Positions 1 through 35,844 of a stretch of 35,844 bases of DNA are shown one piece after another. Numbering within the stretch: position 1 is the stretch's first letter; each line of letters starts with the position of its first letter. The notes under the pieces were generated by a model. It worked only from the letters and a program-made list of their open reading frames with translations. It did not search any database and was not told where the DNA came from. The DNA is from a virus, in IMG/VR virus record IMGVR_UViG_3300027708_000178, positions 1 through 35,844 of that record. One strand, given 5' to 3'. Position numbers and translations under genes: made by a program.

Positions 1-1
1 A

Positions 2-229
2 CCAGAAAAGGATAGGAAAGACACAGTAGAAGCTCTTAAAAAAGCTGGAGTCAAATACAATCGTTTAATGATGAATAACATTGGCGGTAATCCAAAAGAT
101 CAAAATGAATCTAAAAAAAAACACGCTGAAAGTATTAAAGAAAAAATACTTTTTGCTATAGATGATAATCCAAAAATGCGTAGTGAATACAATAAAGTTG
201 GTATAAAAACAAAATCTCCAAAAGGTTAA
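2..229 (+). CDS. 3' end of an unrecognised lysine-rich protein (partial)
   Basis: An open frame enters from the left edge and runs 75 codons to TAA at 227-229. The visible part is rich in Lys, Asn and Glu, with no motif I recognise. It ends 5 bases before the next plus-strand gene, so the two are probably cotranscribed. The minus-strand frame opposite it has no ribosome site and I treat it as a shadow. Product unknown. Confidence 0.6.
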   Translation, partial: PEKDRKDTVEALKKAGVKYNRLMMNNIGGNPKDQNESKKKHAESIKEKILFAIDDNPKMRSEYNKVGIKTKSPKG

Positions 230-234
230 AAACA

Positions 235-798
235 ATGAAAACATTATCTGAAACTTATAGTTCAAAACATTTTTATACTGATAAAAATACAGTACATTCT
301 TACATTGATCATGTTTATTCAGAACTATTCTCTGAAATACAATCGTCTTCTAAAAATATTTTAGAAATAGGAATTGATCATGGTGGAAGCATATTGTTAT
401 GGAAAGAATATTTTTTAAACGCTGAAATTTACGGAATAGATATAGAAGATAAAAACGACATTTTTAAAGAAAAAGAAAGATTAAAAATAATACATGAAGA
501 TGCTTACAGTAAAAAATTTATAGATTCTATTCCAGAAAACAACTTTGATTTAATTATTGATGATGGTCCTCACACTTTAAAAAGTATGATTTCATTTTTA
601 GATGGATATCAAAGTAAATTAAATGAAAACGGAATTATTGTAATAGAAGATGTTCAAAACATTTCTTGGATTGATACTTTGATTAAACATGTTCATCAAG
701 ATTTAATTAAAAATATTTATATTCACGACCTTAGAAAAATAAAAAATAGGAATGATGACATACTATTTATTATAGATAAAAGAAAAATAAATATTTAA
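235..798 (+). CDS. class I SAM-dependent methyltransferase
   Basis: 187 aa. The SAM-binding motif I is ILEIGIDHGGS (about residues 42-52), followed by an acidic strand end GIDIED (67-72) and a motif-IV-like LIIDDGPHT (106-114), then the GIIVIEDV strand (133-140). This is the compact Methyltransf_24-like or cephalosporin-hydroxylase-like Rossmann layout often found among sugar and lipopolysaccharide modification genes. The substrate cannot be read from the sequence. Neighbours (DUF5672, DUF6165, glycosyltransferase-methyltransferase) suggest glycan decoration. The ribosome site upstream of ATG 235 is weak, so translation may depend on the preceding gene. Confidence 0.85.
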   Translation: MKTLSETYSSKHFYTDKNTVHSYIDHVYSELFSEIQSSSKNILEIGIDHGGSILLWKEYFLNAEIYGIDIEDKNDIFKEKERLKIIHEDAYSKKFIDSIPENNFDLIIDDGPHTLKSMISFLDGYQSKLNENGIIVIEDVQNISWIDTLIKHVHQDLIKNIYIHDLRKIKNRNDDILFIIDKRKINI

Positions 799-983
799 AC
801 AACAATGCTTGCTATATCAAATCTTTTAATTAAACTATCAACACCAAACATGTTTATATAAACATCTCGTATATCTTCCATACAAACTCTATTAAATTTT
901 ACACCAATGCTTTTTGACATTCTAATAGATGCCAATATCATTATTCTTCTTGCTTTTTTTTGTCTATTCTTTTTAATTTTCAT
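795..983 (-). CDS. small basic protein, unknown
   Basis: The frame is open from 1025, but ATG 983 overlaps the TGA of the upstream gene (980-982) as ATGA, the usual coupled arrangement, so I place the start there. This gives 62 aa with a basic N-terminus (MKIKKNRQKKARR) and an amphipathic remainder. Its stop overlaps the stop of the convergent methyltransferase gene by 4 bases. No family recognised. Confidence 0.55.
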   Translation of the reverse strand: MKIKKNRQKKARRIMILASIRMSKSIGVKFNRVCMEDIRDVYINMFGVDSLIKRFDIASIVV

Positions 984-1450
984 AGTATCACATTGTACCA
1001 ATTTGGGACTTCTCTTTTTTTCCATTTTGCTATATGGGATTTAAATTTTATATAATACATTTTATATGATTCTATTGGATTTTTTGATTTTATTTCTTCT
1101 GGCATAGCTTGAACAAATTCTGTCATCTCAAGATTTGGTATCTTACATGCAAATGTCAAACATTCCTCTATAATTTTTTTACATTTGTGTTCTTTTTCAT
1201 ATCTATAAGAATACTCATCACAAAGATATATGCCTAATTCGCACAACCAAATAAAATTACCCATACTTTTCCCTGCCCAAATTGTGCAAGGATGATTAAC
1301 ATATGCTGACTTATAAGGTGTCATAACACTATGACCATTAAGAATGGTACATAAAATTTGTGCTGTTTCCAAAGGCATTTTAACTATGTGTTTATCCATA
1401 TGCCATTCAGCAGCTTGTTTTGGATTTTTATCTAATACAAATATGTTCAT
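980..1450 (-). CDS. conserved phage-type protein, function unknown
   Basis: 156 aa, starting MNIFVLDKNPKQAAEWHMDKH, with further conserved-looking blocks YVNHPCTIW (51-59), GNFIWLCELG and DEYSYRYEKEHKC. This pattern (short N-terminal strand, DKHxVKM, NHP, DExxxRYxKxHK) belongs to a family widespread in tailed phages whose biochemical role I cannot name with confidence. The His, Asp and Tyr residues would suit an enzyme. It is coupled by ATGA to the 795-983 gene, and a purine-rich AAGGAAAAAA lies just before the start. Confidence 0.85.
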   Translation of the reverse strand: MNIFVLDKNPKQAAEWHMDKHIVKMPLETAQILCTILNGHSVMTPYKSAYVNHPCTIWAGKSMGNFIWLCELGIYLCDEYSYRYEKEHKCKKIIEECLTFACKIPNLEMTEFVQAMPEEIKSKNPIESYKMYYIKFKSHIAKWKKREVPNWYNVIL

Positions 1451-1459
1451 TTTTTTCCT

Positions 1460-1669
1460 TTAAAAATTTAAATTTATTTCTGTCATTTCTACAAACTCTA
1501 AGGTTAAATCATCATTAGATATAAACATTTTTGTTTTTTCTAATATTAATTTTGAATGTTCTTCATTGTAACAATCAAAAATATATGCATTACTTTTTAC
1601 TTTTGTTAATCCAACTTCTGGTTCTCTACAAAAATAATTTCCAACAAAATCTTTTATTATAGCTTTCAT
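1460..1669 (-). CDS. hypothetical protein, 69 aa
   Basis: Starts at ATG 1669 behind a clear AAAGGAG site. A small alpha/beta-looking protein with no recognised motif. It is the first gene downstream (minus sense) of the bipartite promoter at 1704-1729 and lies 9 bases from the 980-1450 gene, so both probably share that transcript. Confidence 0.75.
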   Translation of the reverse strand: MKAIIKDFVGNYFCREPEVGLTKVKSNAYIFDCYNEEHSKLILEKTKMFISNDDLTLEFVEMTEINLNF

Positions 1670-1703
1670 CTTGATTAACTCCTTTAAAATTGTAATATAT
1701 TAC

Positions 1704-1729
1704 TATTCGTGCATCTGTCAAATTATTTA
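1704..1729 (-). promoter_or_regulatory. bipartite phage promoter motif, copy 1
   Basis: Minus strand TAAATAAT ... CACGAATA with one base less between the boxes than most copies. It sits in a divergent gap, so neither box is forced by a coding end, and it points at the 1460-1669 gene. Confidence 0.6.
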
Positions 1730-1744
1730 ATTGATTGGAGCATT

Positions 1745-2422
1745 TTGAACAATTTAAATGATATAACAATTTGTGTAGTAGATTGCAAGAATTACGACAA
1801 TGCTGCAAAATCAATAATTCATTGTTTTTCAAATTGCGGAATAACTTTTAATAAAGCAATTTATTTTTCAGACATAAAACATTACAAATTAAAAGAATAT
1901 GGCATCAATTATGTAAACATAAATAAAATATCGTCTGCTAGAGAATATGACAATTTTATGATTAAAGAATTTTCAAAACACATAGAAACAAAATTTGCAC
2001 TAATTGTTCAACATGATGGTTTAATTTATAAGCCAGAAAAGTGGACAAATGATTTTTTAAAATATGACTATATTGGTGCTTCTTGGCCTCAATCTCCAAA
2101 AGGTTCAAATCATGTTGGCAATGGTGGTTTTTGTTTAAGGTCAAAAGCATTTATGGATAAAGCATCAGAAATTATTGGCGATTCATATTGTGATCATGCT
2201 GAAGATGTTTTCTTGTGTTGTACAATATATAAACAAATGTTAAATTTTGGTTTTAAATATGCAGATATCGATACTGCTTGTAAATTTTCAGTTGAACAAC
2301 ATTGGTCAAAAACAAACAATGATTCTTTTGGATTTCATTTGGCTGCATGTAATGCTATTGCAGATCATGTTGATTTTAGAGAAAAGGTTTACAATAGAAT
2401 TAAAGAAAATTGGAATAATTAA
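1745..2422 (+). CDS. DUF5672 family protein (glycosyltransferase-like)
   Basis: The frame opens at GTG 1709, but only TTG 1745 has a ribosome site in front (TTGGAG at 1735-1740, spacing a little short), giving 225 aa. Diagnostic blocks are LIVQHDGLIY, the YDYIGASWP segment, VGNGGFCLRS and HAEDVFLCC, which match the DUF5672 pattern (QHD, DYIGAPW, GNGGFSLR, PEDV). The family is found in surface-polysaccharide loci and thought to be glycosyltransferase-related. It ends tail to tail with the DUF6165 gene, the two TAA codons sharing bases 2420-2421. Confidence 0.8.
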   Translation: MNNLNDITICVVDCKNYDNAAKSIIHCFSNCGITFNKAIYFSDIKHYKLKEYGINYVNINKISSAREYDNFMIKEFSKHIETKFALIVQHDGLIYKPEKWTNDFLKYDYIGASWPQSPKGSNHVGNGGFCLRSKAFMDKASEIIGDSYCDHAEDVFLCCTIYKQMLNFGFKYADIDTACKFSVEQHWSKTNNDSFGFHLAACNAIADHVDFREKVYNRIKENWNN

Positions 2423-2784
2423 TTTATTTCATGTTTTTTTTCATCAAAAAATCCACTAATTGTTTCTTCATCTATTGTTTTTTTTAATTTGTTTCTTTTA
2501 TCATTATATTCAAATATAGATTTTGCAGATTTTAAAATTTCTTCATCATTAACTTTTGACCTTACTATATTTTCATATTTCCATATTACTTTATTTATAT
2601 AAAATAATTCTTCTTCAAATTCAATAATTTTAATTCTTAAATTTTCTGGCATTTGATTATAAATAGTTAAAAGACTTTCTAATTGATTAATATTATTTTC
2701 ATTGTTTATTACGGAACACTTTATTTTTAAAATTGTTATTTTATCAATCAATTCACCAGTTCCAATAAATACATTATGTATCAT
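2419..2784 (-). CDS. DUF6165-like protein
   Basis: 121 aa, largely helical. The N-terminal GTGELIDKITILKIK block and a later INKVIWKYENIVRSK segment match my memory of DUF6165, a small family next to glycosyltransferases in lipopolysaccharide clusters. There are no catalytic residues I can name, so it may be an adaptor. Upstream is a methyltransferase on the same strand, with the 2785-2801 gap carrying the ribosome site region. Confidence 0.65.
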   Translation of the reverse strand: MIHNVFIGTGELIDKITILKIKCSVINNENNINQLESLLTIYNQMPENLRIKIIEFEEELFYINKVIWKYENIVRSKVNDEEILKSAKSIFEYNDKRNKLKKTIDEETISGFFDEKKHEIN

Positions 2785-2801
2785 ATTATTTTTTCCAATA
2801 T

Positions 2802-3359
2802 TTAATTGTTTTCATAAATCCAACAGTCGCCAATAATTAAAACTTTTTTATCTTCAAAAAACTCATCAACTGCTTTTGTTACAGTTTTCCAAGAACCATA
2901 ATCATGACCAGATATAATTCCACCAAATTTAACTTTTGGCAACCATGCATTTATATCTGCCTTTACATTTTCATAATCATGACTACCATCTATAAATATA
3001 AAGTCTATTGTTTTATCTTCATAGTTTTTTGATGCAGATATAGAATCTAATCTAACTGGATTAATTACACTTAACAAAGAAGATATATTTTTAATAAATA
3101 ATTCGTATAAATCATCTGATATTATATTTTCATATGCTACATGTTCAGAACTTCCTTTCCATGTATCTATACAATCTAATGTTATGTTTTTTTTAGAGTT
3201 TATAATTTCTACAGCAAGATAAGCTGAACTTTTTCCTTTCCACGATCCAATTTCAATAAATTTGCTTCCATAAGGAAACTTTTTAACCATTGACTTATAA
3301 AAGTCTTTATAATTAAACCAATCTTCTCCAAACTGTGGGAGTTGATATATGTGATTCAT
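2802..3359 (-). CDS. class I SAM-dependent methyltransferase (Methyltransf_24 type)
   Basis: 185 aa. Motif I is FIEIGSWKGKSS (residues 34-45), the acidic partner is CIDTWKGS (63-70), and motif IV with metal or substrate residues is FIDGSHDYENV (122-132), followed by GGIISGHDY (146-154). These are hallmarks of the small sugar or peptide methyltransferases of phage and bacterial surface loci. Its ATG overlaps the stop of the 3356-4606 fusion gene by 4 bases, so translation is coupled. Confidence 0.88.
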   Translation of the reverse strand: MNHIYQLPQFGEDWFNYKDFYKSMVKKFPYGSKFIEIGSWKGKSSAYLAVEIINSKKNITLDCIDTWKGSSEHVAYENIISDDLYELFIKNISSLLSVINPVRLDSISASKNYEDKTIDFIFIDGSHDYENVKADINAWLPKVKFGGIISGHDYGSWKTVTKAVDEFFEDKKVLIIGDCWIYENN

Positions 3360-4606
3360 ATTGATACTTCACCAGGAACTCTCATTTTTAATGCTTCATC
3401 TGGAACTTTTAATATGTCAGCTTTTACATAAAGAATATTGTGTGTCTTATGCCATTCGGTTGGATAAAAGTTTTTAATTCTATTTGCTTGAAATCTTACT
3501 GGTGTTCCAATGTATTTAGCCTGATCTCTTTTTGTGTAATACCAGAAACTATTGCTATTCCAAAATGATATATGTGTTGGATCTTGAAAAGCACCTCTAC
3601 CATCTGTAGATGGAGTCTGAGTTAAAAACCAACCCATTGGGCATAGGCATCTATAAGCTTCTTTCATCACATGAATTGGGTCTTTTAAATGCTCAAGTGC
3701 ATCATGTGCTCTTATCAATCCCACTTCACCATCTTTAAAAGGCCAAGGATCGTTTAAATCATGTATAATTTCTGCGTTATGCATGTCTACTGACTTGTAC
3801 CCCTTTGGAGGATTAAAACCTCCACAAAGGTCTATCTTAAGCAAACCATTAAGATCACACCATTTCTCAGCTAATGCGTAGATATATCTATCATGAATGT
3901 TTAATGTCTCTTCTTGAATGAAAGCATTCTTTTCACCGTAACAAGTATTGTTTTTATGCTTATAGTAAATATACAAGCACTTATCTATATGTTTAACATT
4001 TCCTTGTATGTATGTCCTGCAAAGTATGTCATGATCATCTAAAACTTCCATTGTTTCATCATGTCCACCAATCTTTTCGTAAAACGATTTTTTCCAAGCA
4101 CGAACATGATTTGGGGCAAACCAAATTTTAGAGAATGATGCTGGAGTTGAATCAAATGATATTAGTTCTAAAAGATCTTTGCCATGATATTTAAATGGTC
4201 TATTTCTCCAACCATAATAATCAGAGTAAACAAATGGCTTTCCATCAGGGTCTATTTCTGCACAATTTGAATATGCAAAATCAATTGTTTGATCTGAATT
4301 AAATGCGTTATATAATTCCTGCAAACAATCTTCTGTTAATTCATCATCATGATCAACTTCAACTACCACAATGCCATTTGATCCCATAGACCCTTCTTTT
4401 TTGAAGAGTCCAATTAATTTTGAATCAGGATTTTTTGATACTACAATCCTTGGTTTAAAATCCAAAGACTCAACATCAATATTGGCATTTCCATTAGGAA
4501 CAATTACCCATTCAAAATCTTTAAATGTTTGCCTTGCTATAGAGCGAGAAAGTCTAGCAAGGAATTGAGTATTGTGCGTTGGCGTAACTATAGAAAAGTA
4601 TGGCAT
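3356..4606 (-). CDS. fusion of family-2 glycosyltransferase and SAM methyltransferase
   Basis: 416 aa with two domains. Residues 1-250 are a GT-A glycosyltransferase: FSIVTPTHN start, metal-binding VDHDDE (84-89) and a late LDDHD acceptor-side motif (189-193). Residues about 255-416 are a methyltransferase: IDLCGGFNPPKGY (258-270), HDLNDPWPF, then ALEHLKDP and the GAFQDPTHISFW segment seen in putative sugar methyltransferases. The fusion suggests that one sugar is added and methylated by the same protein. It ends against the downstream methyltransferase and lies one codon from the upstream oxygenase. Confidence 0.88.
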   Translation of the reverse strand: MPYFSIVTPTHNTQFLARLSRSIARQTFKDFEWVIVPNGNANIDVESLDFKPRIVVSKNPDSKLIGLFKKEGSMGSNGIVVVEVDHDDELTEDCLQELYNAFNSDQTIDFAYSNCAEIDPDGKPFVYSDYYGWRNRPFKYHGKDLLELISFDSTPASFSKIWFAPNHVRAWKKSFYEKIGGHDETMEVLDDHDILCRTYIQGNVKHIDKCLYIYYKHKNNTCYGEKNAFIQEETLNIHDRYIYALAEKWCDLNGLLKIDLCGGFNPPKGYKSVDMHNAEIIHDLNDPWPFKDGEVGLIRAHDALEHLKDPIHVMKEAYRCLCPMGWFLTQTPSTDGRGAFQDPTHISFWNSNSFWYYTKRDQAKYIGTPVRFQANRIKNFYPTEWHKTHNILYVKADILKVPDEALKMRVPGEVSI

Positions 4607-5203
4607 TTATTTTTTCACATTAAAAAAGAATAGTTGAACTAACCTAGAAAACTCACCGTACATTGTGGCTGAGTGAATCATTTTTCCATCCCAAAGAACT
4701 AGTCTGTTATATACAGACCCAACTCTGTCTACTAACTCCCAACTATCTTCATTTAATAAGCTATGCTGTGTGTATATGTCTGATTCATTTATGTCTTCTC
4801 TATTTTCCAATGGATGACTTGGTGGTCTTCTACAGCCATATTTTTTATCTTTCCAAAATGATGTTCCAGCATTTGTTGGGCCATCTTTAGTTAAGTATAC
4901 TGCTGCTGCATAGTCTTGTGAATCACTATGCCATACTAATGGGTCATTTCCAGATGTTATTTGAAAAACACCATTCATTGGTTGATTTAACCAATCTACT
5001 ATTTCTACTTGCAACAACTTTTCAAATTCTTCTTTTACATAAGGAAACAAACAACCTGTTGTTCTTTTTCCTTTGTAGAATTTGTTTTCTTCTTTAAAAT
5101 CAAAATCTTTTGTTTTTTCAACTATCCAATCTGGATCTTTATAAAAGTTGTCAACAACAAGCAAACTAGGTATTCTTTGATTAAATATGATTTCATTATC
5201 CAT
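4607..5203 (-). CDS. DUF6445-like 2OG-Fe(II) oxygenase
   Basis: I start at ATG 5203 (AAAGGAC site 8 bases upstream) rather than 5227, giving 198 aa. The iron triad is visible as WHSDS (H92, D94) and H177, with R187 as the likely 2-oxoglutarate ligand. The PLVWHSDSQDYAAAVYLT block and the late LVLWDGKMIHSA block fit the DUF6445 family of phage and bacterial dioxygenases. The reaction would be hydroxylation of an unknown protein or glycan. It overlaps the 3' end of 5196-5819 by 8 bases. Confidence 0.8.
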   Translation of the reverse strand: MDNEIIFNQRIPSLLVVDNFYKDPDWIVEKTKDFDFKEENKFYKGKRTTGCLFPYVKEEFEKLLQVEIVDWLNQPMNGVFQITSGNDPLVWHSDSQDYAAAVYLTKDGPTNAGTSFWKDKKYGCRRPPSHPLENREDINESDIYTQHSLLNEDSWELVDRVGSVYNRLVLWDGKMIHSATMYGEFSRLVQLFFFNVKK

Positions 5204-5819
5204 TTTTCCAAGTCCTTTCATCTTCAATGTTTTCGTGACTTTTTAAATCAATTACCACAGATTCAAATATAGCAGAATAAGGTATAAAAACAAGCAATTT
5301 ACTATAATGCCTTGAATCTACTCCCTCGTCAACTTTAAACCATACTTCAATTCTAGATTTATTAGATAAAAGTTTTTTTGTTTTGTTTCTGTTGTTCTGA
5401 CATTCTTCTTCGTATTGTTTAACTTGATTAAGTGTTATTTCTAATTTTTGAATTTCTTTTTGAACTATTTTTTTAATTGCTTCTGTTTCTGCAACTATGA
5501 TTTTACGCTTGTCTGCGGACAAACACACATACAATGTTGCTTCAGTTCGAACATCTCTACCATTTGCTTCTTCATAAGATGAACCATCAGTAGAATAAAA
5601 TCTTTTTGCCTCATAAATAATGTCAGATTTATTTTCACGACACTTCATTTGTGCAGTTTTATTAGTCTTTTTGCACTTATAATCAATCATTAACTTTTTA
5701 TCTTCTTCAATAGAAGCTTTTTCAAATTCGTACTTAAATCTAAAGTTTAAATATTTAGCAACTTTATCTGCTAAACTATTACCATTTTCAATTCTAGTTG
5801 TTATTTTATCAGTTTTCAC
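5196..5819 (-). CDS. unknown protein, possible nuclease-like fold
   Basis: 207 aa from GTG 5819, which lies 1 base after the stop of the previous gene; GGGAG about 10 bases upstream is the likely ribosome site. There is a charged N-terminal half with MIDYKCKK (44-51) followed by AQMKCRENKSDIIYEAKRF, then a coiled-coil-like stretch around 110-150. The D ... QxK spacing resembles the PD-(D/E)XK core, but this is weak and I do not assign a function. Confidence 0.6.
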   Translation of the reverse strand: MKTDKITTRIENGNSLADKVAKYLNFRFKYEFEKASIEEDKKLMIDYKCKKTNKTAQMKCRENKSDIIYEAKRFYSTDGSSYEEANGRDVRTEATLYVCLSADKRKIIVAETEAIKKIVQKEIQKLEITLNQVKQYEEECQNNRNKTKKLLSNKSRIEVWFKVDEGVDSRHYSKLLVFIPYSAIFESVVIDLKSHENIEDERTWKNG

Positions 5820-5820
5820 C

Positions 5821-6222
5821 TTAAAGCATCTCCCTTTTATAGTTCTCTAATTCTTTCATAAAAAAATCTCCTATTTCGCTCATGTCTATGTTTTCCTTGT
5901 TTTTTTTGTATATGCAGTATTCTTGTGCTGTTTTTTCACCAGTATCTAAAAGTCTTTTTGATTTGTTTATAACTGGTCCAACCCTTAAAATTGTAGAATT
6001 TCCACCGTCTTCATCAAGAGTGTACATTTTTCCTATGGAAACATTTTCGTATGGGTCCATGCTAACCATTTCACCACCATTTTCAACTACATCACATATT
6101 ATTTCATATTCATCTATCTTCTTGTTGATTTTTTTATCTATTAATCTTTTCAAGTCTTCAATTTGAATTAAGATTAGTGTTCCAGATTTAAAACTCATTC
6201 TTGACAAAACATCAATCCTCAT
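5821..6222 (-). CDS. hypothetical protein, 133 aa
   Basis: A mixed alpha/beta protein with a central acidic GKMYTLDEDGGNS segment. Its start overlaps the 3' end of 6212-6799 by 11 bases, and its stop precedes the next start by 1 base, so it sits inside a coupled block. No family recognised. Confidence 0.7.
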   Translation of the reverse strand: MRIDVLSRMSFKSGTLILIQIEDLKRLIDKKINKKIDEYEIICDVVENGGEMVSMDPYENVSIGKMYTLDEDGGNSTILRVGPVINKSKRLLDTGEKTAQEYCIYKKNKENIDMSEIGDFFMKELENYKREML

Positions 6223-6799
6223 TTATTTCTCCTAATTTATTTTCATCTTGAGTTAATTCTTTTAAAGATTCTTCTGGAGTTTTTTTAGAAACATCAAAAA
6301 ATGCTGCTTCTGTTAAACAACCATAAAAATCAATGCCCAAAAAACTTGGATCGCTTTTACAAAACGGTTTCATTATTTGTCGTTTATTTGTCATAACAAT
6401 TATAAATTTTGTATTATCATTGATAGATCTTTTAAAATCATTTATGTATTCTACTAAACCAATTGTTTTGTCATCAGAAATAAAAGAATCAATATCCTTA
6501 AAAATAACAACATTATTATACTCTGCTTTTTTACTTATCTTTATTTCATAAAACATATTTAAATAAAAATCACTCTCTTTATATAAGTGACATGAATTAA
6601 CAATATCATATTTATATGGAGATACATTAAATATTTCTAATTTGTTTTCATTGCAGAATTGTAAAATTTGATTTGTTAAAAATCTTTTATATGATTCGTT
6701 TTTATAATAAATCAATAATATCTTTTCATCTGTTTTTCTAAATGTAATGCTATCTTTTATTTTTTTATTTAATCTTTCTACTAAGGAATCAATGTTCAT
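6212..6799 (-). CDS. unknown protein with degenerate ATPase-like features
   Basis: 195 aa. KILLIYYKNESYKRFL (25-40) sits where a P-loop strand would be but has no GK(S/T). NNVVIFKDIDSF resembles a Walker B strand and KFIIVMTNKRQ a sensor-1 strand. This could be a divergent AAA-like clamp-loader fragment without nucleotide binding, or an unrelated fold. Upstream 6802-7071 lies 2 bases away. Family not identified. Confidence 0.65.
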   Translation of the reverse strand: MNIDSLVERLNKKIKDSITFRKTDEKILLIYYKNESYKRFLTNQILQFCNENKLEIFNVSPYKYDIVNSCHLYKESDFYLNMFYEIKISKKAEYNNVVIFKDIDSFISDDKTIGLVEYINDFKRSINDNTKFIIVMTNKRQIMKPFCKSDPSFLGIDFYGCLTEAAFFDVSKKTPEESLKELTQDENKLGEINED

Positions 6800-6801
6800 T
6801 T

Positions 6802-7071
6802 TTACCTCGAAACAAGAAAAAACTTTTCATTAATTTTTTCTATTGAATACTTTAATATTATTTTTCCATCTTCTTCAACTATTAAAATTGCCATTGGCAT
6901 ATACATATATTCTAACATATATATGTCTTGAATAACTTTTGTGGCTATATCTTCAGAATTTTCTATTTTTCCAACATGTTTTTTAGAAATTTCCATGTTG
7001 TTGTTAATATATTGAATATATGCGTTATACATATTAGTACCAAGAATATAAGCAAAATCCATTATTGCCAT
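6802..7071 (-). CDS. hypothetical protein, 89 aa
   Basis: Begins inside the end of 7034-7372 (38-base overlap). ATG 7071, 7062 and 7032 are all possible, and none has a strong ribosome site, so the exact start is uncertain. The C-terminal half MAILIVEEDGKIILKYSIEK is a clear beta hairpin. No recognised motif. Confidence 0.6.
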   Translation of the reverse strand: MAIMDFAYILGTNMYNAYIQYINNNMEISKKHVGKIENSEDIATKVIQDIYMLEYMYMPMAILIVEEDGKIILKYSIEKINEKFFLVSR

Positions 7072-7372
7072 AAATTTCTAACATTCTTTGAAAATTTTCA
7101 AGATCACAAATTTCAAAATCTTTTAAACTTGAATTATTTTCTTTAATTTTTTTAATGTGTGATTTTAAAACTTCTGATGATTTTAACACTTCTTCATTTG
7201 TCAGGATATTATATAAAGAAAGTCCTGTTAATGGTTTAAAAATTTTTTCATATCGTTTGCCTAAAAAAGTTGCATTGCTATTATTTATTTTATAACCATC
7301 AATATTTAAATTGCTTAAATCTATTTTTTTTTTATTGCTAGGTTGCCAGCTATTTATTAGTTCTTTTTTCAT
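7034..7372 (-). CDS. hypothetical protein, 112 aa
   Basis: First gene of the 7.4-5.2 kb block, starting MKKELINSWQPSNKK. Its middle (LKSSEVLKSHIKKIKENN) is predicted helical. The stable hairpin at 7394-7420 lies directly upstream and would separate it from the 7430-7645 gene, so this block probably has its own start of transcription, or transcription reads through. No family recognised. Confidence 0.7.
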   Translation of the reverse strand: MKKELINSWQPSNKKKIDLSNLNIDGYKINNSNATFLGKRYEKIFKPLTGLSLYNILTNEEVLKSSEVLKSHIKKIKENNSSLKDFEICDLENFQRMLEIYGNNGFCLYSWY

Positions 7373-7393
7373 TTTTACTGTCCATTTTAATAT

Positions 7394-7420
7394 AAAAAGG
7401 GGGCAAAAGCCCCCCTTTTA
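7394..7420 (-). terminator. Rho-independent terminator
   Basis: GGGGGC (7399-7404), AAAA loop, GCCCCC, flanked on the minus strand by TTTTTATATT. The hairpin is preceded by an A-run as well, so it could work on both strands, but the gene ending just before it (7430-7645) is on the minus strand. Confidence 0.85.
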
Positions 7421-7429
7421 CATTTATTT

Positions 7430-7645
7430 TTACTTACATTTCTTTCCACGAATAATGCTTTTAAATTTAGATTGTTTTTGCAAATCAACAACAACCTTTG
7501 TTTCTGGTTTTTTATTAGATTCAACTGCAATAGGTGCAGAAGATGAACAAACGCCACCAGAACAACTGGACTTAGAACGAAGTCCAATAGCATTAACAGA
7601 TTCAGAACCAAAGGCAATCGATGTTGCCAACAATAAATCAAACAT
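7430..7645 (-). CDS. small secreted cysteine-containing protein
   Basis: 71 aa from ATG 7645 behind a strong AAGGAGG. The first 19 residues (MFDLLLATSIAFGSESVNA) look like a signal peptide ending in a plausible cleavage site. The mature part has SSCSGGVCSSS, a Cys-pair motif in a Gly/Ser linker, and a basic tail ending GKKCK. It is a monocistronic unit between a weak promoter copy (7705-7730) and the terminator at 7394-7420. The role is unknown; an exported accessory or lysis-timing protein would be a guess. Confidence 0.75.
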   Translation of the reverse strand: MFDLLLATSIAFGSESVNAIGLRSKSSCSGGVCSSSAPIAVESNKKPETKVVVDLQKQSKFKSIIRGKKCK

Positions 7646-7704
7646 AAATCTTCCTCCTTAAAGGTTTTAAACTTTCTAACAAAACAATATGTTAGATACT
7701 AACA

Positions 7705-7730
7705 CATTCGTTCTTCCTGTTAAAGATTTA
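7705..7730 (-). promoter_or_regulatory. weak bipartite promoter motif, copy 2
   Basis: TAAATC ... AACGAATG, 1 base shorter than usual and with mismatches in both boxes. It overlaps the end of the 7720-8688 gene. A GTTAG-ATA-CTAAC inverted repeat (7691-7703) lies just downstream, ahead of the 7430-7645 gene. Confidence 0.35.
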
Positions 7731-8688
7731 GGTTATCAAAAAAAATTTTATAATCAATATGTTTTGCTATTTTTTTTACTATATCTTGAAAAACTTTGTC
7801 TATTGTTAAAACAACTTCTTCTATATCTGTCATCATAGATATATGCTTTTCAACATTTGAATTGTCAATTGGTTTTTTAATTAAATTTATTAATTGTTCT
7901 TTATTTTTAAATGTGCCTAATTCAAAATCTTTGATTATTTCCATTGGAATAAAACCTTCTGTCTTATCATATCTTTTAAATGTTCCCTGATCTATGGGAA
8001 CTAATACTCTTATTCCTCTTGGAACCATATCTATTACAGAATTCTCATAAGCTCCGGGATGAGTCATTATAAACGATTCAATTTGAGATGTTTTTTCCAT
8101 GTACTCTTTATAATTACATTTAAATATTGGTTCTATAATTTTTGAATTTGGCACATCATTTTTTTTTGTTAGCTGATAAAGTTTATAACCTTGTTCTACA
8201 AGTTCAGTTAACCAATCTGTTATTTCTACAGATATGTCTTTTCCAAAACCTATTTCTGGATTATGGTCATCTAAAAGAATTGTTTTTGGTATTTTTTCTT
8301 TATATTTAAAAAATTTTTTTGAACAAGGGTATGGGATATAGCAATCTGGAGAACTTTCCCTTAGATTTCCAAATGAATAATCCCACAAACTTTTATTTTC
8401 TAAAAATGTTGAGGTTTTATAATTAACTTTTTCTTTTGCTAAATGATGATTATTTAAAACATTTAATGTGTATAGAGTTGTTAATAAAAAATCGCACTTT
8501 GGAATTTTTTCAAAAGTTTTTTCTGGATTGTGCTCTGTTTTCCAATCAAATTGAACAACTTTTAAATCAACATGGTTTAATTTTAAAAAATGCTCAAGTA
8601 ATCCTGTTGAATACCTACGCAAACTATTTGTAGATTCTTCAACAGAATTTTCAAATTGACCAAATAAACATAAAGAGTAATTAATCAA
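7720..8688 (-). CDS. putative GT-B-like glycosyltransferase
   Basis: 322 aa. The clearest feature is SFIMTHPGAYENSVIDMVPRG followed by IRVLVPIDQGTF in the C-terminal half, which resembles the donor-binding part of GT-B glycosyltransferases (H-P-G-x-x-E-N then a conserved strand). The N-terminal half has alternating strands (NYSLCLFGQFE, KCDFLLTTLYTL, KTILLDDHNPE). The start codon overlaps the DUF1501 stop as ATGA, so the two are translationally coupled. The family is not certain. Confidence 0.6.
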   Translation of the reverse strand: MINYSLCLFGQFENSVEESTNSLRRYSTGLLEHFLKLNHVDLKVVQFDWKTEHNPEKTFEKIPKCDFLLTTLYTLNVLNNHHLAKEKVNYKTSTFLENKSLWDYSFGNLRESSPDCYIPYPCSKKFFKYKEKIPKTILLDDHNPEIGFGKDISVEITDWLTELVEQGYKLYQLTKKNDVPNSKIIEPIFKCNYKEYMEKTSQIESFIMTHPGAYENSVIDMVPRGIRVLVPIDQGTFKRYDKTEGFIPMEIIKDFELGTFKNKEQLINLIKKPIDNSNVEKHISMMTDIEEVVLTIDKVFQDIVKKIAKHIDYKIFFDNLNL

Positions 8689-9962
8689 AATATATCTAAA
8701 GCCTTTCCTTCTGATATAGGTATTGGTCGCCCTAAATTATCCCTAATTTGGAACATTGGGTCTAAACCCAAAGCTTTGTATACTGTAGCATAAACATCTG
8801 AAATACTGCAAGGTTTGTCTTTAATATCCATACCATCAGCGGTTGTAGAACCATAAACCTGTCCACCTTGGATAGTACCACCACCAAGAACCACAGACCA
8901 ACATCTGGCCCAATGATCACGCCCACCATTTTGATTAATCTTGGGTGTACGACCAAACTCTCCCATCCACATAACTACAGTATCTTTCCACATACCCATA
9001 TCTACCAAGTCCTTGACCAAATATCCCATGCCCATATCAAGACGATTCCCATTCCCATTCCTAATAGCACTAAAGATATTGCTATGATTATCCCATCCAC
9101 CCAAATCGATTTGTACACAGCTAACTCCTTTAGAAATTAACTTTCTAGCAAGAAGACAACCCATTCCAAAGTTATTTCCTCTACCACCATAAGACTCAAT
9201 CGTTTTAGGATTTTCGTCTTTTAGTTCAAATATTGTTTTTAACGGAGATAGTGTAAGATCAAAGGCTTTGCCATAGATATTAGAATGAGATTGAGCATGA
9301 TTGCCCATAGCTTCTCTAGCCACACTATTTTTAATATGAGGTGCAATTCTTTCCGAAAAATCGTCTTCCAATGTATAAAACAGTCTTTGTCTTCTCCTAA
9401 GTCTTTCTTCATCATCTATTTCCTTTGGTGCTTTAATGTTTTCTGGTGGAGTTCCAGCATTTTGTACTGTAAATGGTGCTAGGTTTGTTCCTAAAAATCC
9501 TGGCCCAATTCTTTGTGCTGAATTTCCAATACCAATAAATCCTGGCAGTGGTAGTTCTTTTGATGTTAAAAGAGAAGATGTTACCGATCCAATGGATGGA
9601 TACTGCACAACAACGCTTGGTTGATGCCCAGTATTCATTAAAACGGTTCCTCTCTCATGACTTCCTTCGTTGGTCACAAGAGATCGAACAGCAACTAAAT
9701 TGTGAAACTGAGAAGCGATTGTTGGAAGAACTTCACTAATGCTAACTCCATTTGCTGAAGTGAGTATTTGTTTAAATTCACCACCATTTGCTTGCCCCTG
9801 TTTTAAATCCCAAAGATCCATATGACTAGGACCACCGCCCATCCACAACACAATAAGTTTTTTTCCAGACTTTTTAAGTGTTTCTTCTTGTGCTTTAACT
9901 TTGCCCACAAAAGAAAGTGCAGAAATACCAGCCGTATGTTTTATAAAATGTCTTCTGTTCAT
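8685..9962 (-). CDS. DUF1501 protein with Tat signal
   Basis: 425 aa. The N-terminus RRHFIK followed by a hydrophobic stretch ending KAQ is a twin-arginine export signal. Downstream are the DUF1501 hallmarks: GGGPSHMDLWDLKQG (42-56), SHERGTVLMNTGHQPS, GGWDNHSNIF, WMGEFGRTPKIN and GGRDHWARCW, with metal-type His/Asp pairs as in the alkaline-phosphatase/sulfatase-like fold. The family is numerous in Planctomycetes, usually 430-490 aa, so this copy is complete if compact. Finding it in a phage operon, ATGA-coupled on both sides (csrA upstream, glycosyltransferase-like gene downstream), is unusual and suggests capture from a host. The substrate is unknown. Confidence 0.92.
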   Translation of the reverse strand: MNRRHFIKHTAGISALSFVGKVKAQEETLKKSGKKLIVLWMGGGPSHMDLWDLKQGQANGGEFKQILTSANGVSISEVLPTIASQFHNLVAVRSLVTNEGSHERGTVLMNTGHQPSVVVQYPSIGSVTSSLLTSKELPLPGFIGIGNSAQRIGPGFLGTNLAPFTVQNAGTPPENIKAPKEIDDEERLRRRQRLFYTLEDDFSERIAPHIKNSVAREAMGNHAQSHSNIYGKAFDLTLSPLKTIFELKDENPKTIESYGGRGNNFGMGCLLARKLISKGVSCVQIDLGGWDNHSNIFSAIRNGNGNRLDMGMGYLVKDLVDMGMWKDTVVMWMGEFGRTPKINQNGGRDHWARCWSVVLGGGTIQGGQVYGSTTADGMDIKDKPCSISDVYATVYKALGLDPMFQIRDNLGRPIPISEGKALDIF

Positions 9963-10189
9963 CTTTTCTCCGATCTTGGAATTGTTGGTGTGAACAATAT
10001 ATCTTTTGGTTTTAAATCAACTGCATTATCTCGCATGATTTTAATGTTTTTTGGTGCTTTAATACGCAATCTAACTTGATTTGAATATGTATTTATTTCT
10101 TTAATGGTAACCTCTATATTACCAGAATCGGTATAAATAGTAAAAGCTTCATTCAATTTTCTAGCAAAAACCAAACTTCCAATTTCCAT
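9959..10189 (-). CDS. csrA: CsrA/RsmA-family translational regulator
   Basis: 76 aa. It aligns to CsrA from LVFARKLNE through NQVRLRIKAPKNIKIMRD. R10 matches E. coli R6, and R53 in IMRDNA matches R44, the two key RNA-contacting arginines. There is a 3-4 residue insertion (YTDSGNIE) between the first strands, and the C-terminal tail (KDILFTPTIPRSEKR) differs from E. coli. It should dimerise and bind GGA motifs in RNA hairpin loops, often over ribosome sites. Its own ribosome site is GGGGGA, itself a GGA motif, so autoregulation is plausible. Its stop overlaps the DUF1501 start as ATGA, and a structured leader lies upstream. Confidence 0.92.
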   Translation of the reverse strand: MEIGSLVFARKLNEAFTIYTDSGNIEVTIKEINTYSNQVRLRIKAPKNIKIMRDNAVDLKPKDILFTPTIPRSEKR

Positions 10190-10208
10190 ATTAATTCCCC
10201 CTAAGTTT

Positions 10209-10280
10209 ATTACAAGGTGTCTCTAGTCAACACAACTAGTAAGACCTTTCCCACCGTCATTGGTCCAGACACCTTATAAT
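10209..10280 (-). ncRNA. three-way-junction leader RNA upstream of csrA
   Basis: On the minus strand a closing stem of 14 pairs (10267-10280 with 10209-10222, one G-U) encloses two further stems: GACC with GGTC around a 15-base loop rich in G, and CTAGT with ACTAG around TGTGTTG. The only non-Watson-Crick pair of the closing stem is a U-G on the minus strand and would be a C-A mismatch on the plus strand, supporting minus-strand RNA. It lies 19 bases before the csrA start. It does not match a riboswitch or ribozyme core that I know. Confidence 0.6.
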
Positions 10281-10285
10281 TTCAG

Positions 10286-10570
10286 TTAATATCCTTTTTT
10301 ATTACATTCAACACCAACTCTTGCTATATCAGATACTTTTAATAGCATAGATATTAGTTCGTTGTTTTTAGTTTTTAGTTCCTCATTATCAGAACTTAAA
10401 GAAGCATTAATGTTTTCTAACTCAATATAATCTAACTCTAAATCATTAAATTTAGCTTTTAATAAGTTAAGCTCAGAAACAAATTCTGCTATTGATTTAT
10501 CTTGTTGCTTTAATTTGCAACCTCCACAATTCTTTTTTTCCTTGCCAAAAAGCCAATTGTAAATCATCAT
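10286..10570 (-). CDS. coiled-coil protein with CGGC motif
   Basis: 94 aa from ATG 10570 (or the next codon, also ATG) behind AAGGAG. A CGGCK motif at 15-19 precedes a long heptad-like coiled coil (about 27-80: LNLLKAKFNDLELDYIELEN and on). This organisation suggests a small oligomeric scaffold or chaperone. It is the first gene after promoter copy 3 and leads into the csrA leader, so csrA, DUF1501 and the glycosyltransferase-like gene may share its transcript. Confidence 0.75.
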   Translation of the reverse strand: MMIYNWLFGKEKKNCGGCKLKQQDKSIAEFVSELNLLKAKFNDLELDYIELENINASLSSDNEELKTKNNELISMLLKVSDIARVGVECNKKGY

Positions 10571-10610
10571 ATCTTTTCTCCTTGGGTTATGTATTCCTTA
10601 CACATATTGT

Positions 10611-10637
10611 TATTCGTTCAACACTCAAAAAAATTTA
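10611..10637 (-). promoter_or_regulatory. bipartite promoter motif, copy 3
   Basis: TAAATT ... GAACGAATAAC, exact 27-base length. It points at 10286-10570 and the csrA operon. Upstream DNA (10638-10733) has no credible ORF. Confidence 0.6.
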
Positions 10638-10684
10638 TCAGAATCCTCATTTAATATTTCTTTCATTAATTTTATTATAAGCAA

Positions 10685-10698
10685 ATACAATATTGTAT
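10685..10698. repeat. perfect 14-bp palindrome ATACAATATTGTAT
   Basis: Lies about 50 bases upstream (minus sense) of promoter copy 3 and overlaps a GTATAAC heptamer like those upstream of the right-hand promoters. A dimeric repressor or activator site would look like this, but AT-rich palindromes also arise by chance. Confidence 0.4.
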
Positions 10699-10733
10699 AA
10701 CATATATATTGAAAAAATGCACAAATGTAGTTA

Positions 10734-10880
10734 TCAACCAACATCTTCTTTTCTCAATACTTTAATAGTTCCATTTTCAACAACTATTTTTACATCAATA
10801 TCATTTTGATCTGTGTCTATACCAATAGACTTAAGCATTTCGTTTGTGAACACAATAGTATATGAATCATCACTATCCAT
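10734..10880 (-). CDS. AbrB/MazE-like small protein
   Basis: 48 aa, ATG 10880 to TGA 10734-10736. The pattern YTIVFTNEMLKSIGI ... VKIVVENGTIKVLRK (strand, LKxxGI turn, strand, xGxIxV strand) is the swapped-hairpin AbrB/SpoVT N-terminal fold of antitoxins and transition-state regulators. No toxin partner is visible next to it. The start lies 4 bases after the stop of 10885-11100. Confidence 0.65.
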   Translation of the reverse strand: MDSDDSYTIVFTNEMLKSIGIDTDQNDIDVKIVVENGTIKVLRKEDVG

Positions 10881-10884
10881 ATGT

Positions 10885-11100
10885 TTATAAACAATCCCAT
10901 AGTTTTTTATTGGTATCCCAATCGGGAACTTGTCTTTTATCTATACCAGCATATAACCAATGATTTTCCATTTCTTCTTGATGAGTTTTTATTGCTTCTT
11001 CAAGCTTTTTAATTCTTTCGTATTGTAATGTAAAATGAAATTGCAATTCAAAATTAAAATCTTCCAAAGTTTTGATTTGTTTTTGTTCAGTAGTATTCAT
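10885..11100 (-). CDS. hypothetical protein, 71 aa
   Basis: A helical, charged protein (QYERIKKLEEAIKTHQEEMEN) with a Trp-containing C-terminus (DWDTNKKLWDCL). Start and stop of the tail-tube-like gene share one base (TAATG), so it is translated with that gene and could be a tail assembly factor, though nothing in the sequence proves it. Confidence 0.75.
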   Translation of the reverse strand: MNTTEQKQIKTLEDFNFELQFHFTLQYERIKKLEEAIKTHQEEMENHWLYAGIDKRQVPDWDTNKKLWDCL

Positions 11101-12044
11101 TATGTTACCGTAAAATCATTAAATGTCTTAAAACTATATGTTATTGTTGCATTACCACCGTCTGTACCGCCACCTTGATAGTTTGCAGATTGTAACTTGT
11201 TCTTTTTTCCAAGGTCTATTGTTGTTCCATTTAAAAAAACCAATTTTATTTCTTCATCTGTAAGATTGTTTGTATCCTCAACAACGCCTATTTGATCGCC
11301 CTTTTTTGCTATAATCTCAAATTGTGCTGTTACTTCTACTGGAAATTTCGCATATCTAAAATATGGAACTTTACTTCCAAGCTCAAGTATTTTTTCTCTA
11401 GTTATATTTGCACCAACAGTTATTGATTGGAATGATGATATTGCTGGTATGCAATTTGGTATTTTTGAAGCACCAATATTAACATGCTGTCTTCTTTGTA
11501 TAGTCAAATCTGGCTTATCGTCTGGAACATTTGTTTCTGGAAAATTATTTATATACCATTCTCCATCTGATGGATTTAAACTGTTTGACCAAATCTTTTC
11601 ATTTCCAACAAGAGTTATAGATTCTGTTGCATTTCCTTCAACTGCCACTTTGTATGTTATTTGGCTTACAACACACTTTTTCATTACACAACCAGCTTTT
11701 GCTGTACCAGTTGCAGCTACAGATGTATCATCAAAAATGGCTAATGCTACAGAACATTGTGCTACTGATTTTGCCGATAAGGTAGTTCCAACAGCACTTG
11801 ATGTTGCTAAATTGTAAAGAAGATCTCTTCCATCTAATACTTTTTCTAATGTTACTTCAACATCAGGAACATTTTCAACATTTTCATAAATTGAAATCAT
11901 CCCAACTTCAAAAATTTGTTCTAAGTTAAACTGTGTATTTATGCCAACACTCTGAACACCATGAGCAACAGTAAAATTTGCACCGTCTTTGTCACCAATT
12001 CCAACTGCTTGGCAAGCATAAAAAATTCTTCTGTTGATTGTCAT
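11100..12044 (-). CDS. tail-tube-like virion structural protein
   Basis: 314 aa, beta-rich, with GVQSVGINTQFNLEQIFEVG (29-48), ISIYENVENVPDVEVTLEKVLDG and a late ITYSFKTFNDFTV. This arrangement resembles putative tail-tube or structural proteins annotated in large marine myoviruses. It has a biased composition low in Trp and high in Thr, Ala and Val, as expected of a self-assembling subunit. TGGAGC precedes ATG 12044. A sheath or capsid decoration role cannot be excluded. Confidence 0.65.
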   Translation of the reverse strand: MTINRRIFYACQAVGIGDKDGANFTVAHGVQSVGINTQFNLEQIFEVGMISIYENVENVPDVEVTLEKVLDGRDLLYNLATSSAVGTTLSAKSVAQCSVALAIFDDTSVAATGTAKAGCVMKKCVVSQITYKVAVEGNATESITLVGNEKIWSNSLNPSDGEWYINNFPETNVPDDKPDLTIQRRQHVNIGASKIPNCIPAISSFQSITVGANITREKILELGSKVPYFRYAKFPVEVTAQFEIIAKKGDQIGVVEDTNNLTDEEIKLVFLNGTTIDLGKKNKLQSANYQGGGTDGGNATITYSFKTFNDFTVT

Positions 12045-12061
12045 TTATGCTCCATAAAGTT

Positions 12062-12199
12062 TTACAAAATTTTATTTTCTTTTATTAAAATAATTTCTTC
12101 ACATCTACATTTTGGACATTGTGTTGGATCTTCTAAGCCTTCCCAGTAAAATTTAAATGCACAGTAAGAACAAATGTACCATTTTTTAAAGTCTTCCAT
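12062..12199 (-). CDS. zinc-ribbon (rubredoxin-like) microprotein
   Basis: 45 aa with CSYC at 10-13 and CPKC at 28-31 (plus C33), separated by an aromatic-rich linker (FKFYWEGLEDP). The WYICSYC ... CPKC spacing is that of rubredoxin-like zinc or iron ribbons. It lies directly upstream of the tail-tube-like gene. Role unknown. Confidence 0.7.
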   Translation of the reverse strand: MEDFKKWYICSYCAFKFYWEGLEDPTQCPKCRCEEIILIKENKIL

Positions 12200-12234
12200 T
12201 ATAAATACCCCATTGTTAGCACAATAAAACTTGG

Positions 12235-12480
12235 CTATTTTTCAACAAATGCTTTTGCACAGTCTTCGCACATCTCTTCCCATCCCTCACCAAGTATTCT
12301 ATTTGCACGATCTACATTCGTTATTCCTATGTTTATGTCGCACACAGGGCATAACATTAATGATGTTTTAATTGCACAATTTAAACATGTATCAATTGTA
12401 ACGCCATCGACATCTCTAAGCATCCACTCTGAAATTTGAACACCGCACTCAGAACAATGATAATCTAATTCTTCTTCCAT
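12235..12480 (-). CDS. double zinc-ribbon protein, 81 aa
   Basis: Four CxxC pairs: CSEC (9-12), CLNC (32-35), CPVC (44-47) and CEDC (71-74), enough for two zinc sites, with acidic linkers. Its ATG lies directly against the stop of the CmoA-like gene. Nucleic-acid or protein binding is likely for such folds, but no family is identified. Confidence 0.75.
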   Translation of the reverse strand: MEEELDYHCSECGVQISEWMLRDVDGVTIDTCLNCAIKTSLMLCPVCDINIGITNVDRANRILGEGWEEMCEDCAKAFVEK

Positions 12481-13113
12481 TTAAAACTCCTTTAACCAAA
12501 TATAAGCACGAAAATCACCATAAGCCCATATTAACTCAAATCCTTCAAGTTCTTTTTCACTTAGCGGATACTGCACACCACTTAGAGAAAGCTCTTTATT
12601 GATTACCATCTTTAAAGATTCACCATTTTCAATCTTATTACGCCATGTGACTCTATTTAAAGCTGTTCCTAAATATCCACCCTTGGATTTCATTTTCTCC
12701 AAAACTATAAAAGCACCGCCAATCATACAATTATTTTTTAAAGAATCAATAAATGTTTCTCTTTTTGATGGATGGATAAAACATAAAGACAAAATACATG
12801 TAGCAAATGAAAACTCTTCCATATACACATTTAAAAAATCATCAACAACCACTTCGCTTTCTCCCTTATATCTTTCTGCCATCTCTTTACATTTTTCCAC
12901 AGGTATAAAATCTATGCTCCTTGACTTAATCATACTTGATAAAGCCACTTCTACATTACCTGTTGATGCACCAAAATCATATACATTTGTTCCTTCTGCC
13001 ATAAAGACAGATGCAATCTCAGGCAAGAAATGATTAACGAAATTGCTATGCCAATATAATTGTCCAGCTAAATGTTCGTCAAATTTTTCTGCTATTTTTG
13101 CAAATTCAAACAT
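12481..13113 (-). CDS. CmoA-like SAM-dependent enzyme
   Basis: Starting at ATG 13113 (AAAGGAG, spacing 8) gives 210 aa, rather than the longer frame from 13134. FDEHLAGQLYWHSNFVNHFL then GTNVYDFGASTGNVE (41-55), EVVVDDFLNV and ILSLCFIHPSKRETF align with the CmoA fold (FDxHV, VYDxGxSTGN, FxIPPxxR), the carboxy-SAM synthase of wobble uridine modification. Several cofactor residues differ, so it may be a relative with another substrate. Its 5' end overlaps the dcm 3' end by 22 bases. Confidence 0.8.
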   Translation of the reverse strand: MFEFAKIAEKFDEHLAGQLYWHSNFVNHFLPEIASVFMAEGTNVYDFGASTGNVEVALSSMIKSRSIDFIPVEKCKEMAERYKGESEVVVDDFLNVYMEEFSFATCILSLCFIHPSKRETFIDSLKNNCMIGGAFIVLEKMKSKGGYLGTALNRVTWRNKIENGESLKMVINKELSLSGVQYPLSEKELEGFELIWAYGDFRAYIWLKEF

Positions 13114-13991
13114 CTTTCGTACTCCTTTAAACATCTTGCTATGTATTGAACTGAAGGTACATGCATACCGTTATATTTATACTTATCAGTACTTGAAGCA
13201 TTTTCAATATGCCAATCGTCAGGAAAACCCATAAGGCGAAGCCTTTCTGTAGGTGTTACTCTGCGTATGTTGCCATCAGATACTACTAAATCTGTAAAAG
13301 ACTTATAATCTCTTTTTGTTAGGGTTGATGACACTCCGCATTCATCAAACTGATCACTTCTTTGGCGAGTAAAGTAGGCAAAGGTTTCTTTGAACCACAT
13401 GCTCTTTTTAAAATTCCATTCAAAGCTCTTTTTGACAAGTTCCACGCTTTGTTGACAGGTTCTAGTACTACGAGGGCCAAACTGGAGTATATCGCTATTG
13501 GAGGTGATTCCATCACGGACTCCCAAAATGTAAACTCTACGCCTTCTTTGGGCTGTTCCACAGTATTGGGCATCGAGCGTTGTATAAGTCGCATCGTACC
13601 CGATGCTGGCAAGGTCTTGAAGTACCGTTTCAAGCCCTCTTCCAAGCAGCATAAAGACATTTTCAATGACACAATATTTTGGTTGAACATCTTTAACTGC
13701 TCGGAAGAATTCTTTCCACAAGAATGATCTTTTTCCATATATGCCCTCCTTTGATTGACTTGCTATAGATATGTCTGTGCAGGGAAAACCCCCAACAATC
13801 AAATCAAACTGATCTTTTTTATACTTTACTTTTGTTACATCTCCATAATTAGGGATATTTGGAAAATTCTTTGCTAAAACTTCAGAAGGATACTTATCTA
13901 ACTCTGCAAAAGCAGTTACTTCAAAACCTTCCTTTTGAAACCCTAAAGCAAATCCACCTATCCCCGAAAACATATCATATAGTTTTAACAT
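13092..13991 (-). CDS. dcm: DNA (cytosine-5) methyltransferase
   Basis: 299 aa. All core motifs are present in order: FSGIGGF (8-14), GGFPCTDIS (67-75) with catalytic C71, ENV (110-112), QRRRRVYILG (148-157), then a variable target-recognition region and TPTERLRLMGFPDDW near the C-terminus. It transfers a methyl group to C5 of cytosine in a sequence I cannot predict, probably to shield phage DNA. No restriction partner is adjacent, which fits an orphan phage enzyme. ATG 13991 follows AAGGAGG; an inverted repeat abuts that site. Confidence 0.95.
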   Translation of the reverse strand: MLKLYDMFSGIGGFALGFQKEGFEVTAFAELDKYPSEVLAKNFPNIPNYGDVTKVKYKKDQFDLIVGGFPCTDISIASQSKEGIYGKRSFLWKEFFRAVKDVQPKYCVIENVFMLLGRGLETVLQDLASIGYDATYTTLDAQYCGTAQRRRRVYILGVRDGITSNSDILQFGPRSTRTCQQSVELVKKSFEWNFKKSMWFKETFAYFTRQRSDQFDECGVSSTLTKRDYKSFTDLVVSDGNIRRVTPTERLRLMGFPDDWHIENASSTDKYKYNGMHVPSVQYIARCLKEYERCLNLQK

Positions 13992-14001
13992 CAAACCTCC
14001 T

Positions 14002-14031
14002 TGTAAGAAATATGTATGCGTTTTTCTTACA
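14002..14031 (-). promoter_or_regulatory. inverted repeat abutting the dcm ribosome site
   Basis: TGTAAGAAA (14002-14010) and TTTCTTACA (14023-14031) form a 9-pair stem with a 12-base spacer. On the minus strand the second arm shares bases with the start of AAGGAGG. As DNA it could be an operator, as RNA a hairpin tuning translation. Confidence 0.5.
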
Positions 14032-14043
14032 GATTAAAAAGCA

Positions 14044-14445
14044 TTAATTATTTTTATTGCACTTAAAACATGTGACCACATGATCTTTACAGATGTAGTC
14101 AACTGTTTCATCAAAGATTGCTTTATGCCCACATTCCAACATTACCGACCACTTCTTTGGATATATCGGCAGCATTTGCGTATAATTACCAACACAGTGC
14201 AATATAAAACATTTGATTTCTTCTTGAGACTCAAACTCTGTTGCTTGAATGTTTAAGATGTTTAAGTTTGTTTCTGCAATCCTTTTAATATTAGATGTTC
14301 CAAGCTTTGTGAATGGTTTATTAATAAACTCTTCAAGAATGGTCACTGCTGCAACCTTATTCTTTCTTAAAAGTCTTTTAACATTCTCGCTTGCAAACAG
14401 CAGATATTTTTCTCCATTGATTTCGATTGGTGCTTTTGATTCCAT
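14044..14445 (-). CDS. hypothetical protein with C-terminal zinc knuckle
   Basis: 133 aa from ATG 14445 (AGGAGG). The N-terminal two thirds are helical. The last 35 residues carry C-x-H, a lone Cys-Lys-Asp-His and a final CFKC, together a possible zinc site. It lies between the dcm gene and promoter copy 4. No family recognised. Confidence 0.7.
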   Translation of the reverse strand: MESKAPIEINGEKYLLFASENVKRLLRKNKVAAVTILEEFINKPFTKLGTSNIKRIAETNLNILNIQATEFESQEEIKCFILHCVGNYTQMLPIYPKKWSVMLECGHKAIFDETVDYICKDHVVTCFKCNKNN

Positions 14446-14484
14446 TGTATCCTCCTATAAAAGTAAATGTTTTGTACAAAAAGC

Positions 14485-14511
14485 TATTCGCTTAAGTAAC
14501 ATTAATATTTA
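14485..14511 (-). promoter_or_regulatory. bipartite promoter motif, copy 4
   Basis: TAAATA ... AAGCGAATAG, exact spacing. The upstream box lies 1 base from the stop codon of the 14512-15258 gene, and the motif points at 14044-14445 and dcm. Confidence 0.55.
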
Positions 14512-15258
14512 CTATATTTTGTATTTCCCCAAAAGTCTTTGTCTTATAAGTTCTTCAACTAACTTATCGCCCTTTTGATCCTCTGTTGGGGCAAACAAAG
14601 CCTTATTCCTATCTTCGCTTCCAATCTCTGGCTCACAAACATAGTATATTGCTATTGAATTTCTTGATTTGTCGATTGGACATGTGATTTGATCTGATAT
14701 GCCATGCCATGAATTTTGAGTTGTATCAAACAATAAAGCCCTATTAAAAGTGGAATCTATTTTAACTTCAACCTGTTTTGGTTTATTATTCTCTTCATCG
14801 TGTGACCATAGCTCTATAGCTCCACCCCAAGAGGTATCCCAATTTTTTGTTAAGTATATTATTAAATTTATCTTTCTTTGTAGTCCAAGCTTTGGGTGTA
14901 TGCTGTAGTCTAAATGTGGGTTTAATTTTCCAGAATTGCCCATAGCGTGTATACCACCGCCATTTAACCCATAGTCTGCCCAAACTTGTTTACCAACTAA
15001 GTTAGATAGAGAGTCTACAAATTCTTTGCTCGTTAATTCAAATATTGTTTTGTATATTGATTTTGGGAACTTACACCACATATCACAGGCTTTTTTAACT
15101 TCAACAGCATTGTTGTAATAAAACCAAAAGTCATCATTAATAGAAGGAAACTCATCAGCTATTTGCATAGCCAATGAGTTTTCTAAAAAATTGTCTATTA
15201 CTAAATGATTAAATGGTTTTGAGTTTTTCCACTTATTTAAATCATCTTCGTTAAACAT
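14512..15258 (-). CDS. prolyl-4-hydroxylase-like 2OG-Fe(II) oxygenase
   Basis: 248 aa. The iron triad is H115 and D117 in NPHLDYS and H185 in SWHGIS; R199 in SRNSIAIYYV is the 2-oxoglutarate ligand. GGAIELW (145-151) and the RALLFDT strand complete the double-stranded beta-helix of the P4H superfamily. It would hydroxylate an unknown protein or glycan. Distinct from the oxygenase at 4607-5203. The upstream small secreted protein ends at its start codon, so they are cotranscribed. Confidence 0.85.
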   Translation of the reverse strand: MFNEDDLNKWKNSKPFNHLVIDNFLENSLAMQIADEFPSINDDFWFYYNNAVEVKKACDMWCKFPKSIYKTIFELTSKEFVDSLSNLVGKQVWADYGLNGGGIHAMGNSGKLNPHLDYSIHPKLGLQRKINLIIYLTKNWDTSWGGAIELWSHDEENNKPKQVEVKIDSTFNRALLFDTTQNSWHGISDQITCPIDKSRNSIAIYYVCEPEIGSEDRNKALFAPTEDQKGDKLVEELIRQRLLGKYKI

Positions 15259-15549
15259 TTATTGTAACCATAAACTAGGACTATAGTAATACATTCCAAT
15301 ATACGGTTGAGTATTTTGTAATGTGTATCCATTTGATTGTAATGGTGGTAAATTAGTCAATGGATAATACAAATATCCAGTTGGAGTTTTCTGAATAGGA
15401 TTAATTGGATAATATCTCTGAGCATTGTTATAGTTATTATAATTGTTATAACTATAAGCTTGTTGTTGCAATGGCTTATACATAATCTGTTGAGCATTTG
15501 ATGTAGAAACCAGTAAAATAAAACTAATTGCTGAAAAAAAACATTTCAT
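15259..15549 (-). CDS. small secreted Tyr/Asn/Gln-rich protein
   Basis: 96 aa behind AAAGGAG. Residues 1-19 (MKCFFSAISFILLVSTSNA) are a signal peptide with cleavage before QQ. The mature part is low-complexity: YNNYNNYNNAQRYY, then a Pro/Tyr-rich tail. Such sequences often form extended or surface-sticky chains. Its stop abuts the oxygenase start, suggesting a linked role, perhaps as substrate. Confidence 0.75.
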   Translation of the reverse strand: MKCFFSAISFILLVSTSNAQQIMYKPLQQQAYSYNNYNNYNNAQRYYPINPIQKTPTGYLYYPLTNLPPLQSNGYTLQNTQPYIGMYYYSPSLWLQ

Positions 15550-15604
15550 ATTGATCTCCTTTTATATATATTATACTTTTAAACAAATTCAAACAAGGTT
15601 AATT

Positions 15605-16072
15605 ATGGAACTTAAACAAGTAGAAAACACCTGTGGCAATTGTGATGTGTGTTGCAACATCTTAGAAGTTCGAGAACTTAACAAGCCAGCATTCTGCAAT
15701 TGCAAAGATAGAGCAGATCATGGTGGTTGTGGTGTGTATGACACTAGGCCAAACATATGTCGTGATTGGTCTTGTGCGTACATTTTAAACTTAATTCCTG
15801 GTGGCGAAGAAATTAGGCCGAATAATCTTGGACTCATGTTTTATCCTGTTACTGCTGAAAATAATGATCTTGGTTTAGCAATGCTTATGGGCCAAGAAGT
15901 TTGGCCAGATGCTTTACTTAGTAGTGATGCACAAAAGATTTTAAAACTATTTTCAAATCATGTTTTAACCCTTATAAGGCATTATAAAAAAGAGGAATTT
16001 ACATATGTTGGGCCAAAAGATAAAATAATTGAATTTGAAAAAAAACACAAAGAATATATGGCTAAACAATAA
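15605..16072 (+). CDS. YkgJ-like cysteine cluster protein
   Basis: 155 aa from ATG 15605 (AAGG upstream) rather than 15551. CGNCDVCC (10-17) begins the cluster, followed by C31, C33, C42 (GGCGVYDTRP), C52 and C57 (ICRDWSC). This is the CxxCxxCC pattern of the YkgJ family, thought to bind zinc or an iron-sulfur cluster; other family members are associated with flagellin and oxygenase chemistry. It is a plus-strand gene diverging from the 15259-15549 gene and converging on 16082-16675. Confidence 0.8.
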   Translation: MELKQVENTCGNCDVCCNILEVRELNKPAFCNCKDRADHGGCGVYDTRPNICRDWSCAYILNLIPGGEEIRPNNLGLMFYPVTAENNDLGLAMLMGQEVWPDALLSSDAQKILKLFSNHVLTLIRHYKKEEFTYVGPKDKIIEFEKKHKEYMAKQ

Positions 16073-16081
16073 TTTTTATAT

Positions 16082-16675
16082 CTAAGGCATAGGTGTTGTT
16101 GGTTCTGGACTTGTTGTACAATTTGTATTTCCTTTATTAATACTATTTACTGAATTTAAACAATTTACATAATTATAATTTTCATATGGGCTGCACACAA
16201 ATTCATTTGTTGCTACACAAACTGCACAAATATTTGTTGCATTTATGTAATATACTCTACTTGATACACCTGTTGGACATGGCGTTGTTGTAACGGTTGT
16301 GGTTGTTGTGCTTGTACTTGTTGTTGTAGTCACTTCTGGAAAAGTAGAAAAAAGTTCTTCTTGAGACTTTTTATAATATAAAAAACTTTCAAGTGTTCCC
16401 ATTTTTCTATTTAAACATATTTCTGAAATATCCTTACATTCAGTATAATTTTCAACATTTATAATTGGCAAATATTGTAAGTAATCATATATATCAAAAT
16501 CTTTATCATCAGAAAATATATTTTTTGCATAAAAATATTCTAATTTACCTTCATAATTTGCCATTATTACATTATCTTGATCCATTTGATTTCTATAAAA
16601 TTTAAGTTTTATTTGTGCAACAAGTTCTATATTTTCATAAGAAAAAATATTAGAAGTTTGATATCTAAAAGCCAT
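16082..16675 (-). CDS. virion-like protein with Thr-rich linker and Cys-rich tail
   Basis: 197 aa. The N-terminal ~115 residues look globular and Asp/Tyr-rich. Then comes a threonine run (TTTTSTSTTTTTVTTTPCP) and a C-terminal domain with Cys at CAVC, C (VCSP), C (NCLN) and C (NCTT). Such Thr linkers are typical of fibre or appendage proteins, so surface exposure is likely. Coupled to the 28-aa membrane microprotein upstream by TAATG. Confidence 0.6.
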   Translation of the reverse strand: MAFRYQTSNIFSYENIELVAQIKLKFYRNQMDQDNVIMANYEGKLEYFYAKNIFSDDKDFDIYDYLQYLPIINVENYTECKDISEICLNRKMGTLESFLYYKKSQEELFSTFPEVTTTTSTSTTTTTVTTTPCPTGVSSRVYYINATNICAVCVATNEFVCSPYENYNYVNCLNSVNSINKGNTNCTTSPEPTTPMP

Positions 16676-16761
16676 TAATCACCATTGCTTGGAAATATGC
16701 CTTTAATAATACCAATTATAATAGAACATATCAGAATAAAAGTCATTGCATCTTTGTTCAT
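16675..16761 (-). CDS. 28-aa single-span membrane microprotein, copy A
   Basis: Starts MNKDAM, then a hydrophobic span FILICSIIIGIIKGIF and a short polar end SNGD. The stop and the next start share TAATG, and its own ATG overlaps the stop of the 16758-17018 gene. A second copy at 20581-20667 has the same length and 23 of 28 residues identical. A membrane role (for example lysis or superinfection control) is inference. Confidence 0.75.
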   Translation of the reverse strand: MNKDAMTFILICSIIIGIIKGIFPSNGD

Positions 16762-17018
16762 TTTTGAAACTCTTTTTCGAATTGTAGTTCTTCAATAAAT
16801 TCAACTCTGTCATAAAATCTATTCATGTTAACCATAAAAGTATTTAATGTTTCAACATTAGACTGTACTTCCATAATATTAAAACATGTTTCATTGTTTT
16901 TTAAGGATGATTTTACACTCTTCAAGAGATGTAACAAATTACTCGCATATGAATGAAACTGATCTACTGACTCAATAAACTCTTTAACATTCTTTTTTGC
17001 AATCTTTTTGAAGTCCAT
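16758..17018 (-). CDS. helical protein, 86 aa
   Basis: Start ATG 17018 has AAGGAGG at a good distance; the frame upstream to 17063 lacks one. Helical, with Lys-rich N-terminus (MDFKKIAKKNVKEF) and a coiled-coil-like second half. It is read from the transcript of promoter copy 5, whose leader carries a very stable hairpin (17040-17057). No family recognised. Confidence 0.75.
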   Translation of the reverse strand: MDFKKIAKKNVKEFIESVDQFHSYASNLLHLLKSVKSSLKNNETCFNIMEVQSNVETLNTFMVNMNRFYDRVEFIEELQFEKEFQK

Positions 17019-17039
17019 TTGTTCCTCCTTGGTATTTTT

Positions 17040-17057
17040 GGGGCTATTGCTAGCCCC
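17040..17057 (-). promoter_or_regulatory. leader hairpin with GNRA loop
   Basis: Minus strand GGGGCTA-GCAA-TAGCCCC, 7 pairs capped by a GCAA tetraloop, 9 bases before the AAGGAGG of the 16758-17018 gene. No U-run follows on the minus strand, so it is more likely a 5' stabiliser or translation element than a terminator. Confidence 0.6.
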
Positions 17058-17072
17058 ATACAATTATTACAA

Positions 17073-17345
17073 TTACTTATTCGAGTCATCGATGATTTTA
17101 TTTAGCTCTAAAACATTTTTTTCATCAAGTTTTTTTGAGCCAAAAAAAGAACCGCTGGCTTTCTTCTTACTAGTATTTAAGTTAACACCAGATCGCTTTA
17201 AAGCATAAGCCCTGTTCCTTACTGCTGATACGCTAATGTTTAGCTTTGTTGCAATTGCCTCATAGGTATCATTTTCGGTAAAAGCTTTTACAAACTCTTC
17301 TGGTGTAATGCTTCTGTTTTGTTTCCATCCGCTTAAATTGCTCAT
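17073..17345 (-). CDS. helix-turn-helix DNA-binding protein
   Basis: 90 aa. TYEAIATKLNISVSAVRNRA (27-46) is a textbook HTH with the conserved A-x3-L-x-I/V-S-x-x-x-V spacing, followed by a basic YALKRSG turn and a Lys/Ser tail. A likely transcription regulator for this region. Its last ten codons contain promoter copy 5 in frame (CTA AAT AAA ... TCG AAT AAG TAA). Confidence 0.75.
   Translation of the reverse strand: MSNLSGWKQNRSITPEEFVKAFTENDTYEAIATKLNISVSAVRNRAYALKRSGVNLNTSKKKASGSFFGSKKLDEKNVLELNKIIDDSNK
17078..17104 (-). promoter_or_regulatory. bipartite promoter motif inside a coding end, copy 5
   Basis: TAAATA ... CTCGAATAAG, exact spacing, embedded in the 3' end of the HTH gene and pointing at the hairpin leader and 16758-17018. 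Confidence 0.55.
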
Positions 17346-17563
17346 TTTTTCTCCTTTGCTAATAAATCATCATCAACATCAAGAACTTTCATTACAGATA
17401 ACTTATCACGATGATATGTTCTAAAAACTGTTGAATGTTCCTTGTAGTGATCAAGTATTTTAAGTGTTACTAGTTTCTTTCCAGATTTACTAGTCCACTC
17501 TTTTTCTAAAAATCCTGCTCTGATAGTAGCATCTTTATACCCATTAACTAAATACATTTTCAT
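17342..17563 (-). CDS. hypothetical protein, 73 aa
   Basis: Start overlaps nothing upstream; its stop overlaps the HTH start as ATGA. Beta-rich and basic (LEKEWTSKSGKKLVTLKILDH). A partner of the HTH gene by coupling only. Confidence 0.7.
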   Translation of the reverse strand: MKMYLVNGYKDATIRAGFLEKEWTSKSGKKLVTLKILDHYKEHSTVFRTYHRDKLSVMKVLDVDDDLLAKEKK

Positions 17564-17564
17564 T

Positions 17565-17822
17565 TTATTTTCCTAGTTTTAAAAGTTCTGATTTCACAGT
17601 ATCTATACAGTCATCATTCTTCAATCTATCAATATCAAATACATTGTACGCAATTAATTTAATGTCCTCCTTTTTTATTTCTGGTGCTGGTAATTGCTTT
17701 TTCTTTAACAAAGATAACTTATGGGCAAGCATTAGTTTTAAATACTTTTTCCATTTAGGTTTAGACATTGAATATATCAATCCAGTATCGCTAGAGATAA
17801 ATTTATTTTTTTCTATTGGCAT
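17565..17822 (-). CDS. basic protein, 85 aa
   Basis: Lys-rich middle (KPKWKKYLKLMLAHKLSLLKKKQ) with a helical, amphipathic look. AAGGTG precedes ATG 17822. No family recognised. Confidence 0.7.
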   Translation of the reverse strand: MPIEKNKFISSDTGLIYSMSKPKWKKYLKLMLAHKLSLLKKKQLPAPEIKKEDIKLIAYNVFDIDRLKNDDCIDTVKSELLKLGK

Positions 17823-17825
17823 AAA

Positions 17826-17984
17826 TCACCTTGTTGGAAAAACATAACAATGTTTAAAACTTACATTTACCTTCTCTATTTCTCTACTGTCATATGGGCT
17901 AATGCTAGTAGAAACGCTCTGCTCTATCGTTCCGCATCCAAACGCACAGATAGAAGCAAAGCATATTAAAATCCTCATCGTCAT
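17826..17984 (-). CDS. small lipoprotein
   Basis: ATG 17984 has AGGAGGG 6 bases upstream and is preferred to 18017. The 52-aa product begins MTMRILICFASICAFGCG, where AFGC is a lipobox, so a lipid-anchored 35-residue protein with a TIEQSVSTSISPYDSR start is expected. Phage lipoproteins often act in lysis or superinfection exclusion, but nothing here decides. Confidence 0.75.
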   Translation of the reverse strand: MTMRILICFASICAFGCGTIEQSVSTSISPYDSREIEKVNVSFKHCYVFPTR

Positions 17985-18016
17985 CACAAACCCTCCTAGT
18001 TTAGAAAAGACGCACA

Positions 18017-18352
18017 TTATTCTTGTTCAACTTCAGCAGCAACTGGAGCTACTTCCCCATACTTTTCATTAACTTTGTCTATATACATAAACGCATCCAA
18101 TACGCTTTTATGATATACAAGACCATTCTTTTCCTCTACATGACGATAGTAGAAAGTCTTGAGAAGATTTAAATTATCTAACAGCCCTTTTGCAAAAAAT
18201 AGGTCTGAGTATTTTTGCATTGGAAATCTTTTGATGTTTTGAACCCATTCTAAAATAGGTTGAAAATTGTTTTGATCAATACTATCGCTTTCTAGCATTT
18301 GTTCAATGCCATTCACAATGCTTGATGTAATACTAATCCTTCTGTTTTTCAT
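18017..18352 (-). CDS. hypothetical helical protein, 111 aa
   Basis: Begins inside the end of 18333-18578 and behind AAGGAG. Helical throughout, ending in an Ala/Glu tail (VAPVAAEVEQE). No recognised motif. Confidence 0.75.
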   Translation of the reverse strand: MKNRRISITSSIVNGIEQMLESDSIDQNNFQPILEWVQNIKRFPMQKYSDLFFAKGLLDNLNLLKTFYYRHVEEKNGLVYHKSVLDAFMYIDKVNEKYGEVAPVAAEVEQE

Positions 18353-18578
18353 GTTTTTCTCCTTGTGAGTTAAGCTGTGCAGAAACTTCTTTGCTTGTGA
18401 AGAACAATCCCAAAAATTGATAATTGCTCCAAACCAAGTAGTTTGCCTTAGTGTTTAAGGAAGACTTCATTTTTGCATCCATCTTAAGAACTAATCCGTC
18501 AAAAAGTTCATATATTTTCATATCTCCAATACCTATTGGTAGGGCTATACATTCTTCGTATGATGTTTCTTCTGTCAT
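18333..18578 (-). CDS. hypothetical protein, 81 aa
   Basis: GGGAGG precedes ATG 18578. Contains IGIGDMKIYELFDGLVLKMD and a hydrophobic YLVWSNYQFLGLFF segment, too short and polar-flanked to call transmembrane. Overlaps the next gene by 20 bases. Confidence 0.7.
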   Translation of the reverse strand: MTEETSYEECIALPIGIGDMKIYELFDGLVLKMDAKMKSSLNTKANYLVWSNYQFLGLFFTSKEVSAQLNSQGEKHEKQKD

Positions 18579-18581
18579 TTT

Positions 18582-18779
18582 TTAATTCCTCCCAATAAAA
18601 GTTTTGGTTTTCTGAAACATTTCCCACTCTTCTTGCCACTTCCAAGGTTTAGATAAAAAGTAGATCATTCGCTTGATAGGATCATCTTTATGTTCTTTAG
18701 TGCTATAATCTCGCCACTCTCCATCATCCTTAAGGTAATTGGCTAGAGCCACTAAATTTTCTCTGTTTTCGTACCACAT
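18582..18779 (-). CDS. Trp-rich small protein, 65 aa
   Basis: Start ATG 18779 has AAAAGGAGG; the upstream frame to 18803 does not. Five Trp in 65 residues (KPWKWQEEWEMF). No family recognised. Confidence 0.7.
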   Translation of the reverse strand: MWYENRENLVALANYLKDDGEWRDYSTKEHKDDPIKRMIYFLSKPWKWQEEWEMFQKTKTFIGRN

Positions 18780-19069
18780 AGTTCCTCCTTTTTTGAAATA
18801 CATTCCGCAAGTAATTTAAATCTTTTGTCCAATTCTTTGTGCGATATTGGAAAGAATATTATCTGAATGCTCCCATCAAGAATATCGCCTTTAGCCATAT
18901 AATCAAGGTCATTGATGTAAATCATCGTGCAATTAGCAGATACTTTTTGCACAATAATACCATCTTCAAACACATCAGTACGAATAACCAATTTCTTTTT
19001 GCTTGAATGTATATGCTCTACTGCAAAGACATCTTCAAACAATTGTTTTTGACTTTCTAATTTTTTCAT
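18752..19069 (-). CDS. hypothetical protein, 105 aa
   Basis: ATG 19069 lies 7 bases after AAAGGAG, whereas ATG 19075 is too close. Beta-rich middle (LVIRTDVFEDGIIVQKVS) then a helical end with two Cys. Overlaps the upstream 19035-19238 end and the downstream 18779 start. Confidence 0.7.
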   Translation of the reverse strand: MKKLESQKQLFEDVFAVEHIHSSKKKLVIRTDVFEDGIIVQKVSANCTMIYINDLDYMAKGDILDGSIQIIFFPISHKELDKRFKLLAECISKKEELCGTKTEKI

Positions 19070-19238
19070 CGACATACTCCTTTAAAATCCTGTTAGCTAT
19101 ATTTAATGCTGATTCGCCCATTGACCAACCTTGTATGAATATAAAGCTTTTTGACATTACCATTGCATGGGCAACATCTCTAGTGGCTCCTGTTATGTAA
19201 CATATATGATCAACGATTTCTTCTTCCCAAAAAATCAT
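19035..19238 (-). CDS. hypothetical protein, 67 aa
   Basis: AAAGGAG precedes ATG 19238. N-terminal acidic strand IFWEEEIVDH, a mid GWSMGESAL turn and a basic tail. First gene after promoter copy 6. Confidence 0.7.
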   Translation of the reverse strand: MIFWEEEIVDHICYITGATRDVAHAMVMSKSFIFIQGWSMGESALNIANRILKEYVDEKIRKSKTIV

Positions 19239-19259
19239 TTTATCTCCTTTCTAATTACT

Positions 19260-19286
19260 TATTCGTTTGTCACATGAAAATATTTA
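19260..19286 (-). promoter_or_regulatory. bipartite promoter motif, copy 6
   Basis: TAAATATT ... AAACGAATAAGTA, exact spacing. It includes the final TAA of the 19284-19517 gene region (stop shares the upstream box) and points at 19035-19238. Confidence 0.65.
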
Positions 19287-19517
19287 CTCATTTTTAACTT
19301 TTATTTTATCTATCATTTTTTGTAGTTCATTATGTATGTACTTCCAATCCATGTTGTCGTGTATGTAATCAGCTATGTTTGACCAAACAATATTGTTGGT
19401 AAATGTTTTCTTTGCTTTTCTATTAAATTCTTTAGCTTCCCAAAAAGCAAAGATAACATCTTTTGATCCGCTATCCTTTGCTTGATTAAGCATAGCAATT
19501 GCCTCATCTATTTTCAT
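19284..19517 (-). CDS. hypothetical helical protein, 77 aa
   Basis: Helical, with Lys-rich end KMIDKIKVKNE. Its ribosome site is weak (AGAAAG), and 19529-19789 ends 11 bases upstream, so coupling is likely. No family recognised. Confidence 0.65.
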   Translation of the reverse strand: MKIDEAIAMLNQAKDSGSKDVIFAFWEAKEFNRKAKKTFTNNIVWSNIADYIHDNMDWKYIHNELQKMIDKIKVKNE

Positions 19518-19528
19518 CTGATTGCTTT

Positions 19529-19789
19529 CTAGTTGTTGAACATCTTTATTTTACCGCTTGAATCAACAGATATAAAGTAGCTTGCAGCTATAGTTCCAGC
19601 CTTTGGCAAGAAAGGATTGTCTGTTCCCTGCCAGATGTTTACACGATATCTATCTGCATAAACATTGATGACTGATTCTTTTATAGTATTTTCTACACGA
19701 TCTACAATATTATATAAGTTGTAAAGTATTGTGCTATCGGCAACTACTTTTCTTCCAGCTTTAACAGGTTTATCTTCTATTGATGTCAT
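19529..19789 (-). CDS. hypothetical protein, 86 aa
   Basis: AAAGGAG at ATG 19789. N-terminal helix with repeated Asn/Tyr, C-terminal strands IAASYFISVDSSGKIKMF. No family recognised. Confidence 0.7.
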   Translation of the reverse strand: MTSIEDKPVKAGRKVVADSTILYNLYNIVDRVENTIKESVINVYADRYRVNIWQGTDNPFLPKAGTIAASYFISVDSSGKIKMFNN

Positions 19790-19823
19790 TTTATATCTCC
19801 TTTAAAAAGTTTAAATCCCTATT

Positions 19824-20084
19824 TTATACACCCTCAACTATACTAATATCAGCCAGTACAAATCGCTCACCTTCATCATCTGTGAGTATGGATACTCTGC
19901 GAGATCCCTTAACCGAGTTTTCCCATAACAGAATCATATTAGCAGCAAGCACTGGTCTGTGGCTAAAGTCTCCCACATTGTATGGCGTTGATTCATCGTC
20001 TAAAAGAATTGGGGATTTTGCATCCTTAAAATCTCCACGCATTGTCGCTACTAGCTCTCCATTTGCTAAAATATTATACTTCAT
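19824..20084 (-). CDS. beta-rich hypothetical protein, 86 aa
   Basis: Short strands with acidic turns (DDESTPYN, LTDDEGERFVLADISIVEG). It shares one base with the stop of the 20084-20326 gene (TAATG). No family recognised. Confidence 0.7.
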   Translation of the reverse strand: MKYNILANGELVATMRGDFKDAKSPILLDDESTPYNVGDFSHRPVLAANMILLWENSVKGSRRVSILTDDEGERFVLADISIVEGV

Positions 20085-20326
20085 TAGTTCCTACTCCTTT
20101 CTCTTTCTTCTAGTGCAGATAACTTTTCAAGTAGTTCATTACGGGAATCATGCTGTTTCCCTGTGGATTCCTGTTGAATTAATAGATTTAATGCAGTAAT
20201 TAAAACATCAATCTCATCAAGATGTAGATATATATTTGTGTGATTAAAGTCTTTTACAATCCATGTTTTAGGATTATTTATAATTTTATCAAGATGATTC
20301 TGAATTACTATATCTTCTGGTGTCAT
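20084..20326 (-). CDS. helical protein, 80 aa
   Basis: AAAGGAG before ATG 20326. Three amphipathic helices ending in a charged coil (ELLEKLSALEERERSRN). Possibly oligomeric. No family recognised. Confidence 0.7.
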   Translation of the reverse strand: MTPEDIVIQNHLDKIINNPKTWIVKDFNHTNIYLHLDEIDVLITALNLLIQQESTGKQHDSRNELLEKLSALEERERSRN

Positions 20327-20338
20327 AGCTGTTCTCCT

Positions 20339-20581
20339 TTAATAAACTTTACTTGTAAATAAATATTCAGATAACGCTTTAATATAACTAGTTAGCTCTA
20401 AAACATTGTCTCGATCATCTTTATCTAAAATATCATCTTCATGTACCCGATAAATATTCTTATCTGCTCCAACTGCTAACCATTTTTTATAAACTTTCCA
20501 AGGTTCGACCAAAGTGTAAATAGCAAAGTTATTCTCTGCTGTTTTGCAAACAACCACATCGTTTTTTTTATATTTTGTCAT
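20339..20581 (-). CDS. hypothetical protein, 80 aa
   Basis: N-terminal strands (KNDVVVCKTAENNFAIYTLV) resemble an SH3-like barrel, then a helical end. Its ATG shares bases with the TAA of microprotein copy B, the same TAATG arrangement as at 16675. Confidence 0.7.
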   Translation of the reverse strand: MTKYKKNDVVVCKTAENNFAIYTLVEPWKVYKKWLAVGADKNIYRVHEDDILDKDDRDNVLELTSYIKALSEYLFTSKVY

Positions 20582-20667
20582 TAGTCACCTCTACTTGGAA
20601 ATATACCTTTGATAAAACCAATTACACAAGAACATATTAGAATAAAATTCATTGCATCTTTGTTCAT
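20581..20667 (-). CDS. 28-aa single-span membrane microprotein, copy B
   Basis: MNKDAM start, hydrophobic FILICSCVIGFIKGIF span, SRGD end. AAGGAG stands at a normal distance. Same length and same TAATG junction as copy A at 16675-16761, which suggests duplication of the gene together with its downstream junction. Confidence 0.78.
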   Translation of the reverse strand: MNKDAMNFILICSCVIGFIKGIFPSRGD

Positions 20668-20819
20668 TTGATCTCCTTAAGTAATTGTAATTGTTCACGC
20701 AACGCCTTTACTTCTTTACGCAACTTATCTAGTTCATTCTCATTTTGTTTAATGGCAAGATGAGCAAGATCCCATCTGTTTAACTTTACAAAATTCTCAA
20801 TTTCTTTTTCATTAATCAT
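20664..20819 (-). CDS. 51-aa leucine-zipper-like protein
   Basis: ATG 20819 after AAGGAG. The second half (NELDKLRKEVKALREQLQLL) has heptad-spaced leucines, so a dimeric coiled coil is likely. Stop overlaps the start of microprotein copy B as ATGA. First gene downstream of promoter copy 7. Confidence 0.72.
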   Translation of the reverse strand: MINEKEIENFVKLNRWDLAHLAIKQNENELDKLRKEVKALREQLQLLKEIK

Positions 20820-20894
20820 TTTATCTCCTTGTTGTAGTGTGCCTTTAATATAAGCCTAAAGTTTATCTATATATCTGCCAGACTTACATATACT

Positions 20895-20921
20895 TATTCG
20901 CATGACAGGGTAAATTATTTA
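20895..20921 (-). promoter_or_regulatory. bipartite promoter motif abutting the tRNA, copy 7
   Basis: TAAATAATTTA ... ATGCGAATAAGTA, exact spacing. It begins 1 base after the tRNA discriminator base and points at 20664-20819. Confidence 0.65.
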
Positions 20922-20922
20922 G

Positions 20923-20994
20923 TGGAGATACTTGGATTCGAACCAAGAACCAAATTTTTATGAGAAATTTGCTCTGCCTTTGAGCTATATCTCC
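20923..20994 (-). tRNA. tRNA with CAU anticodon (Met, or Ile if modified)
   Basis: 72 nt folding as a full cloverleaf: 7-pair acceptor GGAGATA/TATCTCC, D arm GCTC-AAAGGCA-GAGC, anticodon arm AATTT-CTCATAA-AAATT, T arm CTTGG-TTCGAAT-CCAAG, discriminator A, no encoded CCA. The first pair is G1-C72, so it is not an initiator. The CAU anticodon reads AUG, or AUA if C34 is lysidinylated by TilS; AT-rich phages often carry the latter. It starts 6 bases after the 21001-21231 stop, so it is released from that mRNA. Confidence 0.93.
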
Positions 20995-21000
20995 ATATAA

Positions 21001-21231
21001 CTATGATCCCAAAAATCCATATACTTGTTTTTTTGTATATTTATTATCTGGATGATCTACACATTGATCTTGAATCATATCTATTAGCTTAACTGTAGAA
21101 TCTATTGATTCTATTTCTTCTGGATATAAATGTGATCCAAGCTCAATTCTAAGAGCAAGATTTAAAATCCTAGTTTTAATATCTTGCAATTTATCAAAGT
21201 CTAGTTCTAAAACCATTTTTACTCTTGGCAT
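21001..21231 (-). CDS. hypothetical helical protein, 76 aa
   Basis: ATG 21231 has AGGAG at a good distance (21258 does not). A long amphipathic helix pair with a LYPEEIESID turn. Its stop lies 6 bases before the tRNA 5' end. No family recognised. Confidence 0.72.
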   Translation of the reverse strand: MPRVKMVLELDFDKLQDIKTRILNLALRIELGSHLYPEEIESIDSTVKLIDMIQDQCVDHPDNKYTKKQVYGFLGS

Positions 21232-21241
21232 TATTAAACTC

Positions 21242-21553
21242 CTATTTAAAAAATACATTGTATAAACCAGCAGATACGACCAATGCTATAGATAATAGAA
21301 TAGAAGATGCAATCAACCGCTTAAACTTAGATGGTTGCACAATAAATTCTTGGTCTTCTGTCATCCATTCCCAATCTTTTGTGCTTAATTGCCCACCAGC
21401 TTTAGCATATTCACCGAATTGTTGCTTAGCTTTATAATCAGCAGCACTATGGCTATTTGCTAGAACATAATAGTTTTGTTTTTTTATACCTTCATTGTCA
21501 TAAACGGAATAACGATTCTGACCTCGCCCAATCCTTTTTAATCTTTTAAGCAT
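21242..21553 (-). CDS. tail-anchored membrane protein, 103 aa
   Basis: A basic N-terminus (MLKRLKRIGRGQNR) and a mostly soluble body end in one hydrophobic span (about 82-100, LIASSILLSIALVVSAGLY) followed by NVFFK. So a C-terminal tail anchor with the body on the cytoplasmic side is likely. AAGGAG before ATG 21553. Confidence 0.75.
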   Translation of the reverse strand: MLKRLKRIGRGQNRYSVYDNEGIKKQNYYVLANSHSAADYKAKQQFGEYAKAGGQLSTKDWEWMTEDQEFIVQPSKFKRLIASSILLSIALVVSAGLYNVFFK

Positions 21554-21771
21554 TTAATACTCCTTACATCGTAAAGTTTTTCAATAGCTTTTCTATTCAA
21601 GGGCAAAGCTACTGGTTCGCAAAGAGCGTATACCCAGTTTCTTTGCCATCTTTCCAAGTGAATATTTGATACGCTAATACATCTTAAAGTATTCTTTTCA
21701 CTATCTACAATGATCTCACCTTCGTATGGATAGCCATCACCAAGATTAGATATTTTATGTGTGTAATCCAT
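21538..21771 (-). CDS. hypothetical protein, 77 aa
   Basis: Preferred ATG 21771 (AAGGAT upstream). Beta-rich start (YPYEGEIIVDSEKNTLRC) and an aromatic middle. Overlaps the next start by 16 bases. Confidence 0.68.
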   Translation of the reverse strand: MDYTHKISNLGDGYPYEGEIIVDSEKNTLRCISVSNIHLERWQRNWVYALCEPVALPLNRKAIEKLYDVRSIKCLKD

Positions 21772-21772
21772 T

Positions 21773-22054
21773 TTATAATCCTTCCACACTACAAAAGTGC
21801 CACGACCAACCGAAACCCTTTTCGATGTAGCATTGATGTTTTCTAGCTATCTTAATGATCGCATCTTTTTCTTTTCGCCCATGCTGACCATTTAGAGCGT
21901 AATAAAGCTCACCCTCTGCGACAAATACAACCTCACCGAAATGACATTGACTTTCTTTCTTTTGCCATTCCTCTGCGGTATATACAGCAGTATCACAATA
22001 CTTAGATACAAACTTCTTTACATCTGCCAACAGTCTATCTCTAGTCTTAATCAT
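21773..22054 (-). CDS. hypothetical protein, 93 aa
   Basis: ATG 22054 follows AAGGAG; the upstream frame does not. Helical start, then strands with EVVFVAEGELYYALNG and a Cys/Trp-rich end. No family recognised. Confidence 0.7.
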   Translation of the reverse strand: MIKTRDRLLADVKKFVSKYCDTAVYTAEEWQKKESQCHFGEVVFVAEGELYYALNGQHGRKEKDAIIKIARKHQCYIEKGFGWSWHFCSVEGL

Positions 22055-22064
22055 ATTATTCTCC

Positions 22065-22343
22065 TTAAATGTAGTGATCTTGTTCATGTTGATTCATTAC
22101 TCTTACTTGTCTTTCAATAGTTCTTAAACTACTTATTTTTAGTACGGCTTCGCCCTTCTTTCTTGGCATAACTCTAATGATAAATACTTCACCATCAGCA
22201 TTGGACAAGTCTGCCATCTTACGAGCCTTAGCTATACACTCATCAAGAGTGCCTGTCCATGATGGACTTCGGTATGACATACCATCCATGAAGCTATACT
22301 TGCTGTCCTTAATAACCTTATGAGTCCATCTTCTGCGATCCAT
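22065..22343 (-). CDS. basic protein, 92 aa
   Basis: ATG 22343 follows AAGGAG. Arg/Lys-rich with VFIIRVMPRKKGEAVLKI strand pair. pI is clearly high, so nucleic-acid binding is possible. No family recognised. Confidence 0.7.
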   Translation of the reverse strand: MDRRRWTHKVIKDSKYSFMDGMSYRSPSWTGTLDECIAKARKMADLSNADGEVFIIRVMPRKKGEAVLKISSLRTIERQVRVMNQHEQDHYI

Positions 22344-22353
22344 GTTATTCTCC

Positions 22354-22716
22354 TTATAAAGTTGGGAAATCAAGCCCATTTTGTTCATCTGTCTGTCCAT
22401 CTTCACCAATTTCGTTTGCATACTTCCAGATTGAATCTGCTTGTTCTTCAATCTGATCTATTGCTTTTTGAATAGTTTCTTCTGAGAAGTCTTCGTCATA
22501 CTTAAGTTCAAAGACATCAGTTCCTTCGTCTGAACCTTCTACGATAGAACCAAGTTTAATGCCCCAGTCCTTAAATTCGATCCAAGCACCACAGTTTGTG
22601 TACTTGTATAAATTTCTTTCGCATTGTTTTTCATTTTCAGCAGAAAAGAACTTCAATACTGTTTTAAAACCATCTTCATATTGTTCGCTATATTCTTGTT
22701 CATGTTCTTCTATCAT
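22354..22716 (-). CDS. acidic protein, 120 aa
   Basis: AAGGAG before ATG 22716. Very acidic (about a quarter Asp/Glu), with FELKYDEDFSEETIQKAIDQ. First gene of the block to the left of the divergent gap, transcribed from promoter copy 8. Confidence 0.72.
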   Translation of the reverse strand: MIEEHEQEYSEQYEDGFKTVLKFFSAENEKQCERNLYKYTNCGAWIEFKDWGIKLGSIVEGSDEGTDVFELKYDEDFSEETIQKAIDQIEEQADSIWKYANEIGEDGQTDEQNGLDFPTL

Positions 22717-22788
22717 TTCGCTCTCCTTGTATATTTAATACTGTGTGTTAAATCTCCACATTAAAAAACTTTCATCCCCATATTTACT

Positions 22789-22815
22789 TATTCGTTTGAT
22801 CGGTTAAATTATTTA
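22789..22815 (-). promoter_or_regulatory. bipartite promoter motif in a divergent gap, copy 8
   Basis: TAAATAATTTAAC ... AAACGAATAAGTA, exact spacing. No minus-strand gene ends here, so the conserved TAAATA cannot be explained by a stop codon. Strong evidence of a regulatory role. Confidence 0.75.
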
Positions 22816-22859
22816 GTAGAAACTTTATTTAAATCCTCCTATTGGTGTATATACATAGT

Positions 22860-23009
22860 ATGAACGAAAAACACAAAGAAAAAAATATGTTAATCCGTTT
22901 ACAAACTTCGCTATTTGAACTTTTTAAAACAAAGTGCGATAGCAATTACAAGACCATGAGCGAAGTAATTCGTGATTTCATGGTCAATTACATACGAGAT
23001 AAAAAATGA
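22860..23009 (+). CDS. ribbon-helix-helix DNA-binding protein, 49 aa
   Basis: Short strand NMLIRLQTSL then two helices (FELFKTKCDSNYKTMSEVIR, FMVNYIRDK), the MetJ/Arc/CopG layout with SEVIRDF typical of the second helix. No clear ribosome site. Its stop overlaps the HNH start as ATGA. A repressor of the divergent region or a partner of the nuclease is likely. Confidence 0.75.
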   Translation: MNEKHKEKNMLIRLQTSLFELFKTKCDSNYKTMSEVIRDFMVNYIRDKK

Positions 23010-23740
23010 CAAGTTCAAAATGCTTATCTTGCGATATTAACTTAATCGGCCAGCAAATAAGCTTCTGTTCAAATAAATGTAGTCATAAATATCACTATAA
23101 TTCAAAAGATCCTGTTGAAAAAAAACAAAGATTCTCACAATGTTTAATGTGTGAAAAACAATTTGTAAGCAATCGAAGAAAATTCTGCTCAAAAAAATGT
23201 TATAGTGAACACTACAAGACTAAATATTACCATCGTGTTGCCCACAAAAACCAAAACTGTTTAATTTGCAAAAAAGAATTAACAGGAAAACAAAGAAACT
23301 TGTGTTCGCCTACTTGCAGAGATAAATACCATTGGACACTTGTGAAATCCGAAAAACCAGATAAAAAATGTACATTCTGCAAAAATATCGTTCCACGAAA
23401 ATATTGTTCTTCTATAGATTGTCGAAAAAAACTACAAAAACAAAAAACCAGTAAACAATCATCAAAAGCAAAAGACATAAAATTAAAACTAATAGCTATA
23501 CATGGTGGATTATGCCAACATTGTGGATATTGTGAGAATTATGCAGCATTACAATTTCATCACATAGACCCAAAAGATAAATCATTTGCATTAAATGCTG
23601 TGGGTACAATTAACCATAGTTGGGAAAAAATATTAGAAGAGGCTTCTAAATGTATGCTTCTTTGTGCAAATTGCCACTTTGCAGAGCATCATCCGCAATG
23701 TTCAATGTCAAATGCACAATCTAAAAATACATACTTATAA
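23006..23740 (+). CDS. HNH nuclease with four zinc-finger modules
   Basis: 244 aa. Four C-x2-C ... C-x3/4-C modules at 6-25, 46-65, 85-104 and 122-139, then a basic linker and an HNH domain: CQHCGYC (170-176), FHHIDP (184-189) and LLCANCHFAEHH (218-229). This looks like a free-standing homing-type nuclease in which zinc modules read DNA. The only plus-strand gene group in the early region, it probably inserted there. The 3' end overlaps 23721-23990. Confidence 0.85.
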   Translation: MTSSKCLSCDINLIGQQISFCSNKCSHKYHYNSKDPVEKKQRFSQCLMCEKQFVSNRRKFCSKKCYSEHYKTKYYHRVAHKNQNCLICKKELTGKQRNLCSPTCRDKYHWTLVKSEKPDKKCTFCKNIVPRKYCSSIDCRKKLQKQKTSKQSSKAKDIKLKLIAIHGGLCQHCGYCENYAALQFHHIDPKDKSFALNAVGTINHSWEKILEEASKCMLLCANCHFAEHHPQCSMSNAQSKNTYL

Positions 23741-23990
23741 TGTATGAAACATGACCTTCTATATTCTTAAAGTTTCTCTTTAGGATATCCTTCGTCATAC
23801 CTATACTGTTTTCCCAAATATATTCTGTCTCTTGTACTTCCTTAAGAAATAAAGCTGCATCATCCCCTTGTAGGTATACATTTGTTGTATTGTCAACTCT
23901 TTTTGATGCCTGAGAGTATAGCCATAGAGTTACGGAATTACCACTATTAGGCCAGACAGTATAGATATAAGCTTTCTGTTGTTTTTTCAT
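23721..23990 (-). CDS. hypothetical protein, 89 aa
   Basis: AAGGAG before ATG 23990. Convergent and overlapping the nuclease 3' end by 20 bases. Aromatic, with SGNSVTLWLYSQASKR and acidic loop QGDDAAL. No family recognised. Confidence 0.68.
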   Translation of the reverse strand: MKKQQKAYIYTVWPNSGNSVTLWLYSQASKRVDNTTNVYLQGDDAALFLKEVQETEYIWENSIGMTKDILKRNFKNIEGHVSYIISMYF

Positions 23991-24163
23991 ACTATCTCCT
24001 TATGTTGAATTAGATTTAATATTTGTTCAATCTCAGAGTATTGTATTTCAACCTTATTATGATCTTCTTCTGGATATAAGCACTCATTAAGCTCGTCATA
24101 GTTAGCCAAGCAATAACTGAGGGTGACCCTTATAATTTCACGCTGTCTATCGGTTAAATTCAT
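23987..24163 (-). CDS. hypothetical protein, 58 aa
   Basis: Start ATG 24163 follows AAAGGAG. Begins MNLTDRQREIIRVTLSYCL, the compact helix seen in several phage early proteins of unknown role. Overlaps the upstream gene by 17 bases and the downstream start by 4. Confidence 0.7.
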   Translation of the reverse strand: MNLTDRQREIIRVTLSYCLANYDELNECLYPEEDHNKVEIQYSEIEQILNLIQHKEIV

Positions 24164-24539
24164 TGCTAACTCCTTTACTACTGGTAAGACAAAACAGAGG
24201 TTCAAGTTTCTTAAGGTCATTACTCAATACGATTTGCATATCAAGCTCTTTAGCTACACGAATACCAAAATCAAACACACACCAAACTGTACTGCTTCTC
24301 CCATCTCTTTCTGACTCTACGCTAAATGCAACAGTAAGGCCATCTTTAGAAAACTTACAAGTGTGAACGCTCGCAACCACACCATAAAACCAAAGCACAC
24401 CATCATCTGTATTGTTGGGTCTACTTCCAGATTGATCTTTGATTGAATACCTATTGGTAATTCGGTCAAGCCATAAGCTATGACCATTTTTCCCATCAGT
24501 AAAACAAAGCTTCCAGTCGTATTGATTATTATTTGTCAT
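24147..24539 (-). CDS. beta-rich protein, 130 aa
   Basis: N-terminal strands (WKLCFTDGKNGHSLWLD) with repeated aromatic residues and three Cys; no transmembrane span. Overlaps its neighbours by 11 and 17 bases. No family recognised. Confidence 0.7.
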   Translation of the reverse strand: MTNNNQYDWKLCFTDGKNGHSLWLDRITNRYSIKDQSGSRPNNTDDGVLWFYGVVASVHTCKFSKDGLTVAFSVESERDGRSSTVWCVFDFGIRVAKELDMQIVLSNDLKKLEPLFCLTSSKGVSNEFNR

Positions 24540-24897
24540 TTGCCACCAGCCTTTCTAAAAGTTTATTTATTTCTGCAACATCATACTTATCTACATCAAG
24601 CTCTGCTTCTTCGTCATCCTCAAGTGCATCCAAAAAGTAATTGGTAGCTTCAAGCAATATTTTTAATTGGAATATTGATAACGATACTGTTTTATTTTCA
24701 TTGTTGTGATAGGTAGATTCACCACATACAAGACAGGTCATAAAATTATCATCCATGATAGGACTGTTACATTCGCATGGCTCGCATTTGCCCCATGTCT
24801 TATGTCCAATCTTAATGCAATGAGCTATTACTGCATCTTGCCCATCTTGCTCATAAATCTTTACGCACTTCTCATACAACTTTTCATCATGTGCCAT
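24529..24897 (-). CDS. zinc-ribbon protein, 122 aa
   Basis: AAGGAG before ATG 24897. CEPCEC (38-43) and CLVC (55-58) form a ribbon around MDDNFMT, followed by a helical acidic half (LDALEDDEEAELDVDKYD). First gene after promoter copy 9. Confidence 0.72.
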   Translation of the reverse strand: MAHDEKLYEKCVKIYEQDGQDAVIAHCIKIGHKTWGKCEPCECNSPIMDDNFMTCLVCGESTYHNNENKTVSLSIFQLKILLEATNYFLDALEDDEEAELDVDKYDVAEINKLLERLVANDK

Positions 24898-24935
24898 GTT
24901 ACTCTCCTTGTTTAATGTTGTTGTCTCTATTTACT

Positions 24936-24962
24936 TATTCGCCCCACACACAGTTTTATTTA
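24936..24962 (-). promoter_or_regulatory. bipartite promoter motif, copy 9
   Basis: TAAATAAAACTG ... GGGCGAATAAGTA, exact spacing. The upstream box contains the stop of the 24960-25130 gene. Points at the zinc-ribbon gene. Confidence 0.68.
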
Positions 24963-25130
24963 GTCTTTCCACAATTTTAATTTTTCAAGACTTTTATCTT
25001 CTGCACTAATGCCAATCGATCTAAGCAGATTCTTAAGTCTGCATATCTCTGTAGATATAACTCCAATGTCTAATACATCAAGGAACTTATTTTTTTCTAA
25101 CTTCTGTTCGTACTTAAGCGATAATCTCAT
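24960..25130 (-). CDS. 56-aa coiled-coil-like protein
   Basis: AAGGAG before ATG 25130. Charged helices (KYEQKLEKNKFLDVL ... RLKNLLRSIG). Its TAA forms part of promoter copy 9. No family recognised. Confidence 0.7.
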   Translation of the reverse strand: MRLSLKYEQKLEKNKFLDVLDIGVISTEICRLKNLLRSIGISAEDKSLEKLKLWKD

Positions 25131-25143
25131 ATAACTCTCCTTG

Positions 25144-25416
25144 TTAAACTTTTAGTAAATTAATTGGTTCACCATTCAACACATGAGCTAACTGAAGGAT
25201 TTTTGTAGAATATTTAATTTGTTCATCATATTTTTCATAAAACTCATTATCAAAATCTTTTTCTGTCATGAGGTCATATGCTTGGTATCCATCGCCTCTA
25301 AGGATGCCACAAATCATTTGATAGTCATTCGCATTTAAATCTTCACGCAAGGCAACGATATCCCATGCCATTAACAAACTGGTTTTTTCATTTCTCGTAA
25401 ACTTACTGTTGCTCAT
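25144..25416 (-). CDS. paralogous early protein, copy 1, 90 aa
   Basis: ATG 25416 follows AAGGAG; the longer frame from 25512 does not. The pattern SKFTRNEKTSLLMAWDIVAL then DLNANDYQMICGILRGDGYQ and MTEKDFDNEF matches 27466-27768 (SKLSRNAKTNLLVANDI, DMNAGDYQFISAIITGEGF, MTEKELNSEF), so the two are paralogs. Acidic, mostly helical. Function unknown. Confidence 0.75.
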   Translation of the reverse strand: MSNSKFTRNEKTSLLMAWDIVALREDLNANDYQMICGILRGDGYQAYDLMTEKDFDNEFYEKYDEQIKYSTKILQLAHVLNGEPINLLKV

Positions 25417-25441
25417 AGTAATCTCCTTGTTAGTCCAGCAT

Positions 25442-25470
25442 CGTGAACTAAGGAACGCCCTTAGTTCACG
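25442..25470 (-). promoter_or_regulatory. 12-pair perfect hairpin in a leader
   Basis: CGTGAACTAAGG and CCTTAGTTCACG with a 5-base loop, 25-54 bases upstream of ATG 25416. No U-run follows, so it is a leader structure or operator rather than a terminator. Confidence 0.55.
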
Positions 25471-25493
25471 CAAAGCCGTTTCCCTTAACTTAG

Positions 25494-25520
25494 TATTCGT
25501 TTCACACTTCAAATTATTTA
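25494..25520 (-). promoter_or_regulatory. bipartite promoter motif, copy 10
   Basis: TAAATAATTTG ... GAAACGAATACTA, exact spacing. The upstream TAA is the stop of 25518-25820. Points at the hairpin leader and 25144-25416. Confidence 0.68.
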
Positions 25521-25820
25521 GTAATTATTTCCAAAAACTACATCTTTGATTGTATACATACTGTAGTAAAGCTCATTGTTTGGCACAGCTAAATTTAGAT
25601 AGGTAGCACCAGTCTTAAAACTCCGTATGTGCTTATCATCAACAGGGTTATGTCCATCCACATAGATATACAGATCAGCACAATTGATAACGCCATGCTC
25701 ATTCATTCTGCCCCTAAGTATATGAAGATATACCTTATCTATATCCCTATAAGCATAACCTTTGCCTACTTCTTCCCTTTTGATTCTCCATTGATTGCCC
25801 ACCTGTTTGATTTCAATCAT
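25518..25820 (-). CDS. beta-rich protein, 100 aa
   Basis: Start MIEIKQVGNQWRIKREE; mid strands CADLYIYVDG and later YLNLAVPNNELYYSMYTIKD. The strand-turn-strand rhythm is a little like the proteins at 27030 and 27849, without clear homology. Stop is inside promoter copy 10. Confidence 0.7.
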   Translation of the reverse strand: MIEIKQVGNQWRIKREEVGKGYAYRDIDKVYLHILRGRMNEHGVINCADLYIYVDGHNPVDDKHIRSFKTGATYLNLAVPNNELYYSMYTIKDVVFGNNY

Positions 25821-25984
25821 TAGATTTCATCCTCAAGAGTGCTTAATCTTTCATAAAGCTTTTTTAATTCTTTTTTGTAAGAAGAATCTAAATCTTTGTT
25901 GGTAACCGCACTAAGTTCATAGCTTAAGCTATTAGCTATCATGGATATCTCATCTGGTGTTAGCTGTACATTTAAATTATTCAT
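25820..25984 (-). CDS. helical small protein, 54 aa
   Basis: ATG 25984 lies in the overlap with 25977-26180; TAA shares a base with the next start. Two amphipathic helices (TPDEISMIANSLSYELSA, KELKKLYERLSTLEDE). No family recognised. Confidence 0.66.
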   Translation of the reverse strand: MNNLNVQLTPDEISMIANSLSYELSAVTNKDLDSSYKKELKKLYERLSTLEDEI

Positions 25985-26180
25985 TTGTTCTTTCTCCTTT
26001 GTATGTTTCTTTAATCTTAAGATTTAATATTGTGGCTATGTCTTGCACATTTTCAGCCATAGAAGCAAAGCCTTCTTTAGAAGCATCCCAATATCCATAC
26101 TCGCCCTCTCTGCATGAATCGTGCAAAGTCTGAAGCATACCTTTAAGTTTTTCTTTTTTTTCTCTAAATTGATCGTTCAT
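25977..26180 (-). CDS. helical protein, 67 aa
   Basis: AAGGAG before ATG 26180. Begins MNDQFREKKEKLKGMLQTL, a charged helix, then CREGEYGYWDASKEGF. Overlaps the upstream gene by 17 bases. Confidence 0.7.
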   Translation of the reverse strand: MNDQFREKKEKLKGMLQTLHDSCREGEYGYWDASKEGFASMAENVQDIATILNLKIKETYKGERTNE

Positions 26181-26340
26181 TGTTATTCTCCTTCTTAAAT
26201 TTAATTCTTAGTTCACTCAGGGTTAAACTTAAACGCCTGTTGTCTTGCCGAAAAATAAATAAACCAAATCCTTTAGCAGCTAGCCTATAGCCAATTGATT
26301 CCATGTAGTGCAAGCACTCGTTAAGTGTTATGACTTTCAT
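26164..26340 (-). CDS. hypothetical protein, 58 aa
   Basis: ATG 26340 follows AAGGAG, so the longer frame from 26412 is unlikely. Starts MKVITLNECLHYMESIGY and ends with a basic KFKKENNNERSI. Overlaps the upstream gene by 20 bases. Confidence 0.68.
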   Translation of the reverse strand: MKVITLNECLHYMESIGYRLAAKGFGLFIFRQDNRRLSLTLSELRIKFKKENNNERSI

Positions 26341-26647
26341 GTTTGTTCTCCTTGTAATTTTGAACTTTGTAGTATGTTTCATTTGCATAAATAAGATCGT
26401 CATCTTCATCAATAAGGGTTATACAATCTGAAACAGGGTTGTATGCGTAGTCACCAATTTTTATTTTTCCTTTGCCTAACTTAAACATTTCCTTTTCAAG
26501 AATCACTCTAAGTAATCCCTTGCTGTCACTTACGACCCATTTAAACCCGCCAGCAATTGCTGTTAATTTTTCTTTAAGCAAAAAATTCTCTACTTTGCCA
26601 TCAGAAAACTTACAAACAACTTGGCATCCAGTTACAAACTTGCTCAT
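26321..26647 (-). CDS. beta-rich protein, 108 aa
   Basis: AAGGAG before ATG 26647. Strands KFVTGCQVVCKFSDGKV then later KIGDYAYNPVSDC and acidic DEDDDLIYAN. No family recognised. Confidence 0.7.
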   Translation of the reverse strand: MSKFVTGCQVVCKFSDGKVENFLLKEKLTAIAGGFKWVVSDSKGLLRVILEKEMFKLGKGKIKIGDYAYNPVSDCITLIDEDDDLIYANETYYKVQNYKENKHESHNT

Positions 26648-26658
26648 GTTTATTCTCC

Positions 26659-26727
26659 TTAAAATAAATTTTCAATTACATAACTAAACAACTCATACAA
26701 TAACCAAATATCATTTTCTTCAATCAT
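26659..26727 (-). CDS. 22-aa microprotein
   Basis: ATG 26727 behind AAGGAGG (GGCAATA spacer), stop TAA overlapping the AAGGAG of the next gene. An acidic start MIEEND and a hydrophobic WLLYELFSYVIENLF end. Overlap of its stop with the next ribosome site suggests a translated leader. Very short, so supported mainly by its ribosome site. Confidence 0.5.
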   Translation of the reverse strand: MIEENDIWLLYELFSYVIENLF

Positions 26728-26755
26728 TATTGCCCTCCTTGTTGGTATACATATC

Positions 26756-26782
26756 TATTCGTCTAGTCATTACTTTTATTTA
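26756..26782 (-). promoter_or_regulatory. bipartite promoter motif, copy 11
   Basis: TAAATAAAAG ... TAGACGAATAG, exact spacing, 10 bases after the stop of 26792-27016 and pointing at the 22-aa microprotein. Confidence 0.66.
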
Positions 26783-26791
26783 GCAAGAAAT

Positions 26792-27016
26792 TTAAATTTC
26801 TTTCTTTTCTTGCATATTGCCCAAATTTTCAATGTCAAAAGTAGGATTAGGCAAGAACCTAAATTGACCACTACGAAAATGTCGAAGCTTTCCATCTACT
26901 TCAGAGACTATGGCGAATACATCATTTGAAAATGCCCCACCATCTCGAACATACACAAGCAATCCATACCCAAGATTTGTTTCTACTGGCATTGGATTTC
27001 TAAATTCGTACAACAT
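26792..27016 (-). CDS. hypothetical protein, 74 aa
   Basis: AAGGAG before ATG 27016. Strands LGYGLLVYVRDGGAFSND and FAIVSEVDGKLRHF, Pro-rich middle. No family recognised. Confidence 0.7.
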   Translation of the reverse strand: MLYEFRNPMPVETNLGYGLLVYVRDGGAFSNDVFAIVSEVDGKLRHFRSGQFRFLPNPTFDIENLGNMQEKKEI

Positions 27017-27029
27017 TTAATCTCCTTAG

Positions 27030-27464
27030 TTATGGAATATATTTTTGCATAATTGCATATTTACAATTATAAAACTTTCCATCATGTATATAGATTCGAT
27101 CACTATTGCCCCAGTAACTTGCTTTTTTTATATCCTTTGGATCAACATCGTTTAGAAAAGGAATATGCGGGAAGCATCTTTTAATGATCGCAATCTTATT
27201 ATCTTCCTTCTCGTTCCTACCTTGTACATATACAAATATACTTTTGCAAGTAATTACATACTGGTATGTATCATTGAATTTATACTCTGGTTTTCTTTTC
27301 TCAAGCCTTTTTTCTTCTTTGCATGATTCAATACCTACAAGCTTGACATAGACATCTTCCATGTCTATCCAATCGGTTCTTGTGAGTCCATCCTTTTTCA
27401 AGGTTGTAATCTTATACCTATATGTATTGCTTATACCGCTATACTCTTTAGTAAATGTAATCAT
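27030..27464 (-). CDS. beta-rich protein, 144 aa
   Basis: Start ATG 27464 follows AAAGGAG. Pattern TFTKEYSGISNTYRYKITTL, later ITCKSIFVYVQGRNEKED and near the end SDRIYIHDGKFYNCKY. The final IYxxGKFY block resembles ones in 27849-28322 and 29500-29889, so these may share a domain, but the match is weak. Confidence 0.7.
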   Translation of the reverse strand: MITFTKEYSGISNTYRYKITTLKKDGLTRTDWIDMEDVYVKLVGIESCKEEKRLEKRKPEYKFNDTYQYVITCKSIFVYVQGRNEKEDNKIAIIKRCFPHIPFLNDVDPKDIKKASYWGNSDRIYIHDGKFYNCKYAIMQKYIP

Positions 27465-27465
27465 T

Positions 27466-27768
27466 TCATTCTCCTTTGGCAATTAAAGACTGGAATGCTG
27501 CTTCGTCACCATCTTCATCTTCATCTCCAGCGAACCAATCGGCTCGACCAAGTTTTAATACTTCTGGATTATCTTTAATATTTTCCCATTGTTCTTTAAA
27601 TTCAGAATTTAATTCTTTTTCGGTCATGTTGTTATACTGCGTAAAACCTTCTCCAGTAATAATTGCCGATATGAATTGGTAATCACCCGCATTCATATCA
27701 CTTTTGATGCTTAAAATATCATTTGCAACCAACAAATTTGTCTTTGCATTTCTACTAAGCTTACTCAT
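27466..27768 (-). CDS. paralogous early protein, copy 2, 100 aa
   Basis: AAGGAG before ATG 27768 (TTG 27774 lies in frame but closer). Shares SRNAKTNLLVANDI, NAGDYQFISAIITGEGF and MTEKELNSEF with the copy at 25144-25416, and adds an acidic DEDEDGDEAAFQSLIAKGE tail of about 25 residues. The two are separated by several unrelated genes, so they come from an older duplication. Function unknown. Confidence 0.76.
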   Translation of the reverse strand: MSKLSRNAKTNLLVANDILSIKSDMNAGDYQFISAIITGEGFTQYNNMTEKELNSEFKEQWENIKDNPEVLKLGRADWFAGDEDEDGDEAAFQSLIAKGE

Positions 27769-27809
27769 ATTCAATTCTCCTTTGTTAAAGTTCTACTTCC
27801 ATACTTAAT

Positions 27810-27836
27810 TATTCGTTTGACTGCCCAAATTATTCA
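27810..27836 (-). promoter_or_regulatory. bipartite promoter motif, copy 12
   Basis: TGAATAATTTGGGC ... AAACGAATAATTAAG, exact spacing with one mismatch in the upstream box. In the gap between 27849-28322 and 27466-27768. Confidence 0.65.
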
Positions 27837-27848
27837 AATTTATTTTTA

Positions 27849-28322
27849 TTAAATACAACTTGGTTCAATCGAATTAGTACACTTAATAGAAGACGATGTG
27901 TAAAACAACTTTCTTCCAGATGTATATATGTTTAGGTTCTCTTGCTTGTCCATGTTTGTAGAGTTATGCCCCACCCAGTTCGGTGCAACTCTTGGATTGT
28001 ATGACAATTGCATATGAGTTTTGGGAAAAGTTTTATCTACATAACCAATGTTCTTTCTACCGCCAGCAGTATCATCTCTGTAGATAACTAGGTTCTCACA
28101 CTCTACCCATGCACACACAGTCTTATTCGCCCCGCATTTGATCTTTGTAGCTGTAGCCACATGATTGACCAACTTGGCATTAATCATCTGTATACACACA
28201 GTAGATGGGTCGAAATAGAATGGCTTGCCACTTGGCTTATTAGGTGAAGCATCGCCAGTAATCTGCCACTTCATATAGTTCTCGCCCTTTGCTAAATGAA
28301 ATCTCACTTTGTACATCTTCAT
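27849..28322 (-). CDS. beta-rich protein, 157 aa
   Basis: AAGGAG before ATG 28322. Starts KVRFHLAKGENYMKWQITGD, has CAWVECENLVIYRD and a late LNIYTSGRKLFYTSSSIKC. Strand-rich with two internal Cys clusters. No signal peptide or membrane span. See also 27030-27464. Confidence 0.7.
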   Translation of the reverse strand: MKMYKVRFHLAKGENYMKWQITGDASPNKPSGKPFYFDPSTVCIQMINAKLVNHVATATKIKCGANKTVCAWVECENLVIYRDDTAGGRKNIGYVDKTFPKTHMQLSYNPRVAPNWVGHNSTNMDKQENLNIYTSGRKLFYTSSSIKCTNSIEPSCI

Positions 28323-28355
28323 CTCCTTATGTTAATGTTCTATTGTCTATTTACT

Positions 28356-28382
28356 TATTCGTGCAACCATACAAATTATTTA
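28356..28382 (-). promoter_or_regulatory. bipartite promoter motif, copy 13
   Basis: TAAATAATTTG ... TGCACGAATAAGTA, exact spacing, directly downstream (minus sense) of a 9-pair inverted repeat. Confidence 0.68.
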
Positions 28383-28410
28383 ACTACTAATTTAAAATTT
28401 ATTAGTAGTT
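28382..28410. repeat. 9-bp inverted repeat upstream of promoter copy 13
   Basis: AACTACTAA (28382-28390) and TTAGTAGTT (28402-28410), 11-base AT-only spacer, last base shared with the promoter box. Operator or weak terminator hairpin. Confidence 0.45.
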
Positions 28411-28423
28411 GGATCATAAAACC

Positions 28424-28744
28424 CTATTTAATAAGGCTTTGATCAACTAATGGATAACAATATTCGCCCAAATGACCATCTAGAACATCGGTAAAACCAC
28501 CATGTGTAACTCTATAGATATTCTCATAGCCAGCCATGCTAATGAAATTAATAGGTCTATCTTTAAACGCCCTCTTTAATGCTGCTACTGTTTTTTTGTA
28601 TGTTCTTGGCTTGCACTCATCGCCCTTAAGACTCCATGAGGGTTTCCACCAATACTCAATCTGGTAGACAAGTTCTTGCTTACCCTCAATGTTTAACTCT
28701 AGGTAGTTTCTAATACCACTAAGTTTATATACATAAGCACCCAT
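28424..28744 (-). CDS. hypothetical protein, 106 aa
   Basis: AGGAG before ATG 28744. Strands at the start (YVYKLSGIRNYLELNIEG), Trp-rich YWWKPSWSLKGDECKPR, helix TVAALKRAFKDRP and a GYENIYRVTHGGF turn. No family recognised. Confidence 0.7.
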   Translation of the reverse strand: MGAYVYKLSGIRNYLELNIEGKQELVYQIEYWWKPSWSLKGDECKPRTYKKTVAALKRAFKDRPINFISMAGYENIYRVTHGGFTDVLDGHLGEYCYPLVDQSLIK

Positions 28745-28746
28745 GT

Positions 28747-28944
28747 TTATTCTCCTGCTTGTTTGTAGATTTCGTTTCTTCTTTTATCAGACTTATTTGC
28801 AAACCTTCTTGCTCTATTGCAAAGTTTTTGCCCATAGTCATTCTCATCAAAGTCAGGTTGAATGTAGACATCTTCTAAATGTCCAGCAAGCTCCTTAACC
28901 AAGTCGATCAACTTTTCCTCTGTCGTTTGTGGTTTTACATACAT
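28747..28944 (-). CDS. acidic/helical protein, 65 aa
   Basis: AAAGGAG before ATG 28944. Helical LIDLVKELAGHLEDVYIQPD, then a basic RRFANKSDKRRNE end. First gene after promoter copy 14. No family recognised. Confidence 0.68.
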   Translation of the reverse strand: MYVKPQTTEEKLIDLVKELAGHLEDVYIQPDFDENDYGQKLCNRARRFANKSDKRRNEIYKQAGE

Positions 28945-28992
28945 CTTTCATTCTCCTTTGCGTTAGTGTTATCTTTCCTTGCCATACTGTAT

Positions 28993-29019
28993 TATTCGTT
29001 TGTCATGTCTGATTATTTA
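28993..29019 (-). promoter_or_regulatory. bipartite promoter motif, copy 14
   Basis: TAAATAATCAGAC ... CAAACGAATAATACAG, exact spacing. The 60 bases before it (29020-29085) hold no ORF. Confidence 0.67.
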
Positions 29020-29085
29020 GCAAAATTTTAGAATTATTTTCGCCCCTAAGAATATTTGCTACCACCCTTTTTGTAAATACTCGCC

Positions 29086-29292
29086 CTACTCTCTTTCAAA
29101 GCTTATTTTTAGCCCATTTAAAGACTGTAATAAATCAATCTCACTATTCATACGCCACTTGAGGAAGGTCGTTAAATCATGCTCTGAGGTGATGAAATCG
29201 TGTACCAATATCTCAACAATGTTGGTTACTTTAACTTTGTATATTCGGGCAGAAACTGGCGTTTTTCCCACACTTTTTGGTTTTTTCATCAT
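29086..29292 (-). CDS. hypothetical protein, 68 aa
   Basis: GGAG and ATGATG at 29292. Basic start (KKPKSVGKTPVSARIYKVKV), then strands and an acidic helix. No family recognised. Confidence 0.66.
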   Translation of the reverse strand: MMKKPKSVGKTPVSARIYKVKVTNIVEILVHDFITSEHDLTTFLKWRMNSEIDLLQSLNGLKISFERE

Positions 29293-29427
29293 ATGTTTAC
29301 TCCAATATATTATCAGTATTATCCGTATAGGGATATGAGAAGCAGGGCAATTGAATCAGAAGGTAGCAGGATGTCTTAAAGGTTAAACCTATAACTCCTT
29401 TGAAAACACCAAGTTATGTCGATTAAA

Positions 29428-29492
29428 ACACGCTAAAAACGGCATAAATGTACATAAATAACACGAAAAAGTGGCATAAATGTACATTAATA
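29428..29492. repeat. two tandem 32-33-bp repeats with ATGTACAT core
   Basis: 29428-29460 and 29461-29492 share ACACG, then GGCATAAATGTACAT and AATA. ATGTACAT is itself palindromic. The ~200-base gap 29293-29499 around them has no ORF. They could bind a regulator or a replication protein. Confidence 0.6.
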
Positions 29493-29499
29493 TACACGC

Positions 29500-29889
29500 C
29501 TATTCGCCTACATAATCCATGTCTGCCAGCTTCATGACTCCGTACACATAGGTATTGGGATCGCCATCTCCAACGAACTCTACTTGTACACGAATGTATA
29601 CTGAGCCATTTTTGTGAATCATTTTACCTCCACTTATGTAGATATTGGTGGCAATTTGTTTTATGCCGAAGTCGTAACCTGTTGGTAGATAATAGTTTGC
29701 GTCTTCCCAATCAGAGGATGCAAGGCACTCTCCGAATCTCCAATTGTCAGGATGCACATAGTAACCAACCTTCGCCTCCACTTTCCAACCGTTGATGATT
29801 TTGCTCTTGGGATAAGTCTTTTTGTTGGCAATCTTCATTGTCATACTCCATAGGGTAAAACTGTCATAATCCTCGGGAAAAACTAACAT
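29500..29889 (-). CDS. beta-rich protein, 129 aa
   Basis: ATG 29889 follows AGGAC; ATG 29838 after GGAG is an alternative start and cannot be excluded. Strands SKIINGWKVEAKVGYYVHP, a FGECLASSDWED loop and a late ATNIYISGGKMIHKNGSVY. Possibly related to 27030 and 27849. Confidence 0.68.
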   Translation of the reverse strand: MLVFPEDYDSFTLWSMTMKIANKKTYPKSKIINGWKVEAKVGYYVHPDNWRFGECLASSDWEDANYYLPTGYDFGIKQIATNIYISGGKMIHKNGSVYIRVQVEFVGDGDPNTYVYGVMKLADMDYVGE

Positions 29890-29906
29890 TTGTTGTCCTG
29901 TGTAAC

Positions 29907-29933
29907 TATTCGGGTATGTGCCATGATTATTTA
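29907..29933 (-). promoter_or_regulatory. bipartite promoter motif, copy 15
   Basis: TAAATAATCATG ... ACCCGAATAG, exact spacing. Sits at the left end of a long gene-free stretch and drives 29500-29889. Confidence 0.66.
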
Positions 29934-29939
29934 GCCAAT

Positions 29940-30160
29940 AAAAGAAAATTCTTCCGCTAAATCTTTTTGGGGGTTGTGCGAATGATTAAGTAGAAGCGTG
30001 AGGGATACGCAGAAACCCGATCTGATGCAAGGGCTGAAGGTGTTATGAGTGCGGTACGACTATTAAAAAAAAGTAGTGTGTAGCCATACTCTGGCGAACC
30101 CGCTTATTGTTGGTAAGACAAAAGCAGGAAGATCATTTCTCAAGTCGCATCGTGTTTCTT
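29940..30160 (-). ncRNA. gene-free, relatively GC-rich transcript candidate
   Basis: About 220 bases between promoter copies 16 and 15, with no minus-strand ORF above 14 codons and none credible on the plus strand. It is visibly richer in G and C than the surroundings and holds local stems such as GCGT-GAGGGAT-ACGC. A transcript from copy 16 would cover it without coding anything. Which strand is functional is uncertain. Confidence 0.4.
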
Positions 30161-30169
30161 ATACTATCT

Positions 30170-30196
30170 TATTCGTTTGACTGGCCGAATTATTTA
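30170..30196 (-). promoter_or_regulatory. bipartite promoter motif after a terminator, copy 16
   Basis: TAAATAATTCGGCC ... AAACGAATAAGATAG, exact spacing, starting 8 bases beyond the T-tract of the DUF932 terminator. A terminator followed by this motif argues strongly that it restarts transcription. Confidence 0.75.
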
Positions 30197-30203
30197 GGAA
30201 GAA

Positions 30204-30247
30204 AATAAAAAAAACGCAGAGTGGAGTGAAAGGGATCTCCACCCTGC
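30204..30247 (-). terminator. strong terminator of the DUF932 gene
   Basis: On the minus strand GCAGGGTGGAG pairs with CTCCACTCTGC (11 pairs, one G-U) over a 10-base loop, followed by GTTTTTTTTATTTT. The wobble pair exists only on the minus strand. A second stem, TCCTGC with GCAGGA (30253-30283), lies just before it. Confidence 0.9.
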
Positions 30248-30297
30248 CTGAGTCCTGCCAGCGAGAGGTTTGCACCAGCAGGATTGTATTAACCATC

Positions 30298-31431
30298 TTA
30301 GGCGAACATAAGTTCTTTACCTAAGATAGATTGTACATCTTTGGTTGTCAAGGCGTTTGCCTTATTTCTCAACCCAATAAACTCAGATTCTGAATAGCTT
30401 GCCAAAGTACCGCCTACTTCGTTAAGCTTCTCCCAAGATGCTTCGCCCATGCGTTGACTTCCTCTTGTAAGGCTATTAACCATACCGAACAAAGTCTTGG
30501 CGTAGAATGGCGTTTCTTGTCGTTCAATATCCCAACCATTCTGAGCAGCATCAATCTCTGCTTTGCTAAACTTATAGGTTTGAGCGATGGATGCGAACAG
30601 AGGGGTCATACTTGCACCTTCTCCGAATACCATCTTCTTCGTACCTAATAGCTTATCAATCATCACAGGGATAGACTGAATGTGTTTGGCAATGCAAGAC
30701 TGAATCTGATTAGCCAAGTGACCAAGATCAACCTTACCTCGATGAACTACAGAAACATCATCGTGCTTAATCCAACCAATCATACCGTTAGTGCAAACAG
30801 TCCTAAACACACCAGCGGAGATATCAAGCCTGTGAGTACCAATCTCAGAGTTCTTGATCTTGATCAAGCCACCATAATCAGAATCGTCATCAGACTTAAA
30901 GCTTGCTGGCAATGCCACACTAAAATTAATGTAGTCATCTCCAGACTTGTCACAGGCGACTGCCTGATCGCATTCTTGAGGCAGAAAGCTTCTCGTTTGA
31001 TCTAAGACCCAATTGTTATCGATAACTGCGTAACGATCACTAAGGAACGCCCTGCAACTATCATCTTGATCGTTGAACCTAAACAACATCTCTTTGCCGA
31101 AGTCTTCTTGAAAAGAGATATCTACCAAATCTTTAAGAATAGTCTGGTGTTTGACATTACTGGAGTTATACAACTTGTTTAAGGTGAAACTACCCCACTT
31201 AGTCTTACTAGCCAACTGATTCAAAAAGTGCTTAGTAGGCTTGTATAGCTTGTTGGCTTGCCTATCTAAGATGTGGAACTTTTCATCTGCCACAACTGCT
31301 TTGACTTGAGGTTCAGCCCCATTCAAAGTGCAGAGAGCATCATGATAATGATCCTTTTGTTCATTGTAACGAGCTACAACGCCCGCATACGCACCACCAG
31401 TAAAACCACGGACAGATCTAACAGCATTCAT
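30298..31431 (-). CDS. DUF932 family protein
   Basis: 377 aa. Diagnostic blocks are DSCRAFLSDRYAVIDNNWVL (128-147), the ISAGVFRTVCTNGMIGW segment, and ETPFYAKTLFGMVNSLTRGSQ near the C-terminus. DUF932 proteins are found in phages, plasmids and mobile islands, often highly expressed, role unresolved. Codons are richer in G and C than the neighbours. The gene is monocistronic: promoter copy 17, a leader hairpin beside AAGGAG, then a strong terminator. Confidence 0.92.
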   Translation of the reverse strand: MNAVRSVRGFTGGAYAGVVARYNEQKDHYHDALCTLNGAEPQVKAVVADEKFHILDRQANKLYKPTKHFLNQLASKTKWGSFTLNKLYNSSNVKHQTILKDLVDISFQEDFGKEMLFRFNDQDDSCRAFLSDRYAVIDNNWVLDQTRSFLPQECDQAVACDKSGDDYINFSVALPASFKSDDDSDYGGLIKIKNSEIGTHRLDISAGVFRTVCTNGMIGWIKHDDVSVVHRGKVDLGHLANQIQSCIAKHIQSIPVMIDKLLGTKKMVFGEGASMTPLFASIAQTYKFSKAEIDAAQNGWDIERQETPFYAKTLFGMVNSLTRGSQRMGEASWEKLNEVGGTLASYSESEFIGLRNKANALTTKDVQSILGKELMFA

Positions 31432-31443
31432 AAGAAACTCCTT

Positions 31444-31456
31444 GTGGCAAAGCCAC
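31444..31456 (-). promoter_or_regulatory. hairpin abutting the DUF932 ribosome site
   Basis: Minus strand GTGGC-TTT-GCCAC, directly followed by AAGGAG (31438-31443). Probably a 5' stabilising or translation-tuning element. Confidence 0.5.
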
Positions 31457-31497
31457 TATAGTAAAAAAAATTAAAACCTCTTACTTACCTAACTACC

Positions 31498-31524
31498 TAT
31501 TCGTTTGACATAGCCAAACATTTA
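31498..31524 (-). promoter_or_regulatory. bipartite promoter motif, copy 17
   Basis: TAAATGTTTGGC ... CAAACGAATAGG, exact spacing with one mismatch. The upstream TAA is the stop of 31522-31710. Drives DUF932. Confidence 0.68.
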
Positions 31525-31710
31525 GGAACATTTTAAAAATCTTGGTTCTCTATTTACAAGCTTGCCATCCTTCACCCAAGCTTTACCTTCTGGAATCACT
31601 TGCCATGTCTGGCCATCCAAGGTGAATGTACCGCCAAAGAATGACCATGTTCCTTTATCTTTGGATTCATTCCAAAGCTTTAACAACTTAGCCTTAGTTT
31701 CTTCGTTCAT
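31522..31710 (-). CDS. hypothetical protein, 62 aa
   Basis: Coupled to the upstream gene by ATGA at 31707-31710. Contains WNESKDKGTWSFFGGTFTLD and GQTWQVIPEGKAW, a Gly/Trp-rich beta motif. No family recognised. Confidence 0.72.
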   Translation of the reverse strand: MNEETKAKLLKLWNESKDKGTWSFFGGTFTLDGQTWQVIPEGKAWVKDGKLVNREPRFLKCS

Positions 31711-32063
31711 TCTGTACTCCCTATTTCATAGTTATCGCCCCAGTGAACATACCCATCTTTCTTGAGCATATGGAATACCTCGGCATAGTATATGTTATGC
31801 CAGTTGAAGTCCATATCTCCACAAGCTTCAATATACTCTTCATAGAACTCGGTCATATCTATATGATCATATACTGAATCATAGATCGTGTCCATTAGAG
31901 CGACATTATCGGCATCAATTTTGCCAAGTGTCGCCAAACCATACCGAAGGGCCAATCTACCGCCAAAGTGTTCAGCAAGTAGAAACAAATCGCTCTCTGG
32001 TGGCTTCTCGTATGGCTTGTCTTTAACTTCCGGTAACGCACCTAACTTGTCGTAACTTCTCAT
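31707..32063 (-). CDS. acidic protein, 118 aa
   Basis: ATG 32063 follows AGAGAGG, the frame upstream to 32105 lacks a site. Middle helix ESDLFLLAEHFGGRLALRYG and acidic YEEYIEACGDMDFNWH. No family recognised. Confidence 0.7.
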   Translation of the reverse strand: MRSYDKLGALPEVKDKPYEKPPESDLFLLAEHFGGRLALRYGLATLGKIDADNVALMDTIYDSVYDHIDMTEFYEEYIEACGDMDFNWHNIYYAEVFHMLKKDGYVHWGDNYEIGSTE

Positions 32064-32086
32064 ATCAACCTCTCTTTCTATATACT

Positions 32087-32113
32087 TATTCGTTTCACAC
32101 CCCAAAAGATTTA
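32087..32113 (-). promoter_or_regulatory. bipartite promoter motif, copy 18
   Basis: TAAATCTTTTGGGG ... GAAACGAATAAGTA, exact spacing. One base after the TAG of 32115-32381. Drives 31707-32063. Confidence 0.65.
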
Positions 32114-32114
32114 C

Positions 32115-32381
32115 CTATTTTGTAAAAATAAATAACGCATCATCTCCAACCCAACTGCCAATCATATCGCCTTCCCACTTCAACTTCTCTGCGAAAAGCC
32201 TTGCAGCGTTTGCAAAGTTTTCCTTATATTCCAATTCGTAATCCCAACCAATGGTCAGGTTAGGTTGACGATTTTGCATTTTACCGTTACCCAGTCTACA
32301 CTTAAGGCGTTTGCCCTTTGTATCGGTAATAGGTAGAACCTTCACAAAAATAGTAGCACCACCAACAAACTTAATAGTCAT
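32115..32381 (-). CDS. beta-rich protein, 88 aa
   Basis: ATG 32381 follows AAGGAG. MTIKFVGGATIFVKVLPITD then basic KGKRLKCRLGNGK and a C-terminal DALFIFTK. No family recognised. Confidence 0.7.
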   Translation of the reverse strand: MTIKFVGGATIFVKVLPITDTKGKRLKCRLGNGKMQNRQPNLTIGWDYELEYKENFANAARLFAEKLKWEGDMIGSWVGDDALFIFTK

Positions 32382-32402
32382 AACATTCTCCTTGTATATA
32401 GT

Positions 32403-32429
32403 TATTCGTTCCACACACCAAATTATTTA
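32403..32429 (-). promoter_or_regulatory. bipartite promoter motif, copy 19
   Basis: TAAATAATTTGG ... GGAACGAATAAC, exact spacing. Its TAA is the stop of 32427-32564. Drives 32115-32381. Confidence 0.68.
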
Positions 32430-32564
32430 CCGAAATCCAAATTTTTTCTTAAGTTCGGCATAAAGAAAATCGTAATCTTCTTGCCCCATCTCATTTGCCA
32501 TAAACCTCTCATCTAACCTATCCACCGCTTTTTCAAACCGCACTTCTTTTTCTTGTTCGCTCAT
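32427..32564 (-). CDS. charged helical protein, 45 aa
   Basis: ATG 32564 follows AAGGAG by 5 bases. Helical and highly charged (SEQEKEVRFEKAVDRLDERF), basic end KKKFGFR. Its TAA lies in promoter copy 19. No family recognised. Confidence 0.68.
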   Translation of the reverse strand: MSEQEKEVRFEKAVDRLDERFMANEMGQEDYDFLYAELKKKFGFR

Positions 32565-32604
32565 CTCATCTCCTTGTTTATGTTACTTCCATCCCATGTA
32601 TTTC

Positions 32605-32631
32605 TATTCGTGTGAGTATGGTTTTTATTTA
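32605..32631 (-). promoter_or_regulatory. bipartite promoter motif, copy 20
   Basis: TAAATAAAAACC ... CACACGAATAG, exact spacing. Upstream (minus sense) the sequence ATATTCCATT precedes the box, as in copies 24 and 27. Drives 32427-32564. Confidence 0.7.
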
Positions 32632-32653
32632 ATGGAATATGAAAAGATTTTTA

Positions 32654-32670
32654 GTATAACCAAGTATAAC
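32654..32670. promoter_or_regulatory. tandem GTATAAC site upstream of promoter copy 20
   Basis: GTATAACCAAGTATAAC, two heptamers with 10-bp period, starting 22 bases beyond the TAAATA box. Helical phasing suggests binding of a regulator to one DNA face. Confidence 0.55.
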
Positions 32671-32671
32671 C

Positions 32672-32757
32672 ATAAAAGCAATGTGCGTTCCGCATCCCCG
32701 ATCCCTCTCCCGATTCCAGAGAGGCGGGTTGTTTTATATCGGCCCTCCCGATGTTAT
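32672..32757 (-). ncRNA. GGA-rich RNA candidate 1 (possible CsrA decoy)
   Basis: Transcribed by promoter copy 21 and ending near the operator of copy 20, with no ORF. Six GGA triplets lie within about 75 bases. One hairpin, CCTCTC-TGGAATCGG-GAGAGG, presents GGA in its loop, and another, ATCGG-GAGGG-CCGAT (32738-32752), recurs at 34399-34414. The 15-mer GGGGATGCGGAACGC (32685-32699) recurs at 35821-35835. The rest of 32565-33052 holds the promoters and sites listed separately. Decoy function is inference. Confidence 0.45.
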
Positions 32758-32759
32758 AT

Positions 32760-32786
32760 TATTCGTTTAACCACCCAAATTATTTA
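32760..32786 (-). promoter_or_regulatory. bipartite promoter motif driving GGA-rich RNA 1, copy 21
   Basis: TAAATAATTTGGG ... TTAAACGAATAATAT, exact spacing. No ORF follows; the next element in the minus sense is the GGA-rich stretch. Confidence 0.7.
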
Positions 32787-32807
32787 GAAAAATTTTTAAA
32801 ATAAATG

Positions 32808-32824
32808 GTATAACAAAGTATAAT
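32808..32824. promoter_or_regulatory. tandem GTATAAC site upstream of promoter copy 21
   Basis: GTATAACAAAGTATAAT, 10-bp period, 21 bases beyond the TAAATA box. The flanking ~50 bases (TTTTTGATTTTG and on) are repeated beside promoter copy 25. The 33052-32825 stretch has no credible gene: frames there lack a ribosome site. Confidence 0.55.
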
Positions 32825-33052
32825 TTTTGATTTTGATAGTGTTGATAATACACTTTTTGTTCATTGGAAAAGTGTGAAACCAATTTTGCAATCTCTGAAG
32901 AATTATCTTGACAGGTTTTTAACCCCATGTGTAAAATCGTCTTGCAAGGGGATATGTTTAACACATTTTAAAATCCTATCTTATCTCCAAATAGGTTAAA
33001 TACTATCTGCATTTGATAGAGTTCATAATTTGAGCAGAGAAATACATAAAGG

Positions 33053-33247
33053 CTAATCATTGTAACTTTCCTCCAAAGTGAAAAATTCTGGTACTGGTTC
33101 AAGTTCATGCTTACCAAAATGAAGTTTAATCCATAGTTCTTTGATGTCTGCTTCCTTGTAGAAGTGTCCATCTGCTTTATCTAGACTCAACCTAATCAAA
33201 GCATATTCAAGCAATTGTTTCTCTACACTGCTAACTTTAATAAGCAT
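33053..33247 (-). CDS. hypothetical protein, 64 aa
   Basis: AAGGAGG before ATG 33247, which shares a base with the TAA of 33247-33399. Helical, MLIKVSSVEKQLLEYALIRL, acidic end FFTLEESYND. No family recognised. Confidence 0.72.
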   Translation of the reverse strand: MLIKVSSVEKQLLEYALIRLSLDKADGHFYKEADIKELWIKLHFGKHELEPVPEFFTLEESYND

Positions 33248-33399
33248 TACACTACCTCCTTAGTGAGTTTTAGTTTTTCGCCCTGTCTACCGCCCTTGGG
33301 CGATTTCTTCTTGCTCTTGAATACCACCATGCCCCTTGGCGTTTCCCCTCTGCGTTCAAAGGGGGTGTTTACCAATACAAATCTGATAGTCCTACTCAT
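33247..33399 (-). CDS. basic protein, 50 aa
   Basis: AAGGAG before ATG 33399. Strand MSRTIRFVLVN, then a Lys/Arg/Gly-rich half (VVFKSKKKSPKGGRQGEKLK). Clearly basic, so RNA or DNA contact is likely. G and C richer than neighbours. TAATG junction to the next gene. Confidence 0.72.
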   Translation of the reverse strand: MSRTIRFVLVNTPFERRGETPRGMVVFKSKKKSPKGGRQGEKLKLTKEVV

Positions 33400-33422
33400 G
33401 TTACATTCTCCTTGTAAAGTTC

Positions 33423-33449
33423 TATTCGTTTAACTACACATTTAATTTA
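33423..33449 (-). promoter_or_regulatory. bipartite promoter motif, copy 22
   Basis: TAAATTAAATG ... TTAAACGAATAG, exact spacing with one mismatch. The upstream TAA is the stop of 33447-33788. Drives 33247-33399. Confidence 0.62.
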
Positions 33450-33788
33450 GCGATCATACCTACTTGGTTTACGCATAGCATTGCCATTCTCATGAATGAA
33501 ATCATCAATGCTTAACGCCTGTTCATTGTCTACTTCTCTCTGCTCCAACATCTGATGCAGGGCTTGACAACCGTCTAAGATTCTGCAATGAAGATAAGCA
33601 GGATACTTGCCATCTACTGTTTGTATCCAACCATGCGAAAACTCTTCTTCGAAGCTGGTTACCACAAAGGTATTAGACTTTGGGTTGTAATTTACTCCGA
33701 TTATGTAAGCATGACCATTGTTCAAGACTTCTGGCATATGCTTAAGAAACTCTGCGTACTCATGACATTCTAAAATCAAATCGTTCAT
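33447..33788 (-). CDS. hypothetical protein, 113 aa
   Basis: Begins MNDLILECHEYAEFLKHMPE with strands GHAYIIGVNYNPKSNTFVVT later, and a helical CQALHQMLEQREVDNEQ end. AAAGGGG (33793-33799) is a plausible ribosome site. No family recognised. Confidence 0.7.
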   Translation of the reverse strand: MNDLILECHEYAEFLKHMPEVLNNGHAYIIGVNYNPKSNTFVVTSFEEEFSHGWIQTVDGKYPAYLHCRILDGCQALHQMLEQREVDNEQALSIDDFIHENGNAMRKPSRYDR

Positions 33789-33812
33789 AGCTAACCCCTT
33801 TCAAGGATTGTG

Positions 33813-33968
33813 TTACTCTTCGCCTTCCCAACCGTGACGATCCCAACCACCACAATTTTCGTTATCATCATCATCTTCCGTATCGTCTTCGATATATTCC
33901 CATTCGAGGAAACTTGGAAGATCATCTTCAAAACTCTCAAACTCCCATTCGTCATCAGTAAAGTCCAT
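33813..33968 (-). CDS. 51-aa highly acidic protein
   Basis: CCAAGGAGATAGC before ATG 33968 is a good ribosome site. Almost half of the residues are Asp or Glu (DDEWEFESFEDD, EDDTEDDDDNEN), with aromatic residues between them and a Gly/Trp end (GGWDRHGWEGEE). The composition recalls DNA-mimic anti-restriction proteins. First gene after promoter copy 23. Confidence 0.7.
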   Translation of the reverse strand: MDFTDDEWEFESFEDDLPSFLEWEYIEDDTEDDDDNENCGGWDRHGWEGEE

Positions 33969-34001
33969 CGCTATCTCCTTGGTTATTGTTTCCTACTTAC
34001 T

Positions 34002-34028
34002 TATTCGTATGACTATACTTTTTATTTA
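34002..34028 (-). promoter_or_regulatory. bipartite promoter motif, copy 23
   Basis: TAAATAAAAAG ... TCATACGAATAAGTA, exact spacing. The upstream TAA is the stop of 34026-34223. Drives the acidic gene. Confidence 0.68.
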
Positions 34029-34223
34029 GCTATTTTGAATATCTTCTTGTCGATCTTGAATGATTTTGCAATACTCTTGAGCTTCCTCAAGTGTCTTGAA
34101 CTCTTCTTTAATCTCATCTAGTGTCATCGTTTCAACAATCCAATGACCACCAGCATCATAATTATCCTTTGCCCAATTTAGTATTTGTCTAGGTAAAACC
34201 AATCTTTCATCAGGTATCCACAT
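34026..34223 (-). CDS. acidic helical protein, 65 aa
   Basis: AAAGGAG before ATG 34223. Pattern LVLPRQILNWAKDNYDAGGHW then an acidic helix TLDEIKEEFKTLEEAQEYCK. Stop is in promoter copy 23. No family recognised. Confidence 0.7.
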   Translation of the reverse strand: MWIPDERLVLPRQILNWAKDNYDAGGHWIVETMTLDEIKEEFKTLEEAQEYCKIIQDRQEDIQNS

Positions 34224-34265
34224 TTTTCCATCTCCTTTGTTTTAGTTACTGCTTCCGTACTATTC

Positions 34266-34292
34266 TATTCGTGCAAGTATGCTTTTTATTTA
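34266..34292 (-). promoter_or_regulatory. bipartite promoter motif, copy 24
   Basis: TAAATAAAAAG ... TTGCACGAATAG, exact spacing, preceded by ATATTCCATT as in copies 20 and 27. A degenerate heptamer GTAAAAC (34314) lies 21 bases beyond the box. Drives 34026-34223. Confidence 0.68.
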
Positions 34293-34329
34293 ATGGAATA
34301 TAAAAATATTTTAGTAAAACTTTATTATA

Positions 34330-34453
34330 CTAAATTAAATCAGTCCAGGCTCCCCTCATCCCCCCTAGATTTTTTCCTAGATGGCAAGCTTATTTTTTAT
34401 CGGCCCTTCCCGATTTTTTCAGATTTTTGTTTGTTTTCCTCCTTTCTATATAT
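34330..34453 (-). ncRNA. GGA-rich RNA candidate 2 (possible CsrA decoy)
   Basis: Runs from promoter copy 25 towards copy 24 with no ORF. Seven GGA triplets occur, including an AAGGAGG with no start codon in range, so a ribosome site without a gene. Hairpins ATCGG-GAAGGG-CCGAT and CTAG-GAAAAAAT-CTAG place GGA in or next to loops. It shares the first hairpin and the promoter arrangement with candidate 1. Together with candidate 3 it fills the 505-base gap 34224-34728. Confidence 0.45.
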
Positions 34454-34456
34454 TTC

Positions 34457-34483
34457 TATTCGTGCAAGGCAGGCAATTATTTA
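34457..34483 (-). promoter_or_regulatory. bipartite promoter motif driving GGA-rich RNA 2, copy 25
   Basis: TAAATAATTGCC ... TTGCACGAATAG, exact spacing. No ORF follows in the minus sense before copy 24. Confidence 0.7.
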
Positions 34484-34514
34484 GTAAAAAAAATAAATTT
34501 TTCCCAAATAAATA

Positions 34515-34531
34515 GTATAACAAAGTATTAC
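34515..34531. promoter_or_regulatory. tandem GTATAAC site upstream of promoter copy 25
   Basis: GTATAACAAAGTATTAC, 10-bp period, 31 bases beyond the TAAATA box, one helical turn further than in copies 20 and 21. Confidence 0.5.
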
Positions 34532-34539
34532 ATTTTTGA

Positions 34540-34735
34540 TTTTGTTGGTACTGGTAAGACACACAATCTAGACGCACCATGCCCCCACCTCAGTGGTCTT
34601 GGTAAGACACCCTGAGCTTTTTTAAAAAGTCTGCTTTTTTCGTTTTCGGTATCTCACCGTGGTTTGCACCTAAAAGCAGAAAACATACCGATCATTTTAA
34701 CTTAATACATTTTGTTTACCTCTCATTGTTATATA
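34540..34735 (-). ncRNA. gene-free transcript candidate with pseudoknot-like pairing
   Basis: Downstream of promoter copy 26, without a credible ORF. CGGTAT/ATACCG (34647-34652 with 34685-34690) and TCTGCTTTT/AAAAGCAGA (34630-34638 with 34672-34680) interleave, so they form a pseudoknot or two exclusive folds. TGGTAAGACAC occurs twice (about 34552 and 34603), and GGTTTGCACC is shared with the DUF932 terminator region. No GGA enrichment. Confidence 0.4.
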
Positions 34736-34974
34736 TAGTTATTCGTACTAGGACCGATATTATTTAGGAAATAGTTCCAAGTTTTTGGGAAATCATCGTA
34801 ACGATACCTTATACAAGTTTGGGCAATGTTACGATATCCTGCAATCTTTTCTACTACCTTTATCCTTGCCATATTGCATACCTTGCAATAGTGGCGTTCA
34901 AAAACATTACCATCATCATCGGTATCTCTACCTAGCTTATTCCATTTATCATGATTACAGTTTTTAACTATCAT
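34729..34974 (-). CDS. hypothetical protein, 81 aa, with CxxC
   Basis: Begins MIVKNCNHDKWNKLG; a Cys-x2-His type start and YCKVCNMARIKV (30-41) would form a zinc knuckle. GGGGGA before ATG 34974. The last 12 codons (CTA AAT AAT ... ACG AAT AAC) are promoter copy 26. No family recognised. Confidence 0.72.
   Translation of the reverse strand: MIVKNCNHDKWNKLGRDTDDDGNVFERHYCKVCNMARIKVVEKIAGYRNIAQTCIRYRYDDFPKTWNYFLNNIGPSTNNYI
34740..34766 (-). promoter_or_regulatory. bipartite promoter motif inside a coding end, copy 26
   Basis: TAAATAATATCGG ... AGTACGAATAAC, exact spacing, read through in frame by the last codons of the 34729-34974 gene. Drives the pseudoknot candidate. Confidence 0.62.
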
Positions 34975-34986
34975 CTTACTTCCCCC

Positions 34987-35688
34987 TTAGTGGTATATGT
35001 ATGCTACATTTTTGTAATCTTTATCCCAACACTTGCGACAATCTTCGCAGTTAGCTTCACTTTCACCAGTGAACGATCTTAAGCTTGCAGGACATACATT
35101 CTCATGTCGAATATCTGCATTAACTGGCGTTGATATTACCGTTGAAGTAGGTAAACCCAACCCACTACTTGGAACTTGATCGACCATAAACATTGAAGCA
35201 CGAACAATAAGGTTATCAGGAAATTCACCGTATAGTGATTGATACTCACGAATCATGCCATGTTCTTTACTAGGTAGCCAGAACTTGATTTCTGGTACTG
35301 CTTTAGCTATGTTAGCTATTGCAAGCAGCATATCTACCGATTGTAAATCCCCACTAGTGAACCATCTGAAATATCTTTTCTCTTGCTTAAGTCTTTTTAA
35401 CTTACCTTGGAAGTAAGCTATAAAGCTTTCTTGCCATTCTTGTAAGCTTCCCCCTATTTGTTCCATCCTAGCTAAGTCTGCTTTCTTCTTACTACCGAAG
35501 ATATATCTACCTTTAAGAGCATAGCAGCCGTTACAGATAGAGCCTTTAACCTTGACTAGCTTCGATCCCGTTTGGCATAGCCAAGCTGGTAAATCCCAAG
35601 ACTCCCAAGGCATTTTAGTTGTTTGCGAAGTCTTAATCGTGATTTTGTTAGCCTTAACATTGTCAACCGTAGTCAATTCCATTCTCAT
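34987..35688 (-). CDS. GP88-like phage protein
   Basis: ATG 35688 has AAAGGAAAG ahead and is preferred to 35724, giving 233 aa. Features are SICNGCYALKGRY (51-63), FRWFTSGDLQSVDMLLAIAN, then IKFWLPSKE and a late C cluster with CPASLRSF and CEDCRKCW. The CNxCYALKG start and WLPSKE block fit the gene product 88 family first described in mycobacteriophages. The Cys pattern suggests metal binding. Function unresolved. Confidence 0.8.
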   Translation of the reverse strand: MRMELTTVDNVKANKITIKTSQTTKMPWESWDLPAWLCQTGSKLVKVKGSICNGCYALKGRYIFGSKKKADLARMEQIGGSLQEWQESFIAYFQGKLKRLKQEKRYFRWFTSGDLQSVDMLLAIANIAKAVPEIKFWLPSKEHGMIREYQSLYGEFPDNLIVRASMFMVDQVPSSGLGLPTSTVISTPVNADIRHENVCPASLRSFTGESEANCEDCRKCWDKDYKNVAYIYH

Positions 35689-35731
35689 TTTACTTTCCTT
35701 TTCCTTAGTGTTAGTTATCCTCATGCTATCT

Positions 35732-35758
35732 TATTCGTTTAACTATGATTATTATTTA
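35732..35758 (-). promoter_or_regulatory. bipartite promoter motif, copy 27
   Basis: TAAATAATAATC ... TTAAACGAATAAGATAG, exact spacing, preceded by ATATTCTATT. Drives the GP88-like gene. Confidence 0.7.
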
Positions 35759-35789
35759 ATAGAATATAGAATTATTTTAAATATATTTT

Positions 35790-35806
35790 GTTATACTATG
35801 TTATAC
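35790..35806. promoter_or_regulatory. tandem GTTATAC site upstream of promoter copy 27
   Basis: GTTATACTATGTTATAC on the plus strand, that is inverted with respect to copies 20, 21 and 25, but again with 10-bp period and 31 bases beyond the box. Confidence 0.5.
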
Positions 35807-35844
35807 CAATAAAGCTATAGGCGTTCCGCATCCCCTATTCCATA
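35807..35844 (-). ncRNA. edge of a third GGA-rich cassette (partial)
   Basis: The 15-mer GGGGATGCGGAACGC at 35821-35835 matches 32685-32699; here ATAGG and CCTAT close a 12-base loop holding two GGA triplets, and a third GGA lies just outside. The window ends before its promoter. Confidence 0.35.

Follow-up and report, generated by a model that had tools for sequence, protein, structure and literature searches.

The window analysed here, the complete IMG/VR record IMGVR_UViG_3300027708_000178 (35,844 bases), is part of a larger phage and contains several copies of what appears to be a previously undescribed phage-encoded structured small RNA, which resembles HK022 put and ToxI without membership in either. 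Sequence comparison with related phages indicates that the cassettes holding these copies are genuine and encode RNA. To our knowledge, phages have been found to encode few structured small RNAs whose fold is conserved. The RNA family offers a defined fold (P1, pseudoknot, P2 and tail), orthologues at each of four positions and a candidate phylum of hosts, and permits asking what a virus does with a pseudoknot RNA in several copies. A tempting inference is also corrected, namely that a GGA-rich RNA together with a phage csrA makes a CsrA sponge.

Organisation of the cassettes

The first-pass annotation had described two promoter copies facing left into stretches without a credible ORF, each stretch ending near a second promoter copy, and a partial third copy at the right edge of the window. 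These observations were confirmed (Table 1); the 15-mer GGGGATGCGGAACGC at 32685-32699 recurs at 35821-35835. To this we add a fourth copy, RNA-G (approximately 29996-30060), which lies on the plus strand, and a direct repeat (GTTATACTTTGTTATAC) that is common to both cassette promoters and situated upstream of them.

Table 1. Positions of the RNA copies, their promoters and repeats, and the phage csrA gene in the window
Feature	Position	Strand	Evidence
Phage csrA, 76 aa; 4-base overlap with DUF1501 gene (8685-9962)	9959-10189	-	PF02599, E 4.3e-10; PHROG 9500
Promoter of RNA-G	29958-29985	+	Sequence; same arrangement and better promoter match in relatives
RNA-G, diverged copy: P1 GCGT/ACGC, pseudoknot GAGGG/CCC; faces DUF932 antisense	29996-30060	+	Model match, sequence
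Second promoter copy, precedes ORF 32564-32427 (45 aa)	32605-32631	-	Pattern match
Direct repeat (GGTTATACTTGGTTATACT) upstream of the next promoter, after RNA-A	32654-32671	-	Sequence
RNA-A core: P1 ATCGG/CCGAT, loop GAGGG with CCC (32726-32728), P2 CCTCTC/GAGAGG, tail GGGGATGCGGAACGC	32685-32752	-	Covariation
RNA-A promoter (TAAATAATTTGGGTGGTTAAACGAATA), phage-type	32760-32786	-	One of 28 minus-strand pattern matches
Direct repeat (TTATACTTTGTTATACC) upstream of cassette 1 promoter	32807-32823	-	Families D12, D19; similar repeat before RNA promoters of relatives
Second promoter copy past RNA-C, precedes ORF 34223-34026 (65 aa)	34266-34292	-	Pattern match
RNA-C core: P1 ATCGG/CCGAT, loop GAAGGG (AAG with CTT), P2 CCATCTAG/CTAGGGGG, tail AGGGGAGCCTGGACT	34342-34414	-	Covariation and orthologues
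RNA-C promoter, phage-type	34457-34483	-	Pattern match
Direct repeat upstream of cassette 2 promoter	34515-34531	-	Family D12
Promoter past RNA-B, precedes GP88-like gene (34987-35724; Pfam PF17338)	35732-35758	-	Pattern match
Direct repeat beside the promoter past RNA-B	35790-35807	-	Sequence
RNA-B 3' end, cut by contig end	35821-35844	-	Model match 36.4 bits, truncated 5'

The cassettes are preceded by a phage-type promoter, TAAAT..CGAATA. The minus strand contains 28 matches to the pattern TAAAT-N-GAATA and the plus strand a single one, which far exceeds chance. The promoter is nearly fixed in layout; it mostly heads small genes and often overlaps the stop codon of the preceding gene.

Relatives were collected from IMG/VR by means of the 15-mer GGGGATGCGGAACGC, a gapped pattern and the neighbouring proteins. 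The 15-mer is contained in 77 contigs, in many of them by chance, and only those showing the promoter context were kept. An RNA model (R1), built from six type-I sequences, matched in all 15 close records and found the plus-strand copies at an E-value of about 1e-6. RNA is held at orthologous positions: RNA-B before GP88, RNA-C before the 65-aa ORF, RNA-A before the 45-aa ORF, and RNA-G on the opposite strand past DUF932. Complete RNA-B is present in L079, L080, L109 and G008, and RNA-C has orthologues in G004, G007, G009, G010, G011, G012 and G013. The RNA-G of the window is decayed, part of its tail having been lost, and is better preserved in its orthologues in G001, G004, G012 and G013. 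Among orthologues the RNA cores are 93-100% identical (65-70 of 70 positions) and the flanks about 70-92%; purifying selection appears to act on the RNA core.

Fold and covariation

The 18 variants compared share one fold, consisting of a hairpin (P1) with a loop that base-pairs to a strand further downstream and so forms a pseudoknot, a second hairpin (P2) and a G-rich tail. Two tail types were distinguished, GGGGAUGnGGnACG in the A, B and G copies versus GGGGAGCCUGGACU in the C copies and the minus-strand copies of G001. The covarying pseudoknot between the loop and the CCC strand was absent from the first-pass annotation; the fold elements that it proposed to seek in related phages proved conserved, with compensatory changes in both P1 and the pseudoknot.

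In a structure alignment of the 18 variants, which was fitted to the fold manually and therefore flatters pairing, and with shuffles that keep each strand, P1 was paired in 17 of the 17 variants having it (shuffled 52%), the pseudoknot in 18 of 18 (shuffled 82%; 0 of 10,000 shuffles equally good) and P2 in 92% of cells (shuffled 74%). P1 showed seven different loop-proximal 3-bp stems, and the pseudoknot four compensated versions (GGG/CCC, AAG/CTT, UGG/CCA and GGA/UCC). The A-position copy of G001 (77378) was excluded from this test, neither P1 nor the pseudoknot being clear in it. The best independent case is the B-position copy of G004, which has a new stem (AGGTT/AACCT) and a loop, GGAGA, that exactly complements the downstream TCTCC. 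Unlike the pseudoknot, a nested CCC/GGG pairing taken from minimum-energy folds showed no covariation, 17.8% of shuffles being equally good, and was rejected. The sense strand of the promoter was favoured, with 13 G-U pairs and 11 unpaired cells versus 23 on the complementary strand. Paired sequences vary freely while pairing stays, and the tail is conserved. This pattern of evolution supports the RNA as real.

The same data bear on the suggestion that the unit is conserved as a DNA element, used for regulator binding or as a replication start, with an incidental fold. The copies are indeed flanked by direct repeats, but G-U pairs and compensatory changes in unrelated stems fit RNA and not DNA binding sites, and we regard a DNA element as highly improbable.

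No Rfam family was found for the cassettes, either in a permissive search of the window region, L083, L094, L109 and L040 or in a search of the whole window at gathering thresholds. A host origin of the RNA was also considered; searching 294 Planctomycetota genomes with the RNA model gave no convincing copy. The best hit, in L282, was probably due to chance, because it is a low-complexity stretch of the TCCGCATTCCGCA type in which P1 and the pseudoknot part are absent.

Phage csrA and the GGA content of the RNAs

The window encodes a CsrA homologue (Table 1), whose identification is credible; the arginine aligned to E. coli R44 is invariant. The gene was found in G000, G001, G004, G005 and G007. 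That phages can carry csrA was already known; about 1% of phage genomes have the gene (PMC7366521). The neighbouring DUF1501 gene shares 64-71% identity, along its whole length, with genes from Planctomycetota MAGs; many of these MAGs come from freshwater. This similarity suggests a planctomycete host. All seven of the MAGs with the closest DUF1501 relatives that were searched have three or four csrA genes, so that a CsrA-family protein is encoded both by the phage and by its candidate hosts.

In the first-pass annotation the cassettes were interpreted as promoter-driven, GGA-rich noncoding RNAs that act as CsrA decoys. The former part held up, since the elements are conserved with compensatory changes and the csrA is credible. 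The idea that the RNAs titrate CsrA, either the phage's own or that of the host, draws on the presence of csrA in this phage and in all four long RNA-bearing records, and on the csrA genes of the candidate hosts. Co-occurrence of RNA and csrA is, however, confined to one lineage and is therefore little informative. The counts of six and seven GGA triplets on the minus strand were correct by direct reading, but enrichment was not borne out: cassette 1 has six versus 4.2 expected, a count attained in 10% of dinucleotide shuffles, and the core of cassette 2 has five versus 4.5 expected (53% of dinucleotide shuffles). In no copy is GGA clearly above the dinucleotide expectation (lowest fraction 0.09), and in several relatives the count drops to 1-4.

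CsrA recognises short stem-loops that present GGA in the apical loop (PMC7366521). Contrary to the placement of several GGAs in or beside hairpin loops, minimum-energy folds showed just two mostly apical GGAs in cassette 1 and one in cassette 2; per RNA, 0-2 GGAs lie in apical loops. Most GGA positions vary among the relatives. Two relatives have GAA or GGU in place of the apical GGA in the P2 loop of cassette 1, the tail GGA has become GGU in the plus-strand copies, and the conserved loop GAGGG is engaged in the pseudoknot rather than exposed. What did prove conserved is a single GGAUG or GGGGA in the tail, which most copies keep. The phage RNA is thus like CsrB/RsmZ in being small and noncoding, in sharing its genome with csrA and in having several GGAs in the window copies; unlike them, it has a pseudoknot and GGAs that are unenriched, unconserved and not presented in repeated apical loops, and in the window and the searched relatives it matched no described CsrA-binding RNA family in Rfam. 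Because GGA is unenriched, falls to 1-4 in several relatives, is seldom apical and varies in the loops, a decoy of the CsrB/RsmZ type is unsupported, and titration of CsrA appears unlikely. Weak or single-site CsrA binding is possible, as most copies keep the one GGAUG or GGGGA, which makes CsrA a possible but not a favoured target.

Possible function of the RNAs

With moderate confidence, we interpret the cassettes as small-RNA genes encoding an early, trans-acting and probably protein-binding phage RNA. In each cassette, a direct repeat and a phage-type promoter would precede a structured RNA of approximately 70 nt, transcribed from the minus strand or, for one copy, from the plus strand. 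The RNAs would be expressed early in infection under one common regulator and would act in trans as folded RNAs. The pseudoknot and tail would most likely be displayed to a protein of either host or phage, with the RNA serving as inhibitor, decoy or adaptor. Each unit of repeat, promoter and RNA sits ahead of another repeat and promoter, an arrangement that would fit insertion by recombination between repeats. A more specific picture, which we offer tentatively, is that of multi-copy trans-acting pseudoknot RNAs whose cassettes recombine among the early promoters of planctomycete phages and which commandeer a regulator or a defence protein of the host.

The main rival is a put-like cis element with which early transcripts would begin; as it emerges, the RNA would bind RNA polymerase or in another way alter elongation or translation of the downstream operon. 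In HK022, put is found immediately after PL, spans about 70 nt and forms two stem-loops (PMC9378689). The likeness to putL/putR is one of layout: the phage RNA is also approximately 70 nt with two stem-loops, lies near the start of several repeat-bearing and presumably early promoters, and is present in more than one copy per phage and on both strands. No intrinsic terminator was found at the ends of the minus-strand RNAs, so that the RNA may start a longer mRNA. These copies precede genes, and they keep their neighbours (RNA-B with GP88, RNA-C with the 65-aa ORF) even where GP88 identity is 67%; such stable linkage counts against action in trans and would be explained equally by a role in cis. 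On the other hand, no sense operon follows the plus-strand copy, polymerases starting at the new promoter after each minus-strand RNA would not carry the RNA, and copies with approximately 40 nt of additional leader coexist with copies that start close to the promoter. The pseudoknot and the G-rich tail are further differences from put. We consider action in cis possible but doubtful. Action in trans is favoured because RNA-G leads to no sense gene, only to DUF932 in antisense and, in one relative, to a tRNA, and because another promoter directly succeeds each minus-strand RNA. The partly lost tail of RNA-G in the window and the A-position copy of G001, which is without a clear pseudoknot, count against this explanation.

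A further candidate is an antitoxin-like pseudoknot RNA that neutralises a host type III toxin, as does pseudo-ToxI of phage PhiTE, which provides a precedent for a phage-encoded pseudoknot RNA (PMC3475682). In the A- and C-type pseudoknots an A-rich linker crosses P1, which speaks for such a role. ToxI, however, consists of tandem pseudoknot repeats of approximately 36 nt before a toxin gene. The phage RNAs are single units, their neighbours are GP88 and the 65-aa and 45-aa ORFs, among which no toxin gene was recognised, and they have an extra hairpin and a conserved tail. An antitoxin function is thus very unlikely.

The fold also recalls the Pistol ribozyme, in which the G-rich loop of a hairpin pairs with a downstream C strand that is followed by another hairpin. 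The phage RNA shares the pairing of loop and C strand and the subsequent hairpin, but its conserved tail differs and no Rfam ribozyme matched at E-values up to 1.

An antisense target of the tail was sought in the phage genomes. Besides the RNA copies themselves, the main site was GGATGCGGAAC, which lies within a small signal-peptide-like gene of G001 and G005 and was taken as a chance match.

Relatives of the phage

In the IMG/VR scans, identity of the relatives in GP88 and DUF932 ranged from near-identical down to 67%. The annotated phages searched yielded no close relative of the lineage: with tblastn, DUF932 and the protein at 11100-12044 gave no match, and TerL gave only distant matches of <26% identity. 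In 32 additional TerL relatives, most of which are fragments that may not span the relevant regions, neither a full-length RNA match nor csrA was found. The largest records among the relatives are G001 (221 kb), G004 (141.8 kb), G005 (111.6 kb) and G007 (88 kb). G001 contains two diverged copies covering much of the genome, and hence it should not be taken as a single phage with two csrA genes. The phages carrying the RNA are an uncultured freshwater group that probably infects planctomycetes.

Conserved elements near the pseudoknot RNAs

Besides the pseudoknot RNA, a second conserved structured element was found, with a repeat-promoter-RNA unit downstream of it. Its outer stem is formed by CTGCTTTT/AAAAGCAG and its inner stem by CGG-TGAGATA-CCG; the inner stem shows compensatory changes among the window and the related sequences L083 and L109, and AGGnGCAA and CGAAAA are invariant. 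Rfam contains no family for this element.

The hairpin close to RNA-G, a diverged plus-strand copy of the pseudoknot RNA, consists of CCTGCTT/AAGCGGG followed by a T run, and a similar hairpin was found in L083 and in two other relatives (L089 and L094). The promoter-driven stretch that contains it points toward RNA-G, so that the two are convergent. Noncoding DNA close to the pseudoknot RNAs holds three copies of the 10-mer TGTCTTACCA (34609, 34561 and 30120, minus strand), and a further copy lies inside a gene (24191); this is far more than chance would give.

Features and their coordinates (window unless a related sequence is named)
Feature	Location	Strand	Remarks
Second structured element	34622-34694	-	Counterparts at L083:5376-5446 and in L109
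Minus-strand promoter and the stretch it drives	30170-30065	-	Strong hairpin at 30099-30128
91-base direct repeat, 87% identity	16673-16763, 20579-20669		Both between small genes
Sigma-factor-like protein 1	L163:4222-4758	+	PHROG 1740, weak
Sigma-factor-like protein 2, differs from first	L163:2288-2875	-	PHROG 1740, weak

Observations in related sequences

The early region adjoins both sigma-factor-like genes of the relative L163, and their products may read the TAAAT-CGAATA promoter. Two Rfam matches were below cut-off: L083:3926-3981 (+) resembles the type II hammerhead ribozyme (29.7 bits, E 0.04, cut-off 37), and L109:4293-4350 (-) scores 30.5 bits against the DUF2815 RNA family, for which the cut-off is 41.2.

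Much of the 221 kb IMG/VR record G001 (L145-L156) is present twice, as diverged copies offset by about 146 kb; the record probably represents two related phages fused during assembly. The phage csrA overlaps by 4 bases with the DUF1501 gene, which encodes a planctomycete-like, signal-bearing protein; the two genes together span 8685-10189 on the minus strand, and this pairing is retained in G001 and in G004, another long related record.
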